DNA from: Saccharothrix algeriensis
Lineage (GTDB): Bacteria; Actinomycetota; Actinomycetes; Mycobacteriales; Pseudonocardiaceae
Direction of reading: 5' to 3'
NCBI RefSeq assembly: GCF_016907655.1
Contig: NZ_JAFBCL010000001.1
Span: forward strand, 1,178,001 to 1,242,000
Length of the DNA stretch: 64,000 nucleotides
Under the pieces are notes generated by a model. The model searched no databases and had not been told where the DNA came from. It saw only the letters and a list, made by a program, of their open reading frames with translations. Of the stretch, positions 1-64,000 are shown piece by piece (position 1 is the first letter of the stretch; each line of letters opens with the position of its first letter). Made by a program: the position numbers and the translations under genes.

Positions 1-2497
1 CCTGACCGGTCTCCCAGGCCAGCTTCGAGGGCACCGCCTTGGGGTCGACCGAGTAGAAGTTGCGGCCGGTCGGCAGGACGTTCACCAGTCCGCGCAACGG
101 GGAACCGCTCGGGCCCGCCGGCACGTAGCCGCCGTTCAGCGCGTGCAGCAGGTTGGCCACCTCGTCCGTGGTGCGCGCCAACCGGGGAACGACCTCGATC
201 GCGCCGAACTCCAGGATGCGCGCCACGTCCTCGGAGTCGGTCAGCGTGCGCGCCACCGCCGGGTCCCAGTCCGCGTCCTCCATGGCCTGCACCAGTTCGC
301 GGGCCCGCGCCTCCACCGCGTCGGTGGCCGCGCGGGTGTCGTCGGCGAGCCCCAGCGCTTCGCGCAGCCCCGGCAGGGCGGCCACCTGGCCGGCCCACAT
401 CTGCTTGGCCTGCAGGATCGACAGCACGAGGTTGACGCGGGTCTGCCCGGTCGGCGCCTCGCCGAGGACGTGCAGGCCGTCGCGGATCTGGACGTCCTTG
501 ATCTCGCACAGCCAGCCGTCGACGTGCAGGATCAGCTCGTCGAACTCGGCGTCGTGCGGCCGGTCGGTGATGCCGAGGTCGTGGTCGAGCTTCGCGGCCT
601 GGATCAGCGTCCAGATCTGCGCGCGGATCGCGGGCAGCTTCGCCGGGTCCATCGCGGCGATGTTGCCGTGCTCGTCCAGCAGCTGCTCCAGGCGGGCGAT
701 GTCGCCGTAGCTGTCGGCGCGCGCCATCGGCGGCACCAGGTGGTCGACCAGGGTGGCGTGGGCGCGGCGCTTGGCCTGCGTGCCCTCGCCGGGGTCGTTG
801 ACCAGGAACGGGTAGATCAGCGGCAGGTCGCCCAGCGCGGCGTCGGGGCCGCAGCCCGCCGACATGCCGACGGTCTTGCCCGGCAGCCACTCCAGGTTGC
901 CGTGCTTGCCGACGTGCACCACGGCGTCGGCGCGGAACTCGTCCTCCAGCCAGCGGTAGGCGGCCAGGTAGTGGTGGCTGGGCGGCAGGTCCGGGTCGTG
1001 GTAGATGGCGATCGGGTTCTCGCCGAAGCCGCGCGGCGGCTGCACCATCACCACGACGTTGCCCGACCGCAGCGCGGCCAGCACGATCTCCCCGTCGGGG
1101 TCCCGCGAGCGGTCGACGAACAGCTCGCCGGGCGCCTGCCCCCAGTGCCGCTCCATCTCCTCGCGGGCGTCCTCGGGCAGCGTCGCGTACCACTCGCGGT
1201 AGCGGGCGGCGGGCAGGCGCACCGGGTTGCCCTGGAGCTGCTCCTCGGTCAGCCAGTCGGCGTCCTGGCCGCCGGCCGCGATGAGGGCGTGGATCAGCGC
1301 GTCGCCGTCGAGGTTGACCACGCCCGGCAGGTCCTCGCCGATGTCGTACCCGTTGTCCTGCAACGCCCGCAGCAGCCGCACGACGCTGGCGGGCGTGTCC
1401 AGGCCCACCGCGTTGCCGATGCGGGAGTGCTTGGTCGGGTACGCGGAGAGCATGACGCAGATCCGCCGCCGCGCGGGCGGCACGTGCCGCAGCCGCCCGT
1501 GCCGCACGGCGGTGCCGGCCACCCGCAGCGCCCGTTCCGGGTCGGCGACGTAGACGGTCAGGCCGTCCTCGTCGATCTCCTTGAACGAGAAGGGGACGGT
1601 GATGATCCGGCCGTCGAACTCGGGGATCGCGACCTGCGTCGCGGTGTCCAGCGGGGAGAGCCCGTCGTCGTTGGCCTCCCACGCCGCGCGGCTGCTGGTG
1701 AGGCACAGCCCCTGGAGGATCGGGACGTCCAGCGCGGCCAGCGCGCCCACGTCCCAGGCGTCGTCCTCGCCACCGGCCGAGGCGGCGGCGGGCTTCGAGC
1801 CGCCGGCCGCGAGCACGGTCACCACCAGCGCGTCGGCCTTGCCCAGCTCCGCCAGCAGCTCCGGCTCCGCGGTGCGCAGCGACGCGCAGTAGATCGGCAG
1901 CGGGCGCCCGCCCTTGACCTCGATCGCGTCGCACAGGGCGTGCACGAACGCCGTGTTCCCCGCCACGTGGTGCGCCCGGTAGTACAGGACCGCGACCACC
2001 GGGCGGGTGTCCGCGGCTGCCCCGTCCGGGTTGCCGTCGCCCGGGTCGCCCGCGGGCGCGGTGCGCTCCAGCACGCCCCAGCTCGGCGTCGCCCGCGGCG
2101 GCGCGAACCCGAAGCCGGTCAGCAGGACCGTGTCGGACAGGAAGTCGTGCAGCTCCGCGAGGTTCGCCGGTCCGCCGTGCGCCAGGTAGGCGTGCGCCTC
2201 GGCGCAGACGCCGCCGGGCACGGTCGACAGCTCCATCAGCGGCGCGTCGGGGTTCTGCTCGCCGCCGAGCACCACCACCGGCCGGGGGCCGGCCAGCAGC
2301 CAGTCCAGCCCCTCCTCCCACATCCGCCGGCCGCCCAGGATGCGGACCACGACCAGGTCCGCGCCCTCCACCAGGGCGGGCAGGTCGTCCACGGTCAGCC
2401 GGGCGGGGTTGCCCAGCCGGAAGTCGGCGCCGCTGGAACGGGCGGACAGCAGGTCTGTGTCGGAGGTCGACAGCAGCAGGATCACGTGCGGCTCCAT
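1..2497 (-). CDS. cobN: Cobaltochelatase subunit CobN, 3'-truncated by the window edge
   Basis: This is the large subunit of the aerobic, ATP-dependent cobaltochelatase (CobNST), which inserts Co2+ into hydrogenobyrinate a,c-diamide. About 832 codons are visible; family members are about 1200-1300 residues, so roughly a third lies beyond base 1. The frame opens MEPHVILLLSTSDTDLLSA and carries recognisable CobN/magnesium-chelatase H stretches such as RICVMLSAYPTKHSRIGNAV, VVHVGKHGNLEWLPGK and GCGPDAALGDLPLIYPFLVN. The ATG at 2497-2495 is the first start after the cobalamin riboswitch on the same strand. cobG diverges upstream at 2663. Regulation by B12 through the riboswitch is the expected control. 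The identity is secure; only the C-terminus is unseen. Confidence 0.96.
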   Translation of the reverse strand, partial: MEPHVILLLSTSDTDLLSARSSGADFRLGNPARLTVDDLPALVEGADLVVVRILGGRRMWEEGLDWLLAGPRPVVVLGGEQNPDAPLMELSTVPGGVCAEAHAYLAHGGPANLAELHDFLSDTVLLTGFGFAPPRATPSWGVLERTAPAGDPGDGNPDGAAADTRPVVAVLYYRAHHVAGNTAFVHALCDAIEVKGGRPLPIYCASLRTAEPELLAELGKADALVVTVLAAGGSKPAAASAGGEDDAWDVGALAALDVPILQGLCLTSSRAAWEANDDGLSPLDTATQVAIPEFDGRIITVPFSFKEIDEDGLTVYVADPERALRVAGTAVRHGRLRHVPPARRRICVMLSAYPTKHSRIGNAVGLDTPASVVRLLRALQDNGYDIGEDLPGVVNLDGDALIHALIAAGGQDADWLTEEQLQGNPVRLPAARYREWYATLPEDAREEMERHWGQAPGELFVDRSRDPDGEIVLAALRSGNVVVMVQPPRGFGENPIAIYHDPDLPPSHHYLAAYRWLEDEFRADAVVHVGKHGNLEWLPGKTVGMSAGCGPDAALGDLPLIYPFLVNDPGEGTQAKRRAHATLVDHLVPPMARADSYGDIARLEQLLDEHGNIAAMDPAKLPAIRAQIWTLIQAAKLDHDLGITDRPHDAEFDELILHVDGWLCEIKDVQIRDGLHVLGEAPTGQTRVNLVLSILQAKQMWAGQVAALPGLREALGLADDTRAATDAVEARARELVQAMEDADWDPAVARTLTDSEDVARILEFGAIEVVPRLARTTDEVANLLHALNGGYVPAGPSGSPLRGLVNVLPTGRNFYSVDPKAVPSKLAWETGQ

Positions 2498-2519
2498 CCC
2501 TCGGGGGTCCTCGCCCCAG

Positions 2520-2642
2520 GTCGTAGGGGACGGCGGAGCGGAGTTCCTGACTCCCGGGCTGGCGCCCGGTCACAGTGGCGGGACCGCGCCGGATTCGCAC
2601 CGGCTTCCTCCTGTTGCTTCGCCGTTCGAACGACACCCTAAC
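2520..2642 (-). promoter_or_regulatory. Cobalamin (AdoCbl) riboswitch upstream of cobN
   Basis: Read on the minus strand, this stretch has the conserved core of a B12 riboswitch: GGAAGCCGGTGCGAATCCGG, then CGCGGTCCCGCCACTGTGAC, then a B12-box-like GGGAGTCAGGAACTCC. Just before the cobN ATG a GGGG...CCCC hairpin encloses GGCGAGGA, which could sequester the ribosome site. It should lower cobN expression when adenosylcobalamin is plentiful. The motif order and spacing match the family; the exact ends are approximate. Confidence 0.95.
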
Positions 2643-2662
2643 CGCCAGCTAGCATCCAGCCC

Positions 2663-3670
2663 ATGCCCCAGGACCGTGAGCGCCCCGACGCCTGCCCCGG
2701 CGCGGTCGACGTGCACCGGGCGGCCGACGGCGGGCTGGCCCGCGTCCGGGTGCCCGGCGGCACGCTGTCGGCGGCCCGGTTCGACGCCGTGCGCACCGCC
2801 GCGCTGGAGCTGGGCGACGGGTGGATCGAGCTGACCTCGCGGGCGAACCTGCAGATCAGGGGCCTGGCGCCGGGCGCGGAGCACGAGCTGGGGGCGCGCC
2901 TGCGGGAGGCCGGCCTGCTGCCCTCGCGCACCCACGAGCGGGTGCGCAACATCGTGGCCGCGCCGCTGGAGGACAACCAGGCCCTGGTCGACGAGGTCGA
3001 CCGGGCGCTGTGCCGGGTTCCCGAACTGTCCGAGCTGCCGGGCCGGTTCCTGGTCACGGTGGGCGCGGCGGTCGCCGGCCTGGGCGGCGACGTCGGGCTG
3101 GTCGGGGACGCGCTGCTGCTGGCGGGCCGGGACACCGGGCTGCGGGTGGCCGACCCGGTGGCCGCGGTGGTGCGGGCGGCCCGGCTGTTCCAGCGGCTGC
3201 GCGGCCCCGCGTGGCGGCTGTCCGAAGTGGACGGCGGTGTGCGGGAGATCACCGCCGCGCTGGGCGTCGCGGGCCCGCCGGCGCTGGACACCGCTGTGAC
3301 TCCGGTCGCACCGGGCCCGGTGGGCGACCGGGTGGTGGCCGGGGTGCCGCTGGGCCGGCTGGACGCCCGCCTGCTGGCCGGGACGCCGGTGCGCATCACG
3401 CCGTGGCGCAGCCTGGTGCTGCCGGCGGGCGCGGACACCTCCGGCCTGTTCACCGACCCGGCCTCGCCGTGGCACGGGGTGAGCGCGTGCACCGGCCGGC
3501 CGGGGTGCGCCAAGTCGCTGGCGGACGTGCGGGCCGACGCGGCACGGTGGATCGGAGCACCGCACGACGGCCCGGTGCACTGGTCGGGCTGCGCGCGGCG
3601 GTGCGGTCGCCCGGCGGGCGACGTGGTGGAGTTCGTCGCGACCGGGCACGGGTACGAGGAGATCAGGTGA
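2663..3670 (+). CDS. cobG: Precorrin-3B synthase CobG
   Basis: This enzyme oxidises precorrin-3A to precorrin-3B with ring contraction chemistry in the aerobic corrin pathway. The 335-residue protein has the nitrite/sulfite-reductase ferredoxin-like half-domain near the N-terminus (residues about 15-75, with SRANLQIRG). Near the C-terminus are two cysteine pairs, CTGRPGC (C-x5-C) and CARRC (C-x3-C), that bind the 4Fe-4S cluster. The length is typical of actinobacterial CobG and too short for an assimilatory sulfite reductase. It starts a plus-strand operon cobG-cobH-cobIJ, with GTGA overlap into cobH. Its promoter must lie within or opposite the cobN riboswitch, since only 165 bp separate the two starts. 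Confidence 0.93.
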
Positions 3671-4287
3671 CCAGCTACATCAAGGACGGGGCGGAGATCT
3701 ACCGCCGGTCGTTCGCCACCATCCGCGCGGAGGCCGACCTGGGCGGGCTGCCCGCCGACGTCGCGCGCGTCGCGGTGCGGATGATCCACGCCTGCGGCAT
3801 GGTCGACCTGGTCCGGGACATCGCCTGCTCCCCCGGCGTCGTGTCGGCGGCGCGGGCCGCGCTGGAGGCGGGCGCGCCCGTCCTGTGCGACGCGCAGATG
3901 GTCGCCTCCGGGGTGACCCGCCGCCGGCTGCCGCGGGACAACGAGGTGCTGTGCGCGCTGGGCGACCCGCGGGTCCCCGAACTCGCCGCGAAGCTGGGCA
4001 ACACCCGCAGCGCCGCCGCCCTGGAGCTGTGGGGCGACCGGCTGGGCGGCGCGGTGGTCGCCATCGGCAACGCCCCGACCGCCCTGTTCCACCTGCTCGA
4101 CCTCGTCGCGGCGGGCGCGCCCCGCCCGGCGGCCGTGCTGGGCATCCCGGTCGGCTTCATCGGCGCGGCCGAGTCCAAGCAGGCGCTGGCCGACAGCGAC
4201 CTGGAGCACCTGGTCGTGCACGGGCGGCGCGGTGGCAGCGCCATGGCCGCGGCGGCCGTCAACGCGATCGCGAGCGAGGAAGAATGA
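3667..4287 (+). CDS. cobH: Precorrin-8X methylmutase CobH
   Basis: This enzyme moves the C-11 methyl group to C-12, converting precorrin-8X to hydrogenobyrinate. The 206-residue protein starts [16 protein letters not shown] at a GTG that shares GTGA with the cobG stop. Family marks include [10 protein letters not shown] with the catalytic His, [10 protein letters not shown], and [14 protein letters not shown] followed by [12 protein letters not shown]. The length equals the usual 200-210 residues. It is coupled to cobIJ by an ATGA overlap, so the three plus-strand genes are probably one transcript. Confidence 0.95.
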
Positions 4288-5756
4288 CCGGCAGGCTGTA
4301 CGGCGTGGGGGTGGGTCCGGGCGACCCGGAACTGGTGACGGTCAAGGCGGCCCGCCTGATCGGCGAGGCCGACGTCGTGGTCTACCACAGCGCCCGGCAC
4401 GGCCGCAGCGTCGCGCGCGCGATCGCCGAGCCCTACCTGCGCGGCGACCAGGTGGAGGAGCAGCTGGTCTACCCGGTGACGACCGAGGACTCCCCCGACT
4501 ACCAGGGCGAGATCGACGCGTTCTACGCCGAGTGCGCCGAACGGCTGGCCGCGCACCTGGACGCCGGCCGCACGGTGGTGGTGCTGGCCGCCGGCGACCC
4601 GTTCTTCTACGGCTCGTACATGCACCTGCACAAGCGCCTCGCCGACCGCTACCCCGCCGAGGTCGTGCCGGGGGTCACGTCGGTCAGCGCCGGGGCGGCC
4701 GTGCTCGGCAAGCCGCTGGTGGAGCGGGACGAGGTGCTGACCGTGCTGCCGGGCACGCTGCCGGTGGACGTGCTGGCCGAGCACCTGGCGGCGGGCGACC
4801 CGGTGGCGGTCGTGAAGCTGGGCCGCACCTTCCCGCGCGTGCGGGAGGCGCTGGAGCGCGCCGGGCGGCTGGACCAGGCGTGGTACGTGGAGCGCGCCAC
4901 CACGGGCGGGCAGCGCACCGCGCCGCTGTCCGAAGTGGACGCCGACGGCGTGCCGTACTTCTCGCTGGCCCTGCTGCCCAGCCGGGCCGACGCGCGGCCG
5001 GCGCCGGACGGGGCCGCCGGGCCGGGCGAGGTCGTCGTCGTGGGGCTCGGGCCGGCCGGTCCGCGGTGGCTGACCCCCGAGGCGCGCCGGGCGCTCGCCG
5101 AGGCCGACGACCTGGTGGGCTACGTCACCTACCTGGACCGCGTCACCACCGCCCCGCGGCAGCGCAGGCACGCCTCGGACAACAAGGTCGAGTCCGAGCG
5201 GGCGGCGTTCGCGCTGGACCTGGCCAGGCGCGGCCGGCGGGTCGCCGTGGTCTCCTCGGGCGACCCCGGGGTGTTCGCGATGGCCAGCGCCGTGCTGGAG
5301 GTCGCCGCCGAGGAGCAGTTCGCGGACGTCCCGGTGCGCGTGCTGCCCGGCCTGACCGCCGCGCACGCCGTGGCCAGCCGGGCGGGCGCGCCGCTCGGGC
5401 ACGACTACTGCGTGGTGTCGCTGTCGGACCGGCTCAAGCCGTGGGACGTCATCGCCGGGCGGCTGGCCGCCGCCGCCGCGGCGGACCTGGTGCTGGCGAT
5501 CTACAACCCGGCGTCGCGCAGCCGCACCTGGCAGGTGGCCGCGGCCCGGGACCTGCTGCTGGAGCACCGGTCGCCGGACACGCCGGTGGTGATCGGCCGG
5601 GACGTCGGCGGGCCGGAGGAGACCGTCTGGGTGGTGCGGCTGGCCGACCTCGACCCGAACGACGTCGACATGCGCTGCCTGCTGCTGATCGGCTCGTCGC
5701 AGACCCGCCGCACCGACCGGGGCGCGGTGTTCACGCCCCGGCGCTACCCGTCCTGA
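4284..5756 (+). CDS. cobIJ: Fused precorrin-2 C20-methyltransferase / precorrin-3B C17-methyltransferase CobIJ
   Basis: One 490-residue polypeptide holds two SAM-dependent tetrapyrrole methylases. Residues 1 to about 240 are CobI ([18 protein letters not shown], then [14 protein letters not shown]). Residues about 250-490 are CobJ ([46 protein letters not shown]). Each half has its own glycine-rich methylase start and GDP loop, so both are probably active. The fusion is common in actinobacteria. The 3' end overlaps the 3' end of cobK on the opposite strand by 26 bp. Confidence 0.95.
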
Positions 5757-6471
5757 GCCAGTCCAGCGCCGCGTCGACGGTCGCGACCGTCGGCGCGGCG
5801 GGCGCGGGCGGGCGGCGCACCAGCACCACCGGCAGGCCCAGCAGGCGGGCGGCGTCGAGCTTGGCGGCGGTCATCGAGCCGCCGCTGTCCTTGGTCACCA
5901 GGACCTCCACGGCGTGCCGGCGCATCAGCGCCACCTCGCCGTCGAGGGTGTAGGGCCCGCGGTCGAGGACGACTTCCAGCGCGGTGGCGCCCTCGGGCGG
6001 GTCGACGGTGCGCGCCACGCCGCGCGCGAACGCGCCCAGCCCCTGCCGCCCGGTGGTGACCAGCGCGCGCCGCCCGCCGACCACCGCCGCCGCCTCGGCG
6101 ATCGAGTCGACCCACGTCCAGCGGTCGCCCTCCCGCTCGGTCCAGCCGGGGCGGCGCAGCACCAGCAGCGGCACGCCCGCCGCGGCGGTCGCGGCGAGGG
6201 CGTTGGCCGTGATGCGGTCGGCGAACGGGTGCGTGGCGTCGACCACGGCGTCGACCCGCTCCGCCCGCAGGTAGGCGACCAGGCCGTCGACCCCGCCGAA
6301 GCCGCCGACCCGGACCTCGCCCTCGGGCAGCCGGGGCGAGCTGACGCGCCCGGCCAGCGAGGAGACCACCCGCGCCGCGCCGAGCGCCCGCCGGGCCAGC
6401 TCGCGCGCCTCGCCGGTGCCGCCCAGCACCAGCACGGTCCTCCCCTGCCCGGTCCTCCCCGGCGCGGTCAC
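5731..6471 (-). CDS. cobK: Precorrin-6A reductase CobK
   Basis: This NADPH-dependent enzyme reduces precorrin-6A to precorrin-6B. The 246-residue protein opens [20 protein letters not shown], with a Rossmann-like [16 protein letters not shown]. It continues with [19 protein letters not shown], the family signature, and [20 protein letters not shown] near the C-terminus. The GTG start at 6471 shares GTGA with the cobM stop, which fits the other junctions of this minus-strand operon. Its stop lies inside the last codons of cobIJ on the other strand. Confidence 0.94.
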
Positions 6472-7211
6472 GACCGGCAGCGGGCCGTCGAGTAGAGGTG
6501 GCTGTCGAGGAAGTCCTGGGCGGTCAGGACGGCCCCGACGACGATCACCGCCGTCCGCTTCACCCCCGCCGCCGCGACCTGGTCGGAGATCGTGGCGAGC
6601 GTGCCGCGCAGCACCAGCTCGTCCGGTCGACTCGCGTAGGCGACGACGGCCACCGGGCAGTCGGGCCCGTAGTTGGGCGTCAGCTCCGCCACGACCTCGG
6701 AGATCCGCTGCACGGCCAGGTGCAGCACCAGCGTGGAGCGGGACCGGCCCAGCGCCGCCAGGTCCTCGCCGGGCGGCATGGGGGTGGCGCGGGCCGCGGT
6801 CCGGGTCAGCACGACGGTCTGGCCGACGCCGGGGACGGTCAGCTCCCGGCGCAGCGCCGCCGCCGCCGCCGCGAACGCCGGCACACCGGGTGTCACGTCG
6901 TAGGGGATGCCCAGCGCGTCCAGCCGGCGCATCTGCTCGGCCATCGCGCTGAACACCGACGGGTCGCCGGAGTGCAGCCGCGCCACGTCCGCGCCGGCCG
7001 CGTGGGCGGCGGCCAGCTCGTCGGTGATCCGGTCGAGGTCGAGGTTGGCGGTGTCGACCAGCCGCGCGCCCTCCGGGCAGTGCGCCAGGACCTCGGTGGG
7101 CACCAGCGCGCCCGCGTACAGGCACACCGGGGAGGTCTCCAGCAGGCGCACCGCCCGCACGGTCAGCAGGTCGGCCGCGCCCGGCCCCGCGCCGATGAAG
7201 TGCACGGTCAC
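6468..7211 (-). CDS. cobM: Precorrin-4 C11-methyltransferase CobM
   Basis: This SAM-dependent enzyme methylates C-11 of precorrin-4 to give precorrin-5. The 247-residue protein opens [20 protein letters not shown], with the glycine-rich methylase motif. [20 protein letters not shown] and the [17 protein letters not shown] segment follow, both typical of CobM/CbiF. The GTG start at 7211 overlaps the cobL stop by GTGA. It sits between cobL and cobK in one minus-strand transcript. Confidence 0.95.
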
Positions 7212-8500
7212 TGGTCTACCTCCGCTGCGGTGTCGGTCCCGGTCACTGCCCGCCCCTTCGTCACGGCCCAGGTGGTCACCGGCATGTGGGTCCGCCAGCC
7301 GGTGAACCCGCCCACGGGCTTGTCCCGGCTGACCGAGAGCCGGGTGAGCGAGCCGCCCAGCACGCCGCGCCACCGGGCGAGCACGGCCTCGGACTCCAGG
7401 GTGACGGCGTTGGCCACCAGCCGGCCACCCGGCCGCAGCGCCGCCCAGCAGCGCTCGACCACGCCGGGCGCGGTCAGCCCGCCGCCGATGAACACCGCGT
7501 CCGGCGTCGGCAGGTCCAGCGCGCCGGGGACCGCCCCGACGACGACCTCGACACCGGGCACGCCCAGCGCGGCGGCGTTGCGGCCGATCCGGGCGGCGCG
7601 GGCGGCGTCGCGCTCGACGGCGATCGCCCGGCACGCCGGGTGCGTGCGCGACCACTCGACCGAGATGCTGCCCGAGCCCGCGCCCACGTCCCACAGCAGC
7701 TCGCCGGGCCGCGGTCCCAGCAGCGCCAGCGCCACCGCCCGCACCTCGCGCTTGGTGAGCTGGCCGTCGTGCTCGAAGGCGTCGTCGGGCAGGCCGGGGA
7801 CCAGCGGGTGCCCGCCCTCCGCGCACTCCACCGCCAGCACGTGCAGCGGGTCGGCGTCGGCGAGGTCGTGGTGCACGCGCTCGTCGGGGCCGCCCAGCCG
7901 CTCCAGCACGGTCAGGCGGGCGTCGCCGGTCAGCGCGGCGACCTCGGCGGGGGACCCGCCCAGCACCAGGACCCGCCGGCCGGGGTGCAGGTGCGGCACC
8001 AGCAGCGACGCCGGCCTGCCCACCAGGCTCACCACGTCCACCGAGTCCAGCGCCCACCCGAGCCGGGCGCAGGCCAGCGACACCGACGAGGGGTGCGGCA
8101 CCACGCGCACGGCGTCGGCCCCGAGCAGCCGCACGAGGGTGGAGCCGATGCCGTGGAACATCGGGTCGCCGCTGGCCAGCACGCACACGCGGCGGCCGGC
8201 GTGCGCGGCCAGCAGGCCCGGCAGCGCCGGGACCAGCGGCGAGGGCCACGCCACCCGCTCGGCCCCGCCCGGGACCAGGGCGAGCTGGCGGGCGCTGCCC
8301 AGCAGGACGTCGGCGGCGGCGACCTCGCGGCGGGCCGCGTCCGACAGGCCCTCCCAGCCGTCCGCGCCGATGCCGACGACGGCGATCACGTCGTGCGCGC
8401 CGCCCTGGCCGGCACCGCCCTGGTCAGCGCTGTTCACGCCGGCACCACCCTGGTCAGCGCTGCTCACGCCCGCGCCACCCACCCGCTCACGGCCGCTCAC
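7208..8500 (-). CDS. cobL: Precorrin-6Y C5,15-methyltransferase (decarboxylating) CobL
   Basis: This bifunctional enzyme adds methyl groups at C-5 and C-15 and decarboxylates the C-12 acetate side chain. The N-terminal methylase domain starts at [20 protein letters not shown] and includes [16 protein letters not shown]. The C-terminal CbiT-like domain includes [20 protein letters not shown] and [16 protein letters not shown]. The chosen GTG at 8500 shares GTGA with the upstream gene, like every other junction here, and gives 430 residues. It adds a 37-residue low-complexity leader containing a 10-residue tandem repeat. Homologues begin near the alternative GTG at 8389, which is also possible. 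Confidence 0.93.
8436..8495 (-). repeat. 30-bp tandem duplication in the cobL leader
   Basis: Two near-identical 30-bp units lie head to tail; their translation on the cobL frame is [10 protein letters not shown] followed by [10 protein letters not shown], then a partial GQGGA. The unit is a multiple of three, so copy number can change without a frameshift. It lies upstream of the conserved CobL domain. Boundaries are approximate. Confidence 0.7.
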
Positions 8501-8889
8501 ACCGTGCCCAGCACGCGCGTGACGGCGATCTCGATCACGACCCGCTCCGGGTTGGGGCGCGGCTGCCGGTAGCGCCGCGCGTACCGGCGCTCGGCGTCGG
8601 CCACCTCGTCCGCCTCCTGCCGGATCACCGCGCGCCCCTCCAGGGTCGACCACCGCGCACCGTCCACCTGGCACACCGCGACCCGGGCGCCGTCCGGTCC
8701 GGCGGCGAGCACCTGGCGCACCTTGTGCGAACCGCGGGAGGCGATGACCCGTGCGGTGGCCGACTCCACGTCCAGCGTGACGCCCACCGGCACGACGTGG
8801 GGCGTGCCGTCGGCGCGCAGGGTGGTCAGCGTGCACAGGTGGCGCTCGGTCCAGAACGCCCGGAAGTCCTCGCCCTTGGCAGACAGCAT
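8497..8889 (-). CDS. PPOX-class F420-dependent oxidoreductase family protein
   Basis: A 130-residue split-barrel flavin/deazaflavin-binding protein, opening MLSAKGEDFRAFWTERHLCT, then TLRADGTPHVVPVGVTLD, the usual start of actinobacterial F420-type PPOX proteins. VIASRGSHKVRQVL and VCQVDGARWSTLEGRAVI match the cofactor-binding strands. The substrate cannot be read from sequence. A GTG at 8907 gives a six-residue longer form; the ATG at 8889 fits the family start better. It is the first gene of the cobL-cobM-cobK transcript and overlaps cobL, but a direct corrin role is not implied. Confidence 0.85.
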   Translation of the reverse strand: MLSAKGEDFRAFWTERHLCTLTTLRADGTPHVVPVGVTLDVESATARVIASRGSHKVRQVLAAGPDGARVAVCQVDGARWSTLEGRAVIRQEADEVADAERRYARRYRQPRPNPERVVIEIAVTRVLGTV

Positions 8890-8934
8890 GGGTGCATCAT
8901 GCGGCACGACCGCGCCGCGGTCGAAAACGCGCCG

Positions 8935-9115
8935 CGCCGGTTCGGCCGCCTCCGGCCGGGAACGCCGGTCCGGGGCGGGCGCCGGTTCAGGGACGCCGGT
9001 CCGGGGTCACCGGTTCGGGGCGCCGGTCCGGGGCAGGCCGCTTCGGGAAGCCGTCGGGTCGGCGACGGGACCGCTTCGGGAAGCCGGGGGGTTCGCGGGG
9101 CCGCCCAGCTCAGCC
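8935..9115. repeat. Degenerate short repeats in a non-coding gap
   Basis: The gap between the PPOX gene and the class V aminotransferase gene holds several copies of GCCGGTYCGGGG (for example GCCGGTCCGGGG and GCCGGTTCGGGG), followed by two copies of CCGCTTCGGGAAGCCG. No gene or clear promoter is visible within it. Confidence 0.65.
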
Positions 9116-9121
9116 GCCCGC

Positions 9122-10216
9122 TCAGCCGCGCAGCGGGCGCAGCGCCGCCGCGACGAGGGCCACCGCCTCGGCCGTCGTGGACGCGTGCGGCGAGAGCCGG
9201 ACCCGGCCCGACCGCGCGGTCGCCGTCACGCCGGCCCGCGCCAGCGCCCGGCCCACCACCTGCGCCGGCACGCCGGGCAGCGTGAACGACAGGATGCCCG
9301 CCCGCCGCGCCCACGGGGCCGCCACGGTCCCGCCCGCCGACCGCACCGCCTCCGCCAGCTCGTCGGACCGCTCGACGATCCGCTCGTGCAGCGCGGGGAC
9401 GCCGGCCGACTCGACCAGCTCCAGCGCCGTCGCGAGCGCGCCCGCCGCGATCGGGTTCGGGTTGGTGACCGACCACGCCGCCGCGCCGGGCGCCACCGGG
9501 TGCGGCGCCCCGTCGAACACGCCGGGGTCCACCACGCCGGTCCAGCCGGACAGCACCGGGCTCAGGCGGTCCAGTGCCCGGTCCGACAGCGCCGCGAAGC
9601 CGGTCGACCACCCGGCGCGCAGCCACTTCTGGCCACCGACGACCACGACGTCGGCCGCGGACCACGGCTCGTCCACCACGCCGAACCCCTGGATGCCGTC
9701 GACCACCAGCAGCCGGTCGCCGACCACCTCGCGCAGGGCCGCCAGGTCAGCGCGGTACCCGGTGTGGAAGTCCACGGCGCTCACCGACACCGCCGTGACC
9801 TCGTCGGACAGCGCGTCGCGCACCGATTCGGGCGTCACCGGACCGGGCCGCAGCCACCGCACCCGCGCGCGGCCGGCCCGCACCCACGGGTAGGTGTTCG
9901 CCGGGAACTCGGCCGGCGACACCGCGACCTCCCCGGAGAGCCCCAGCGCCATCCCGAACAGCCCCGTGCTGGTGTTCGGCAGCAGCACGACGTTCCCGGC
10001 GCCCGCACCGCACAGCCGGGCGGCGGCGGCCTCGGCCCGCGCCTCCTGCCGCATCAGGTCGTCCACGGTGGACGGCCCGGCGGTCATCGCCCGCTCCGCC
10101 AACCGCGCGGTCAGCTCCACCACGGCGTGCGCGGGCGGCCCGAACCGGGCGAAGTCGAGGTAGCCCACCGGCTCGCGGAACTGGGCCAGGTAGGACGGCG
10201 GGATGCTCGTGACCAC
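9122..10216 (-). CDS. PLP-dependent class V aminotransferase family protein
   Basis: A 364-residue fold-type I PLP enzyme related to cysteine desulfurase and isopenicillin-N-epimerase-like proteins. The Schiff-base lysine lies in VVVVGGQKWLRAG, the PLP-ring Asp in LLVVDGIQGFGVVDE, and a phosphate-binding stretch is VVLLPNTSTGLFGMAL. There is no active-site Cys loop of a canonical SufS/IscS near the C-terminus, so sulfur transfer is not implied and the substrate is unknown. The GTG at 10216 was chosen because GAAGG lies 8 nt upstream; longer in-frame starts exist up to 10279. It diverges from the thioredoxin gene. Confidence 0.82.
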   Translation of the reverse strand: MVTSIPPSYLAQFREPVGYLDFARFGPPAHAVVELTARLAERAMTAGPSTVDDLMRQEARAEAAAARLCGAGAGNVVLLPNTSTGLFGMALGLSGEVAVSPAEFPANTYPWVRAGRARVRWLRPGPVTPESVRDALSDEVTAVSVSAVDFHTGYRADLAALREVVGDRLLVVDGIQGFGVVDEPWSAADVVVVGGQKWLRAGWSTGFAALSDRALDRLSPVLSGWTGVVDPGVFDGAPHPVAPGAAAWSVTNPNPIAAGALATALELVESAGVPALHERIVERSDELAEAVRSAGGTVAAPWARRAGILSFTLPGVPAQVVGRALARAGVTATARSGRVRLSPHASTTAEAVALVAAALRPLRG

Positions 10217-10261
10217 CTGTGACACCTTCACGAAAGACTGACCGTGCGCGCTGCAAACTAC

Positions 10262-10273
10262 ACCCGTACGGGT
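10262..10273. promoter_or_regulatory. 12-bp perfect palindrome in a divergent promoter region
   Basis: ACCCGTACGGGT is a perfect palindrome between the class V aminotransferase gene (minus) and the thioredoxin gene (plus). It could be an operator for either gene. No regulator can be assigned. Confidence 0.35.
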
Positions 10274-10308
10274 TGCCATACATCACTCAAATGGAATGCT
10301 TCGGGTGT

Positions 10309-10325
10309 CCCGTTCGTTGAACGGG
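10309..10325. promoter_or_regulatory. Short inverted repeat in the thioredoxin 5' region
   Basis: CCCGTTC-gtt-GAACGGG has 7-bp arms and a 3-nt loop, 47 bp before the thioredoxin start. It may be an operator half-site pair or a small leader hairpin. Confidence 0.3.
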
Positions 10326-10371
10326 GTAACCGGGGGCCGCAAACCCCCCACCAGTCGAGCGAGGAGTACCT

Positions 10372-10734
10372 ATGGCCACGGTGGAGCTGACCACGGAGAA
10401 CTTCGACGAGGTGGTCGGCGGCTCCGACATGGTCCTGGTCGACTTCTGGGCGGCCTGGTGCGCGCCGTGCCTGCGGTTCGCGCCGGTCTACGAGAAGTCC
10501 TCGCAGAAGCACACCGACATCGTGTTCGGCAAGGTCGACACCGAGGACCAGCAGCAGCTGGCCGCCGCTTTCCAGATCCGGTCGATCCCGACCCTGATGA
10601 TCGTGCGCGACGGCGTGGTGCTCTACGCCCAGCCGGGCGCGCTGCCCGAGGCGGCCCTGGAGGACCTGATCGACCAGGCCCGCAAGGTCGACATGGACGA
10701 GGTGCACAAGCAGGTCGCCGAGCAGCAAGCCTGA
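10372..10734 (+). CDS. trxA: Thioredoxin
   Basis: A 120-residue cytosolic disulfide reductase with a single thioredoxin fold. The active site is WCAPC (Cys30 and Cys33) within VLVDFWAAWCAPCLRF, and the cis-Pro loop is IRSIPTLMIVRDG. There is no signal peptide. A strong GAGGAG lies 7 nt upstream of the ATG at 10372. Residues after about 105 (DMDEVHKQVAEQQA) form a short polar tail. The WCAPC variant, in place of WCGPC, is seen in some actinobacterial thioredoxins and should change redox potential only modestly. A strong hairpin follows the stop. Confidence 0.95.
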   Translation: MATVELTTENFDEVVGGSDMVLVDFWAAWCAPCLRFAPVYEKSSQKHTDIVFGKVDTEDQQQLAAAFQIRSIPTLMIVRDGVVLYAQPGALPEAALEDLIDQARKVDMDEVHKQVAEQQA

Positions 10735-10744
10735 CCGGCGAGCC

Positions 10745-10780
10745 CGAGGGGCGCCGACCGCGCGCGGTCGGCGCCCCTCG
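10745..10780. terminator. Bidirectional hairpin terminator
   Basis: A 36-bp perfect palindrome (16-bp arms around CGCG) lies 10 bp after the thioredoxin stop and 24 bp before the stop of the convergent sigma-factor gene. It has no long T-run, as is usual in actinomycetes. Confidence 0.8.
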
Positions 10781-10804
10781 GCGTCCCGGGCCCGGCGGAC
10801 GGGG

Positions 10805-11839
10805 TCAGGCCAGGCTCCCGGGCAGCCCGAACGGCCGGAAGTGCTCCGCGCCCACGAACGACGTGATCGCGGAGATCAGCCCGTCCCGCAGGGTCAGCAC
10901 GTTCACCGACCACGCCAGGTGCGCGCCGGCCGCCCCGTCCCACAGGTAGCAGCCCACGGCCGGCTGCCCGTTCGCGCTCAGCGGCAGGTGCCGCCACGCG
11001 CCGCACGAGGTCAGCGGCACCCGCACCGCGAAGTCCATCGCCGCCTCCCGCCCCGCGTACCAGCCGGTCATCGGCGGCATCGACCAGGTCACGTCCTCGG
11101 TGAGCAGCGCGACCAGGGCGTCCGCGTCACCGCGCTCCAGCGCCGTCGCGAACCCGGTGACGACCTCCCGCAGCCGCACGTCGTCGATCTTGCGCAGGGC
11201 CTGCTGCTGGGAGACCGCCGGCACCTTCCGCGCCACGACCCGCCGGGCCCGCGCCAGGGCCGAGTTCACCGAGGTGGTGGAGGTGCCCATGATCCCCGCG
11301 ATCTCCGCGACGGCGAAGCCCAGCACCTCGAACAGCAGCAGCGCCGCGCGCTGGTTGCCCGGCAGGTGCTGCAGCGCGGCGACGAACGCCAGCTCCACCG
11401 CCTCGCGCTGCTCGTACCGCGCGCCCGGCCCGGCCGGCGCGGCGGCCAGGCCCGCGTCCGGGTAGGGGCCGAGCCAGGCCACGTCCGCGCCCTGCCCGCC
11501 GCCGGACCCGGCCCCGTCGCCGGACGGCCCGAGGTCCATCGGCAGCGCCCGCCTGCCCCGGTGCTGCACGGCGTCCAGGCAGGTCCGCGTGGCCACCGAG
11601 TAGAGCCACGACCGCAGCGAGCCGCGCCCCTCGAACCGCCCCAGCCCCCGCCACGCCCGCAGCAGGGCCTCCTGCAGCGCGTCGTCGGCGTCGTGGGTCG
11701 ACCCGAGCATCCGGTAGCAGTGCGCGTGCAGCTCGCGACGCAGCGGCTCCACCAGGCGGGTGAACGCGGCGTCATCCCCGGCGCGCGCCAGGTCCAGTTC
11801 GGCGTCCGGTTCGGGCGGGGCGGGAAAAACTTCGCTCAC
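10805..11839 (-). CDS. ECF RNA polymerase sigma factor with C-terminal SnoaL-like domain
   Basis: A 344-residue sigma factor. Sigma region 2 includes ELHAHCYRMLGSTHDADDAL and SWLYSVATRTCLDAVQHR. Region 4 includes LQHLPGNQRAALLLFEVLGF and the helix-turn-helix VAEIAGIMGTSTTSVNSALA. After residue about 225 a SnoaL/NTF2-like domain follows (ERGDADALVALLTEDVTWSM...AWSVNVLTLRDGLISAI), as in the TIGR02960/SigX5-type ECF group, where this domain is thought to modulate the sigma factor in place of an anti-sigma. The GTG at 11839 leaves 69 bp for a divergent promoter; an in-frame ATG at 11887 is an alternative. It diverges from an alpha/beta hydrolase gene, a likely target. Confidence 0.88.
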   Translation of the reverse strand: MSEVFPAPPEPDAELDLARAGDDAAFTRLVEPLRRELHAHCYRMLGSTHDADDALQEALLRAWRGLGRFEGRGSLRSWLYSVATRTCLDAVQHRGRRALPMDLGPSGDGAGSGGGQGADVAWLGPYPDAGLAAAPAGPGARYEQREAVELAFVAALQHLPGNQRAALLLFEVLGFAVAEIAGIMGTSTTSVNSALARARRVVARKVPAVSQQQALRKIDDVRLREVVTGFATALERGDADALVALLTEDVTWSMPPMTGWYAGREAAMDFAVRVPLTSCGAWRHLPLSANGQPAVGCYLWDGAAGAHLAWSVNVLTLRDGLISAITSFVGAEHFRPFGLPGSLA

Positions 11840-11908
11840 GACCGACGATTCTGCCCCGCGGCGGGAGTCACCACTGCGAACGGCCATCGACGACACCTGG
11901 AGGCTCCC

Positions 11909-12733
11909 ATGAGCAGCACGCACACCGTCACCGTCGGCACCCTGAGGGTGGACGACGCGTCACTGCACTACGAGGTGCGCGGCCGGGGCCCGCTGGTGGT
12001 GCTGGTCGGCGCGCCGATGGACGCCCGGTCGTTCGAGCCGCTGGCCGACCTGCTGGCCGCCGACCACACCGTGCTCACCACGGACCCGCGCGGCATCAAC
12101 CGCAGCCCGGTGGACGACCGCGAGCGCGACTCGACCCCGGAGCAGCGCGCCGACGACCTGTTCCGGCTCATCGGGCACGTGGCCGCCGGCCCGGCGGCGG
12201 TGCTCGGCTCCAGCGGCGGCGCGGTCAGCGCCCTGGCCCTCGCGCAGGCGCACCCCGAGGTCGTGCACACGGCCGTCGCCCACGAGCCGCCGCTCGCCGA
12301 ACTGCTGGAGGACCGCGAGGAACTGCGGGCGCGGACCGAGGAGATCATCGCCACCTACGAGGCCGGCGACCCGGTGGGCGCGTTCCGGAAGTTCCTGGAG
12401 GTGGCGAACATCTTCCTGCCGGAGGAGGTGCTCCAGCAGATGGCCGGCAGCGAGCGCGACGCCCAGGCCGTCGCCGACGACGACTACCAGTACCGGCGGA
12501 TGCTGCGCGCGACCACGCTCTGGGCGCCGGACCTGGACGTCCTGCGCGCGTCGCCGTGCCGGGTCGTGGTCGGCCTCGGCGAGGAGTCCGGCGGCCAGCT
12601 CTGCGACCGCACGTCCCGGGCGCTGGCGCGGGAACTGGGCGTGGAGCCGACCATGTTCCCCGGTGACCACGTGGGTTTCGCGGGTGACCCGGAGGCGTTC
12701 GCGACCCGGCTGCGGGTCGTGCTGAAGGGCTGA
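11909..12733 (+). CDS. Alpha/beta-fold hydrolase
   Basis: A 274-residue cytosolic alpha/beta hydrolase. The nucleophile elbow is LGSSGGAVSALALA (G-x-S-x-G), the oxyanion region is LVVLVGAPMDARSFEPLADL, and the catalytic His is probably in MFPGDHVGFAGDPEAF. The lid region has HEPPLAELLEDREELRARTE. A GGAGG lies 6 nt before the ATG at 11909. It diverges from the ECF sigma gene with a 69-bp gap, so co-regulation is likely. The substrate is unknown. Confidence 0.85.
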   Translation: MSSTHTVTVGTLRVDDASLHYEVRGRGPLVVLVGAPMDARSFEPLADLLAADHTVLTTDPRGINRSPVDDRERDSTPEQRADDLFRLIGHVAAGPAAVLGSSGGAVSALALAQAHPEVVHTAVAHEPPLAELLEDREELRARTEEIIATYEAGDPVGAFRKFLEVANIFLPEEVLQQMAGSERDAQAVADDDYQYRRMLRATTLWAPDLDVLRASPCRVVVGLGEESGGQLCDRTSRALARELGVEPTMFPGDHVGFAGDPEAFATRLRVVLKG

Positions 12734-12771
12734 GCCCCCAAGGCCGCCGGGTCGGGGCCCGAGGGCCGGGA

Positions 12772-12793
12772 GGGGCGCCGTCGCCGGCGCCCC
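12772..12793 (+). terminator. Hairpin terminator after the hydrolase gene
   Basis: GGGGCGCCG-tcgc-CGGCGCCCC followed by TTCCCTC, 38 bp after the stop. The rest of the gap to 13023 shows no gene or certain promoter. Confidence 0.7.
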
Positions 12794-13023
12794 TTCCCTC
12801 GCGTGGATCGCCGGCGGCAGGTGGGTCCACCCGTCCTCTGCTTCCGGCGTCACGGCATCGCTGCCGTGCCGGTGAAACCCGGTGCGACCTGCTCTCACCT
12901 ACGGGTCGGCCGTCGATCCTCGCACCCTGGTTTCCCCGTAACCCGGCGCCTACACCCGAAACGATCCGGTGCGTACTCCCGGGGCCCACTGGGTAGCCCT
13001 GGGCCGATGAGAGGAGGCGGCCC

Positions 13024-13422
13024 ATGAACCACCCCGCCCACGACCCGTCCACCGCGGAGCTGGTCGGCCGACTGTCCGAACAGGTCAGCAGGCTCGCCCG
13101 CGAGGAGATCCAGCTCGCGGTGGCCGAGGTGAAGACCAAGGGACGGCACGTCGGCATGGGCGCCGGACTGCTGGGCGGGGCGGGTGTGCTCGCCTGGTTC
13201 GGCGGGATGGCGTTGATCGCGGGGCTGGTCCTGGTGCTGGCGCTGGTGATGCCCGCGTGGCTGGCGGCCTTCGTCGTCGCCGTCGCGGTGTTCGCGATCG
13301 CCGGCGTCCTGGCCCTGATGGGCCGCAAGCAGGTCAGCCAGGGCTCGCCGCCCATCCCCGAGCAGGCCGTGAGCGGCGTGAAGCGGGACATCTCGCAGGT
13401 GAAGGAGAGGGCCCACCGATGA
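13024..13422 (+). CDS. PF07332 (Phage_holin_3_6 / 'holin-X') family membrane protein
   Basis: A 132-residue protein. The N-terminal amphipathic helix (about 10-40, LVGRLSEQVSRLAREEIQLA) precedes two strongly hydrophobic segments (about 47-75 and 78-99). This arrangement defines the PF07332 family, whose phage-holin name is misleading: in actinobacteria it is a housekeeping envelope family found with DUF3618. GAGGAGG lies upstream of the ATG. It overlaps the next gene by ATGA, so the three genes to 14110 form one operon. Function is unknown. Confidence 0.85.
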   Translation: MNHPAHDPSTAELVGRLSEQVSRLAREEIQLAVAEVKTKGRHVGMGAGLLGGAGVLAWFGGMALIAGLVLVLALVMPAWLAAFVVAVAVFAIAGVLALMGRKQVSQGSPPIPEQAVSGVKRDISQVKERAHR

Positions 13423-13832
13423 GCAAGGACGTTCCGCAGGACCCGGACGCGCTGCGCGCGGACATCGAGAAGACCCGTGGCGAACTCGGAGACACCGTGG
13501 AGGCGCTGGTGCACAAAGTGGACGTGCCCACCCGTGTGAAGGAAACCGCGCACGAGAGTGTGGAGCAGGTGAAGGAGGGCGCGGCGGCCGTGGCCGGCCG
13601 CGTGAACTCCGCGGCCGTCGTCGCCGCGGAGAAGGCGCAGGAGACGGCCGCGAAGGCGCAGGAGACGGCCGTCAAGGTGACTTCGCAGGTGTCGGACAGG
13701 GCCTCGCAGGCCGTTGACTCCCTGCCGCCGCCGGTCGCCGAGCAGGTGCGCCGGCACCCGGCCCTGATCGCCGCGGGCGTCGTCGCGGCGATCCTGCTGG
13801 TGTGGCGGGTGCTGCGGGGGTGCCGGTCGTGA
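13419..13832 (+). CDS. DUF3618 family protein
   Basis: A 137-residue protein. The DUF3618 signature near the N-terminus is DPDALRADIEKTRGELGDTV (an ADIERTRxxLxxTVxAL type). A long Ala/Lys/Glu-rich helix follows, with repeats AEKAQETAAKAQETAVK, then a short C-terminal transmembrane helix (about 117-132, LIAAGVVAAILLVWRVL). The topology suggests a membrane-anchored coiled rod. It is translationally coupled on both sides (ATGA upstream, GTGA downstream). Function is unknown. Confidence 0.85.
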   Translation: MSKDVPQDPDALRADIEKTRGELGDTVEALVHKVDVPTRVKETAHESVEQVKEGAAAVAGRVNSAAVVAAEKAQETAAKAQETAVKVTSQVSDRASQAVDSLPPPVAEQVRRHPALIAAGVVAAILLVWRVLRGCRS

Positions 13833-14110
13833 ACAAGCTGCTCTACCGACCGCTCGGGATGCTGTTCAGCGTGCTCGGCGGGTTGGCCGCGAGCAAGCTG
13901 TTCGGCCAGGTGTGGAAGCTGATCAGCGGTGACAAGGTGGCGCCCACCGCCACCCAGCGGGATCGCGGCTGGGGCGAGGTGCTGCTCGCGGCCACCATCC
14001 AGGGCGCGATCTTCGGCCTGGTGAAGGCCGCGATCGACCGCGGCGGCGCCACCGGCTACGACAAGCTGACCGGCGAGTGGCCCGGCGACACCCAGGACGT
14101 CGACAAGTAG
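13829..14110 (+). CDS. DUF4235 family membrane protein
   Basis: A 93-residue protein starting at the GTG at 13829 (VNKLLYRPLGMLFSVLGGLA), which overlaps the DUF3618 stop by GTGA. The DUF4235 pattern is clear: YRPLGMLFSVLGGLAASKLF, a WKLISGD linker, then GWGEVLLAATIQGAIFGLVK and AAIDRGGATGYDKLTGEWPG. Two membrane helices are predicted. The family regularly follows PF07332 and DUF3618 genes. No biochemical role is known. Confidence 0.85.
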   Translation: MNKLLYRPLGMLFSVLGGLAASKLFGQVWKLISGDKVAPTATQRDRGWGEVLLAATIQGAIFGLVKAAIDRGGATGYDKLTGEWPGDTQDVDK

Positions 14111-14164
14111 CGCGGCTTCCCCGCCGCGACGCGGTCCCCACGACAGGAAGCCTTGGCAGGCAAC

Positions 14165-14243
14165 GAATCCGCCGGGTGGCACCACCTCCGGCCCCCGCTC
14201 GGCGAGCAGGGGCCGGAGGGCGGGGCCCCACCCGGCGGTTTCC
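14165..14243. terminator. Compound hairpin between convergent genes
   Basis: An inner 11-bp stem (CCTCCGGCCCC at 14185, GGGGCCGGAGG to 14219) is nested in an outer near-perfect stem (AATCCGCCGGGTGG ... CCACCCGGCGGTTT). It separates the DUF4235 gene from the convergent enoyl-CoA hydratase gene and could stop both transcripts. Confidence 0.75.
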
Positions 14244-14279
14244 CGCGTCCGGACGCGCCGACGGAACGGCGCCCGCCGG

Positions 14280-15035
14280 TCAGAACCGGGGCGGGCGCTT
14301 CTCCAGGAAGGCCCGCACGCCCTCCTCGTACTCGGCGCTGTGCACGGCCTCGTCGTACAGGGCTCGGACTTCACCGGTCTCCTCGCACCGGCCGTCGGTG
14401 ACGAGGTCCACGATCGTCTTCGCACCGCGCACGCTCACCTGCGCCCGCGCCGCGATCAACGCCGACAACCGCTCCACCCTGGCGTCCACGTCCTCGTGGA
14501 CCTCGTTCACCAGGCCGATCCGCAGGGCGGTCGACGCGTCGAGCAGTTCCGCGCCGAACAGGATCTGCTTGGCCCAGGCCGGGCCGACCGCGTCCACCAG
14601 CCGCTTGGTCGAGGGCAGGCTGTAGACGATCCCCAGCTTCGCGGGCGGGATGCCGAACCGCGCGCCGGTCGACGCGACCCGGATGTCGCACGCCAGCGCG
14701 ATCTCGCACCCGCCCCCCACGCAGTAGCCGCTGACGGCCGCGATCGTCGGCTTCCCGAGCGACGCGATGGCCTGCGCGCCGCCGTGCACCGCCTCTCCGT
14801 AGCGCGCCGCCCCGTCCGCTCCCCGGCGCAACCGCGTGAACTCGCCGATGTCCGCGCCCGCCGAGAAGTGCTCCCCGCCCCGGATCACCAGCACCCGCAC
14901 GGCCGAGGCGTCCCGGACCCGCCCGAGCAGGGCGGGGAGCGCCGACCACATCTCGTAGCTCAGGGCGTTGCGCTTGGCGGGCCGGTCGATCGTCAGCGTC
15001 GCGACCGGGCCGGACGTGTCCAGTCTCAGCGTCAT
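14280..15035 (-). CDS. Enoyl-CoA hydratase/isomerase family protein
   Basis: A 251-residue crotonase-fold protein acting on acyl-CoA thioesters. The oxyanion-hole segments are FSAGADIGEF and KPTIAAVSGYCVGGGCEIAL, and the signature continues ACDIRVASTGARFGIPPAKL. The usual hydratase Glu positions fall within CVGGGCEIAL and FGIPPAKLGIV; the second position is not an obvious Glu, so isomerase or another crotonase activity is as likely as hydration. The ATG at 15035 was chosen over the GTG just before it. Monocistronic by context; the pathway is not shown. Confidence 0.85.
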   Translation of the reverse strand: MTLRLDTSGPVATLTIDRPAKRNALSYEMWSALPALLGRVRDASAVRVLVIRGGEHFSAGADIGEFTRLRRGADGAARYGEAVHGGAQAIASLGKPTIAAVSGYCVGGGCEIALACDIRVASTGARFGIPPAKLGIVYSLPSTKRLVDAVGPAWAKQILFGAELLDASTALRIGLVNEVHEDVDARVERLSALIAARAQVSVRGAKTIVDLVTDGRCEETGEVRALYDEAVHSAEYEEGVRAFLEKRPPRF

Positions 15036-15081
15036 CACCGGAGAGTAGGGCGACCGCCGCCGGCGCGGGCCGTGAGCACCC

Positions 15082-15696
15082 TCACGCCAGCCACCAGAAC
15101 GTCAGGCCGCCGACCACCAGGCCCAGCACGGCGCCGCCGACCACCTGCGCCACCGTGTGGTCCCCCAGCGCCACCCGCGACCACCCCACCAGGGCCACGG
15201 CGGGCGCGAACACCAGCGTCCACCACCCGAAGGTCACGACCAGCACGCCCAGCGCCCCCGCCGCGACCGCCGTGTGCACCGAGACCTTCCAGCCCCGCCC
15301 GCCCCGCACCGGGGCCGCGAACGTGATCGCGATGCTCACCACCAGGCTGAGGAACATCGACAGCGACAGCGCCAGCATCCGCTGCGGCGCGCCGCCGAAG
15401 ACCAGCACCGCGATACCGGTGCCCAGCGAGGCCGCGCAGGTGAACAGCGGCACCAGCCGGCCTTCGCGGTTGGTCACGTGGTGGCCGTCCCACCGGCCCC
15501 GCCTGGCCCCGCGCACCACCACCGCCATCGGGATCGCCGAGCCGGTCACGCCGACGACCAGGCCCCACACCGCGGTCTGCGCCGCGTCGCCCGTGGCGTG
15601 CCAGGCGACCAGCAGCGGGAGGCTCAGCACGAGCACCCACGGCGCGAGGACCTCGGTCACCACGCGGGCGAGCAGGGGTGGCGGTTGCGCGGCCAT
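15082..15696 (-). CDS. PAP2-like integral membrane phosphatase family protein
   Basis: A 204-residue protein with about six membrane helices (for example VLVLSLPLLVAWHA, TAVWGLVVGVTGSAIPMAV, MFLSLVVSIAITFAAPV). The last two PAP2-type motifs are recognisable but changed: KVSVHTAVAAG in place of PSGH, and WSRVALGDHTVAQVVGG in place of SRxxxxxHxxxD, where the final Asp is missing. It may be an inactive or divergent lipid-phosphate phosphatase. The ATG at 15696 leaves 46 bp to the enoyl-CoA hydratase start downstream, so the two could be cotranscribed. Confidence 0.75.
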   Translation of the reverse strand: MAAQPPPLLARVVTEVLAPWVLVLSLPLLVAWHATGDAAQTAVWGLVVGVTGSAIPMAVVVRGARRGRWDGHHVTNREGRLVPLFTCAASLGTGIAVLVFGGAPQRMLALSLSMFLSLVVSIAITFAAPVRGGRGWKVSVHTAVAAGALGVLVVTFGWWTLVFAPAVALVGWSRVALGDHTVAQVVGGAVLGLVVGGLTFWWLA

Positions 15697-15749
15697 GCGC
15701 GGAGCCTAAGGCGGGGTGGTGGCCGGCGGAGCGGTGGCCGCAGGTGATC

Positions 15750-16124
15750 ACCGGTTGGGGTGATGTGCCAGCGGCTCCGGCCGCGTTGCGCCAACACGTC
15801 GGAGGGCGGGCGGTGATGGCCGACCAACTCCGGCACCTCACGACCACGGCCGAGGAGCACCCGGAGACGATCGAGGTCCGGGTCATCCCGTTCACCGCCG
15901 ACTGCTACAACGCACTCGACGGCTCGGGCTTCTACGTCATGGACTTCGCCAGTGTCCGGCTCCCGCAGTTGGTGTGGCAGGAGACCATCTCCACTACCGA
16001 CCTGATCGAACAACCCATGCGCATCCGCGAGTACAGTCTCGCCTACGAGCAAGCGATGGGCTTCGCGCTCGATCGAACCGGTTCGCTCCGCTTGATCGAG
16101 CAGATCAGGAAGGAGTTCGAGTGA
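15750..16124 (+). pseudogene. Remnant of a Scr1-type HTH regulator (DUF5753 domain only)
   Basis: The frame reads AALRQHVGGRAVMADQLRHL, IEVRVIPFTADCYNALDGSG and a FYVMDFASVRLPQLVWQE block, which is the C-terminal half of the DUF5753 ligand domain. The N-terminal XRE-type HTH and the first half of DUF5753 (about 180 residues) are absent; the sequence upstream runs straight into the start region of the divergent PAP2-like gene. An internal ATG at 15816 could still give a 102-residue protein, but without DNA-binding ability. The stop overlaps the DUF397 start by GTGA, as in intact pairs, so the loss is a 5' deletion. Confidence 0.75.
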
Positions 16125-16291
16125 AGCACTCCGACTGGCTCAAGTCGAGCCACAGCGCGAACAACGCCCAGTGCGTCGAAGTCCGCCTCACGGCCGACGC
16201 AGTGGGCGTCCGCGACTCCAAACACCCCACCGGCCCCCACCTCTCCTTCCCCCGCACCACCTGGACCAAGTTCCTCACCTCCCGCACCTGA
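16121..16291 (+). CDS. DUF397 family small protein
   Basis: A 56-residue protein starting at the GTG at 16121. It shows the complete DUF397 pattern: WLKSSHSANNAQCVEVRLTA, then VGVRDSKHPTGPHLSFPRTT and a C-terminal W-x-x-F (WTKFLTS). In actinomycetes DUF397 proteins are encoded next to Scr1-type XRE/DUF5753 regulators and are thought to act as their antagonists or partners. Here the partner gene is truncated, so this copy is probably an orphan that may act on another Scr1-type regulator. Confidence 0.85.
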   Translation: MKHSDWLKSSHSANNAQCVEVRLTADAVGVRDSKHPTGPHLSFPRTTWTKFLTSRT

Positions 16292-16591
16292 CACCGCCCC
16301 GCCCGCTCCAGGCCCAGGCCGGTCACCACCTCCCCAGGAACCGGCCCCGGTCGGCGGCTCCCTGGTTGCCGCACTCCCACCGCCACGTCAACGGTGCGGC
16401 CGGCCTTCCCACATCCTGAAGCCCCCTTGGCCGGTGCCCGGTCCGGGTGCCAGCATCGGGCCATGTCCCCGGCACCCGCCCTGTGCACGCGCCGCCACGT
16501 CGACTTCCGTCGGCAGGCGAGCGCGATGTGTGCCGCCCCCGCCTGACCAGTCCACTGTGGACCCGGCAACCCCGAGCGGGGAGGGACAGGG
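16292..16591. other. Non-coding gap before the ROK regulator
   Basis: These 300 bases hold no gene I can support. A purine-rich GGGGAGGGACAGGG just before 16592 is the ribosome site of the ROK gene. No certain promoter or repeat was found. Confidence 0.6.
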
Positions 16592-17734
16592 ATGCGACCA
16601 CGTCGCAGGACCACGACCGCGGCGACCGTCCTGCGGTCGGTGCTGGACAACGGCCCGGTGGCGCGCAGCACCATCGCGCGGCTGACCGGGCTGTCCGCCG
16701 CCGCCGTCACCCGGCAGTACGCGGAGCTGGCCGACCTCGGCCTGCTGCGCGAGGTGGCGGAGGCGCGCGTGCCCAGGGTGACGGTGGGCCGGCCGCACGT
16801 GCCGGTGGACATCGACGTGGCGCGGTACGCGGTGTGCGGTGTGCACATCGCCTTGTCGCACACCACCTTGTCGCTGGTGGACCTGCGCGGGCGGGTCCTG
16901 AGCCGGAGCCGCGAGCCGCACCCCGGGCCGGACCCGGCGGCGGTGTTCGGGCAGGTCCGGCGGCGGCTGCCCGGCTTCCTGCGCGACCACCTGGGCGAGC
17001 GCACCGCGCTGGGCCTCGGGCTGGCGATCGGCGGCTGGGTGGACCCGGAGCGCGGCACGGTCGTCCGGCACAGCCAGCTCGGCTGGCGGGACGTCCCGGC
17101 GCGCGAGGCGCTGGAGCCGCTGGGCCTGCCGGTGCACGTGGAGAGCCACAGCCGGGCGCTGGCCCGCGCGGAGCAGCTGTTCGGCGACCAGCGCAGCCGC
17201 TCCAGCGTGGTGCACCTGTTCGTCGGCAACGTGGTCGACGCGGCGATCGCCACCGCCGGCGCCGTGCACCACGGGCCGCGCTCGGCCGCCGGCAACGTCG
17301 CCCACCTGCGGCTGGACGGCAGCACCGCGGACTGCCCGTGCGGGCGCCGCGGCTGCTTCCAGGCCACGGTGTCCGACCGGGCCGTGGCCGAGCGGGCGGC
17401 CCGCGCGGGCCTGATCCCGGAGCCGTCCCTGCCGCTGCTGGTGGACCGGGCGCGCGCCGGCGACGGCCGCGCCCGCGACGTGCTGCGGGAGCGCGCCCGG
17501 CACGTCGGGCAGGCGGTCGGGCTGCTGCTCGACCTGGTCAACCCCGAGGTGCTGGTGCTCGCCGAAGCCGGTGTCGTGCACCTGCCCGAGTGCCTGGACG
17601 AGGTGCGCGCCCAGGTCGGCGACCGGGCCGGCGCGGTGGCGCCGACCAGTTTCGGGCCGGACGTGCTGAGCGTCGCGGCGGGTTCCGTGGTGTTGGACGC
17701 CATTTACGGCAGCCCGCTCGACCTGTGCGCCTGA
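16592..17734 (+). CDS. ROK family transcriptional regulator
   Basis: A 380-residue protein. Residues about 10-55 form a winged HTH (VLRSVLDNGPVARSTIARLT, GLSAAAVTRQYAELADLGLL). Residues about 75-375 form the ROK sugar-kinase-like fold with the zinc motif CPCGRRGC at 248-255 and a supporting His in AAGNVAHL. The kinase catalytic Asp seen in ROK kinases (N-D-x-N, or H-D in NagC) is replaced: the segment reads VESHSRALARAEQLFG. This is therefore a regulator without sugar-kinase activity. It precedes the sulfonate operon on the same strand with a 122-bp gap and may control it or an unlinked sugar system. Confidence 0.88.
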   Translation: MRPRRRTTTAATVLRSVLDNGPVARSTIARLTGLSAAAVTRQYAELADLGLLREVAEARVPRVTVGRPHVPVDIDVARYAVCGVHIALSHTTLSLVDLRGRVLSRSREPHPGPDPAAVFGQVRRRLPGFLRDHLGERTALGLGLAIGGWVDPERGTVVRHSQLGWRDVPAREALEPLGLPVHVESHSRALARAEQLFGDQRSRSSVVHLFVGNVVDAAIATAGAVHHGPRSAAGNVAHLRLDGSTADCPCGRRGCFQATVSDRAVAERAARAGLIPEPSLPLLVDRARAGDGRARDVLRERARHVGQAVGLLLDLVNPEVLVLAEAGVVHLPECLDEVRAQVGDRAGAVAPTSFGPDVLSVAAGSVVLDAIYGSPLDLCA

Positions 17735-17856
17735 AGTTAATTCACCGAATCGCAAAATTGACCACGACGGAACCGCGCGGGAAACTGTACGAGTAACCGC
17801 CGTAAACCCCACTCGACCTGCGAAGGTCTCTTTTCGCACAGCTGGAGGAATACACC

Positions 17857-18813
17857 GTGACGAGCACCTTGAACGCGGTCTCGGTACGCCCCGTGGCGGG
17901 CCTGATCGGCGCGGACATCTCGGGGGTCGACCTTTCCCGGCCACTGGGCGAGGAAATCGTGGAACTGATCGGGAATGCGCTGCACGAGTACAAGGTGCTG
18001 TTCTTCCGGGACCAGGACCTCGACCACGCGAGCCAGATCGCGTTCGGCCGCCGGTTCGGCGAGCTGACCTACGCGCACCCGCACGACGACGCGCCGCCCG
18101 GGGGTTTCCCGGAGATCTTCACCATCGACCCGCGCCGCTACGAGGAGCGCTACGGCCCGGACTTCACGCGGCAGGCGCGCCGCCGCCGGTACAGCTACTT
18201 CTCGGGGTGGCACACCGACGTGACCGCCGCGGTGAACCCGCCGTCGGGCTCGATCCTGCGCGCGGAGGTCGTGCCCGAGCGCGGCGGCGACACGACGTGG
18301 ACCAACCTCGTCGCCGCCTACGAGGGCCTGTCCGCGCCGCTTCGGTCCTTCGTGGACGGATTGCGGGCGGAGCACCGCTACGGCGGGGCGGACCGGCCCG
18401 CCGGCGACGCCTACGCCAAGCGGGTCGACGACAACCTGTTGGTGGCGGTGCACCCGGTGGTGCGCGTCCACCCGGTGACCGGCGAGCGGGCGCTGTTCGT
18501 CAACCCCGGCTTCACCAGCCACGTCGTCGACCTGTCGCCGAGCGAGTCGAAGGCGGTGCTGGACCTGCTCTACGCCGAGATCACCCGCCCCGAGTACACC
18601 GTGCGGTTCCGCTGGGAGCCGGGCAGCGTGGCGTTCTGGGACAACCGCGCGACCGCCCACCTGGCCCCGCGCGACCTGGAGCACCTGGACGTCGAGCGCC
18701 GCCTGCACCGCGTGACGCTGGTGGGCGACGTGCCGGTCGGGCCGGACGGCCGCGCGTCGGAACTGGTGGCGGGCAAGCCGTTCACCGCCGAGCACACGGT
18801 CAAGGTGGGCTGA
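17857..18813 (+). CDS. TauD/TfdA family Fe(II)/2-oxoglutarate dioxygenase
   Basis: A 318-residue enzyme that probably releases sulfite or sulfate from an alkylsulfonate or sulfate ester by oxidative cleavage. The iron ligands are visible: His119 and Asp121 in FSGWHTDVTAAVNPPSG, and His284 in RRLHRVTLVGD. DTTWTNLVAAYEGLS and GSVAFWDNRATAHLAPRD are family landmarks. GGAGGAAT lies upstream of the GTG at 17857. It heads an operon with an ABC importer and a flavin monooxygenase system, which supports a sulfur-scavenging role. The exact substrate is not predictable. Confidence 0.92.
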   Translation: MTSTLNAVSVRPVAGLIGADISGVDLSRPLGEEIVELIGNALHEYKVLFFRDQDLDHASQIAFGRRFGELTYAHPHDDAPPGGFPEIFTIDPRRYEERYGPDFTRQARRRRYSYFSGWHTDVTAAVNPPSGSILRAEVVPERGGDTTWTNLVAAYEGLSAPLRSFVDGLRAEHRYGGADRPAGDAYAKRVDDNLLVAVHPVVRVHPVTGERALFVNPGFTSHVVDLSPSESKAVLDLLYAEITRPEYTVRFRWEPGSVAFWDNRATAHLAPRDLEHLDVERRLHRVTLVGDVPVGPDGRASELVAGKPFTAEHTVKVG

Positions 18814-19373
18814 TGGCCGCCCCCCACGCGGTGGCCGCAGCCGCTCCTGGCGCGCCACCGGCGAAACCGCTGCCGGTGAACGCACTCCCGGTCGACGCGG
18901 CGCGGTTCCGCCGGGTGTTCCGCCGCCACCCGGCGGGTGTCGTGGTGATCACGGTCGACTCCGAGGCCGGCCCGGCCGGGTTCACCGCCACCTCGCTGAC
19001 GTCGGTGAGCGCGCAGCCGCCGTCGGTGTCCTTCGGGATCTCCGCGCGCTCCTCGACCTGGCCGCACGTGCGCGACGCAGGGAGCGTCGTCGTGAACTTC
19101 CTGGGAGCGCACCAGGAAGGGCTGGCACGGCGTTTCGCCACCAGCGGCCTGGACCGGTTCGCCGCCCCGACGAGGTGGCGCAGGCTCGCGGGCGGCGAAC
19201 CGGTGCTCGACGGCGTGACCGGGTGGCTGCGGGCCGAGGTCCGGTCGCTGATCCCGGTGGGCGACCACCACCTCGTGCTGGCGCAGGTGGTCGAGACCGA
19301 CCTGCGCGAGGGCTCCGCTCCCCTGCTCTACCACGACGGCCGCTACCACTCGATCCAGGACTACCGCACATGA
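18813..19373 (+). CDS. Flavin reductase (FMN) of a two-component monooxygenase
   Basis: A 186-residue flavin-reductase-like split barrel. The ATG at 18813 shares its A with the TGA of the dioxygenase gene. Motifs are FRRVFRRHPAGVVVITVDSE, GFTATSLTSVSAQPPSVSF and VGDHHLVLAQVVE. An N-terminal extension of about 28 residues is Ala/Pro-rich. It should supply reduced FMN to the flavin monooxygenase at 21983-23314. The dioxygenase and the ABC genes flank it, and all junctions overlap. Confidence 0.92.
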   Translation: MAAPHAVAAAAPGAPPAKPLPVNALPVDAARFRRVFRRHPAGVVVITVDSEAGPAGFTATSLTSVSAQPPSVSFGISARSSTWPHVRDAGSVVVNFLGAHQEGLARRFATSGLDRFAAPTRWRRLAGGEPVLDGVTGWLRAEVRSLIPVGDHHLVLAQVVETDLREGSAPLLYHDGRYHSIQDYRT

Positions 19374-20428
19374 CACTGCCACCCCCGTCGGCCGTCGGCC
19401 GGCGATCCTTCCTGACCGGACTGGCAGGCGCGGGGGCGCTCGGCCTCCTCGGCTGCTCCGCGGCGGGCGGCGCGAGCGGTCCGGCCCCGGCCGGGCCGCT
19501 GCCCACCGCCGTGCCACCCGGCACGGAGCTGACCATCTCCATCCGCACCACCCTCAAGCAACTGGAAGCCTCCGGGGAACTGGCGAAGCTGCCGTTCGAG
19601 GTGCCGGAGTGGCCGAACCTGACCGCCGGGCCGGACGTCATCCAGGCGTTCCGGGCCGGGTCGGTCGACCTCGCCTCCAACGCGGGCATCCCGCCCATCC
19701 AGGCCGCCGCGATGCGGTTCGACGCCAGGATCGTCGCGGTCGCGCACCGGGAGACGCCGACCTACCAGTTCGCGACCGCGCCCGGTTCGGACATCCGGTC
19801 CCGGTCGGACTTCAGGGGCCGCCGGATCGCCTTCTCCCAGGGCCAGGCGCAGGGCGTGATCGTGCTGCGCACGCTCAGGGAACTGGGGCTGGGCAAGGAG
19901 GACGTGCGGTTGGTCGCGTTGAACAGCCCGCAGTTCCTCACCGCGCTGCAGTCCGGCCAGGTCGACGTGGCCGTCCTGGCCGAGCCCAGCACCACGAAGT
20001 ACCTGGAGCAGTACGGGAAGGACGGCGCGCGCACCATCGAGGTGGCGGCGGTGGACCTCCTGACCGTCCTGTGGGCGCCCACCTCCGTGCTGCGCGACGA
20101 CGCGAAAGCCGCCGCGATCCGGGCGTTCATCCCGTTCTGGGCGCGGGGCCAGGTGTGGGCGTGGGAGCACCCCGAGCAGTGGGTCGAGCACTACTACGTC
20201 GAGGACCAGAACCTCAGCGCGGCCGACGGGCGCCGGATCGTCACCTCCCACCCCCGGCCCCACTTCCCGCCGAGCTGGGACCGGGCCGTCGCCTGGGAGC
20301 AGGAGACCGCCGACCTGCTGGCCCAGGGCGGGTTCACCCCGCCGACGAAGGCCGCCGACCTGTTCGACCGGCGGTTCGAAGGCATCGCCGCGGACTCCGT
20401 CCCCGCCACCTACCGGAGCGCACCATGA
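19370..20428 (+). CDS. ssuA: ABC transporter substrate-binding lipoprotein, aliphatic-sulfonate (SsuA) type
   Basis: A 352-residue periplasmic-type binding protein. The N-terminus RRSFLTGLAGAGALGLLGCS combines a twin-arginine motif with a lipobox (LLGC), so it is probably exported by Tat and lipid-anchored. The SsuA/NMT1-like fold shows in VIQAFRAGSVDLASNAG and GRRIAFSQGQAQGVIVLRTL. The ATG at 19370 overlaps the flavin reductase stop by ATGA. It should capture sulfonates for the permease encoded next. Confidence 0.92.
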   Translation: MTLPPPSAVGRRSFLTGLAGAGALGLLGCSAAGGASGPAPAGPLPTAVPPGTELTISIRTTLKQLEASGELAKLPFEVPEWPNLTAGPDVIQAFRAGSVDLASNAGIPPIQAAAMRFDARIVAVAHRETPTYQFATAPGSDIRSRSDFRGRRIAFSQGQAQGVIVLRTLRELGLGKEDVRLVALNSPQFLTALQSGQVDVAVLAEPSTTKYLEQYGKDGARTIEVAAVDLLTVLWAPTSVLRDDAKAAAIRAFIPFWARGQVWAWEHPEQWVEHYYVEDQNLSAADGRRIVTSHPRPHFPPSWDRAVAWEQETADLLAQGGFTPPTKAADLFDRRFEGIAADSVPATYRSAP

Positions 20429-21273
20429 CGCAGACCCTCGCGCCGCCCGCCCGCACGGCGGTCGTGCCGCCGCGCGCCGCCGCACCCGCGGTCCGCAGGC
20501 GCAGGCTGGGACCCGGCAAACCCATCCCCTACGGCCGGGCCGCCGGGCCGCTGCTGGTGGTGGCGCTGTGGTGCGCCGCCTCCGCGACCGGCTGGCTCGA
20601 CCCGCGCCTGCTGTCCGCGCCGTGGACGGTGGTGGACACCGGCGTCGCGCTGGTCCGGGACGGCACGCTGCCCGACAGCGTCCTGACCTCGTTGCGGCGG
20701 GCGGGCCTCGGCTTCCTGATCGGCGGCGTCGCGGGCACGGCGCTCGCGCTCGCGGCCGGGCTCAGCCGCGTCGGCGAGGCGCTGATCGACGGCACCGTGC
20801 AGGTCAAGCGGGCGATCCCGTCGCTGGGCCTGATCCCGCTGCTGATCCTGTGGCTGGGCATCGGCGAGGGCTTCAAGGTCGTGGTCATCGCCATCGGCGT
20901 GGCCGTCACCCTCTACCTCCAGACGCACGCCTCGCTGACCGGCATCGACAAGCGGTACGTGGAGCTGGCGGAGGTGGTGGGGCTGAGCCGCCGGCAGTTC
21001 GTGCGCAAGGTGGTCTTCCCCGGCGCCCTGCCCGGCTTCTTCGTCGGCCTGCGGCTGGGCGTGACCGGCTCGTGGCTGTTCCTGATCGTGCTGGAGCAGA
21101 TCAACGCCACCAGCGGCATCGGCTACCTGATGTTCCAGGCGCAGAACTACGGCCAGAGCGACGTGATCGTCGTCGGCCTGGTGGTCTACGGCCTGTTCGG
21201 CTTCGCCTCCGACGCCGTGCTCCGACTGGTCGAGCGGAGGGTGCTGTCGTGGCGGCGCACGCTGAGCGGGTGA
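20425..21273 (+). CDS. ssuC: ABC transporter permease, SsuC/TauC type
   Basis: A 282-residue inner-membrane permease with about six helices after a 35-residue Pro/Ala/Arg-rich N-terminus. The EAA loop for ATPase contact is LAEVVGLSRRQFVRKVVFPG. SLRRAGLGFLIGGVAGTALA and AIPSLGLIPLLILWLGIGEG are characteristic of the SsuC/TauC/NrtB group. It overlaps ssuA by ATGA and the ATPase gene by 25 bp. Confidence 0.93.
   Translation: MTQTLAPPARTAVVPPRAAAPAVRRRRLGPGKPIPYGRAAGPLLVVALWCAASATGWLDPRLLSAPWTVVDTGVALVRDGTLPDSVLTSLRRAGLGFLIGGVAGTALALAAGLSRVGEALIDGTVQVKRAIPSLGLIPLLILWLGIGEGFKVVVIAIGVAVTLYLQTHASLTGIDKRYVELAEVVGLSRRQFVRKVVFPGALPGFFVGLRLGVTGSWLFLIVLEQINATSGIGYLMFQAQNYGQSDVIVVGLVVYGLFGFASDAVLRLVERRVLSWRRTLSG
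21236..21241 (+). promoter_or_regulatory. Ribosome-binding site that decides the ATPase start
   Basis: GGAGGG lies 7 nt before the GTG at 21249, inside the end of the permease gene. It favours this start over later in-frame GTGs at 21270, 21279 and 21288. Confidence 0.6.
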
Positions 21274-21986
21274 GCGCGGTGAGCGCGGTGAGCGTTCGCG
21301 GCCTCGTGCGGCGCTTCGGGCAGCGGACCGTGCTCGACGGGCTGGACCTGGACATCGCGCCCGGCGAGTTCGTGGCCCTGCTGGGGCGCAGCGGCTCGGG
21401 CAAGTCGACCCTGCTGCGGGCCGTCGCGGGGCTGGACTACGACGTGGTGGGCGGCGGCGAGCTGCGGGTGCCGCGGGAGGTCGCGGTGGCGTTCCAGGAC
21501 TCCCGGCTGCTGCCGTGGCTGCGGGTGCTGGACAACGTGGTGCTCGGGATCCCCGGCGACGCGCGGGAGCGCGGCCGGCGCGCGCTGGCCGAGGTGGGCC
21601 TGGGCGGGCGGGAGCGCGCGTGGCCCGACCAGCTCTCCGGCGGCGAGCAGCAGCGCGTCGCGCTGGCGCGCTGCCTGGTCCGCGAACCCGCCGTGCTGCT
21701 GGCCGACGAGCCGTTCGGCGCGCTGGACGCGTTGACCCGCATCAGGATGCACGACCTGCTGCGCGAGCTGTGCGCGCGGCACCGCCCCGCGGTCCTGCTG
21801 GTCACGCACGACGTGGACGAGGCCGTGGAGCTGGCCGACCGGGTCGTCGTGCTGGAGGAGGGCCGGATCGCGCTCGACGTGCCGATCACCCTGCCCGCGC
21901 CGCGCTCGCACCGCGACCCGCTGTTCCAGTCCCACCGCGACCGACTGCTGCTCGCGCTGGGCATCACCGAGGGGACCACACCGTGA
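21249..21986 (+). CDS. ssuB: ABC transporter ATP-binding protein, SsuB type
   Basis: A 245-residue ATPase of the sulfonate importer. Walker A is LLGRSGSGKSTLLRAVAG, the Q-loop is VAFQDSRLLPWL, the signature is LSGGEQQRVALARCLV, and Walker B is VLLADEPFGALDALTR, with the switch His in LLVTHDVDEAVELADRV. The GTG at 21249 is supported by a GGAGGG site, giving a 25-bp overlap with ssuC. Downstream it overlaps the monooxygenase gene by GTGA. Confidence 0.94.
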   Translation: MAAHAERVSAVSAVSVRGLVRRFGQRTVLDGLDLDIAPGEFVALLGRSGSGKSTLLRAVAGLDYDVVGGGELRVPREVAVAFQDSRLLPWLRVLDNVVLGIPGDARERGRRALAEVGLGGRERAWPDQLSGGEQQRVALARCLVREPAVLLADEPFGALDALTRIRMHDLLRELCARHRPAVLLVTHDVDEAVELADRVVVLEEGRIALDVPITLPAPRSHRDPLFQSHRDRLLLALGITEGTTP

Positions 21987-23314
21987 CCCAGTTGCACCTC
22001 AACCTGTTCCTGCACGACACCGGGCACCACGAGGCGTCCTGGCGGCTGCCGGGCAGCGACCCGCACGGCCACGTCAGCGTCGACTACCACGAGCGGCTGG
22101 CCCGCACCGCCGAGGCCGCGGCGTTCGACTCGGTGTTCCTGGCCGACTCGCCGGTGCTGTGGGGTCGGGTCGGGCGCCGCCCGTCGGGCCGCCTGGAGCC
22201 CACCGTGCTGCTCACCGCGCTGGCCCGCGCCACGTCCCGGATCGGCCTGATCGCCACCGCCTCCACCACTTACAACGAACCGTTCAACCTGGCCCGCCGG
22301 TTCGCCTCGCTCGACCACGTCAGCGGCGGCCGGGCCGGGTGGAACATCGTGACGACGGCGGGCGACGACGCGGCGCGCAACTTCGGGCTCGACGCCCAGC
22401 CCGCGCACGTCGACCGCTACGAGCGGGCCGACGAGTTCCTGGAGGTGGCCAAGAAGCTGTGGGACTCCTGGGACGACGACGCGATCGTGGCCGACCGGGA
22501 GCGCGGCGTGCACGCGGAGGACGACCGCGTGCGCACGATCGACCACGAGGGCAGGCACTTCCGCGTCCGCGGGCCGCTGAACGTGCCGCGCTCGCCGCAG
22601 GCGTACCCGCTGCTGGTGCAGGCCGGGTCCTCCGCGGACGGCCGCGGCTTCGCCGCCCGGCACGCCGAGGCGGTGTTCACCGCCCAGCAGGGCCTGGCCG
22701 AGGCCAGGGCCTTCTACGCGGACGTCAAGGGCCGCGCCCGCGCGGCCGGCCGGGACCCGGACCACGTCAAGGTCCTGCCCGGCCTGGTGCCGGTGATCGG
22801 GTCCACGGAGGCCGAGGCGCTGGCCGCCGACGCGGAGCTGGACCGGCTGATCGTGGCCGAGCACGCGCGCGACCAGCTCGCCGGGCTGCTGCGGGTCGAC
22901 CCGGCCGCGCTGGAGCTGGACGCGCCGCTGCCCGCCGACCTGCCGCCGGAGGACGCGATCGAGGGCGCGAAGTCCCGCTACACGCTGGTGGTGGAGCTGG
23001 CGCGGCGGGAGTCGCTGACCGTGCGGCAGCTCATCGGGCGGCTCGGCGGCGGGCGGGGGCACAAGACGTTCGCCGGGACGCCGGAGCAGGTGGCCGACAC
23101 CATCGAGCACTGGTTCCGGGAGGGCGCGGCGGACGGGTTCAACATCATGCCCGCCGTGCTGCCGTCGGGGCTGGAGCTGTTCGCGTCCGAGGTGGTGCCG
23201 ATCCTCCGGCGGCGCGGCCTGTTCCGCACCGGGTACACCGGCTCCACGCTGCGGGAGCACTACGGCCTGCCGCGCCCGGCCAACCGGTTCGACCGCTCGC
23301 TCACGGCGGTGTGA
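21983..23314 (+). CDS. LLM-class flavin-dependent monooxygenase, NtaA/SnaA/DszA type
   Basis: A 443-residue FMNH2-dependent monooxygenase of the NtaA/SnaA/SoxA group. Landmarks are LFLHDTGHHEASWRLPGSDP, AFDSVFLADSPVLWGRVG, GGRAGWNIVTTAGDDAARNF and VQAGSSADGRGFAARHAEAVF. It needs reduced FMN from a partner, which the flavin reductase gene at 18813 provides. Related enzymes open sulfone rings (DszA) or oxidise nitrilotriacetate; next to an SsuABC-type importer and a TauD-like enzyme an organosulfur substrate is most likely. It ends the operon. Confidence 0.9.
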   Translation: MTQLHLNLFLHDTGHHEASWRLPGSDPHGHVSVDYHERLARTAEAAAFDSVFLADSPVLWGRVGRRPSGRLEPTVLLTALARATSRIGLIATASTTYNEPFNLARRFASLDHVSGGRAGWNIVTTAGDDAARNFGLDAQPAHVDRYERADEFLEVAKKLWDSWDDDAIVADRERGVHAEDDRVRTIDHEGRHFRVRGPLNVPRSPQAYPLLVQAGSSADGRGFAARHAEAVFTAQQGLAEARAFYADVKGRARAAGRDPDHVKVLPGLVPVIGSTEAEALAADAELDRLIVAEHARDQLAGLLRVDPAALELDAPLPADLPPEDAIEGAKSRYTLVVELARRESLTVRQLIGRLGGGRGHKTFAGTPEQVADTIEHWFREGAADGFNIMPAVLPSGLELFASEVVPILRRRGLFRTGYTGSTLREHYGLPRPANRFDRSLTAV

Positions 23315-23581
23315 CCGCGGCGGGGCGCGAGGGCCGCGCCGCCCCGGAGGCCGGGATCCCGGGGGCCGCGGCGGCGCGGTCGGGGATCCGACCGCGCGGA
23401 CGGCGCGGCCGGGAGGGGCGCGGCTCCGGCGTCGTCGGCCGCGTCCCCGGACCGGCGAACGGCCCACCGCTCGACGCGACCGTCCGTGACAGCTGTTCAC
23501 CCGAACGGCCGAGCCGGGGCGCGACCCGCCCGGAGTCGCCCCTGCACCCCCGCACGGGGCGGGTGCGGGCAGAATGCTGCC

Positions 23582-25921
<2,340 letters not shown>

Positions 25922-25936
25922 GGGTACCCCCGTGGC

Positions 25937-27067
25937 ATGAGGGTCGTCGTCACGGGGGCCAGCGGCAGCGTCGGCACGGCCCTGCGGCGGGTCCTGCGCG
26001 CCGAGGCGCCGGGTGTGGACGTGCTGGGCGTCGCGCGCCGCGTGCCCGGTGGCGGGTCGCGTGACGACGACCCCCGGCACGCGTCCGACGGCTCCCGGCA
26101 CGCGCCCGGCGACCCCCGGCACGCGGTGCGCGACGGCGACCCCGGGGACGTGCCCGGCCGCACGTCCTGGCTGAGCTGCGACATCGGCGCGCCCTCGGCG
26201 GAGGCCCGGCTGGCCGGCGCCTTCGCCGGGGCGGACGCCGTGGTGCACCTGGCCTGGGCGGTCCAGCCCGGCTCGGACGAGCCCGACATGCGGCGCACCA
26301 ACCTCGACGGCAGCGGGCACGTCCTCGCGGCGGCGCGGCGGGCCGGCGTGCCGCACGTCGTGGTGGCCTCGTCGATCGCCGCGTACTCCCCCGCCGACCA
26401 CCCGGTCACCGAGGACTGGCCGTGCGGCGGCGTGCCGGGCAGCGCGTACAGCAGGCAGAAGGCCGAGCTGGAGCGGATGCTCGAAGGCCGCGCCGACGTG
26501 GCCGTGCTCCGGCCGTGCGCGGTCGTCCAGCCGGGCGCGGGCGCCGAGCTGGGCCGCTGGGCGGTCAGCCCGCTGTTCCCGCCGGCCCTGCTCGGGCGGC
26601 GGTGGTTGCCGGTGCCGCTGTGGTCCGGCCTGCGGGCTCAGGTCGTGCACGCCGAGGACGTCGGGCGGGCCATCTCGCTGATCCTGCGCGAGCGGTCGAC
26701 CGGCGCGTTCAACGTGGCCTCCGAGCAGGTGCTCGGCGCGGACGAGCTGGCCTCGGTGCTCGGCGGCTTCCGGCTGCCGGTTCCGCTGCGCCTGCTGGAG
26801 GGGCTAGCCTGGCCGACGTGGCGGGCCGGCGTGCAGCCGGTGCACCCGGGCTGGCTGCGGCTGGCCGCCCAGGCGTCCACTGTGGACAGCTCCCGCCTGC
26901 GGTCGCTGGGGTGGCGCCCGCGGCACGGCCCGCGCGAGGCGCTGGCCGCGACGGTCGCCGCGGTGGCGCGGGGCCAGGGCTCGTGGGGTCCGCTCGCGCC
27001 GCGCGCCGGTGGCCGGTGGCGCGAGCTGGGTTGGGGTTTTCCGGTGCGGCAGAGCCAAGGGGGCTGA
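25937..27067 (+). CDS. NAD-dependent epimerase/dehydratase family protein (extended SDR)
   Basis: A 376-residue protein. The dinucleotide-binding motif is VVVTGASGSVGTALRRVL, the catalytic pair is in AYSRQKAELERMLEG (Y-x-x-x-K) with a Ser in VVVASSIAAYSPADH. Residues about 38-75 are an unusual low-complexity insert with degenerate repeats of DPRHA/SRHA between the first strand-helix pair and the next strand; related SDRs lack it. Its TGA is immediately followed by the GTG of the next gene, so the two are cotranscribed. The substrate is unknown. Confidence 0.87.
   Translation: MRVVVTGASGSVGTALRRVLRAEAPGVDVLGVARRVPGGGSRDDDPRHASDGSRHAPGDPRHAVRDGDPGDVPGRTSWLSCDIGAPSAEARLAGAFAGADAVVHLAWAVQPGSDEPDMRRTNLDGSGHVLAAARRAGVPHVVVASSIAAYSPADHPVTEDWPCGGVPGSAYSRQKAELERMLEGRADVAVLRPCAVVQPGAGAELGRWAVSPLFPPALLGRRWLPVPLWSGLRAQVVHAEDVGRAISLILRERSTGAFNVASEQVLGADELASVLGGFRLPVPLRLLEGLAWPTWRAGVQPVHPGWLRLAAQASTVDSSRLRSLGWRPRHGPREALAATVAAVARGQGSWGPLAPRAGGRWRELGWGFPVRQSQGG
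26063..26145 (+). repeat. In-frame minisatellite inside the SDR gene
   Basis: Degenerate units of about 24-27 bp built on a CCCGGCACGCG core occur in tandem and encode DDDPRHA, DGSRHA and GDPRHA. It lies at a loop position of the SDR fold, which explains why it is tolerated. Confidence 0.65.
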
Positions 27068-28648
27068 GTGAGCGACGAAGTGGACGCCGTGGTCATCGGG
27101 TCCGGTCCGAACGGGCTGGTGGCGGCGAACCTGCTGGCCGACGCCGGGTGGGACGTGCTGGTGCTGGAGGCGGCCGACGAGCCCGGCGGCGCGGTGCGGA
27201 CCGCCGAGCTGACCGCGCCCGGCTTCCGCAACGACGTGTTCAGCGCGTTCTACCCGCTCGGCGCCGCGTCGCCGGTGATCGCCGGCCTGGAGCTGGAGCG
27301 GCACGGGCTGCGGTGGCGGCGGGCGCCCGAGGTGCTGGCGCACGTGCTGCCCGACGACCGGGCCGTTCTGCTGTCCATGGACGCCGACCGGACCGCGGCG
27401 TCGGTGGAGTCCTTCGGCGCGGGCGACGGCGACGCGTGGCTCGCGGAGTTCGCCCGCTGGCAGCAGGTCCGCGACGAGCTGATCGAGGCGCTGATGCGGC
27501 CGTTCCCGCCGGTGCGGGCCGGCGCGGGGATGCTGGGCGCGCTGGGGCCCGCCGAGGCGCTGCGGTTCGCGCGGATGTTCGTGCAGTCGGTGCGGGCGTT
27601 CGGCAACGAGCGGTTCAGCGGTCCGGGCGCGCCGGCGCTGATGGCGGGCAACGCGATGCACACCGACCTGGGCCCGGACCAGGCGGGCGGCACGGCGTTC
27701 GGGTGGCTGCTGTCCATGCTGGGCCAGGACTTCGGCTACCCGGTGCCCGAGGGCGGCGCGGGGCGGTTCACCGAGGCGCTGGTGCACCGGCTGGGCGGCC
27801 GGGTCGAGTGCGGGCGCGCGGTGACCGGGGTCGTGGTGTCGCAGGGGCGGGCGCTCGGCGTGCGGGACGCGTCCGGCGGGCTGGTGCGCGCCCGCAAGGC
27901 CGTGCTGGCCGACGTGCCCGCGCCCACCCTCTACCTCGGGCTCGTCGGCGCCGAGCACCTGCCCGCGCGGCTGGTGGACGACCTGGCGAAGTTCGAGTGG
28001 GACGACGCGACGGTGAAGGTGGACTGGGCGCTGTCCGGGCCGATCCCGTGGACGGCGGCCGAGGCCAGGGGCGCGGGCACCGTGCACCTCGGCGGCGACC
28101 TGAACGGCCTGGCCGTCAGCAGCACGGAGATCGCGACCGGGCGCCTGCCGCGCACGCCGTTCGTGATCCTCGGGCAGATGACCACGACCGACCCGACGCG
28201 GTCGCCGGCGGGCACCGAGTCGGCGTGGGCCTACACGCACGTGCCGCGCGGGGAGAGCTGGTCGCCCGACCGGGCGCGGCGGCGGGCCGACCGCGTGGAG
28301 CAGCTCGTCGAGCAGCACGCGCCGGGGTTCCGCGACCTGGTGGTGGGGCGCGCGGTGCACGGGCCGGAAGACCTGGAGGCGCGCAACAGGAGCCTGGTCG
28401 GCGGCTCGATCAACGCGGGCACGGCGGCGATCCACCAGCAACTGGTGTTCCGGCCCGTGCCGGGGCTGGGGCGGTCGGACACACCGGTGGACCGGCTGTT
28501 CCTGGCGGGCGCGTCCGCGCACCCCGGTGGCGGCGTGCACGGCGCGGCGGGCGCGAACGCGGCACGGGCGGCGTTGGCGCGCAACGGTTTGGCGGGCGAC
28601 GGCTACCGCTTGGTCATGCGCGGCCTGCACCGCGCCGTGTACCGCTGA
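27068..28648 (+). CDS. FAD-dependent phytoene-desaturase-like oxidoreductase
   Basis: A 526-residue FAD enzyme. The dinucleotide-binding motif at the N-terminus is VVIGSGPNGLVAANLLADAG, followed by VLVLEAADEPGGAVRTAELT. The C-terminal FAD motif is LFLAGASAHPGGGVHGAAGA. This is the carotenoid isomerase/phytoene-dehydrogenase-related group, but no carotenoid genes are nearby, so the substrate is open. The GTG at 27068 directly follows the SDR stop. A very strong hairpin follows the stop at 28649. Confidence 0.88.
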   Translation: MSDEVDAVVIGSGPNGLVAANLLADAGWDVLVLEAADEPGGAVRTAELTAPGFRNDVFSAFYPLGAASPVIAGLELERHGLRWRRAPEVLAHVLPDDRAVLLSMDADRTAASVESFGAGDGDAWLAEFARWQQVRDELIEALMRPFPPVRAGAGMLGALGPAEALRFARMFVQSVRAFGNERFSGPGAPALMAGNAMHTDLGPDQAGGTAFGWLLSMLGQDFGYPVPEGGAGRFTEALVHRLGGRVECGRAVTGVVVSQGRALGVRDASGGLVRARKAVLADVPAPTLYLGLVGAEHLPARLVDDLAKFEWDDATVKVDWALSGPIPWTAAEARGAGTVHLGGDLNGLAVSSTEIATGRLPRTPFVILGQMTTTDPTRSPAGTESAWAYTHVPRGESWSPDRARRRADRVEQLVEQHAPGFRDLVVGRAVHGPEDLEARNRSLVGGSINAGTAAIHQQLVFRPVPGLGRSDTPVDRLFLAGASAHPGGGVHGAAGANAARAALARNGLAGDGYRLVMRGLHRAVYR

Positions 28649-28693
28649 GCGGCGCGGCCCGCCGCCCGGCCGGTGGGCGGCGGGCCGCGCCGC
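28649..28693. terminator. Strong 19-bp-stem terminator
   Basis: A perfect 19-bp inverted repeat (28649-28667 and 28675-28693) with a 7-nt GGCCGGT loop begins directly after the stop of the FAD oxidoreductase gene. The convergent SRPBCC gene ends 204 bp away. Confidence 0.85.
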
Positions 28694-28814
28694 CGGGAAG
28701 TCCGAGCGGTCCGTCTGGGAGCCCGACCGGCGCACTGCCCGGGGGCTGTGCCGTGCGGACCTGGAGGTCGAGCGCTGAAGTCGAGCGCTGGACGCGGTGG
28801 TGCGCGTGGTGCGC

Positions 28815-28896
28815 CGGGAACGGGCGCAGGGAACGGGCGCGGGCGAAAGGCGCCGGGAATGGGCGCGAGGAAACGGCGCGGGGAAACGGCGCGGGC
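28815..28896. repeat. Degenerate GGAAACGGCGCGG-type tandem repeats
   Basis: About five degenerate 14-17 bp units (GGAACGGGCGCGG, GGAAACGGCGCGG and variants) run up to the 3' end of the SRPBCC gene. No gene is visible in the gap 28694-28897. Confidence 0.6.
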
Positions 28897-28897
28897 G

Positions 28898-29341
28898 TCA
28901 GCGCTCGGCTTGGCGTCGCTCCGCCAGGTGGGAGAGCCGGTTCAGCGTCTCCCGGTTGCGCGGGGCCAGCAGCAGCGCCTGGACGGGTTCGGGCACCAGG
29001 GACAGCGGGCCCTTCTCCACCTCTTCGCGCATCCGCACGGTCGTCGCGCCGCCCGCTTCGACCAGGTCGAACCGGATGTGCGCCGCGCCGACCGGCCACA
29101 TGCGGGCCTCCAGCTCCAGCATCCGGCCGGGCTCCACGGCCCGGACCTTGGTGACGTCCTCCACCTGCATCGGCCACAACCCGACGCTGTGGTGGATGCG
29201 CGAGCCGAGGCCGGGCCAGTCCCCGTCGACCTCGCGGATGTGCGCGGCGCCGACCACCCAGCCCGCGTAGGACCAGCCGTCGGCCAGCACGGAGAACACC
29301 TGTTCCGCCGGGGCGTCGATCCGCAGGCTCACTTCGACCAT
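28898..29341 (-). CDS. SRPBCC (polyketide cyclase/START-like) family protein
   Basis: A 147-residue helix-grip protein opening MVEVSLRIDAPAEQVFSVLA. GWSYAGWVVGAAHIREVDGD, EPGRMLELEARMWPVGAAHI and FDLVEAGGATTVRMREEVE fit the SRPBCC fold with its large hydrophobic cavity. This group binds or modifies hydrophobic ligands; no catalytic residues can be named. The ATG at 29341 fits the domain start. It is convergent with the FAD oxidoreductase gene. Confidence 0.82.
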   Translation of the reverse strand: MVEVSLRIDAPAEQVFSVLADGWSYAGWVVGAAHIREVDGDWPGLGSRIHHSVGLWPMQVEDVTKVRAVEPGRMLELEARMWPVGAAHIRFDLVEAGGATTVRMREEVEKGPLSLVPEPVQALLLAPRNRETLNRLSHLAERRQAER

Positions 29342-29645
29342 GCGCTGCGGGTTCCCCCGCGGCGCATGGTCGAAACTCCCTCGTCCGGGTGCCCTTGCGC
29401 CCCACCGGGGCCGCCGGGTCCGGGCTCGCCGGGGGCGACGCCTCCACCGGCGCCGGTCGCGGCGGTGAAGTCCTGGTCGCGGTCCGAAGTGGCCTCGCGG
29501 CGCCCGCCGACGCCGGGGTCGCGATCCCACCGGTCCGATTCGACGGTCCACTGCGCGGTCCCGCCGGGTCGGCCCGCGTTCGCCCGGGGACGGTCGCCGC
29601 AAGATATTTGCCCGTGGGACCAGCCGCATCGCCTAGCCTTGTGAG
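29342..29645. other. Non-coding gap before the small peptide gene
   Basis: This 304-bp gap separates divergent genes. An open frame at 29389-29649 exists but has no ribosome site or family pattern and is not called. The A+T-rich AAGATATTTG at 29601 is the upstream part of the promoter region discussed for the peptide at 29646. Confidence 0.55.
29634..29645 (+). promoter_or_regulatory. Putative -10 element of a leaderless transcript
   Basis: TAGCCT at 29634-29639 lies 6 nt before the ATG at 29646, the spacing expected if transcription starts at or very near the start codon. The -35 is uncertain; TTGCCC at 29608 is 20 bp upstream, longer than ideal. Confidence 0.4.
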
Positions 29646-29780
29646 ATGACCCACTCCGCGAACCACCGGGCCGGCAAGTCGCACCAGGAGATCGAGCAGG
29701 GCGTCGTCGGAATCAATTCCGAGAACCCTTCCAGGACCGGTCCGGCCGAACGGAGCAGCCACGGGCGCGTCGCGGTGTGA
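29646..29780 (+). CDS. Possible 44-residue peptide upstream of the LAL regulator
   Basis: The frame encodes MTHSANHRAGKSHQEIEQGV, then VGINSENPSRTGPAERSSHG and RVAV. It is hydrophilic, has no Cys, no signal peptide and no membrane segment. Third codon positions are almost all G or C over the first 20 codons, as in real genes here. No ribosome site is seen, but a -10-like TAGCCT sits at leaderless distance. It ends 72 bp before the LAL regulator start. I do not recognise the family; a signalling, ripp-like or leader-peptide role are all only guesses. Confidence 0.4.
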   Translation: MTHSANHRAGKSHQEIEQGVVGINSENPSRTGPAERSSHGRVAV

Positions 29781-29851
29781 GCGCGAGGGGTGCTGCCCGT
29801 GAACGATCAAGGTTCCGGTGCCGGGATCGGCCGATCACCAGGAGTGTCCGC

Positions 29852-32668
29852 ATGACGCCACCGCGCACCAGCTCCCCCGTCCTGGTCGGCCGGGGCGACG
29901 AGCTGGCGGTGCTGCTGCGGGTGGTCTCGACGCAGCCGTCCGTCGCGCTCGTGGAGGGCGAGGCGGGGATCGGCAAGAGCCGCCTGGTGCGCGAGCTGCT
30001 GGGCCGGCCGGAGGTGGCGCCGCTGCGCGTGCTGACCGGGTTCTGCCAGCCGCTGCGCGAGCCGTTCCCGTACGGCGCGGTGCTGGACGCGCTGCGCGGT
30101 GTCGGCGGGCTGCTCGGCCGCGTGCCGCTCAGCCCCGTCACCGGGGTGCTGCGCCCGCTGCTGCCGGAGATCGCCGAGCGCCTGCCCGAGCCGGCGCCGC
30201 GGCCCGAGGACCCCCGGCACGAGCGCCACCACCTGTTCCGGGCGGTGCGCGAGGTGGTCGCGGCGCTCGGCCCGGTGCTGCTGGTCGTGGAGGACCTGCA
30301 CTGGGCCGACGACGGGTGCCGGCACCTGCTGCGGTTCCTGATGGCCGACCCGCCGCCGAACCTGACCGTGCTGGTGACCTACCGCCGCGAGGACGCGCCC
30401 GGCGGGATGGCGCTGGGCAGCGCCTACCGCCCGCCCGCCGGGGTGACCGGCGCGGTCGTGGAGCTGGCGCCGCTGGACGTGGCGCAGGTGCACGACCTGA
30501 CCGCCGCGATCCTGGGCGTGGACGGGGTTCCCGCCGAGTTCGCCGCCCGGCTGCACGAGCGCACCGCCGGCATCCCGTTCGTGGTCGAGGAGATGCTGCG
30601 CGCGCTGCACCGCCCGGACTGGCGGCTGCTGGACCGGGTCGAGGTGCCGGCGCTGCTGCGCGACGCGATGGCCGAGCGGCTGGACCGGCTGCCCACCACC
30701 GGCCGCCGCATCGCGCAGGCGGCGGCGGTGCTCGGCGTGCCCGCCGCGGAGGAGCTGCTGGCCGAGGTCGGGGCGGTCGAACCGGACCGCGCGCGGGCGG
30801 CGCTGACGCACGCGCTGCACAGCGGGGTGCTGCACGAGGTCTCGGACATGAGGTACGGGTTCCGGCACTCGCTCGCCCAGCAGGCGGTGTACGACACGCT
30901 GACCGGGCCGGAGCGGCAGCGGCTGCACCTGCGGGCACTGGACGCGCTGGAGGGCGTGCGGCCCCGGCCGCTCACCCGGCTCGCCGAGCACAGCCGCCGC
31001 GCCGGGCGGCTCGCCGACTGGCTGCGCCACGGCGAGGCCGCCGCCGACCGGGCGCTGGAGGTGGGCGACCCGTCCACCGCCACCCGGACCTACCGGCAGC
31101 TGCTGGACGAGGCGTCCCTGACACCGTCCGATGTGGACAGGCTGGCGGTGAAGCTGGGCCGGGTGGCCCGCGGCGGGATCGACCAGCACGACCCCCGCAC
31201 CACGCTGGAGCGGCTGCTCGGCGACCGCAGGCTGTCCCGCGCCGCGCGCGGCCAGGTGCGGATGGACCTCGGTTTCCTGCTGATCAGGCAGTTCGGGGGC
31301 ACGGTGCAGGCCAGGCTCCAGCTCGAACGGGCCGTGGCGGAGCTGACCGACCAGCCCGGCGTGGCGATGCGCGCGCGGGCCGTGCTCGCGCAGCCGTTCA
31401 TCGGCGCCACGCCGCTGTCCGAGCACCTGCGCTGGATGCGCGTGGTGGACTCCTACATCGAGGCGTGCGACGACCCGCTGGTGCGCTACTCGCTGCTGGC
31501 CAACGAACTGGGCTCGCGCGTGTCCATCGGCGACCACAGCGCGGTGGCCGAGCTGCACCGGCTGCCCGCCACGTCCGACGACGTGGAGACCCGCCGCCAC
31601 CTGGCCCGCGCCCACTGCAACGTCGCCGACGCGTGCGCCCTGGTCGGGCACTTCGACCTGGCGCGCGACTTCCTGGACAAGGGCCTGCGGCTGACCGCCG
31701 GGGCGGGCGTGCCGTTCACCGAGAGCACCGGCCAGTCCACCCGCATCCACCTCGACTGGTACACCGGCGACTGGGGCTCGCTGGTGCCGCGGGCCACGCG
31801 GCTGCTAGAGGAGTACCGCGAGCTGCTGCCGGTGGCCAGTGAGAGCGCGCTGGTGCTGGGCGGTGTGGCGGTGGCGCGCGGCGACTGGGACGAGGCGGAG
31901 CGCCACCTCGCGGAGAGCGGCGTCCGCTCGGTGGAGAACTCCATCACCCCCATCGCGCTCGGCGGGTTCGCCGCGCTGTGCCGGCTGTGGTTGGAGCGCG
32001 GCGACCGAGCGCGGGCGTGCGAGGAAGCCGACCGGGGTTTGGACCTGCTGCGGCGCAAGGGGGTGTGGGCCTGGGCGGGCGAACTCGCCCCGGCCGCCGC
32101 CGACGCCTACCTCGCGGCCGGGCGGTCGGCGGACGCGGCGGCCCTGGTGGACGAGCTGGCGGCGGGCATCGCCGGCCGCGACGCGCCGCTGGCCGAGGTG
32201 GCGCTGAAGACGTGCCGGGCGCTGGTGGCGACCGGGGGCGAGGGCGACGCCGTGCCGTTGTTGCAGGAGGCGCGCAGCGCGGCCGACGCGCTCGGGCTCG
32301 CGTACTACTCCGCGATGCTGTCCGAGCGGATCGCGTTGTGCGGCTTGGAGGGCGGTGACGACTCGGCGGTGGTGGCGCTGAGCGCGGTCGCCGACCGGTT
32401 CGACGCCTTGGGCGCCAGCCGCGACGCGGCGCGCTGCCGGCACCTCTTGCGGGGTACCGGAGTCGCTACCCCTTCCCGACGCGGGCGGCGCGGGTATGGC
32501 AACGCCCTGTCGCCGCGCGAGCAGGACGTCGCGCGGTTGTTGGCGCAGGGGCGGACGAACCGGGAAATCGCCGACGTGCTGTTCTTATCACCTCGGACGG
32601 TCGAGCAGCACGTGGCCCGGGTGCTCCGCAAGCTCGGCGTGACTTCACGCGTCGAACTGCTCGCGTAA
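29852..32668 (+). CDS. Large ATP-binding LuxR (LAL) family transcriptional regulator
   Basis: A 938-residue regulator. Walker A is VEGEAGIGKSRLVRELLG (residues about 34-51), Walker B is VLLVVEDLHWADD, followed by a long TPR-like helical region (about 350-860). The C-terminal LuxR HTH is NALSPREQDVARLLAQGRTN, REIADVLFLSPRTVEQHVAR. AGGAG at 29840-29844 lies 7 nt before the ATG at 29852, which decides this start over the longer GTG at 29777. LAL proteins often activate specialised-metabolite or sugar-use genes. It is followed by the first nested-palindrome locus. Confidence 0.93.
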   Translation: MTPPRTSSPVLVGRGDELAVLLRVVSTQPSVALVEGEAGIGKSRLVRELLGRPEVAPLRVLTGFCQPLREPFPYGAVLDALRGVGGLLGRVPLSPVTGVLRPLLPEIAERLPEPAPRPEDPRHERHHLFRAVREVVAALGPVLLVVEDLHWADDGCRHLLRFLMADPPPNLTVLVTYRREDAPGGMALGSAYRPPAGVTGAVVELAPLDVAQVHDLTAAILGVDGVPAEFAARLHERTAGIPFVVEEMLRALHRPDWRLLDRVEVPALLRDAMAERLDRLPTTGRRIAQAAAVLGVPAAEELLAEVGAVEPDRARAALTHALHSGVLHEVSDMRYGFRHSLAQQAVYDTLTGPERQRLHLRALDALEGVRPRPLTRLAEHSRRAGRLADWLRHGEAAADRALEVGDPSTATRTYRQLLDEASLTPSDVDRLAVKLGRVARGGIDQHDPRTTLERLLGDRRLSRAARGQVRMDLGFLLIRQFGGTVQARLQLERAVAELTDQPGVAMRARAVLAQPFIGATPLSEHLRWMRVVDSYIEACDDPLVRYSLLANELGSRVSIGDHSAVAELHRLPATSDDVETRRHLARAHCNVADACALVGHFDLARDFLDKGLRLTAGAGVPFTESTGQSTRIHLDWYTGDWGSLVPRATRLLEEYRELLPVASESALVLGGVAVARGDWDEAERHLAESGVRSVENSITPIALGGFAALCRLWLERGDRARACEEADRGLDLLRRKGVWAWAGELAPAAADAYLAAGRSADAAALVDELAAGIAGRDAPLAEVALKTCRALVATGGEGDAVPLLQEARSAADALGLAYYSAMLSERIALCGLEGGDDSAVVALSAVADRFDALGASRDAARCRHLLRGTGVATPSRRGRRGYGNALSPREQDVARLLAQGRTNREIADVLFLSPRTVEQHVARVLRKLGVTSRVELLA

Positions 32669-32796
32669 ACGACTCGAACAATCCACGACAGGGGGACACC
32701 CCGCACACGACCACCCCTTCACGAATTCCACACACGACCCTTGACCACAACCCGCGCCTTTTGGCCCTTGGCACGCCCCGTGCAGCCCGGTGGCCT

Positions 32797-32921
32797 CGTG
32801 TTCTCCCCGTATGGCCTGCCCGGAGGGCTACCATGCTTTTCTGGGGGGTGCAAGCACGCTTTTCGCTTGCACCCCCCAGAAAAGCATGGTCGTCTTTGAC
32901 AGGCCATGCGGGGAGAACACG
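32797..32921 (+). repeat. Element 1A (A-type)
   Basis: Outer arms at 32797-32818 and 32900-32921 (CGTGTTCTCCCCG ... CGGGGAGAACACG) pair with one T/C exception. The internal bulge is CCCGGAGGGCT on the left and CGTCTTTGA on the right. The inner stem is 26 bp and perfect (32830-32855 with 32865-32890). The loop is ACGCTTTTC. Confidence 0.95.
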
Positions 32922-33080
32922 ACCGCTCTTTCTTTTCCTTCTCCTTGGCGGCCTGCCTGTCCGGCGAGGACTCTTTTTGTTTTTAACTTAGATCCGTACC
33001 GCACCAAATATTTCCTGGATCGGTGCGCGACCCAAGTATGAAGAGCGGCCGGGAGGCCCCCAAGGAGGAGGGAAGTGCGT

Positions 33081-33205
33081 CGTGTTCTCCCCGCACGGCC
33101 TGCCGGAGGCAATCACAGTTGTCGAGGGGGGTCAAGCGAAGAGCGTGCTTGACCCCCCTCGACAACTGTGATCGGGCTGCGCCCAGGCCGTACGGGGAGA
33201 ACACG
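33081..33205 (-). repeat. Element 1B (B-type, inverted)
   Basis: Outer arms at 33081-33102 and 33184-33205 pair with one exception. The bulge is CCGGAGGCA on the left and CGGGCTGCGCC on the right. The 26-bp inner stem is perfect (33112-33137 with 33147-33172). The loop GAAGAGCGT is the complement-type of the A loop. Confidence 0.95.
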
Positions 33206-33421
33206 AGGCACACGGCTGCGCTGAAGCGCCGCCGCGCGGAGCGCGGCGCTGAGGCGAGGGCTGAAGCTCCGTCGTGCCACTACCACCACAGCGCCGCCAC
33301 CGCCACCGCCACGCGGAAACCGACAGTGGCTATTCCTTCCGCATAGGTAGGGTGATCATGTGATCGGCAACCGCCCGGTGCGATGGCCGGACGACAAACC
33401 GCAAATTGACGGAGAAGGCTT

Positions 33422-34321
33422 GTGATACCGGTTCCCGATGCCCTGATCGCATCGCACAGCGGGCCAGCGGGTCGGGTGTGGCTCGCCGGGTTGCCCGGTC
33501 TGGTCGGCGACTTCCTCGACCGCTGGGGCCTGCGCCAGGACGGGCCGACGCGCAACGGCATGGCGTCGTTGGTGGTGCCGGTGACCGGTGTGGACGGTGC
33601 GCGCGCCGTGCTGCGGTGCCAGCCGCCCGGCGAGGAGACCACCGCGGCGGTGATCGGTCTGCGGACGTGGGGCGGCGACGGCGTGGTGCGGTTGCTCGAC
33701 CACGACCCCGACCTCGGTGTGATGCTGCTGGAACGGCTGGACCCCGATCGGTCGCTGTCCGCCGTCCCCGACGACGAGGAGGCCCAGCGGCTGCTGGCCG
33801 GCCTGCTCGCGCGCCTGACCGCCGTGCCGGCGCCGCCCGGGCTGAGCGGTCTCGGCGAGGTCGCCGCCGCCATGCTGCGCGACGTGCCCGACGCCCTGCC
33901 CCGGCTCTCCGACGACGCCGAGCGCGCACTGGTGCGGACGTGCGCGGCGGCCGTGTCGGAGGTGCTCGACGCGCCCGGCGACCGCCTACTGCACTGGGAC
34001 CTGCACTACGACAACGTCCTGGCCGGGCAACGCGAACCGTGGCTGGCGATCGACCCCGAGCCGCTGGCCGGCGACCCCGGCTTCGACCTGTGGCCGGCGC
34101 TGGACAGCCGGTGGGACGCGGTGGTCGGCAGCGGTGACGTGCCGCGGGCCGTGGTGCGCCGGTTCGACCTGCTGACCGAGGCGCTGGAGCTGGACCGGGA
34201 GCGGGCGGCGGCGTGGACGCTCGGTCGCGTGCTCCAGAACGCGCTGTGGGACGTCGAGGACGGCAAGCACCGCCTGGAGCCGGCGCAGGTGGCCGTCGCG
34301 GCGGCGCTGCTGGGGCGGTGA
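33422..34321 (+). CDS. Aminoglycoside/hydroxyurea phosphotransferase family kinase (APH(6)-like)
   Basis: A 299-residue kinase of the APH superfamily, closest in layout to streptomycin 6-kinase (StrB/AphE type). The catalytic loop is LHWDLHYDNVLAG (Asp193, Asn198) and the metal-binding segment is AIDPEPLAGDPGFDLWPAL, both at usual spacing. The N-lobe has AVLRCQPPGEETTAAVIGL, with the ATP-lysine position apparently taken by Arg. GGAGAAGG lies before the GTG at 33422. It may confer resistance to an aminoglycoside-type compound or act on a metabolite; no biosynthetic cluster is adjacent. Confidence 0.85.
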   Translation: MIPVPDALIASHSGPAGRVWLAGLPGLVGDFLDRWGLRQDGPTRNGMASLVVPVTGVDGARAVLRCQPPGEETTAAVIGLRTWGGDGVVRLLDHDPDLGVMLLERLDPDRSLSAVPDDEEAQRLLAGLLARLTAVPAPPGLSGLGEVAAAMLRDVPDALPRLSDDAERALVRTCAAAVSEVLDAPGDRLLHWDLHYDNVLAGQREPWLAIDPEPLAGDPGFDLWPALDSRWDAVVGSGDVPRAVVRRFDLLTEALELDRERAAAWTLGRVLQNALWDVEDGKHRLEPAQVAVAAALLGR

Positions 34322-34376
34322 CGCGCCCGGCGGGAACGCCCCCGGCGGGAGCCGCGGTGCGGCCGGAACGCGGTAC

Positions 34377-34404
34377 AGGGCCAGGAGGAGTGCCCCCTGG
34401 CCCT
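34377..34404. terminator. Hairpin between convergent genes
   Basis: AGGGCCAGG ... CCTGGCCCT has 9-bp arms and a 10-nt loop between the kinase gene and the convergent YCII-LuxR gene. Confidence 0.65.
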
Positions 34405-34421
34405 GCGGACCCGTGCTGCGC

Positions 34422-34970
34422 CTACAGGTACGAGCGCTGCCCCCACGGCATCGCGGCGGCGAGCTGGGCCCGTCGACCGATGTCGAGCTTGCGGTAGATC
34501 CGCGTGATGTGGAGTTCGACGGCCCGCGTGGACACCGAGAAGTGCTCGGCTATCTGGCGGTTGGTCATGCCCTCCAGCATCATCAGGGCGATGCGGTGCT
34601 CGTGCGGCGTCAGCGGTTCGCGCGAGCGCGACTCGGCGGTCTGGCCGTCGCGCGGCCGGACCATGCCCGGCACCCGCTCGCCCTCCGGGAGGCCCAGCAG
34701 CACGTGCCACTGGCGGATGCGGACCTCCGCGATCGACTGCGAGCGCACGTACGGGTCGCCGCGCACCAGGTCGCGCGCGGCGGCCTCGTCGGGCACCTGG
34801 CAGATCAACAGGACACCGGAGCCGTCCGCCCACGGCCCGGTGCCGACCAGCACGCCCTGCTCGGCGAGCGGGCGCCAGTATTCGCGATGCGCGAGATGAA
34901 TGGATCTGCGCACTTGCCGCGCATCACGAAATGTCAACTCAACGGCGAAAGCCACTGGACTGATCCCCAT
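34422..34970 (-). CDS. YCII-domain LuxR-type regulator
   Basis: A 182-residue protein. Residues 1 to about 100 are a YCII-like domain (VRRSIHLAHREYWRPLAEQG, GTGPWADGSGVLLICQVPDE, DPYVRSQSIAEVRIRQWHV). Residues about 115-175 are a LuxR-type HTH (LTPHEHRIALMMLEGMTNRQ, IAEHFSVSTRAVELHITRIY). The fusion suggests a small-molecule-sensing or self-controlling response regulator without receiver phosphorylation. The ATG at 34970 fits the YCII start and the promoter; a longer start at 34997 adds nine residues. Confidence 0.85.
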   Translation of the reverse strand: MGISPVAFAVELTFRDARQVRRSIHLAHREYWRPLAEQGVLVGTGPWADGSGVLLICQVPDEAAARDLVRGDPYVRSQSIAEVRIRQWHVLLGLPEGERVPGMVRPRDGQTAESRSREPLTPHEHRIALMMLEGMTNRQIAEHFSVSTRAVELHITRIYRKLDIGRRAQLAAAMPWGQRSYL

Positions 34971-34999
34971 TTCATATCCGCGGCCAACTTTCGCCACAC

Positions 35000-35028
35000 A
35001 CTCAACTGGGGGGCCTATTCACTGTCAA
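35000..35028 (-). promoter_or_regulatory. Putative sigma-70-type promoter of the YCII-LuxR gene
   Basis: On the minus strand a consensus TTGACA (35028-35023) is followed after exactly 17 bp by TTGAGT (35005-35000), about 30 bp before the ATG at 34970. The -35 is perfect; the -10 matches 3 of 6. Confidence 0.4.
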
Positions 35029-35069
35029 GTGAGACACCTCACACGGGGGATGCCGAAACCTGATGGCAG

Positions 35070-35537
35070 CTATAGGGGCTTCTGGAACCAGTGCTCCGCA
35101 TAGCGGTCCCGGTTGAAGGGTGCTACCTCACGGTAACCGTGCTTGGCGTACAGCCCGCGGGCTTCGACCAGGTCAGAGCGGGTGTCCAGCCGGATGGCGG
35201 AGGCGCCAATCGAGACGGCGGCGGCTTCCGCGGCGGCCAGCAGCGCGGCCCCGCCGCCCCGCCCGCGCGCGTCCGGATGGACGAACAGGCGTTTGAGCTC
35301 GGCGGTTTCCGGGCACGCCACCCGGATGCCCGCGCAGGCCAGCGGCCGGTCGCCGAGCCGGCCCACGAAGAAGGCCACGAGGTCGTCGGTCGGGTCCTCG
35401 GCGATCGCCCGGGTGATCTCGGCCTCGGTCGCCGGGCGGTGGTGGTAGCGGCTGATGATGTCCGCCAGGTAGGCCCTGATCAGGGCCCGCGCCTCCGCTC
35501 CCGCGGGGTCGACGGACTGGGTGGTCCACGTGTTCAC
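35070..35537 (-). CDS. GNAT family N-acetyltransferase
   Basis: A 155-residue acetyl-CoA-dependent acyltransferase. The CoA pyrophosphate loop is HPDARGRGGGAALLAAAEAA (R-G-x-G-G pattern), preceded by TAELKRLFVHPDARG and followed by SIGASAIRLDTRSDLVEARG, then LYAKHGYREVAPFN, the usual last strand. The GTG at 35537 leaves 76 bp to the divergent enoyl-CoA hydratase start; GTG at 35573 is an alternative. The acceptor is unknown. Confidence 0.86.
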   Translation of the reverse strand: MNTWTTQSVDPAGAEARALIRAYLADIISRYHHRPATEAEITRAIAEDPTDDLVAFFVGRLGDRPLACAGIRVACPETAELKRLFVHPDARGRGGGAALLAAAEAAAVSIGASAIRLDTRSDLVEARGLYAKHGYREVAPFNRDRYAEHWFQKPL

Positions 35538-35613
35538 CGCGCGATTGTCGACCCGATTGCGCCATTCGGACACCCGGTTTTCACCATTCCGGACGCGTGT
35601 AAAGTGCTGGGCC

Positions 35614-36399
35614 GTGGCAGCGCAACAGGTCCGCGTCGAGCGGGACGCGGCGGGGCTGGCCGTGCTCACCGTCGACGCTCCCCCGCTGAACCTCTACACC
35701 GCCGAACTCCAGGACCTGCTGGACGCCGCGATCGGCGACCTGGAGGACCGGCCCGCGCGGGCGCTGCTGGTGCGCGCCGAGGGCGGGGTCGTCAGCGGCG
35801 GGGTGGACGTGAACCTGTTCGCCGCGCAGCGGACCCGCGGGCACGCCAAGGCGCTGCTCGACCAGATGCTCGACCTGCCCGACCGGGTGGCCGCGCTGCC
35901 GTTCCCGACCGTGTTCGCCGCGCACGGGCTGTGCCTGACGTGGGCGTTCGAGGTCGCGGTCGCGTGCGACGTCCTGCTGGCCGCGCAGCGGGCGCAGTTC
36001 GGGCTGGTGGAGAAGGTCATCGGGCTGACCCCGACGATGGGCGGCACGCAGCGGCTGGCCGCCCGCGCCGGCGTGGGGCGGGCCAAGGAGCTGGTGATGA
36101 CCGGCGAGCGCTACGACGCCGCGACCCTGGAGCGGTGGAACGTGGTCAACCGCGTGCTGCCCGACGAGGGCTTCGACGACGCGGCGCTGCGGTTCGCCGC
36201 GGACCTGGCCACCGGGCCGACCCTCGCCCACGCCGCGACCAAGCGGGTGCTGGCGCACTACGAGCGCGGTGGCGTCGCCGGGGCCAACGCGCACGTCACG
36301 GCCATCGCCGCCGACCTGTTCGACACCGAGGACCTGCGCGGCGGCGTGCGGTCGTTCCTCGCCGACGGGCCGGGCCGGGCGACGTTCAGCGGTCGCTGA
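35614..36399 (+). CDS. Enoyl-CoA hydratase/isomerase family protein
   Basis: A 261-residue crotonase-fold protein. The oxyanion-hole segments are GGVVSGGVDVNLFAAQ and PTVFAAHGLCLTWAFEVAVA, with a variant of the usual A-x-x-G-G-G motif (HGLCLTWAFE), so catalysis may differ from classic hydration. FGLVEKVIGLTPTMGGTQRL matches the second signature. The GTG at 35614 lies 8 nt after TAAAGT (35600-35605), a possible -10, so the transcript may be nearly leaderless. Confidence 0.84.
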   Translation: MAAQQVRVERDAAGLAVLTVDAPPLNLYTAELQDLLDAAIGDLEDRPARALLVRAEGGVVSGGVDVNLFAAQRTRGHAKALLDQMLDLPDRVAALPFPTVFAAHGLCLTWAFEVAVACDVLLAAQRAQFGLVEKVIGLTPTMGGTQRLAARAGVGRAKELVMTGERYDAATLERWNVVNRVLPDEGFDDAALRFAADLATGPTLAHAATKRVLAHYERGGVAGANAHVTAIAADLFDTEDLRGGVRSFLADGPGRATFSGR

Positions 36400-36415
36400 C
36401 CCGGCAGCGGCCGGC

Positions 36416-36433
36416 CCCCGGTCGACGCCGGGG
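36416..36433. terminator. Small hairpin between convergent genes
   Basis: CCCCGG-tcgacg-CCGGGG lies between the enoyl-CoA hydratase gene and the convergent kinase gene, 16 bp after one stop and 8 bp before the other. Confidence 0.5.
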
Positions 36434-36441
36434 CCCACGCC

Positions 36442-37974
36442 CTAGCGGGCGTCGTAGACCGAGGGCCCGTACCAGGCCAGGGCCGAGCGCAGCTCCGCCA
36501 CGTCCCGGTCCCGCCGCTTGCGGTAGCGCTCGTGCGAGATCGGGTAGACCCGCAGCCCGCCCTTGTGGGGCTGGAAGCTGCCGCGCCCCAGGGTCTCCGG
36601 GGCCTTGGCCGCGCCGACCAGCCACACCACGACCCACGGCCGCGAGCTCGGGCCCTCCACCTTGACCCGCGAGATCGCGTACCAGGGCAGCCGCCGCTGC
36701 CGCTCGCCGCTGGAGAGCGTGATCCCGTCCGGCCCGATGTCGACGGCCAGCGGCGAGCGCAGCACGCCCACCAGCAGCCGGACCCCGATCAGGGCGAACA
36801 CCGCGAACGCGACCAGCGCCGCCAGCTGCACGCCCCGCGACGCGCCGGTCGCCGGGTTGGCGATCATCGCCGTCACCGCCGCCGCGAACCCGTGCGCGGC
36901 CGTCCACCCCAGGCCGACCGCCCGGGACGTGCGGAACCGCGCCCCGCTCTTCTTCACCGGCGGCGTGTAGGGCCGGATCGGCCCGCTCGGCGGCGCGGCC
37001 GGCGACGGCCGCGCCGCGGGCGGGTCCTCCACCAGCACCCGGGTCGCCGGCCTGCGCTCCTCGGCGAGCACCCGGGTGGGCGGCTTGGCGGGCAGCTCGC
37101 GCAGCTCGGTGTGCCGCTGCTCGACCAGCGACCGGATCTGCGCGGGCAGCCACGACGGCTCGCTGGACGGTGGCCCGACCAGCTCCAGCAGCCGCGCCGG
37201 GGTCGGCCGGTGCGCCGGCTCGCGCACCAGGCACGGCACGATCAGCGGCACCAGGCCCGGCGGCACCCGCGACAGGTCCGGCTCCTGGTGCACCACCCGG
37301 TAGACCAGCGCCGACGTGGCGCCCTCGCCGAAGGGCCCCGCGCCGGTCGCCGCGAACACCAGCACCGAGCCGAGCGCGAAGACGTCGCTGCCTGGGGTGA
37401 TCTCCGACCCGACGACCTGCTCGGGCGAGAGGTAGCCGGGCGTGCCGAACACGATCCCGGCCTCGGTCAGCGCCGAGTGCTCCAGCGCCCGCGCGATGCC
37501 GAAGTCGATGACCCGCGGCCCGTCGTCGGCCAGCAGGACGTTCGACGGCTTGAGGTCCCGGTGCACCAGGCCCGCGCCGTGGATCGCGACCAGCGCCTCG
37601 GCCAGGCCGCCCGCGAGCCGCCGCACGGCCCGCTCGGGCAGCGGCCCGAAGTCCTGGACCGCCTGCTGGAGGGTGGGGCCGGGCACGTACTCGGTGGCCA
37701 TCCAGGGCCGGTCGGCGTCCGGGTCGGCGCCGACCACGGTCGCCGTCCAGAACCCGCCGACCGACCGCGCCATCTCGACCTCCCGCCGGAACCGCTCGCG
37801 GAACTGGGGGTTGTCCGCCAGTTCGGCGCGCGCGACCTTGACGGCGACGGGCCGCCCGCCGCGCGACCGGGCGAGGTAGACGGAACCCATCGCCCCTCGG
37901 CCCAGGGCGGCGAGCAGCGTGTAGTCGCCGATCCGCGGAGGGGCGTTCGGTGGCAGTGGCTGCACGACACCCAC
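36442..37974 (-). CDS. Membrane-anchored Ser/Thr protein kinase
   Basis: A 510-residue eukaryotic-type kinase. The glycine loop is LGRGAMGSVYLA, the ATP lysine is Lys46 in VAVKVARAEL, the catalytic loop is VHRDLKPSNVLL (Asp140, Asn145), the metal motif is DFG at 157-159 and the P+1 region is GTPGYLSPEQVVG. A Pro-rich linker (about 285-345) contains two TRVL-x-E repeats. Two membrane helices (about 352-371 and 381-404) follow, then a C-terminal PH-like or PrsW-like cytosolic domain (SERQRRLPWYAISRVKVEGP type). Sensor PASTA repeats are absent, so the input is not an extracellular peptidoglycan PASTA signal. Single gene. Confidence 0.92.
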   Translation of the reverse strand: MGVVQPLPPNAPPRIGDYTLLAALGRGAMGSVYLARSRGGRPVAVKVARAELADNPQFRERFRREVEMARSVGGFWTATVVGADPDADRPWMATEYVPGPTLQQAVQDFGPLPERAVRRLAGGLAEALVAIHGAGLVHRDLKPSNVLLADDGPRVIDFGIARALEHSALTEAGIVFGTPGYLSPEQVVGSEITPGSDVFALGSVLVFAATGAGPFGEGATSALVYRVVHQEPDLSRVPPGLVPLIVPCLVREPAHRPTPARLLELVGPPSSEPSWLPAQIRSLVEQRHTELRELPAKPPTRVLAEERRPATRVLVEDPPAARPSPAAPPSGPIRPYTPPVKKSGARFRTSRAVGLGWTAAHGFAAAVTAMIANPATGASRGVQLAALVAFAVFALIGVRLLVGVLRSPLAVDIGPDGITLSSGERQRRLPWYAISRVKVEGPSSRPWVVVWLVGAAKAPETLGRGSFQPHKGGLRVYPISHERYRKRRDRDVAELRSALAWYGPSVYDAR

Positions 37975-38030
37975 ATTAGTTGCGCCGGCGGCCCGGGTCG
38001 GCCAAGACGAGTAGTTCTACCCAGCGCCGG

Positions 38031-40076
38031 TCAGCGGGACTCGGCGCGCGCCACCAGCTCGGCGGCCCGGGAGCGCCACGAGTGGCGGGTGACCGACGCG
38101 CGCAGGGCGGCCGCGGGCTGCGGCGGGCCCTCGGCCAGCGACCGGCGCACCGCGTCCACGAACCCGGCGTGGTCGGTGGCCACCCGCACCCGGTCGGTGT
38201 AGCCGGCCAGCTCGGCGAAGTCCGTGCTGACCACCGGCAGGCCCAGGGCCAGGTACTCCTTGAGCTTGATCGGGTTGGAGTGCCGGATCCAGCTGTTGTC
38301 CTGCCACGGCATGATCGCGACGTCGAACGCCGAGCCGTAGGCCGGGATCTCCTCGTAGGGCCGGAAACCGAGCCAGTGGACGTTCGGGTACTTGTCGAAG
38401 CGCTCCATGGGGTGAGTCGCGTCACCGATGAGCACCAGCGACGCGGTCGGCAGCTCCGCCGCGAGGCGTTCGAGCAGGTCGAAGTCGACCACGAAGTCGT
38501 CCAGGGCGCCGAAGAAGCCGATCCGCGGGCCGTCGACGGCGCGGATGTCGGCGGGCCACTCGGACTCCGGGCGGGCGGTGAAGTGGTCGACGTCGACGCC
38601 GTGGTCGAGGAAGTGGGCCCGGTCACCGGTGCGGGGCCGCTCCTCGTCCAGCAGCGCGTGGCTGACGTAGACGACGTGGTCGGCGTTCTCCAGCAGCCGG
38701 TGCTCCAGGGCCTCGATCGACGCGCGGTCCGCCTCGGGGAAGTCGGAGTGCCGGTCGGAGCGGTTGAACACCAGGCTGCGCCGCCGCATCGGGGCGACCA
38801 CGTCCCAGGCCGTCGGGATGGTGACCATGATCACGGGGGTGCGCAGCCCCAGCGCCGCGGCGACCAGCCGCACCTGCGCGCGCACCAGCACCGCGTTCAC
38901 CCGGCGCAGCAGCGGCGAGCCGTAGAACGGCAGCGGCAGCGGGGACATCACGTGGAAGTCGGGCAGCGGGCGGCGCACGAACTTCGCGACGCTGCGCAGC
39001 TTGCGCAGGATGCGCCGGGCCACGTGCGTGCTGTTGCCCGGCGTCGGCATCCGCATCCCGATGCTGTTGACCACCAGCACCCGGCGCTGCCCGGCGACCG
39101 AGCGCATGAGCTGGAAGTCCGAGTGCGCCCGGTTGTGGTACCACCAGTCCTGGGCGGAGAAGCAGATCCAGCCCGGTCCGCCGCCGGGCCGCGCCGGCCA
39201 GCGCCGCCAGCGCACCAGGTCGCCGATCGCCTTGCGGTGCTTGGGTTCGCGCGGCGCGCGGAGCAGTTCGTTGAGCAGCACGGCCCACCACATCGCGACC
39301 GCGGCCGGGCGGCGGTGGCGCTCGCGGGCCAGCCGGACCCGGTTGGTGGTGGCCAGCGACCACAGCACCGGCGAGGTGGACTGCTCGCCGCCCAGGTGGA
39401 CGGCGCGGGCGCGCGGCTCGTAGCGGATGCCGAACCCGCGCTCGCCGGCGCGCAGCATGTACTCGGTCTCCTCCGAGTACAGGAAGTAGCGCTCCTCCAG
39501 CGTCCCGGTGGCCGCGCGGCACTCGCGGGAGACCAGCCACGCCGCGCCGGTCACCCAGTCCGCCGGGCCCGGAGCCTCGTAGCGGCGCCGGTCCACGACC
39601 AGCTCGCCCAGCGCGGCGACGCGCCCCGCGCGGGTGCCGCCGAGCAGCGCTTCGCCCAGCGCCCGCAGCGCGGTCGGCGCGCGGCGCAGGGACAGCTGCT
39701 GGGTGCCGTCGGCGTTGAGCAGCCGGGGCGCGGCGATGCCGACGCCGGGCCGGGCCAGCGCGGCGCGCAGCGGCCCGATCGCGTCCGGCTCCAGCCGCAC
39801 GTCCGGGTTGAGCACGAGGACGTCGCAGTCCGGCGCGGCGGCGAACCCGGCGTTGACGCCCGCCGCGAAGCCGTCGTTGCCCTGCCGCGCCACCACTTGC
39901 GCCTCGGGGGCGACGCGCGCGACCACGTCCAGGGTGTCGTCGGTGGACGCGTTGTCCACCACGACGACCCGACCGTCCGGAATGGACTCCAAGGCCACCG
40001 CGAGCGATTCCAGGCACTCCCGGACCACGGCGGCGCTGTTGTAGGTCACCACGACCACGGCGAGCGGCACGGTCAC
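38031..40076 (-). CDS. Bifunctional glycosyltransferase: GT2 domain fused to a GT1/GT4-type domain
   Basis: A 681-residue cytosolic or membrane-associated protein. Residues 1 to about 270 are a GT2 transferase (AVVVVTYNSAAVVRECLESL, VVVDNASTDDT, VLNPDVRLEPDA, rhamnosyltransferase-like). Residues about 330-681 are a second transferase with a GT-B fold (VFNRSDRHSDFPEADRASIE, VVYVSHALLDEERP, WLGFRPYEEIPAYGSAFDVA, LKEYLALGLPVVSTDF). The GTG at 40076 shares GTGA with the WecG/TagA gene. The fusion probably adds two successive sugars to a lipid-linked glycan. Confidence 0.88.
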   Translation of the reverse strand: MTVPLAVVVVTYNSAAVVRECLESLAVALESIPDGRVVVVDNASTDDTLDVVARVAPEAQVVARQGNDGFAAGVNAGFAAAPDCDVLVLNPDVRLEPDAIGPLRAALARPGVGIAAPRLLNADGTQQLSLRRAPTALRALGEALLGGTRAGRVAALGELVVDRRRYEAPGPADWVTGAAWLVSRECRAATGTLEERYFLYSEETEYMLRAGERGFGIRYEPRARAVHLGGEQSTSPVLWSLATTNRVRLARERHRRPAAVAMWWAVLLNELLRAPREPKHRKAIGDLVRWRRWPARPGGGPGWICFSAQDWWYHNRAHSDFQLMRSVAGQRRVLVVNSIGMRMPTPGNSTHVARRILRKLRSVAKFVRRPLPDFHVMSPLPLPFYGSPLLRRVNAVLVRAQVRLVAAALGLRTPVIMVTIPTAWDVVAPMRRRSLVFNRSDRHSDFPEADRASIEALEHRLLENADHVVYVSHALLDEERPRTGDRAHFLDHGVDVDHFTARPESEWPADIRAVDGPRIGFFGALDDFVVDFDLLERLAAELPTASLVLIGDATHPMERFDKYPNVHWLGFRPYEEIPAYGSAFDVAIMPWQDNSWIRHSNPIKLKEYLALGLPVVSTDFAELAGYTDRVRVATDHAGFVDAVRRSLAEGPPQPAAALRASVTRHSWRSRAAELVARAESR

Positions 40077-40855
40077 TTCTCCCTGCTGCGAAGGCGGGTG
40101 CGGACGGCGCCGGAGAGCAGGCGCAGGGCGAACGGCAGGTCGTCGCGCAGGTAGCGCCCGGCCAGCCGGCGCGGTTCGAGGGCCAGGCGGTGCAGCCACT
40201 CCGCGCCCATCCGCTGCACCACGCCCGAGGCCCGCCGGAACTCGCCGGCGGCCATCGGGATGCCCGCGCCGCAGCCCAGGAACCAGGTCCGGGGCAGCTG
40301 GGCGCGCAGCAGCCTGATCAGCCGCTCCTGCTTGGGGAAGCCCAGGCCCACCAGCACCAGGTCCGGCTCGGCCGCCACCACCTTGGCGACGGCGTCGGCG
40401 GTCGCGCCCGGGTCGGTGTCGAAGCCGAACGGCGGCGAGTCCGTGCCGGCGACCCGCAGGCCCGGGTAGCGCGCCCGCAGCGCCTCGGCGGCCTTCTCCG
40501 GCACGCCCTCGTCGCCGCCCAGCAGGTACACCGAGCGGCCCAGCCGCGCGGCGGTCCCGGACAGGGTGAACACCAGCGACGCGCCGGTGACGCGCTCGGG
40601 CAGCGGCACGCCCGCCAGCCGGCCCGCCCAGACCACGGGCATCCCGTCGGCGACGACCACTTCGGACTCCGCGATCAGCGCGGCCAGCTCGGGCCTGCGG
40701 GTCGCGGCGCGGACGATGTCGACGTTGGCGGTGACGATCGCGCCGCCCTCGCCCCGCTGCCAGGAGCGCGCCACGTGCTCCGCGACGCCGGGCTCGCGCA
40801 CGGACCACACGTCGACGGCGCCCACGCGCACGCGGGGCTGCGGGATCTGCGGCAT
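40073..40855 (-). CDS. WecG/TagA/CpsF family glycosyltransferase
   Basis: A 260-residue GT26 transferase that usually adds N-acetyl-mannosamine (or its uronate) to a lipid-linked GlcNAc in early surface-glycan assembly. Landmarks are GGAIVTANVDIVRAATRRPE, VVVADGMPVVWAGRLAGVPL, VYLLGGDEGVPEKAAEALRA and VLVGLGFPKQERLIRL. The C-terminus (RMGAEWLHRLALEPRRLAGR) is the typical membrane-contact end. It heads the transcript that includes the fused glycosyltransferase and diverges from an MFS gene; the promoter gap holds an inverted repeat. Confidence 0.92.
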   Translation of the reverse strand: MPQIPQPRVRVGAVDVWSVREPGVAEHVARSWQRGEGGAIVTANVDIVRAATRRPELAALIAESEVVVADGMPVVWAGRLAGVPLPERVTGASLVFTLSGTAARLGRSVYLLGGDEGVPEKAAEALRARYPGLRVAGTDSPPFGFDTDPGATADAVAKVVAAEPDLVLVGLGFPKQERLIRLLRAQLPRTWFLGCGAGIPMAAGEFRRASGVVQRMGAEWLHRLALEPRRLAGRYLRDDLPFALRLLSGAVRTRLRSREK

Positions 40856-40881
40856 ACCCGCGTCATCGGCTCCGGGGAACT

Positions 40882-40948
40882 CCTCGTTACCGGTGGCGGA
40901 CGTGATCGACGACGCGGTAACGGGTACCGGCCAGGACCGATAACGAGG
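40882..40948. promoter_or_regulatory. Inverted repeat and TAACG sites between WecG/TagA and MFS genes
   Basis: CCTCGTTACCGGT (40882-40894) and ACCGATAACGAGG (40936-40948) are inverted copies with one mismatch. A third related half-site CGGTAACG lies at 40915-40922. The arrangement in a 95-bp divergent gap suggests an operator. Related GATAACGG sites occur in the divergent gap near 50020. Confidence 0.5.
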
Positions 40949-40950
40949 TC

Positions 40951-42150
40951 ATGTACGTCGCTTCCACCCGGCCGTCCGAACGGGTCAGGGGCAGGGTTCC
41001 CGGCACCGTGGTGGCGCTGGGGGCGGTGAGCCTCCTGACCGACGTCTCGGCCGAGATGATCACCGCGTTCATGCCCGTCTACCTCCTCTTCACGCTCCAG
41101 ATGGGTTACGCGCAGTTCGGTGTCCTGGACGGGGTGTACACGGGGGCGACGGCCCTGCTGCGCTTGGTCGGCGGCCACGTCTCCGACCGCACGCACCGGC
41201 ACAAGGCGGTCGCGGCCACCGGGTACGGGCTCTCGGCGGCCACCAAGCTGATCTTCCCGGTGGTCGGGGCGAACGCGTTCGGCATCGGCGCGACGATGGC
41301 CGCCGACCGCGCGGGCAAGGGCCTGCGCACCGCGCCGCGCGACGCGCTGATCTCGCTGTCGACCCCGCCGGACCGGCTCGGCGCGGCGTTCGGCCTGCAC
41401 CGCAGCATGGACACGGTGGGCGCGCTGCTCGGCCCGCTGGTGACCTTCCTGCTGCTGTCCCAGATCGGCATCGTGGCCGGTCCGGTGTTCGTGGTCAGCG
41501 CCTGCTTCGCGGTGGTCGGGCTGATCGTCCTGATCGCGTTCGTGCGCGAGCGGCCGGTCCCGGCGCGCACGGGGCCCAAGCCGTCGATCAGGGCGGGCCT
41601 GGCGCTGCTGAAGGGGGCGGGCTACCGCCGGGTGGCGATCGCGGCGGCCGTGCTCGGCCTCGCGACGCTGTCCGACGCGTTCGTGTTCATCCTGGTGCAG
41701 AAGGCGACCGACGTCCCCCAGGCCGTCCTGCCGCTGATGCCGCTGGGCACCGCGCTGGTGTTCCTGGCCGCCGCCGCGCCGCTGGGCCGGCTCGCGGACA
41801 AGGTCGGCGGGTCGGTGGTCTTCCTGGGCGGGCACGTGCTGCTGCTCGCCGTGTACGTGCTGCTGCTGGCGTCGGGCACGGGCTACGTGGGGGTGGGCGT
41901 GGCGCTGCTGCTGCACGGCCTGTTCTACGCCGCCACGGATGGCGTGCTGTCCGCCCGGGTGAGCGCCCTGGTGCCCGAATCATTGCGGGCTTCCGGCCTT
42001 TCCGTCGTCCAAACCGGGCAAGCCCTCACCCGCTTGGTGTCCTCGGTCGGATTCGGCTTCCTGCTGCAGTTCGCCGCGTTCGACACGGCCGTGTACACCG
42101 CGATCGGATCACTCGTGATCGCCGTCGTGCTGGCCTGGCGGATGACCTGA
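40951..42150 (+). CDS. MFS transporter
   Basis: A 399-residue permease with 11-12 membrane helices. The loop after helix 2 is GGHVSDRTHRHKAVA (a DRxxRR-like MFS motif A), and AADRAGKGLRTAPRDALISL with LHRSMDTVGALLGPL are typical of the YfiS/permease group often annotated in Pseudonocardiales. The substrate is unknown. The ATG at 40951 lies 2 bp after the inverted repeat, so the transcript is probably leaderless or very short-leadered. Convergent with the Wzy-like gene; palindrome locus 2 fills the 577-bp gap. Confidence 0.88.
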   Translation: MYVASTRPSERVRGRVPGTVVALGAVSLLTDVSAEMITAFMPVYLLFTLQMGYAQFGVLDGVYTGATALLRLVGGHVSDRTHRHKAVAATGYGLSAATKLIFPVVGANAFGIGATMAADRAGKGLRTAPRDALISLSTPPDRLGAAFGLHRSMDTVGALLGPLVTFLLLSQIGIVAGPVFVVSACFAVVGLIVLIAFVRERPVPARTGPKPSIRAGLALLKGAGYRRVAIAAAVLGLATLSDAFVFILVQKATDVPQAVLPLMPLGTALVFLAAAAPLGRLADKVGGSVVFLGGHVLLLAVYVLLLASGTGYVGVGVALLLHGLFYAATDGVLSARVSALVPESLRASGLSVVQTGQALTRLVSSVGFGFLLQFAAFDTAVYTAIGSLVIAVVLAWRMT

Positions 42151-42266
42151 CACCGGACGCGTCGCCTCGACATCGTGGCGCACCTCTTGCGCTTTGCACG
42201 CAGGAGCACCGCCCCAGAGCGCAGTGCGCGAAGCGGTGGCGCACCCAGTGCGCACACCGGTTGCTT

Positions 42267-42397
42267 CGTGTTCTCCTCCCCGTACGGCCTGGGCGCAGCC
42301 CGATCGCATTTGTCGGGGGGTGTCAAGCACGCTCTTCGCTTGACACCCCCCGACAAATGCGATTGCCTTCGGCAGGCCGTGCGGGGAGGAGAACACG
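42267..42397 (+). repeat. Element 2A (B-type)
   Basis: The arms start CGTGTTCTCCTCCCCG and end CGGGGAGGAGAACACG: both carry the extra CTC/GAG triplet seen in 3B. The 26-bp inner stem is perfect (42303-42328 with 42338-42363). The loop is ACGCTCTTC. The bulge GGCGCAGCCCG / TGCCTTCGG is the reverse of that in 1B and 3B. Confidence 0.95.
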
Positions 42398-42563
42398 ACC
42401 GCCCTTTCTTTTCCTCCTCCTTGGGGGCCTCTCGGCCGCTCTTCCTACTTGTGTCCCGCACGGATCTGGGTGATATTCGGTGCTGTACCGCCCGAGGCTG
42501 AAGAGCTAAAAGAGTCCTCGCCGGACGGGCAGGCCGCCAAGGAGGAGGAAGAGCAAGAGCGGT

Positions 42564-42688
42564 CGTGTTCTCCCCGCATGACCTGTCAAAGACGACCATG
42601 CTTTTCCTGGGGGCGCAAGCGAAAAGCGTGCTTGCACCCCCAGGAAAAGCATGGTAGCCCTCCGGGCAGGCCATACGGGGAGAACACG
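42564..42688 (-). repeat. Element 2B (A-type, inverted)
   Basis: Arms start CGTGTTCTCCCCG and end CGGGGAGAACACG. The inner stem (42595-42620 with 42630-42655) is 26 bp with one C/A position, a G-U pair if read as minus-strand RNA. The loop is GAAAAGCGT. The bulge TCAAAGACG / AGCCCTCCGGG is the reverse of that in 1A and 3A. Confidence 0.95.
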
Positions 42689-42727
42689 AAGGCACCGGTC
42701 TGCACGGGGCGTGCCGCGAGCCCGAGG

Positions 42728-44041
42728 CTATGAAAGGGTGCTCTGCGCTGCGCGTTCCGCCTTGGCGATGCGCAGCATGGCGCCGCACAAGCCGATCATG
42801 GTGAAGACGAGGCCGGTCGCCACGCCGAAGCCCAGCAGGTCGAAGGTGAAGGAGCCGATGCCTCCCGCGAGCACCCCCGCCAACCCACAGGCGGCCAGGC
42901 CGCGCAGGTGCTCGTCCCCGCTCAGCATCCGCACGCGGATCACCGCGAAGCCGGCGGCGAGGAACATGCCGATCAGCGCGAACAGGCCCAGGTAGCCGTT
43001 CTCGATCAGGGTCAGCAGGAACTGGTTGTCCAGGATCGTGTACTTGGTCGGCAGGAACGTGCTGAAACCGCGGCCCAGCAACGGGTTCAGGTCGATCTGC
43101 TCGGCTGCCGCCGCGTAGTCCGCGGTGCGCGCCTTCACGCTGGGGTCGTCCTCGATGTTGGAGAACATGCCGCGCAGCGTGCCGAACAGCCCCGGCACGA
43201 CCAGGCTGGCGCCGATGAAGAAGCCGCCGCCGACGACCATCGCGGTGATCTTCCGCTTGCGCGGCAGGGTGAGCACCATCACGACGCCGGCGACGACCAT
43301 GGCGAGGATCGCCGTGCGGGACAGCGCGGTCATGGCGCCCAGGCCGACCAGCGCCAGGCAGATCAGCCACCGGACATACGGGGCGCCCTCGTCGCGCGCC
43401 TTGAACACGTAGTGCGCGCCCAGCGGCACGGCCATCGCGCACACCAGGCCGTATTCGATCGGGTGGTTCGTGGTCCCGGTGGGGCGGCGGAAGATGGAGC
43501 GCGACTCCATCACCGCGTAGCCGTTCTCCTGCGCCCGCAGGCCGGGGATGCTCACGTACCCGGCGAGGTCGACGCCCGCGCCGAACTGCACCAAGCCGAC
43601 GAACGCGATCACCGCGGCGCAGCCCAGGATCAGCTTGAGGACCTTGTCCAACCGCTCCCTGGTGCGCACCGCGTCGCAGATGAACACGGCCACGCTGATG
43701 GTGGCCACGATGCGGACGATGCCGGAGTCGGCCGTGGTCAGCTCGTCGGTGGGCAGCCAGCGCCGCGTGGCCACCCCGTAGGTCGCCAGGTGCGCGGCCA
43801 GGTACAGCGCCACGGCCGTGCGCACCACGTTGAGGCCCTTGCCCATGCCGAGCGTGTCGACCATCTGCGTGGCCAGCCACAGCACGCCCAGCAGCAGGGC
43901 GATGACGAGGGCGGGCGGGAGCGTCATGGGCACGAACGACAGCACCAGCCGCGCCGGGATGATCAGCAGGGCGAGGAGGTAGACGCAGACCAGGGTCGCG
44001 CCGTCCGCCCGTTGCCGCACCCGCTGGAGCCGCTCGGTCAA
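42728..44041 (-). CDS. O-antigen ligase/polymerase (Wzy/WaaL) family membrane protein
   Basis: A 437-residue integral membrane protein with about 10-12 helices that polymerises or ligates lipid-linked glycan repeats. The Wzy_C core shows in RPTGTTNHPIEYGLVCAMAV, GLGAMTALSRTAILAMVVAG and LNPLLGRGFSTFLPTKYTIL, then DNQFLLTLIENGYLGLFALI, with the typical large outer loop. The TTG at 44041 shares TTGA with the upstream gene; a GTG at 44020 is a credible alternative. It is coupled to the Wzz-like gene, the usual polymerase and chain-length pair. Confidence 0.9.
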   Translation of the reverse strand: MTERLQRVRQRADGATLVCVYLLALLIIPARLVLSFVPMTLPPALVIALLLGVLWLATQMVDTLGMGKGLNVVRTAVALYLAAHLATYGVATRRWLPTDELTTADSGIVRIVATISVAVFICDAVRTRERLDKVLKLILGCAAVIAFVGLVQFGAGVDLAGYVSIPGLRAQENGYAVMESRSIFRRPTGTTNHPIEYGLVCAMAVPLGAHYVFKARDEGAPYVRWLICLALVGLGAMTALSRTAILAMVVAGVVMVLTLPRKRKITAMVVGGGFFIGASLVVPGLFGTLRGMFSNIEDDPSVKARTADYAAAAEQIDLNPLLGRGFSTFLPTKYTILDNQFLLTLIENGYLGLFALIGMFLAAGFAVIRVRMLSGDEHLRGLAACGLAGVLAGGIGSFTFDLLGFGVATGLVFTMIGLCGAMLRIAKAERAAQSTLS

Positions 44042-45120
44042 GGTCTGTCTTCGGTGTTCGGCCACGCCGGGCCCGGTGCGGGCGGTGGCACGGCGATCTT
44101 CACGGTCCGCTCGCTGGCGGTCGGCTGGGCGTTCGGCTTCACCGCCGGCTGCCCGCCCGGCTGCCCCGCCGGCTTGGCCGCCGGTTGCCCGCTGTGCGGT
44201 CCGGTCGGCTGCCCGCCCTGGCCCGGTTTCCCGCCCTGGCCCGGGTTCTGGTGGGTGGACGGCGGCGGGGCCTGCACCTTGACCGTCTGCTCGCTCGCCG
44301 TGGGCCGGGGGCGGCGGGCGGGCGGGCCCGGCGCCCGGCGCGGCGCGCCGTTGAGCGGTGGCTTGGTCTGGTGGTTGGTGGGCGGGGCCTTCGGCGGGGC
44401 CTCGGCCGGCGCGGCGGCGGGCGGGGTGTCGTCCTCGTCCGGCTCGTCCGGTTCCGCCGCCTCGCCGGCGGCTTCCCGCTCGCGGCGGCGGCGCAGGTGG
44501 TTGAGCACGCTGTCCGAGCCGAAGGTGGCCGCCGTGGTGAGCAGCATGAGCAACACGAACGCCGCGCCCGCGTACCGGACCTTCCCGCCGATCTGCGCCT
44601 CGGCCTCGGTCGGGTTCACGATCACCTGCGAGGTGATGAACGTCGACTCCGGCGCCTTGAGCTTGCGCTGCTGGTCCTCCAGCTCCCTGGTGGCGAACTC
44701 CAGCACCGTGGTGACCATCTTCTCGGCCGCCGCCGGGTCGTCGCCGTCGCCCACCACGAACAGGAACGGGCCGTTCTGCCCGCCGCCGGTGACCGTGTAG
44801 TTCAGCGTCGAGTCCTTGGTGATGCCCAGCCGCTCGCGGGTCTTCGGGTCGGCCAGGATCTGCGACAGGATCTGCGAGGTGGTGGCCAGGCTGCCGTCGA
44901 ACGCCAGCAGCGGGTTGATCTTCACCGCTTCCTCGGGCGTGACCTTCTCCGAGAACGTCCCGCCCGCCGCGGGCGTGGTCAGCACCATCACACCCGAGGA
45001 CTGGTAGCGGGTGGGGATGGACAGGAAGATGCCTGCCGCCACCGCGACGGCGACCACCGCCGACGGCACGGCGATGTACCACCGCCGCCGCAGCGTCCGC
45101 ACGGCGCCCCAGAAATCCAT
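44038..45120 (-). CDS. Wzz/YveK-type chain-length or polysaccharide export protein with Pro/Gln-rich tail
   Basis: A 360-residue membrane protein. Helices lie at about 15-34 and 183-201, flanking an external Wzz domain (YQSSGVMVLTTPAAGG ... FITSQVIVNPTEAEAQIGGK). After residue 215 a cytosolic tail of about 145 residues is rich in Pro, Gly, Gln and Ala and carries PTASEQTVK (273-281) and PTASERTVK (333-341) exactly 60 residues apart. A tyrosine-kinase domain is absent. It should set chain length for the polymerase encoded next, with the tail as a likely docking segment. Divergent from the gene at 45220. Confidence 0.87.
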   Translation of the reverse strand: MDFWGAVRTLRRRWYIAVPSAVVAVAVAAGIFLSIPTRYQSSGVMVLTTPAAGGTFSEKVTPEEAVKINPLLAFDGSLATTSQILSQILADPKTRERLGITKDSTLNYTVTGGGQNGPFLFVVGDGDDPAAAEKMVTTVLEFATRELEDQQRKLKAPESTFITSQVIVNPTEAEAQIGGKVRYAGAAFVLLMLLTTAATFGSDSVLNHLRRRREREAAGEAAEPDEPDEDDTPPAAAPAEAPPKAPPTNHQTKPPLNGAPRRAPGPPARRPRPTASEQTVKVQAPPPSTHQNPGQGGKPGQGGQPTGPHSGQPAAKPAGQPGGQPAVKPNAQPTASERTVKIAVPPPAPGPAWPNTEDRP

Positions 45121-45219
45121 CCGCTCCCCGATCCACGTTTACCCTGAGTGCGTGACCGCAAGGTGTTGCTACTCTGAAATCGGCCGACTCGCGCCCTGTC
45201 GTTACAGGTGGTGATGGAC

Positions 45220-46173
45220 ATGGGCTCGCGACGCGTCGTGCTCGCCGTCGGCGCCATCGTACTGGTCGTGGCGGCGGGTGTCGTGTACGTGACCAGCGTC
45301 GTCCGGCAGCAGCCCGCGGTCCCGGCGGCCTCTGTGGACGCGGACCTGATGTTCGTCGAACTGGCCGACGGCCGCAGCCGGGTGGAGCAGGTGGCGCTGG
45401 CCGACCCGGGCGCCCGCAGCGGCACGGACCTGGCCTGCCAGCGGGTGTACCGGGCCGGTGGGACCACGGTGTGCCTGCGGCTGGCCGGACCGGGCCCGAC
45501 GTACGCGGCGGAGGTGACGCGCGACGACGGGACCGGGCGCACGGTCCCGCTGCCCGGTGTGCCCAGCCGGGCCAAGGTCTCCGCCTCGGGGCAGGTCGTG
45601 TCGTGGACGTCGTTCGTGACCGGCGACTCGTACTCGGTGCCCGGCGGCTTCTCCACGCGGACGGGGTACCTGGACCTGCGCACCGGTGAGGCGGTGGAGT
45701 CGTTGGAGGGCTTCACGGCCGTGGTCGAGGGCAACGTCCACACGGCACAGGACGTGAACTACTGGGGACTGACCGTGGGCGCGGACGACCGGACGTTCTA
45801 CGCGACCCTCGCCTCCGGCGGCTTCACCTGGCTGGTGCGGGGCGACCTGGTGGAGCGCCGGGTCACGTCGCTGCGCCGCGACGCGGAGTGCCCCTCCCTG
45901 TCGCCGGACGGCACGAAGATCGCCTACAAGAAGCGCATCGGCCGCCTGGGCCCGTGGGACCTGGCGGTGCTGGACCTGGCGACGGGCGAGGAGCGGCGGC
46001 TGCCCGGCACCGCGGGCGTCGACGACCAGGCGACCTGGCTGGACGACGAGCGGCTGGCCTTCGCGGCGGTGCCGAGGGGCACGAAGCTCGCGGCGGTCCA
46101 CGTGGTGCCGGCCGACGGCTCGGCCGACGCCCGGCTCCTGGTCCCGGACGCGACCTCGCCCTCGCCCCTCTGA
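45220..46173 (+). CDS. Membrane-anchored TolB-like beta-propeller protein
   Basis: A 317-residue protein. An N-terminal signal-anchor (VVLAVGAIVLVVAAGVVYVT) precedes an extracytoplasmic domain with WD40/TolB-like propeller repeats, such as SLSPDGTKIAYKKRIGRLGP and WDLAVLDLATGEERRLPG. The ATG at 45220 lies 8 nt after AGGTGG; ATG at 45214 and two GTGs just before are alternatives. It is divergent from the Wzz-like gene and convergent with the next glycosyltransferase gene. It may bind or monitor the exported glycan; the role is inferred from position only. Confidence 0.75.
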   Translation: MGSRRVVLAVGAIVLVVAAGVVYVTSVVRQQPAVPAASVDADLMFVELADGRSRVEQVALADPGARSGTDLACQRVYRAGGTTVCLRLAGPGPTYAAEVTRDDGTGRTVPLPGVPSRAKVSASGQVVSWTSFVTGDSYSVPGGFSTRTGYLDLRTGEAVESLEGFTAVVEGNVHTAQDVNYWGLTVGADDRTFYATLASGGFTWLVRGDLVERRVTSLRRDAECPSLSPDGTKIAYKKRIGRLGPWDLAVLDLATGEERRLPGTAGVDDQATWLDDERLAFAAVPRGTKLAAVHVVPADGSADARLLVPDATSPSPL

Positions 46174-46184
46174 CGCCCCTCCGG

Positions 46185-46210
46185 GCGCCGGGCTCCGCGG
46201 GGCCCGGCGC
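46185..46210. terminator. Hairpin terminator between convergent genes
   Basis: GCGCCGGGC-tccgcggg-GCCCGGCGC lies exactly between the TolB-like gene (stop at 46173) and the convergent glycosyltransferase gene (stop at 46211). Confidence 0.75.
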
Positions 46211-47428
46211 TCAGGCGAGCAGTTCCCGCCGGAGCACCTTCTCCAGCTCGTGCCCGGCCGCGTCCCAGGACCGGCCGGACACGCCGGCGGAGGCGTTCTG
46301 GGCCACGGTGGCGAAGTCCGGCGTGGCGACCGCCTCCGACAGGGCCCGCGCCAGGTCGTGCGGCGTGGCGGGCGCGTAGCGGACGTGGTCGTTGTCCAGC
46401 ACGACGCGGTTGTGCGGCGCGTCGTTGACCACAGGCAGGCAGCCGGCGGCCAGCATCTCGTGCGGCACCAGGGAGACGTTGGTCATGGACAGCGACAGGC
46501 CCGCGTAGCAGCGGTTGTAGATGTCGTTGAGCCGGTCGGGCGTCACCAGGCCGTGGTCGACGTGCCGCGGGCCCAGGGAGCCGATCCGCTCGCCGTAGGT
46601 GTGCACGGTGATGTCGGGGTGGCGCTCGGCGAACAGCTCCAGCGCCAGCAGCCCGATCTCGATGGCGCGCCGCGGCGCGAGGCGGCGGGCGTAGAACACG
46701 ACGCCGTCCCGGGCGGTGTTCTCCTTGAGGTGGTAGCGGTCGGTGTCGCAGCCGAAGTCGAACCAGTCGGCGGGCATCCCCGTCTCGGCGCGCAGCTTCT
46801 CGGCCAGGAACCGGCCGGCGGTGAACCCGTGGAAGCCCATCCGGTAGGTGTTCTCCGCCAGCGCGGACAGCCCGCCCACCGGGAAGAACCACGGCTCGTA
46901 GTCCTGCACGAGGTAGAACCGCTTGCCCGCGCACGGGTCGTTGAACGCCGGGTAGGCCGTCATCCACGCCGAGGCGAACACGGCGTGCGCGTCGGCCATG
47001 CCGTCCAGGACGTCGAGCACCGGGCCGCGGAAGCCGGGGTAGGCCGACCGGATCACCGGCTCGTGGTCCACCGCGCGGCTGCCGTAGACGTCGTACAGGT
47101 ACAGCCGGCAGGTGTGGCCCAGCGACTCCAGGTGCGCGATGAGCCGGAACATCGTGGTGTGGCCGCCGGAACCGGGCGCGGGCGGCGTGCTGACCCAGTT
47201 GACGGTCAGCGAGCCGTCGGTCGGGATCGGCGGCACCACGACGGGTCTGCGCTCGCCGATGTCCGCCGCGCGCACGTCCTCCAACCGCACCGGGAACACC
47301 TCGGAGTCCGCGCCGAGCCGCTTCGCCGCGGTGCGCAGCACCCGCGCGCCGAGCTGCCGCACGCCCTCGTCGCGCACGATCCGCGACACCTGGTGCGCGC
47401 GCCGCTGGAACACCTGGACAGCCCTCAC
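46211..47428 (-). CDS. Glycosyltransferase with GT4/rhamnosyltransferase-like GT-B domain
   Basis: A 405-residue transferase. Landmarks are VNWVSTPPAPGSGGHTTMFR (WsaF-like start), FYLVQDYEPWFFPVGGLSAL, ARRLAPRRAIEIGLLALELF and AGLSLSMTNVSLVPHEMLAA, then GCLPVVND. This pattern is found in WsaF-type rhamnosyltransferases of S-layer and surface glycans. The GTG at 47428 shares GTGA with the flippase gene, so it is the last gene of the operon 49922-46211. It probably adds rhamnose or a related 6-deoxyhexose. Confidence 0.88.
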   Translation of the reverse strand: MRAVQVFQRRAHQVSRIVRDEGVRQLGARVLRTAAKRLGADSEVFPVRLEDVRAADIGERRPVVVPPIPTDGSLTVNWVSTPPAPGSGGHTTMFRLIAHLESLGHTCRLYLYDVYGSRAVDHEPVIRSAYPGFRGPVLDVLDGMADAHAVFASAWMTAYPAFNDPCAGKRFYLVQDYEPWFFPVGGLSALAENTYRMGFHGFTAGRFLAEKLRAETGMPADWFDFGCDTDRYHLKENTARDGVVFYARRLAPRRAIEIGLLALELFAERHPDITVHTYGERIGSLGPRHVDHGLVTPDRLNDIYNRCYAGLSLSMTNVSLVPHEMLAAGCLPVVNDAPHNRVVLDNDHVRYAPATPHDLARALSEAVATPDFATVAQNASAGVSGRSWDAAGHELEKVLRRELLA

Positions 47429-48852
47429 GACTTACCCCTCCGGAGCAGACCCAGCGCCTCGTGGCGCAACGGGAAGACGACGGCGGCGTAGGCCGCCAGC
47501 GACAGCGCGCCGCCGATGACCAGGCGCCACAGCGCACCCGGCACGAACCACTGGACGGCTTCCGCGACGGCGACCATGACCACGCCGCCGAGCACCGGCC
47601 GCGCCACGGCCGCGCCCAGCGCCCGCGGGCGCACCCCGTAGGGCCGGAACGCGATCAGGTACGCGGGCACGATGAACACCAGCACGACGACGCTCTGCGC
47701 CAGGGCCACGCCCCGGATGCCGTCCAGGTGCGCGCCCAGCGCCAGCAGCGGCACCAGGGCCACCAGCCACACGAGGTGGATGACCAGGATGGCCCGCGAC
47801 CGCCCGGCGCTGGCCAGGTAGTCGTAGCCCAGCTCCAGCGCGACGCGCAGGGCGCCCAGCAGCACCAGGGCGGCCAGCGCGGCGGCCGTCGGCGCCCACC
47901 GCTCGCCGTACACGGTGCGCACCAGCGGGTCGGCCAGCGCGGCCAGCAGCACGCACGCGGGGACGGTGAACAGCGCCAGCAGCCCCAGTGCGCGCGCGAA
48001 GGTGCGCTGGAACAGGTCCGGGTCGTCGCGCACCTTCGAGAACGCCGCCAGCGACACGCTGCGCACCGGCTGGGAGAACGCGCCCACCGGCCAGTTCGCC
48101 AGGTTCGTCGCCAGCAGGTAGTAGCCCAGCGGCACCGTGCCGAGCACGCTGCCGACGATGATGCCGTCCACGTTCAGCACGCCGAAGACCAGCAGCGACG
48201 CGCCGGCCAGCGGGAGGCCGAAGCCGAGCAGCTCCTTGGCCCGCCCGGGGTCGAACCCGGGCCGGAAGCGCTGCTTGGTGAACGCGAACATCACGACGGC
48301 GGCGGTGAGGTTGGTCGCGATCCGCGACCACGCCAGGCTCCACGCCCCGAAGCCCAGCACCGCCAGCACGACCACCACGGTCGTGCCGACGACGAACGCC
48401 GACGTGTCGGCCGCGAACTTGTGGTCCTGCCGGAACTCCCGCTGCAGCAGCGCGCCCGGCACGGCGGACGCGCCGGCGATGACCAGCGCCACCGACATCA
48501 ACTGGATGACGCCGGTGGCCTGCGGGGTGCCCATGGCCTCCGCGAACCACGGCGCGCCCACCACGCAGATCCCGCACAGCAGGCACCCGGACAGGATCGA
48601 CAGCGTGGTCACCGTCGGCGCGAGCCGCTCGACGGGCTCGTCGGTGCGCACCAGCGCCACGCTCACGCCCATCTCGCTGACGCTGAGCACGATGTTGAGC
48701 ACGACCAGGGCGACGGCGAACACGCCGAACTGCTCGGGCGCGATGAGCCGCGCCAGCAGCACGCCGACGCCGACCTGGGACACCCGCTGCACCAGGCTGT
48801 TGACGGCGCTCCAGCGGATCGCCGAGGTGACCTTGCCCTCCAGGGTGGTCAC
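47425..48852 (-). CDS. Wzx-type oligosaccharide flippase (lipopolysaccharide biosynthesis protein)
   Basis: A 475-residue membrane protein with about 12-14 helices. It opens with TTLEGKVTSAIRWSAVNSLV, then QRVSQVGVGVLLARLIAPEQ and FGVFAVALVVLNIVLSVSEM, the usual Wzx/MATE-like start. It moves lipid-linked repeat units across the membrane for Wzy polymerisation. The GTG at 48852 shares GTGA with the upstream GT2 gene, and its stop shares GTGA with the downstream glycosyltransferase gene. Confidence 0.92.
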   Translation of the reverse strand: MTTLEGKVTSAIRWSAVNSLVQRVSQVGVGVLLARLIAPEQFGVFAVALVVLNIVLSVSEMGVSVALVRTDEPVERLAPTVTTLSILSGCLLCGICVVGAPWFAEAMGTPQATGVIQLMSVALVIAGASAVPGALLQREFRQDHKFAADTSAFVVGTTVVVVLAVLGFGAWSLAWSRIATNLTAAVVMFAFTKQRFRPGFDPGRAKELLGFGLPLAGASLLVFGVLNVDGIIVGSVLGTVPLGYYLLATNLANWPVGAFSQPVRSVSLAAFSKVRDDPDLFQRTFARALGLLALFTVPACVLLAALADPLVRTVYGERWAPTAAALAALVLLGALRVALELGYDYLASAGRSRAILVIHLVWLVALVPLLALGAHLDGIRGVALAQSVVVLVFIVPAYLIAFRPYGVRPRALGAAVARPVLGGVVMVAVAEAVQWFVPGALWRLVIGGALSLAAYAAVVFPLRHEALGLLRRGKS

Positions 48853-49922
48853 TGCCCGCGCCACTTCCAGACCTGCTTGCCCAGCAGGCCCCGGCCGCGC
48901 TTGACCAGGTGCGCGCCGACGAACAACTGCGTGCGGCTGCACAGCGCGGGACCCAGCGCCCTGCGCCGCCGCAACGCCCGGTACTCGGGCAGTCGCTCGG
49001 CGTGCGGGTAGACCCGGCGGGCGAACTCGACCAGCTCCTCGACCGGGATCTCGGCGAGCTTGTCGCGGTCGTAGGCCCGGACCGCCCGCCACAGGGCGTC
49101 CTTGGCGATGGAGCGGTTGGCGAGGTGCTTCAGCCGCGGCGGCAGGTCGGGGTGCTCGGTGAAGAAGCGGTCGAACACGGCCTGCCGCTGCTCCAGGTCG
49201 GCGAAGACCGACGAGAACCGGGTGCGGAACATGCTCTGCTGGTGCACGCGGTAGTACGCGGCGGGCTTGCCGCGCACGTAGCCGATGTCGGAGACCGCCG
49301 CGATCCGCATCCACATCTCCAGGTCCCCCGCGTGCGGCAGGTCGGGCCGGTAGCCGCCGACCTGCTGCTGCACCGACGTGCGCACCACGGCCTCCGGTGA
49401 GGACAGCACGTTCTGCCCGGTGCGGCAGCGGTTCTCGATCCAGTCCACACCGGACCACACCGTGCGCCCGGCGGGCGGTGCGATGATCTTCGGCAGGTCG
49501 GTGCGGCCGGCGGCCCCGTCCTCCTCGCCGACGGTGTAGTAGACCACCCGGCCGTAGACCATGCCGACGCCGGGGTTGGCCTCGAAGACCTCGGCGGCAC
49601 GGGCGAGGGAGCCCGGCGCCAGCAGGTCGTCAGCGGACAGCAACACCGTGTAGTCGGCCTTGGCCCACTCCAGGAGCCCTTCGTTGTAGGTCGCGATGTG
49701 CCCCTGGTTCACCTCGTGCCGCCGGCCCTCGACCCGCGGGTCCCGCATGAGCTCCGCCATCACCTGCGGGGTGTCATCGGTCGAGGTGTCGTCGATGATG
49801 AGCACGCGCACGTCCACACCGGGCTGGTCGAGCACGCTGCGCACACATGCCCGGAGGAACCGCGCGTAGTTGTAGCAGGGGATGACGACGTCGACCGTGG
49901 GTCGTGCCGGGGCTTGAGTCAC
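48849..49922 (-). CDS. Family 2 glycosyltransferase
   Basis: A 357-residue inverting GT-A transferase. The nucleotide-sugar binding start is VDVVIPCYNYARFLRACVRS, the metal region is LLSADDLLAPGSLARAA, and the acceptor-side region is PHAGDLEMWMRIAAVSDIGY. It heads the GT2-flippase-glycosyltransferase operon with overlapping junctions. It diverges from the rhamnosyltransferase-like gene at 50072; the promoter gap holds inverted repeats. The sugar donated is unknown. Confidence 0.92.
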   Translation of the reverse strand: MTQAPARPTVDVVIPCYNYARFLRACVRSVLDQPGVDVRVLIIDDTSTDDTPQVMAELMRDPRVEGRRHEVNQGHIATYNEGLLEWAKADYTVLLSADDLLAPGSLARAAEVFEANPGVGMVYGRVVYYTVGEEDGAAGRTDLPKIIAPPAGRTVWSGVDWIENRCRTGQNVLSSPEAVVRTSVQQQVGGYRPDLPHAGDLEMWMRIAAVSDIGYVRGKPAAYYRVHQQSMFRTRFSSVFADLEQRQAVFDRFFTEHPDLPPRLKHLANRSIAKDALWRAVRAYDRDKLAEIPVEELVEFARRVYPHAERLPEYRALRRRRALGPALCSRTQLFVGAHLVKRGRGLLGKQVWKWRGQ

Positions 49923-49938
49923 GCCCTAGACATCGTCG

Positions 49939-50041
49939 CGGGCGGTGGATCGTTAACCGCCCGCCGGCAGCCGCGGTCGCGGATCGCCCCGCGCCGGCCG
50001 AGATCGTGGTCACCGCGCGGATAACGGCGGGACCGCTATCC
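49939..50041. promoter_or_regulatory. Inverted repeats in the divergent polysaccharide promoter
   Basis: CGGGCGGT ... ACCGCCCG (49939-49963) has perfect 8-bp arms around GGATCGTTA. GGATAACGG-cggga-CCGCTATCC (50019-50041) has 9-bp arms with one mismatch. The GATAACGG half-site resembles those at 40915-40948. They could be operators for the two divergent glycosyltransferase transcripts. Confidence 0.45.
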
Positions 50042-50071
50042 CGATGTACCGGGCAACGGGAAGGGGTCGTG

Positions 50072-50932
50072 ATGGACCACGTCATTCTGACGCGCTTCAA
50101 CCTGCCGTCCGTCGGTGCCGAGAGCATCGTGCGGGCGCGGGAGGGGTGGTTGACCGAGCGCGTCGGGCTGTTCGAGCGGTACTGCCTGCCCTCCGTGCGC
50201 GCGCAGACCTCCCCCGACTTCCGGTGGCTGATCTACTTCGACCCGGAGAGCCCGGAGTGGCTCAAGGACCGCATCCGCGAGCACGGCGACGCGTACACGC
50301 CGGTGTTCCGCGAGCAGGTCAGCCGCGCCGAGCTGGTCGAGGACATCGCGAAGCTGTTCCCCACCAGGGGCGACGGGCTGATCACCACGAACCTGGACAA
50401 CGACGACGGCCTGGCCGCCGACTTCGTGGCGCGCCTGCAGGCCGTGCCGCCGACCGGCCGCCGCACCGCCCTGTACTTGGCCAACGGGTTGGTCAAGAGC
50501 CCCGGCGGGCTGTTCGCCCACCACGACCGGGACAACGCCTTCGCGTCCCTGCGGGAGGGCTGGGACGCGCCGGTCACCTGCTGGGTCGACTGGCACAACC
50601 GGCTGCACCGGCACGCCGAGGTCGTGTCGCTGGGCGGCGCGCCGGGCTGGCTCCAGGTCGTCCACGGCCGCAACGTGAGCAACCGCACGCGCGGCCGGCT
50701 GGTCTCGCCCGCGCCGCACCGCCCGCTGTTCGGCGCGGCCCTGGACGACGTGCCCGAGCCGGACGCCCGCGTGCTGGTCCGCGACCGGTTCGTGGGGCGC
50801 CCGCTGCGGGCCGCCCGCGACGGCGCGCGGCAGGTGGCCAAGACCACGGCGATGCGGGTGCTGGGGCCGGCCGGCTTCGAGAAGGCCAAGAAGGTCATCG
50901 CCGCGCGCGGCCGGGTGAAGTCGCCGAGGTGA
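50072..50932 (+). CDS. Putative rhamnosyltransferase (PF11316-like)
   Basis: A 286-residue cytosolic protein. DHVILTRFNLPSVGAESIVR, FERYCLPSVRAQTSPDFRWL and IYFDPESPEWLKDRIREHG give the characteristic start; TTNLDNDDGLAADFV holds the DxD-like donor site (LDNDDG). GTPF-type membrane helices are absent. GGAAGGGG lies 7 nt before the ATG at 50072. It overlaps the next gene by GTGA. It is likely to add a deoxy sugar to the surface glycan. Confidence 0.86.
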   Translation: MDHVILTRFNLPSVGAESIVRAREGWLTERVGLFERYCLPSVRAQTSPDFRWLIYFDPESPEWLKDRIREHGDAYTPVFREQVSRAELVEDIAKLFPTRGDGLITTNLDNDDGLAADFVARLQAVPPTGRRTALYLANGLVKSPGGLFAHHDRDNAFASLREGWDAPVTCWVDWHNRLHRHAEVVSLGGAPGWLQVVHGRNVSNRTRGRLVSPAPHRPLFGAALDDVPEPDARVLVRDRFVGRPLRAARDGARQVAKTTAMRVLGPAGFEKAKKVIAARGRVKSPR

Positions 50933-52194
50933 ACACCGCCCGCGCTCGTCTGATCGCCGCCGCCGCCGCCGCGGTCCTCGCCGCCGCGGCCTGCACCGCG
51001 GAGGCCGGCCCGCCGCCGACCACCCCACCGCCGCCGCCCGCGCCCGCGGTCGACTACTACAAGAAGTGGGCGAACGGCCCGAACCCGACCGGCGACCCGG
51101 CGGTCTTCCCGGTCAACGTGTGGATGCAGGACCCGTCCTCGGTGGAGAACGGCCGCAAGATCGGCTCGGTGTACCCGGAGATCGGCATCGACTTCGGCCT
51201 CGGGCTGTGGGAGGACGAGTGGTGGTACCTCCGGCGGGAAGGTCTGCTGGAGACCGGCTGGCGCGCCTACGCCGACGCCAAGCGCGTCGACGACGTCCTC
51301 GCGGACACCGCGCACGCGCGCAACTACGTCGGGTACCTGATCGCCGACGAGCCCGACATGAACAAGGTCTACGGCGACGTGTTCCACCCGGACATGCAGC
51401 CCTCGGCCATCCTCGCGAAAGCCGACCGGACGCGCGCCAAGGACCCGTCGCGCCCGACCTACCTCAACTTCGGCGTGTGGATGGGGACGCCGGGCGGTGG
51501 TGTCGGCTACGGCTACATCGAGAAGTCCTACGAGGAGGACATGCGGACCTACTGCGCGGCGGCGGACATCGCTTCGGCGGACTACTACGGGTGGACGCAC
51601 CCGGACCGCGGTGACCGGGTCGGCGCGTTCAGCTACGGCGAGGTCATCGACACCATGCGCAAGTGGTGCGGGCCGGACAAGCCGATCTACGGGTTCGTCG
51701 AGACCGGGCACCCGCACACGCACGGCGAGACCATCACCCCCGACCAACTCGAAGCCGCCGTGTGGAACACGATCCTGCACGGCGCCACGGGCATCAACTA
51801 CTTCGCGCACAGCTTCTACACCGAGGGGCGCGGCGAGTACTCCAGCGTCCTCACGCGCCCGGAGATCACCGAGCGGGTCAAGGCGGTGAACGCGCGGCTG
51901 AAGTCGCTCGCGCCCGTGTTGAACGCCGCGAACCTGCCCGGCGTTTCGGCCAGGAGCGGCAACGACATCCCGGTCTCGGTGCTGCACAAGGAAACCTCGG
52001 GCGCCAGGTGGGTGATCGCCCAGACCGACGGCGACACCCGCAACCCGCGCAGCGGCGCGGCACGCGTGGAGATCACCGTGCCGGTGGAGTCCGGCACCGC
52101 GACCGTCGTGGACGAGAACCGAACCGTGCCCATCGAGAACGGCAGGATCGTGGACGACTTCGGCCCGTACCAGGTCCACGTATACCGATTCTGA
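50929..52194 (+). CDS. Secreted lipoprotein with glycoside-hydrolase-like TIM-barrel
   Basis: A 421-residue protein. The N-terminus RLIAAAAAAVLAAAACTAEA is a lipoprotein signal peptide with Cys at about residue 21, followed by a Pro-rich linker. The catalytic region resembles GH5/GH42-like clan A barrels: YVGYLIADEPDMNKVYGDVF (acid/base candidate in the DEP), DIASADYYGWTHPDRGDRVG and PIYGFVETGHPHTHGE (nucleophile candidate in VETG). HGATGINYFAHSFYTEGRGE matches a late barrel strand. It may trim or remodel the glycan made by the cluster. Followed by palindrome locus 3. Confidence 0.8.
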   Translation: MNTARARLIAAAAAAVLAAAACTAEAGPPPTTPPPPPAPAVDYYKKWANGPNPTGDPAVFPVNVWMQDPSSVENGRKIGSVYPEIGIDFGLGLWEDEWWYLRREGLLETGWRAYADAKRVDDVLADTAHARNYVGYLIADEPDMNKVYGDVFHPDMQPSAILAKADRTRAKDPSRPTYLNFGVWMGTPGGGVGYGYIEKSYEEDMRTYCAAADIASADYYGWTHPDRGDRVGAFSYGEVIDTMRKWCGPDKPIYGFVETGHPHTHGETITPDQLEAAVWNTILHGATGINYFAHSFYTEGRGEYSSVLTRPEITERVKAVNARLKSLAPVLNAANLPGVSARSGNDIPVSVLHKETSGARWVIAQTDGDTRNPRSGAARVEITVPVESGTATVVDENRTVPIENGRIVDDFGPYQVHVYRF

Positions 52195-52314
52195 ACACCC
52201 ACCCGTCACCCACCTCCACCCCCCACTGCCGGCTTCCGCCTTGGCTCATGGCTCCAGGTCCGCAGCGGCTTGCAGCTCCAGGTCCGCGGCACACCCCGTG
52301 CAGACCGGTGCCTT

Positions 52315-52439
52315 CGTGTTCTCCCCGTATGGCCTGCCCGGAGGGCTACCATGCTTTCTTGGGGGGTGCAAGCACGCTTTTCGCTTGCACCCCCCAAGAA
52401 AGCATGGTCGTCTTTGACAGGCCATGCGGGGAGAACACG
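52315..52439 (+). repeat. Element 3A (A-type)
   Basis: The outer arms and bulge are identical to 1A. The 26-bp inner stem (52348-52373 with 52383-52408) differs from 1A at two neighbouring positions (CTTTCTTGG against CTTTTCTGG) and both are matched on the other arm (CCAAGAAAG against CCAGAAAAG). The loop is ACGCTTTTC. Confidence 0.95.
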
Positions 52440-52627
52440 ACCGCTCTTGCTCTTCCTCCTCCTTGGCGGCCTGCCTGTCCGGCGAGGACTCTTTTAATCC
52501 CTTCAGCTTCGTGCTCTACCGCACCAATGAGATCGGTACAGCACCAAATCTCACCCGGATCGGTGCGCGACACAAGTATGAAGAGCGGCCGAGAGGCCCC
52601 CAAGGAGGAGGAAAAAGCAAGAGCGGT

Positions 52628-52759
52628 CGTGTTCTCCTCCCCGCACGGCCTGCCGGAGGCAATCATGCCGAGCAGGGGGTGTCAAGCGGTGAAGCGTGCT
52701 TGACACCCCCTGCTCGGCATGATCGGGCTGCGCCCAGGCCGTACGGGGAGGAGAACACG
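52628..52759 (-). repeat. Element 3B (B-type, inverted)
   Basis: The arms carry the extra CTC/GAG triplet on both sides. The 26-bp inner stem (52662-52687 with 52698-52723) is perfect but its lower half (ATCATGCCGAGCAGGGGG) is unlike that of 1B. The loop is GGTGAAGCGT, one base longer than in the other five elements. Confidence 0.95.
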
Positions 52760-52861
52760 AAGCGACTGGTGTGTGCACGAGGTGCAGCACCGCTTCGTGC
52801 AAAGCGCACTAGGGTGCGGCACGGCTGCGTGCAAAGCGCGAGAAGTGCGCCAGCCTGGCCC

Positions 52862-53422
52862 TCAGCCCTTCGGCACCAGGCCCTTGTCGCCCTCCGCATA
52901 GCGGTTCCCGCACTCCGGGCACGTCAGCTCGGCGTCCAGCCGCTGCCCGCAAGAGCACACCCACCCCTTGTGCCGAGCGGGGTTGCCGGCGACGAAGGAG
53001 TGCGCGGGGACGTCCTTGGTGACCACGGAGCCGGCCGCGGCGAACGCGTGCTCCCCGATCTCCACCCCGCACACCACGACCGTCCCCGCCCCGAGCGAAG
53101 CACCCCGCCGGACCACGGTGGACAGCAGCTCGTCCCCGGTGCGGCGGATCGCCGCGCGCGGGCGCAGGTCGTTGGTGAACAGCACGTTGGGGCCGAGGAA
53201 GACCTCGTCCTCGCACACGACGCCGTCGAAGACCAGGGTGCCGTTCTTCACGGTCACCCGGTCGCCCAGCACCGCTTTGCCCTCGACGAAAGCGTTGTCG
53301 CAGATGTTGCAGTCCCGCCCCACGCGAGCACCGGGCAGCACGTGGGCGAAAGCCCACACCCGCGTGCCGTCGCCGACGTCGTCGCTCTCGCACAACCCCT
53401 TGGGGTGGACGAAGACGCTCAT
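52862..53422 (-). CDS. LbetaH (WbpD/FdtC-type) sugar N-acetyltransferase
   Basis: A 186-residue left-handed beta-helix acyltransferase. MSVFVHPKGLCESDDVGDGT and RVWAFAHVLPGARVGRDCNI start the hexapeptide coils; FDGVVCEDEVFLGPNVLFTN and AAAGSVVTKDVPAHSFVAGN continue them. The last 35 residues form a zinc-ribbon-like end with CSCGQ and CPECGNRY, also seen in some WbpD/QdtC relatives. It should N-acetylate the amino sugar made by the coupled aminotransferase. ATGA overlap with that gene. Confidence 0.88.
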   Translation of the reverse strand: MSVFVHPKGLCESDDVGDGTRVWAFAHVLPGARVGRDCNICDNAFVEGKAVLGDRVTVKNGTLVFDGVVCEDEVFLGPNVLFTNDLRPRAAIRRTGDELLSTVVRRGASLGAGTVVVCGVEIGEHAFAAAGSVVTKDVPAHSFVAGNPARHKGWVCSCGQRLDAELTCPECGNRYAEGDKGLVPKG

Positions 53423-54513
53423 CGCACGGCCTCCGCCAACGCCGCCACGACCCGCTCCTGCTGCCCGGCGGTGATCTCCGGGAACAGCGGCAGCGACAGG
53501 ATCTCCCCCGCGATCGCCTCGGTGACCGGGAAGTCGCCGGGCGCGTGGCCCAGCGAGTCGAACGCGCCGGTCAGGTGCACGGGCGTCGGGTAGTGGATGC
53601 CCGCGCCGACACCGGCCTCGTGCAGGGCGGCCAGCACGCGGTCGCGCTCGGGCACGCGCACCACGTACAGGTGCCACACCGGGAGGTTGCCCTCCAGCAC
53701 CACGGGCAGCGTCACCCCGGGCACCGCAGCCAGCAGCGCCGAGTACCGCTCGGCCGCGGCGCGGCGGCGCTCATTCCACGCCTCCAGGCGGCGCAGCTTC
53801 GCCGACAGCACCACGGCCTGCAACGTGTCCAACCGGCTGTTGAAGCCCAGCACGGTGTGCTCGTACTTGCGCGGCGAGCCGTGCTCCCGCAGCAGCCGCA
53901 CCGCCGACGCCAGCTCGTCGGAGACGGTCAGCACGGCGCCGCCGTCGCCGTACGCGCCGAGGTTCTTGCCGGGGTAGAAGCTGGTCGCCGCGATGTCGCC
54001 GAGACCGCCGACGGCCACGCCGTGCCGCCGCGCGCCCTGCGCCTGCGCCGCGTCCTCGACCACGGGGACGCCGAAGGCGCGCAACCGCTCCACCGGGGCC
54101 GCCTGCCCGTACAGGTGCACCGGCAGGATCGCCTTGGTGCGCGGGGTCAGCGCGCCGGGCACCTGGTCGACGTCGATGAGGCCGGTGTCGGCGACGCAGT
54201 CCACCAGCACGGGTGTCGCGCCGGTCCGCGCCACGGCCTCGGCGGTGGCGATGAACGTGTTGGCGGGCAGCACGCACTCGTCGCCGGGCCCGACCTCCAG
54301 CGCCCGCAGCGCCAGCTCGATGGCGTCGGTGCCGTTGCCGACGCCGACGCAGTGCGGCACCTCCTGGTAGGCGGCGAACTCGGCCTCGAACTCGGCCACC
54401 TGCCTGCCACCGATGAACGCCGTGGTCTTGAGCACCTGCGCCCAGCCCTCGGCTACCTCGTCGGCGACCTGCTCGTGCTGCGCACGCAGGTCCACCAGCG
54501 GGATGTCGATCAC
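53419..54513 (-). CDS. DegT/DnrJ/EryC1/StrS family nucleotide-sugar aminotransferase
   Basis: A 364-residue PLP enzyme. IPLVDLRAQHEQVADEVAEG is the typical opening, VVEDAAQAQGARRHG holds the cofactor Asp, and the Schiff-base Lys is in ATSFYPGKNLGAYGDGG. It converts a keto nucleotide sugar (probably a dTDP- or UDP-3- or -4-keto sugar) to an amino sugar. The GTG at 54513 shares GTGA with the NeuD-like gene. With the two acetyltransferases it should make an N-acetylated amino sugar. Confidence 0.93.
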   Translation of the reverse strand: MIDIPLVDLRAQHEQVADEVAEGWAQVLKTTAFIGGRQVAEFEAEFAAYQEVPHCVGVGNGTDAIELALRALEVGPGDECVLPANTFIATAEAVARTGATPVLVDCVADTGLIDVDQVPGALTPRTKAILPVHLYGQAAPVERLRAFGVPVVEDAAQAQGARRHGVAVGGLGDIAATSFYPGKNLGAYGDGGAVLTVSDELASAVRLLREHGSPRKYEHTVLGFNSRLDTLQAVVLSAKLRRLEAWNERRRAAAERYSALLAAVPGVTLPVVLEGNLPVWHLYVVRVPERDRVLAALHEAGVGAGIHYPTPVHLTGAFDSLGHAPGDFPVTEAIAGEILSLPLFPEITAGQQERVVAALAEAVR

Positions 54514-55163
54514 GAACCGTTCCCCTCTCGCAGCCGCCGGGCGGGGACTCCCGCCCAGACCTCACCCGCGGGCACGTCCGAGAGCACCACCGAGCCCATG
54601 CCCACGACCGCGCCCGCACCGATCGACACGCCTTCCCGCACCGCCGAGCCCTGGCCGAGGTAGGCGCTCTCGCCGACCCGGACCGCGCCGCCCAGCGACG
54701 CGCGGCCGGCGAAGGTCACCCCGTCGCCGACCTCGTCGTCGTGGGTCACCAGCACGTGGGGCATGGCGACCACGTGCGCCCCCAAGCGCAGCGGCGTCGT
54801 CACCACCACCCCGGCCAGCAGGACCGTTCCCGGCCCCAGGACGGCCCCTGGCGGCACGCAGGCCGCCGGGTGCGCCACGGTGGCCCACCGCTCGTCCGGC
54901 AGCCCCAGCCGCCGCACCACGCCCAGCCGGGCCGACGGCCGGCGCGCGCTGGCGACGCACACCAGCACGGCCGCGTCGGGCCGGTCGTGCACCAGCTCCG
55001 ACCCGCCCAGCACGGGCAGGCCGTCCAGGTCAGCGCCGTGCCGGCCCGGGTCGTCGTCCAGCGCCCCCACGGGTTCCCACTCCGCCGGCAGGAGCCGGAC
55101 GGCGGCGAGCACCTCGCGCGCCAGCCCTCCCCCGCCGACCAGCAGCAGCGGCCGTGGTGCCAT
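54510..55163 (-). CDS. NeuD/PglD-type sugar O/N-acyltransferase
   Basis: A 217-residue transferase with an N-terminal nucleotide-binding fold (MAPRPLLLVGGGGLAREVLA) and a C-terminal left-handed beta-helix (VLGPGTVLLAGVVVTTPLRL, GDGVTFAGRASLGGAVRVGE, GAVVGMGSVVLSDVPAGEVW). PglD-type proteins acetylate a UDP-4-amino sugar; NeuD-type acetylate sialic acids. It heads the three-gene operon ending at 52862. The DUF4082 gene on the same strand ends 43 bp upstream. Confidence 0.88.
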   Translation of the reverse strand: MAPRPLLLVGGGGLAREVLAAVRLLPAEWEPVGALDDDPGRHGADLDGLPVLGGSELVHDRPDAAVLVCVASARRPSARLGVVRRLGLPDERWATVAHPAACVPPGAVLGPGTVLLAGVVVTTPLRLGAHVVAMPHVLVTHDDEVGDGVTFAGRASLGGAVRVGESAYLGQGSAVREGVSIGAGAVVGMGSVVLSDVPAGEVWAGVPARRLREGNGS

Positions 55164-55206
55164 CGCCCATCCCCTCGAAGCGCGCCGGTTGTGCCCGGCC
55201 GGTGGT

Positions 55207-58125
55207 TCAGCCGGTCGTGAAGACGACGTCGACCCAGTAGTGGTTGCCCTGGTAGCTGTCGGTCGGGAACCCGCTGCCGACCCGGTACAGGCCGTTCGGG
55301 GCGCCCTCCGCGGTGGCCGGCGCGGTCAGCGGCGGCGAAGTCGCGGTGTAGCCCGCGAAGTAGCCGTGGTTCACCGAGTAGTGGCCGTGAGGCGCGGTGT
55401 AGGACGCGACGTACGTCGTGCCCGCCGTCACCTGGAGCGGCGCGTCGAACGTCAGCGTCTGCCAGCCGCTCGCCGTCTCGCCGCCGAACGTGCCGGTCCT
55501 GAGCGGCGCGCCGTCGGCCGACCAGATCGTGCCGGTGTGGGTGCCGGTGTTCCCGCTGCCCTTGTGGAACTTCACGCCGGTGATCCGGCCGTCGGTCGAC
55601 GGCGTGAACCGCACGCCCAGCTCGTACGCGCCGCCGTCGTCCGCCGACGGCACCGTGGGCACCGTCGCCGCGCTGACCAGCGAGCACGGGCACGTCTGGC
55701 TGGTGGACGCGGTGAACGACCACGTCAGCGGCGTCGCCATGATGTTGCCGCCGGTGTCGGCCGCGCGCACGGTCACCGTGTACCTGGTCGACGCCGCCAG
55801 CGGGGCGGCCGGCGTCCAGATCACCGTCTGCTGGTCCGCCGAGCGGGTCAGCGCGCCGTCGAGCTTCGCGCCGCCGGTGTCGCTGACCGAGAACTGCGTG
55901 TTGGTCAGGTCGATCGGCTCGTCGAAGCTCGCGGTCACCTGGCCGGTGAGCGGGACGTCCACCGCGTCGGTCAGCGGGGTGTGGCCGGAGCTGACCGGCG
56001 CGGTCGTGTCGCTGTTGGGCGTGTAGACGACGTCGACCCAGTAGTTGTTGCCCTGGTGGGACATCGTCGGGAAACCGCCGCCGGGCTGGAACACGCCGTT
56101 GGGGCTGCCGTCACCGGTCTGCGGCGCGGTCAGCGGCGGCGCGTTCACCCCGGTGGCCTGGAAGTAGCCGTTGTCGATGGCGTAGCGCCCGTTGGGCGTG
56201 TAGTACGACGCCGTGTACACCAGGCCGGGCGCCACCGTGACCGGGGTGTCGAACGTCAGCGTCTGCCACCCGTTCGCCGTCTCACCGGTGAACGTCCCGG
56301 TCGCCAGGCGGACACCCGCCGAGGACCACAGCGAGCCGGTGTGCGTGCCGGTGTTGCCCTCGCCCTTGTAGAACTTCACGCCGGTGATCCGACCGCTCCG
56401 CGTCGGGCTGAACCGCACGCCCAGCTCGTACGCGCCGTTGTCGTCGGCGGAGGTCACCGTCGGCGTGGTCGCCGTGCTGAACAGCGAGCACGGGCAGGAC
56501 GCGGTGGTGGACGTGGTGAACGACCAGGTGGCCGCCGAGGGCATCGCGTTGCCGTTGACGTCGGCGAGCAGGGCGCTGGCCGTGTAGCGGGTGTTGGGCT
56601 TCAGCGGGCCGTCCGGCGTCCACAGCACGGTCTTCTGGTCGCCGGAGAGCGACACCGTGCCGCGCAGCTTCGCGCCGCCCGGGTCGGACAGCCAGACCTG
56701 CGTGGAGGCCGGGTCCATCGGCTCGGAGAACGCCAGCGACAGCGAGGAGTTCAGCCCGACGTTCGTCGCGTCCGGCCCCGGCGTGCGGGACTCCAGCGTC
56801 GGCGGCGTGGTGTCGCCGTTGAGCCCGTTGCGGTAGACGGCGTCGACCCAGTAGTTCGCCGCGTTGAACGACGTCGTGGGGAACCCGCCGCCGGCGCCGT
56901 AGCGGTAGACGCCGTTCGGGCCGTCGACGCCGTTGGCCAGCGCGCGCATCGCGCCGTAGCTCGCGCCCTGGCCGTCGAAGTAGCCGGGCGTCACGGAGTA
57001 GTGGCCGTTGGGCGCGTAGTACGACACCACGTAGGTGGTGTTGGCCTGGACGACCACCGGGGAGGCGAAGGTCAGGGTCTGCCAGCCGCTCGCGGACTCG
57101 CCGCTGAACGTGCCGGTGCCCAGCAGCAGGCCGCCGGCCGACCACAGGGAGCCCTTGTGCGTCCCGGTGTTGCCCGCGCCCTTGTAGAACCGGACGCCGA
57201 GCACCTCGCCCTTGCCGTTGAAGCGGACCTTCGTGCCGACCTCCACCGGGGTGGCGTCGTCCGCGCTCGGCGTGGCCGGCGAGGCGAAGTCGTCCCAGAT
57301 CGTGCACGGGCAGGACGCCGGGCGGTCGGCCCCGGTGGTGAAGGTCCAGCTGTGCTGCGCGGTCTGGTTGCCCGCGGCGTCCTTGGCCCTGATGCTCGCC
57401 GTGTACGTCGTCGCGGGGGACAGCGCGGAGCCCGGGGTGAACTGCGCGGTCTTGCCGTTGCCGGTCACCGAGGTGGCGCCCGCCACGGACCCGCCGGGAC
57501 CGGTCAGCGTGAACTGCGCGGTGCCCGGGTTCAGGGCCTCGTCGTAGGTGGCGGTCAGCGTCGGGTTCAGCCCCACGCTGGCGGCGTCGGACAGCGGGTT
57601 GGTGGCCACCAGCTCCGGCGCGCGGGTGTCGGGACCGGGGTCCGGCGCCCACATCACGTCGACCCAGTAGTTGCTGTCCTGCGAGCTGCGGTCGGGGAAG
57701 CCCGGCCCGGAGCGGAACACGCCGTTGGCCCCGTGCACGCCGGTCTGGAGCGCGGTCAGCGGCTCCAGGTAGCGGGAGCTGCGGCTGAAGTACTCGGTGT
57801 CGACCGAGAAGTGCCCGGTCGGCGACAGGTAGGACACGACGTAGGTGGTGTTGCCCGACACCGCGACCGGCACCGGGAACAGCATGGTCTGCCAGCCCGA
57901 CGCGGTCTCGTTGACGAACGTGCCGGTGGCCAGCTGCAGGCCGTCGGCGCTCCACAGGGTGCCGGTGTGCGTGCCGGTGTTGCCGGGGCCCTTGTAGAAC
58001 CGCACGCCGCGGACGTAGCCGTCGGTGTTGGCCCGCCACTTCACGCCCAGCTCCAGCGCGGAGCCGTCGAGCATGTCCGGCGTCTTCGGGGTGTCGTTGT
58101 CGGTCCACATCCCGCACGGGCAGGT
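55207..58125 (-). repeat. Four about-270-residue DUF4082/Ig protein repeats
   Basis: The coding segment for CPC-DUF4082-Ig units recurs with a period of about 800-810 bp (starts near 58115, 57308, 56490 and 55688). Units 3 and 4 are most alike (SADDNGAYELGVRFSP and SADDGGAYELGVRFTP). Confidence 0.8.
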
Positions 58126-60021
58126 GCGGGCCGCGACGCCCGGCGACGCGGTGACCGGGGTGGACAGGTTCAGCGAGTCGTCGACCGCGCGCACCCGCAG
58201 CTGCGCGGGGCCGGATGCGGGCGGCGTGTAGGTGTAGCTCCACGCGGTCTGCCCCGCCTGCCACACCGCCGGGTGCCAGCGCACGCCGCCGTCGGTGGAG
58301 ACCTCGACCCCGGTCACCTGGCCGGCGTCGGTCACCGAGCCGGAGAACGTGTAGGGCTGGCCGACCTTCGAGATCGCCGGGACGTTGGTGTAGGCCACGG
58401 TCGGCGGCGTGGTGTCGGTGGACGCGGTCGCCTGCACCAGGCCGGGCATCAGGGTGGTGGCCTGGACGCCCATGTCGGCCAGGAGGTTCACCGTCGCCTG
58501 CTGCATCCGGATGTCGGAGGTCGGGGTGTTGGTGAGGAACGCGTGCTCGTCGTCCAGGCCCCACGCCCACTGCACCGTGCCCGCGCCGAACACCAGCGAC
58601 CCGGAGGGGTGCTTGTAGTAGGTGATGGCGTGGGTCTTGGTGTCGGGCGTGTAGTAGTCGCCGTGGTTCTGCAGCACGTACGGGCCGTCGAGCATGGCGA
58701 CCGTCGTGCGGGAGAACTGGCCGACGCCGGCGGGCTGGTACCCGTTGTCCTCCACGGTGTTCCACTCGTAGCCGAGCGTGCCGGGCTGGAACGTGTAGGT
58801 GGTGCCGGGAGCCATGTCCTGCAACGGGGTGTGCCGCCACAGCCGCATCTTGCCGTAGGCGGCCGGGACCTGCAGCGAGTCGTCGCGGCGGCCGTTGACG
58901 GTGAAGATGTTGCCCAGCAGGGCGTTCTCCGGCCGGCCGCCGTCCTGCGGCGGGCTGTAGCGCGGGTCGCGCCAGGTGCCGGTCCAGTCGTCCAGGTTGT
59001 CGTTCTGGGTGCCCTTGGTCTCCTTGTAGCAGGCGAGCGTGCGCCAGTCGGTTTCCGAGGAGTCGATGCTCTTCTCCCAGCGGGTCTTCCAGAAGATCTC
59101 GTTGCCGGTCAGGAACGCCAGGTGCACGCCCGCCTCCCGGGCGGCCTCCACGTTGGCGCGCTGCTCGTTCGACCAGTACTCGTCGTGGCCGACGGCCATG
59201 AACACCTGGTGGTTCTTGATCAGGTGCCCGCGCCGGGCGCTGTCGACGTCGGTGGTGTAGCTCAGGTCGTAGCCGTTGCGCTCCAGGAACCGCAGCATCG
59301 GGTACTCGGCGTTGAAGATGAAGTTCTCGTCGCCGTCGCCGCCGGTGTAGGGGCGGTTGTAGCTGACCTTGTAAGCCTGCCCGCCCTGGCCGGGGCCGTC
59401 ACCGAAGTACAGCGAGTTCCCGCCGTAGCGGTTGTAGGCCACCCACGTCGAGTCCGAGGTCTGGAACAGGATCTTGGACTTGCTGGTGTCGTCGCGGACG
59501 ACGAACACGATCTCGTTCTTGAGGTCGTTGTCGTGCCGGGTCACGCGGGCGTAGTAGATGCCCGAGACGGCGTCCGCGGGCACGTCCCAGGTGACCGACA
59601 CCGCCCAGTTGCCGCAGTCGATGAGCGCGCTGGGCGTGTCGCGCAGGCACGGCGGCTGGTTCTGCGGTGTGGTGCGGGACACCGAGCCGACCTGCCGCGC
59701 GCCGACGCCGCCGTACCAACCGAGCCGGAAGATGTCGAGGGTGTAGGCGGAGGCGTTGGTCAGCATCTTGAACGCCACCTGGCCGCCGGGGGTGGTGCTG
59801 ATGTCGGTGGTGTAGCCCAGGATGGAGTCGTCGCGCGACGAGACCTGCCAGTCCGGCGTCCCCGGCTTGCTGTTCTCGCACAGCACCTGGTTGACCACCG
59901 GGGCGTCGCACGGCGCCGCGTTCGCGACCGTCGCGGTGAGGAGCACGAGGGGGGTGACGCAGCCGGTCACCATCAGCACAGCGCACAAAGCCCTGACAAG
60001 ACGTCCAACCGGCGACGCCAT
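55207..60021 (-). CDS. Secreted DUF4082 repeat protein with N-terminal dimethylformamidase-like domain
   Basis: A 1604-residue exported protein. Residues 1-36 are a Sec signal peptide ending in VANAA. Residues about 37-500 match the N,N-dimethylformamidase beta-subunit-like (DMFA2) domain: FKMLTNASAYTLDIFRLGWY, GGVGARQVGS, VAVGHDEYWSNEQRANVEAA. Ig-like domains and four DUF4082 repeats follow, each starting with CPC (about residues 635, 904, 1177 and 1444) and including GVRFYKGPGNTGTH or GVKFYKG-type segments and NYWVDV at the end. Three Big_5-type Ig domains (AYDEAL, FSEPMD and SFDEPI segments) separate them. It is probably an extracellular surface or matrix protein, perhaps glycan-binding. 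Confidence 0.88.
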   Translation of the reverse strand: MASPVGRLVRALCAVLMVTGCVTPLVLLTATVANAAPCDAPVVNQVLCENSKPGTPDWQVSSRDDSILGYTTDISTTPGGQVAFKMLTNASAYTLDIFRLGWYGGVGARQVGSVSRTTPQNQPPCLRDTPSALIDCGNWAVSVTWDVPADAVSGIYYARVTRHDNDLKNEIVFVVRDDTSKSKILFQTSDSTWVAYNRYGGNSLYFGDGPGQGGQAYKVSYNRPYTGGDGDENFIFNAEYPMLRFLERNGYDLSYTTDVDSARRGHLIKNHQVFMAVGHDEYWSNEQRANVEAAREAGVHLAFLTGNEIFWKTRWEKSIDSSETDWRTLACYKETKGTQNDNLDDWTGTWRDPRYSPPQDGGRPENALLGNIFTVNGRRDDSLQVPAAYGKMRLWRHTPLQDMAPGTTYTFQPGTLGYEWNTVEDNGYQPAGVGQFSRTTVAMLDGPYVLQNHGDYYTPDTKTHAITYYKHPSGSLVFGAGTVQWAWGLDDEHAFLTNTPTSDIRMQQATVNLLADMGVQATTLMPGLVQATASTDTTPPTVAYTNVPAISKVGQPYTFSGSVTDAGQVTGVEVSTDGGVRWHPAVWQAGQTAWSYTYTPPASGPAQLRVRAVDDSLNLSTPVTASPGVAARTCPCGMWTDNDTPKTPDMLDGSALELGVKWRANTDGYVRGVRFYKGPGNTGTHTGTLWSADGLQLATGTFVNETASGWQTMLFPVPVAVSGNTTYVVSYLSPTGHFSVDTEYFSRSSRYLEPLTALQTGVHGANGVFRSGPGFPDRSSQDSNYWVDVMWAPDPGPDTRAPELVATNPLSDAASVGLNPTLTATYDEALNPGTAQFTLTGPGGSVAGATSVTGNGKTAQFTPGSALSPATTYTASIRAKDAAGNQTAQHSWTFTTGADRPASCPCTIWDDFASPATPSADDATPVEVGTKVRFNGKGEVLGVRFYKGAGNTGTHKGSLWSAGGLLLGTGTFSGESASGWQTLTFASPVVVQANTTYVVSYYAPNGHYSVTPGYFDGQGASYGAMRALANGVDGPNGVYRYGAGGGFPTTSFNAANYWVDAVYRNGLNGDTTPPTLESRTPGPDATNVGLNSSLSLAFSEPMDPASTQVWLSDPGGAKLRGTVSLSGDQKTVLWTPDGPLKPNTRYTASALLADVNGNAMPSAATWSFTTSTTASCPCSLFSTATTPTVTSADDNGAYELGVRFSPTRSGRITGVKFYKGEGNTGTHTGSLWSSAGVRLATGTFTGETANGWQTLTFDTPVTVAPGLVYTASYYTPNGRYAIDNGYFQATGVNAPPLTAPQTGDGSPNGVFQPGGGFPTMSHQGNNYWVDVVYTPNSDTTAPVSSGHTPLTDAVDVPLTGQVTASFDEPIDLTNTQFSVSDTGGAKLDGALTRSADQQTVIWTPAAPLAASTRYTVTVRAADTGGNIMATPLTWSFTASTSQTCPCSLVSAATVPTVPSADDGGAYELGVRFTPSTDGRITGVKFHKGSGNTGTHTGTIWSADGAPLRTGTFGGETASGWQTLTFDAPLQVTAGTTYVASYTAPHGHYSVNHGYFAGYTATSPPLTAPATAEGAPNGLYRVGSGFPTDSYQGNHYWVDVVFTTG

Positions 60022-60187
60022 CGACCACTCATCTCCTCGAACGCACGTTCCGCGGTGCGGTCGCCGCTACTGCGCGCAGGGCAACCTCGTTGCTCCGGAC
60101 GTCGGTGTGAAACGTGAAACCGTTACTACACCGTCGGTCTCGATTGGATGACGACCCGGAGCGGTCGCCGTCCGGCCCGGCCGGGCC

Positions 60188-60248
60188 CCGGCGGCGGGGA
60201 CCCGGGTGGCCGGGCCGTGCCCCCGACCACCCGGGTCCCCGCCGCCGG
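60188..60248 (-). terminator. 22-bp-stem terminator
   Basis: A perfect 22-bp inverted repeat (60188-60209 and 60227-60248) with a 17-nt loop lies directly after the DegT aminotransferase gene that ends at 60252. It ends the right-hand operon and separates it from the DUF4082 gene. Confidence 0.85.
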
Positions 60249-60251
60249 CCG

Positions 60252-61367
60252 CTAGGCGGTGGCGGCGTTCAGCGCGGCGACCACCTCGTCCTGCTCCTCG
60301 TCGGTCAGGCCGACGAAGTGGGGCAGCAGGATGTGGTCGGCGGCCACCCGCTCCGTCACCGGCAGCGACGGGGTGGCCTCGCCCGCGTGGTACACGGGCT
60401 CCAGGTGGCACGCGGTGATGCGCCGGGTGGCGACACCGCGCTGCGCCATGGAGTTCATCACGTCGACGCGGGCGTGGTCCTTCAACCGCACCAGGTACGA
60501 CTGGTAGACGTGCCCGAACCCGGCCGGCTCGTGCGGCAGGACCAGCGACCCGTTGCCCGCCAGCAGCTCGTCGTAGCGGGCGGCCAGGGCGCGGCGGGTC
60601 TTGATGACGTGGTCCAGCTTGCCCAGCTGCACGATGCCGACCGCGGCGGCCACGTCGGTCATCTTGTAGTTGAAGCCGACCTCGTCGTAGCTCTCCGAGA
60701 TGACCGCGGTCGACGTGTGCCGGGCCAGCGTCGAGATCGAGGCCGCGTGGGCGCGCAGCGCCCTCATCCGCGCCGCCAGCTCGGCGTCGTCGGTGGTGAC
60801 CACGCCGCCCTCGCCGGTGGTGAGGATCTTGCGCGCGTCGAAGGAGAACACCGTGACGTCGCTGATGGTGCCCAGCCGCACGCCGTCGATGGTCGCGCCG
60901 TAGGCGGGCGCGGCGTCCTCGACCAGGCGCAGGCCGTGCCGGTCGGCGATCTCGCGCAGCGCGTGCAGGTCGGCGGGCAGGCCGATCTGCGAGGCGGGCA
61001 GGATCGCCTTGGTGCGCGGCGTGATCAGCTGCTCGACGTGCGCCGGGTCGATGTTGTAGGTGCGCTCGTCGATCTCGGCGAACACCGGCGTGGCCCCGGT
61101 GTAGCGGATCGCGTTCGGCGTCGCGATGAAGGTGAACGAGGGGCAGATCACCTCGTCGCCCTCGCCGACGCCCAGCGCGGCCAGCGCCAGGTGCAGGCCG
61201 GTGGTGGCGCTGTTGACCGCCACCGCGTGCCGCGCGCCGACCTGCTCGGCGACCAGCTCCTCGAACTTCGCCGCGCGGGGGCCGACCGACAGCCACCCGG
61301 ACAGCACCGCCTCGGCGGCGGCGTCGGCTTCCTCCTGGCCGACGTACAGGCGGGTGATGGGGATCAT
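60252..61367 (-). CDS. DegT/DnrJ/EryC1/StrS family nucleotide-sugar aminotransferase
   Basis: A 371-residue PLP enzyme opening MIPITRLYVGQEEADAAAEA. The cofactor Asp is in LRLVEDAAPAYGATIDG, the Schiff-base Lys is in TVFSFDARKILTTGEGGV. VYQSYLVRLKDHARVDVMNS fits substrate contact. It acts on a keto nucleotide sugar made by the upstream dehydrogenase/epimerase genes. ATGA overlap with the epimerase gene; a strong terminator follows. It is a second paralogue to the one at 53419, from a different subgroup. Confidence 0.93.
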   Translation of the reverse strand: MIPITRLYVGQEEADAAAEAVLSGWLSVGPRAAKFEELVAEQVGARHAVAVNSATTGLHLALAALGVGEGDEVICPSFTFIATPNAIRYTGATPVFAEIDERTYNIDPAHVEQLITPRTKAILPASQIGLPADLHALREIADRHGLRLVEDAAPAYGATIDGVRLGTISDVTVFSFDARKILTTGEGGVVTTDDAELAARMRALRAHAASISTLARHTSTAVISESYDEVGFNYKMTDVAAAVGIVQLGKLDHVIKTRRALAARYDELLAGNGSLVLPHEPAGFGHVYQSYLVRLKDHARVDVMNSMAQRGVATRRITACHLEPVYHAGEATPSLPVTERVAADHILLPHFVGLTDEEQDEVVAALNAATA

Positions 61368-62365
61368 GCCTCGGCTCCTTGCAGCTTCCGGTCGGCGGCG
61401 GCCTTGGCCGTCTCGTCCCGCCACCACGCGACGAGTTCGGTCAGACCTTCGTGGAGGGACACGCGGGCCTCGAAGCCCAGCTTCTCCTGGGCGGCCTCGG
61501 TGCTCGCCAGCCGGCGGGGCACCGCGTTGACCTTGCGCTCCGGGCCGTGCTCGGGCTTGAGGTCCGGGCGCCCCATGACCTCCAGCAGCGCGTCGGCCAG
61601 CTGCGCGAGGCTGGTCTCCGCGCCCGAGGCCACGTTGAACACCTCGTCGGTGACGTCGGACTTGGCCGCCAGCACGTTGGCGCGGGCGATGTCGGAGATG
61701 TAGACGAAGTCCATGGTCTGGCTGCCGTCGCCGAGGATCAGCGGCGGGGTGCCGGCGGCGATGCGCTCCATCCAGCGCACCAGGACCTCGGTGTAGACGC
61801 CGAAGACGTCCATGCGCGGGCCGTACACGTTGAAGTAGCGCAGGGCCACGTAGTCCAGGCCGTACATCTCGTTGAAGCTGCGCAGCAGGCCCTCGTTGTA
61901 GACCTTCGCCGCGCCGTAGAGGGTGCGGTTGGCGTAGGCGTGGTGGTCCTCCCCGGTCGGGAACACCTCGGCCAGGCCGTACACCGAGGCCGACGAGGCG
62001 GCGACCACCTTGGTCACGTTCGCCCGCACCGCGGCCTCCAGCACGTTGAACGTGCCGGTGGCCAGCACGTCGTGCGCCAGCCGGGGCTCCTCGGCGCACT
62101 GCGTGATGCGGATGGCCGCCTGGTGGAACACCAGGTCCACGCCGTCCATGGTGGACTCGACGGTCTCGGCGTCGCGCAGGTCGCCCTCCACGAACCGCAC
62201 CGCGCCGGCGGCCAGCGGGCCGGCCAGGTTCTCCAGCCGGCCGCGCACCAGGTTGTCCAGCACGACGATCTCGGCGACGCCCTCGTCGAGCAGCTGGTCG
62301 GCGATGGTCGAGCCGATCAGGCCCGCACCGCCGGTGATCAGGACACGTGCGTCACGCAGGTTCAC
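61364..62365 (-). CDS. NAD-dependent nucleotide-sugar epimerase/dehydratase
   Basis: A 333-residue extended SDR. The NAD motif is VLITGGAGLIGSTIADQLLD, the catalytic pair is in TLYGAAKVYNEGLLR (Y-x-x-x-K) with SSASVYGLAEVFP before it, and FNVYGPRMDVFGVYTEVLVR is typical of UDP-glucose 4-epimerase-like enzymes. The GTG at 62365 shares GTGA with the RmlC-like gene. It probably epimerises or dehydrates the nucleotide sugar used by this operon. Confidence 0.92.
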   Translation of the reverse strand: MNLRDARVLITGGAGLIGSTIADQLLDEGVAEIVVLDNLVRGRLENLAGPLAAGAVRFVEGDLRDAETVESTMDGVDLVFHQAAIRITQCAEEPRLAHDVLATGTFNVLEAAVRANVTKVVAASSASVYGLAEVFPTGEDHHAYANRTLYGAAKVYNEGLLRSFNEMYGLDYVALRYFNVYGPRMDVFGVYTEVLVRWMERIAAGTPPLILGDGSQTMDFVYISDIARANVLAAKSDVTDEVFNVASGAETSLAQLADALLEVMGRPDLKPEHGPERKVNAVPRRLASTEAAQEKLGFEARVSLHEGLTELVAWWRDETAKAAADRKLQGAEA

Positions 62366-62964
62366 GCTGTCTCTCCGTAGTGGAAGGCCGGGTTGGCCAG
62401 GTAGGTCGTCAGGCTGGGGTTCGAGCTGTCCTTGGCGGACAGGATCGGGTTCTCCACCGGCCACGGCACGTTGACGTCCGGGTCGTCCCACGCGAGCAGA
62501 CCCTCGGCCGCCGGGTTGTGGAAGCCGGTCGTCTTGTACTGCACCTCGGCCACGTCGGACAGCACGGCGAAGCCGTGCGCGAACTCCGGGCCCATCAGCA
62601 GCTGGGTGCGGTTGTCCGCGGACAGCTCGATGCCGAACCACCTGCCGAACGTCGGCGAGCCGGCGCGCAGGTCGACCACCACGTCCCAGATCGCGCCGAC
62701 CGTGCAGCGGACCAGGCGGTGCTGCGGGGCCAGGCCGTTCTGGAAGTGGAAGCCGCGCAGCACCCCCTTGCCGGATCGGGAGTGGTTGTCCTGCACGAAG
62801 TCCAGGTGGAGGCCGTGCTGCTCCCAACGGCGCTTGCTGTAGGACTCGAAGAAGAAACCCCGCTCGTCCTCGAACCACTCCGGCTGGACGACGAACACGC
62901 CCTCGATCTCGGTCGGCGTGACCGTCATGTCCATGCCCTGCTTCGGGGCCGCTACCCCTGTCAT
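62362..62964 (-). CDS. RmlC-like dTDP-4-keto-6-deoxyhexose 3,5-epimerase
   Basis: A 200-residue cupin epimerase. The catalytic His and substrate site are in GVLRGFHFQNGLAPQHRLVR, followed by CTVGAIWDVVVDLRAGSPTF and MGPEFAHGFAVLSDVAEVQY, with DDPDVNVPWPVENPILSAKD near the C-terminus. It epimerises C3 and/or C5 of a 4-keto sugar. The ATG at 62964 shares ATGA with the Gfo/Idh gene; ATG at 62934 is an alternative. RmlA, RmlB and RmlD were not seen in the window. Confidence 0.93.
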   Translation of the reverse strand: MTGVAAPKQGMDMTVTPTEIEGVFVVQPEWFEDERGFFFESYSKRRWEQHGLHLDFVQDNHSRSGKGVLRGFHFQNGLAPQHRLVRCTVGAIWDVVVDLRAGSPTFGRWFGIELSADNRTQLLMGPEFAHGFAVLSDVAEVQYKTTGFHNPAAEGLLAWDDPDVNVPWPVENPILSAKDSSNPSLTTYLANPAFHYGETA

Positions 62965-64000
62965 GCAACCGCCTCTTCCAACTCGGCCGGACCCACGTCC
63001 CGCACTGTCACGTACTCGCCGCCGGCGGCCAGGCTCGCCGACGCGGCTTCCAGGATGGACAACACCCGCAGGCCCGACCAGCCGTCGGTCAGCGGCGCCC
63101 GCTTCTCGGTGATGGCCGCCGCGAACTCCGCCATGACGCCGCGCAGCGCCTCGCGCTCGGGCAGCGCCGGCGCGACCGTGTCGCCGCGGCGGTAGGAGAT
63201 GATCGCCTGCGTGCGCTCCTCGTCGCCCTCGATGACGTCCGCGCCCCGGTCGTGCACCGAGAGTCGCTGGACGACGTTCAGGTCGTCCCACACCACGGTG
63301 CGGCGCGAGCCGCCCACGATCATGGTGCGGATCTTGGTCGGGGACAGCCAGTTCACGTGCACGTGGGCCAGCACGCCGTCGGACAGCTCCAGCGCCAGGT
63401 GGCCGATGCACGCGCGGCCCGCGCCGATCGGGTCCGAGCCGTGCGCCGAGACCCGCGCCACCCGCACGCCGTCGGGCAGGATCGCGTCGAAGATCGACAG
63501 GTCGTGCGGCGCGAGGTCCCACAGGACGTCCACGTCCGGCTGCACGAGGCCGAGGTTGACCCGCACCGAGTCCAGGTACTGCAGGGTGCCGATCTCGCCG
63601 CCGCGCACCAGCTCCCGCAGGTGCTGCACGGTCGGGGTGTAGACGAAGGTGTGGTCGAGCATCAGCGCCAGGCCGCGCGCGTCCGCCTCCCGCACCAGCT
63701 CCAGGCCCTCGGCGTAGTCGGCCGCGAGCGGCTTCTCCACCAGCACGTGCTTGCCGGCGCGCAGCGCGGCCAGGGCGACCGGCAGGTGGGTGGCGGCGGG
63801 CGTGGCGATCGCGACGGCGTCCACGGCGGGGTCGGCGAGCACGTCGTCCAGCGAGCCGGAGACCCGCACGGTCGAGTAGTCGCCGAGCACCCGGCGGGCG
63901 CGCTCGGTGTCCAGGTCGCACAGGTAGCGCAGCTTCAGGCCGGGTGTCGCCTGGGCGTTGCGGACCAGGTTCGGTCCCCAGTACCCGGCGCCGACGACGG
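62961..64000 (-). CDS. Gfo/Idh/MocA family nucleotide-sugar dehydrogenase, 5'-truncated by the window edge
   Basis: About 346 codons are visible; the first residues, including the start, lie beyond 64000. The NAD(P) fold begins with VVGAGYWGPNLVRNAQATPG and continues VAIATPAATHLPVALAAL and KHVLVEKPLAADYAEG, the family signature with the catalytic Lys in EKPL. The substrate region includes DVLWDLAPHDLSIFDAILPD. WbpB/WlbA-type members oxidise UDP-GlcNAcA at C3 before amination, which would fit the aminotransferase and acetyltransferase genes. It is the first visible gene of this operon. Confidence 0.93.
   Translation of the reverse strand, partial: VVGAGYWGPNLVRNAQATPGLKLRYLCDLDTERARRVLGDYSTVRVSGSLDDVLADPAVDAVAIATPAATHLPVALAALRAGKHVLVEKPLAADYAEGLELVREADARGLALMLDHTFVYTPTVQHLRELVRGGEIGTLQYLDSVRVNLGLVQPDVDVLWDLAPHDLSIFDAILPDGVRVARVSAHGSDPIGAGRACIGHLALELSDGVLAHVHVNWLSPTKIRTMIVGGSRRTVVWDDLNVVQRLSVHDRGADVIEGDEERTQAIISYRRGDTVAPALPEREALRGVMAEFAAAITEKRAPLTDGWSGLRVLSILEAASASLAAGGEYVTVRDVGPAELEEAVA

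Follow-up and report, generated by a model that had tools for sequence, protein, structure and literature searches.

A high-copy family of nested, probably mobile palindromes in Saccharothrix and other Pseudonocardiaceae

Paired palindromes recur in a 64,000-nucleotide stretch of the Saccharothrix algeriensis genome, which we refer to as the window. With moderate confidence, we propose that they are copies of a non-coding, non-autonomous, probably mobile repeat of the ERIC/REPIN kind, whose mobility and function we infer. This reading draws on ~190 cores in the genome, near-identical copies within it, empty sites, roughly shared ends, genomic siting, covariation, and the use of the hairpin arm by an IS630-type element. 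The family seems to be undescribed, and repeats of the general kind are already known. Each unit is a single-strand fold composed of a four-way junction, a linker and, in some units, a tail hairpin, and it measures ~200 nt as a single copy.

The window holds three loci; at each of them, a pair of nested hairpins 125-132 bp long is arranged tail to tail. As the first-pass annotation had described, locus 1 consists of two nested hairpins in opposite orientation, a type-A hairpin at 32797-32921 (+ strand) and a type-B hairpin at 33081-33205 (- strand), in a tandem gap between predicted genes at 29852-32668 (+) and 33476-34321 (+). The A hairpin is built from outer arms (32797-32818 and 32900-32921), a 5' mini-hairpin (32819-32827), inner arms (32830-32855 and 32865-32890) around a loop at 32856-32864, and a 3' mini-hairpin (32892-32900), all on the + strand. 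Watson-Crick complementarity of the outer arms at locus 1, which are 22-28 bp long, is 93-96%. The 26-bp inner stems are perfect and enclose 9-nt loops, again in agreement with the annotation. In the flank profile, the outer flank of the A element (32770-32796, +), which reads GGCACGCCCCGTGCAG at its start, is conserved, and across 87 A copies of the genome this flank is kept to ~26 bp beyond the hairpin. On the other side, the tail of the A element (32942-32978, +) carries a GGCCTGCC motif, a hairpin with the sequence GTCC-GGCGA-GGAC at 32959-32971, and a T run. The tail of the B element (33041-33072, -) is degenerate and has no GGCGA loop; its outer flank (33206-33248, -) is conserved in the flank profile and forms a decaying array of small palindromes. 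Outside the B hairpins of this genome, for example at 33206-33300, we also observed two classes of tandem mini-palindromes that look most regular beside the hairpin.

The same design recurs near 42.3 and 52.3 kb, as had been claimed, although the length of 125 bp given for it does not hold there, because the B hairpins measure 131 and 132 bp. Locus 2 has a B hairpin at 42267-42397 (+) and an A hairpin at 42564-42688 (-), with one G-U wobble in the inner stem at 42595-42655 and a GGCGA tail hairpin at 42514-42526 (-). Locus 3 has an A hairpin at 52315-52439 (+), its GGCGA tail hairpin at 52477-52489, and a B hairpin at 52628-52759 (-). With up to one mismatch allowed, the window contains 26 occurrences of the arm sequence CGTGTTCTCC, compared with a mean of 4.9 and a maximum of 10 in shuffled sequence; shuffled and reversed controls rule out a chance origin of the arm repeats.

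We found the family to extend far beyond the window, so the refuting condition set in the annotation, an absence of further copies outside it, does not hold. The pattern CGTGTTCTCC-N80-110-GGAGAACACG has 90 exact matches in the 6.88-Mb genome, with no occurrence of the reversed control. Allowing up to three mismatches, the genome contains ~190 cores, 102 of type A and 87 of type B, again with controls at zero, and we conclude that a non-coding palindrome family of high copy number is real. In this source genome 81 of 95 groups are paired, typically as an A element with an inverted partner ~155-200 bp away. Some A elements instead have a partner of a different arm type (CGTGTCATCCCCG), one that relatives carry as well. 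The pair had been taken for the basic unit, and that part of the annotation has to be given up, since single hairpins make up many of the groups in other species.

A pattern scan of named genomes returned at least 75 stretches, comprising one chance match, 73 from Saccharothrix (among those listed, S. tamanrassetensis, S. obliqua, S. coeruleofusca and a Saccharothrix bin) and one from Actinosynnema sp. ALI-1.44. The chance match, in Streptomyces colonosanans (L189), has no palindrome and enters no count. Our covariance model R1 matches 23 of the 25 genus genomes scanned, with up to 140 candidates scored per genome, and has no match in the two others (G007 and G024); copy number within the genus runs from 0 to ~190. 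In the sampled family R1 matches 74 of 249 genomes and 22 of 46 genera, the source genus included, so the family extends to other genera of Pseudonocardiaceae. The junction is preserved in the matches from those genera, and in several of them so is the tail. Among 296 genomes sampled from the class, R1 matches only the source genome and, at a weak 53.7 bits, one genome of a different family; because this sample is nearly empty, generic palindromes evidently do not score with R1. The family and class scans took up to 14 and 11 candidates per genome, respectively, under strict filters, and their counts are not copy numbers. The weak class match (L274 of G367, 1501-1622) is a long palindrome whose apical loop resembles ACGCTTCTC.

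The annotation had also recognized no named family. At the Rfam 15 gathering score a scan of the window gave no match for the element, and at E up to 1, a search of five loci returned tRNAs and chance-level matches far below the gathering score. The sole match at the gathering score in the window is a cobalamin riboswitch elsewhere, at 2520-2655 on the - strand (50.8 bits). Among open-access papers, no title or abstract that our searches returned describes such repeats in Pseudonocardiaceae. Long inverted repeats of 432 and 323 bp, ~70% identical, are described around two islands of the Kutzneria albida genome (PMC4210621).

Each element folds as a four-way junction. The "asymmetric bulge" of the first-pass annotation is present, but it is not unstructured: it consists of two mini-hairpins, CCC-GGA-GGG and GTC-TTT-GAC in A elements, that covary across species. 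Hairpin length ranges from 119 to 150 bp across species, and the outer ends vary between species. We aligned 37 diverse elements (alignment A1) and found that 96.8% of 1955 cells are paired, that 39 of 53 pairs have changes on both sides, and that double changes number 399 cells compared with 64-88 when the partner is slid. The inner stem has both-side changes in 23 of its 26 pairs, and its length holds at about 26 bp. The apical loop is repeatedly ACGCTTTTC or a sequence close to it, with long loops in some genera. In one genus (g49; L251, L270, L271 and L272), a TCCGCC...ACGGA domain like the apical one is also found as a separate hairpin upstream of the element. The alignment draws on 43 picked elements, of which six were left out: one in a gene (L190:2500), one truncated (L202), one with its orientation wrongly set (L151:5990), and three with an insertion-sequence end in the arm (L054 and L055 of the source genome and L158:6043 of S. 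tamanrassetensis). These six and similar elements remain in the strand and tail counts below.

A hairpin with a GGCGA loop lies within 170 nt downstream of 159 of 300 elements, compared with 2 of 300 upstream and 167 of 4000 random windows. Roughly half of the examined elements carry this tail hairpin, which leads into T-rich sequence. Its stem varies (GTCC/GGAC or GCGC/GCGC, and GCCC/GGGC or GGCC/GGCC in other genera). The tail was found for 92 elements of the source genome, mostly of type A, and most B elements there lack it. Using the tail to set orientation, we counted non-Watson-Crick pairs at outer-arm positions 4-24 of 225 distinct elements and found 230 G-U and 20 A-C. The inner stem gave 367 G-U and 9 A-C among 6241 pairs, with other mismatches present too, such as 61 T-C and 58 G-G. 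In other genera there were 52 G-U and 2 A-C among 874 pairs, a count that is partly circular in that the strand preferred by the model was used. A G-U on one strand is an A-C on the other, and the fold therefore matters on the strand whose 3' side carries the tail. These counts include related copies, which are not independent, but G-U turns up at several distinct positions. A rule based on structure alone agrees with the tail in 276 of the 278 elements placed by both, of 306. By this mismatch pattern, we conclude that one strand is the folding strand, as RNA or as single-stranded DNA, which the mismatches do not tell apart.

We placed the elements relative to genes predicted by a codon-usage script, in which a gene and a hairpin may overlap by up to 80 bases. 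The 94 groups examined in the source genome lie between predicted genes, except at L048, where a predicted gene overlaps the A hairpin, and at L036, where insertion-sequence genes lie inside the unit. Among the 92 groups with two placed neighbors, 43 occupy convergent gaps, an enrichment over the 68 of 314 background gaps of at least 60 bp (p-value ~5e-6), and 6 occupy divergent gaps, a depletion relative to 98 of 314 (p-value ~3e-7). Other genomes gave 49 of 91 in convergent gaps (p-value ~1e-8) and 7 of 91 in divergent gaps (p-value ~1e-6), the set of 91 being 94 less L190:2500, L126:2586 (which overlaps a gene) and L019 (the same place as L137).

Six of seven hairpins fetched from G021 are identical to one another. 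At seven shared sites, elements of the source genome are 97-100% like their own paralogues, but their likeness to the other species' element at that site is 71-86%. Some A elements of the source genome reach 92% likeness to S. tamanrassetensis elements located at other sites, so this species-specific pattern is not clean. The homogeneity of copies could reflect gene conversion instead of fresh insertion. At least four of the orthologous gaps hold no element in another species, and the occupied and empty sites do not amount to a census, as foreign loci were chosen for carrying an element and unrelated sequence intervenes in other gaps. Other sites are kept: L258, L259 and L260 adjoin the same acetyltransferase-like gene, and L271 and L272 the same leuC-like gene (both genes named from sequence). 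On the evidence of these sites, we conclude that the family both turns over and persists.

Copies were also compared at their ends. Two copies in G201 have 411 bp in common (94%), a stretch that starts 10 bp ahead of the hairpin; further upstream their sequences differ. In 18 copies of G008, compared by eye, likeness starts at about the hairpin and stops at the T-rich tail. The edges are only roughly placed; by eye, we recognized no target-site duplication at four empty sites of diverged species, and no clear terminal inverted repeat could be defined for the unit. In G021 (L192-L197), degenerate 22-bp tandem arrays lie upstream of each hairpin, and at every locus their repeat types (GGAGGAC, TAGAAC, TTCGAC and CATGAC) succeed one another in nearly the same order, as though deposited in layers.

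The hairpins are also a target of another element. An IS630-type element of 1.16 kb, named from sequence and carrying its transposase in two overlapping frames, has 11 copies in the source genome (L004, L036, L043 and L055 are examples). Nine of these, eight in A elements and one in a B element, share one insertion point, a TA in the outer arm of the hairpin (CCCCG-TA-TGGCC). Of the remaining copies, one is in a spacer and one elsewhere. Under random choice of TA, with ~190 target sites, the chance of nine arm hits is ~5e-21. In S. tamanrassetensis (L158), a related element has its end at this TA.

Our search for a gene that moves the repeat, which covered Y1 transposases, RVT_1 reverse transcriptases and genes beside the elements, gave negative results; these, with the lack of a clear target-site duplication and the sites kept between species, we count against mobility. 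Strong compensatory change also argues against it, because such change needs selection on the fold and a purely selfish insert would not need it once landed. The Y1 transposase profile (PF01797) matches 3 of 24 genomes and has no match in the source genome, G008, G009 or G010. The reverse transcriptase profile RVT_1 (PF00078) matches 10 of 25 genus genomes, among them G009, G010, G016 and G023, and has no match in the source genome, G008, G015 or G021, all of which have copies. Apart from the inserted IS630-type element, no transposase gene flanked by elements was found in the loci read, and next to 20 copies from other genera lie ordinary genes, mostly different ones. A phage or plasmid vehicle was set aside, with no match by DNA likeness.

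We weighed three explanations against the mobile repeat. A cis-acting 3'-end element, that is, a complex terminator or mRNA-stability structure of neighboring genes homogenized by gene conversion, strikes us as unlikely; equally doubtful is the detailed form of this idea, in which tail and T run end transcripts, the junction guards the 3' end and the inverted pair serves convergent genes. Such a role would suit the likeness of the tail to an intrinsic terminator, the enrichment in convergent and depletion in divergent gaps, and the loci kept between species. However, single elements in tandem gaps run 14 with gene direction and 16 against it (one false match removed), which dismisses a simple co-directional terminator, and most B elements of the source genome lack the terminator-like tail. 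Moreover, terminators need no four-way junction, invariant loop or near-identical copies, and in two genomes the elements tend to be oriented against the replication fork.

This orientation bias was measured in genomes with a known dnaA position, with the terminus assumed opposite dnaA. It is 72 to 37 in G016 (p-value = 0.001; 109 listed of 132 matches), 21 to 10 in G008 (p-value = 0.07; 31 of 34, three second-strand rows removed) and 60 to 40 for A cores of the source genome (p-value = 0.06; 100 of 102). BIMEs have been proposed to bind a nucleoid or repair protein, and the fork bias, together with many long palindromes across the chromosome in BIME-like inverted pairs, could indicate a chromosome-structure element bound in this way. 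We regard this as highly improbable, because a cruciform folds both strands, yet the tolerated mismatches are G-U and not A-C on one of them; two genus members have no match; and the fork bias is weak in G008 and the A cores of the source genome and absent in G021 (3 to 4). Independent small RNA genes of ~200 nt, running from hairpin to T run and acting in trans, would account for the strand-specific, RNA-like covariation, the recurring apical and GGCGA loops and the end of the unit at the T-rich tail. This too is very unlikely in our judgment, given that upstream flanks vary by copy, so that no shared promoter is apparent in the sequence, and that copy number within one genus falls from ~190 to none, G007 and G024 having no match.

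If the units are mobile repeats, an enzyme would act in trans on the folded strand, or on conserved arm, junction or tail sequences, and would copy the unit into gaps between genes. Inserts would be tolerated near gene 3' ends and lost from promoter regions, and in the source genome two tail-to-tail units would have become the spreading form. By analogy with NEMIS and ERIC, a hairpin transcribed as part of an mRNA would be likely to undergo RNase III cleavage or to alter mRNA stability. A bolder and rather unlikely version is a new, SINE-like mobile class, in which the form replicated or recognized would be the folded single strand, RNA or single-stranded DNA, and the enzyme neither Y1 nor RVT_1. 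With the same reservation, the features recognized might be the conserved junction bases, the recurring apical loop and the GGCGA tail loop, with spread through Pseudonocardiaceae. Repeats resembling REP and ERIC have been described in other phyla. The fold described here is longer and more elaborate than that of REP, shows strong compensatory change, and reaches ~190 copies in a genome that gave no match to the enzyme known to move REPs, so that what moves such repeats becomes testable in a small genome set. In antibiotic-producing bacteria, such hairpins may also mislead the annotation of terminators and non-coding RNAs.

Comparison with known systems places the family near several of them. 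Retron non-coding RNA has a long outer stem around small hairpins and a long perfect hairpin, and our elements share this plan; a retron was rejected because the source genome, like G008, G015 and G021, has no RVT_1 match. As in intrinsic terminators, the tail combines a GC-rich hairpin with a T-rich stretch, whereas the lack of a gene-orientation preference, the invariant loop and the large upstream junction set it apart. The loose definition of a MITE, short non-coding copies interspersed at many places in one genome, describes the family. REP, BIME and REPIN sequences are intergenic palindromes with more than 100 copies per genome, often in inverted pairs and targeted by insertion sequences (PMC2817692, PMC3116915, PMC1525189, PMC3733652), some of which insert specifically into REP palindromes (PMC1525189). 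Our elements resemble them in all these respects. They differ in that a REP unit is 20-40 bp with a GTAG or CGTC tag (PMC3733652), whereas ours are four-way junctions of 119-150 bp with no shared tag. The two-palindrome unit of REPINs is matched by the paired groups of the source genome and not by the many single ones in other species. RAYT/REPIN membership therefore fails on size, tag and enzyme, PF01797 having no match in the source genome. The imperfect palindromes ERIC/IRU/RU-1 (127 bp), RPE, Correia/NEMIS and RUP are ~100-155 bp, intergenic and non-autonomous, with no mobilizer demonstrated experimentally (PMC2229807). Our family is likewise imperfect, intergenic, non-coding and of similar length. 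In contrast, those repeats come from other bacterial groups, and the TA-flanked termini of Correia, ERIC and RUP are not seen here; excerpts of PMC2229807 mention neither a GGCGA tail nor a covarying junction. RUP is tied to an IS630-type element and shares its ends with IS630-Spn1 (PMC2229807), whereas here the IS630-type element inserts into the repeat, whose hairpin arm is a natural, highly selective landing site for it.
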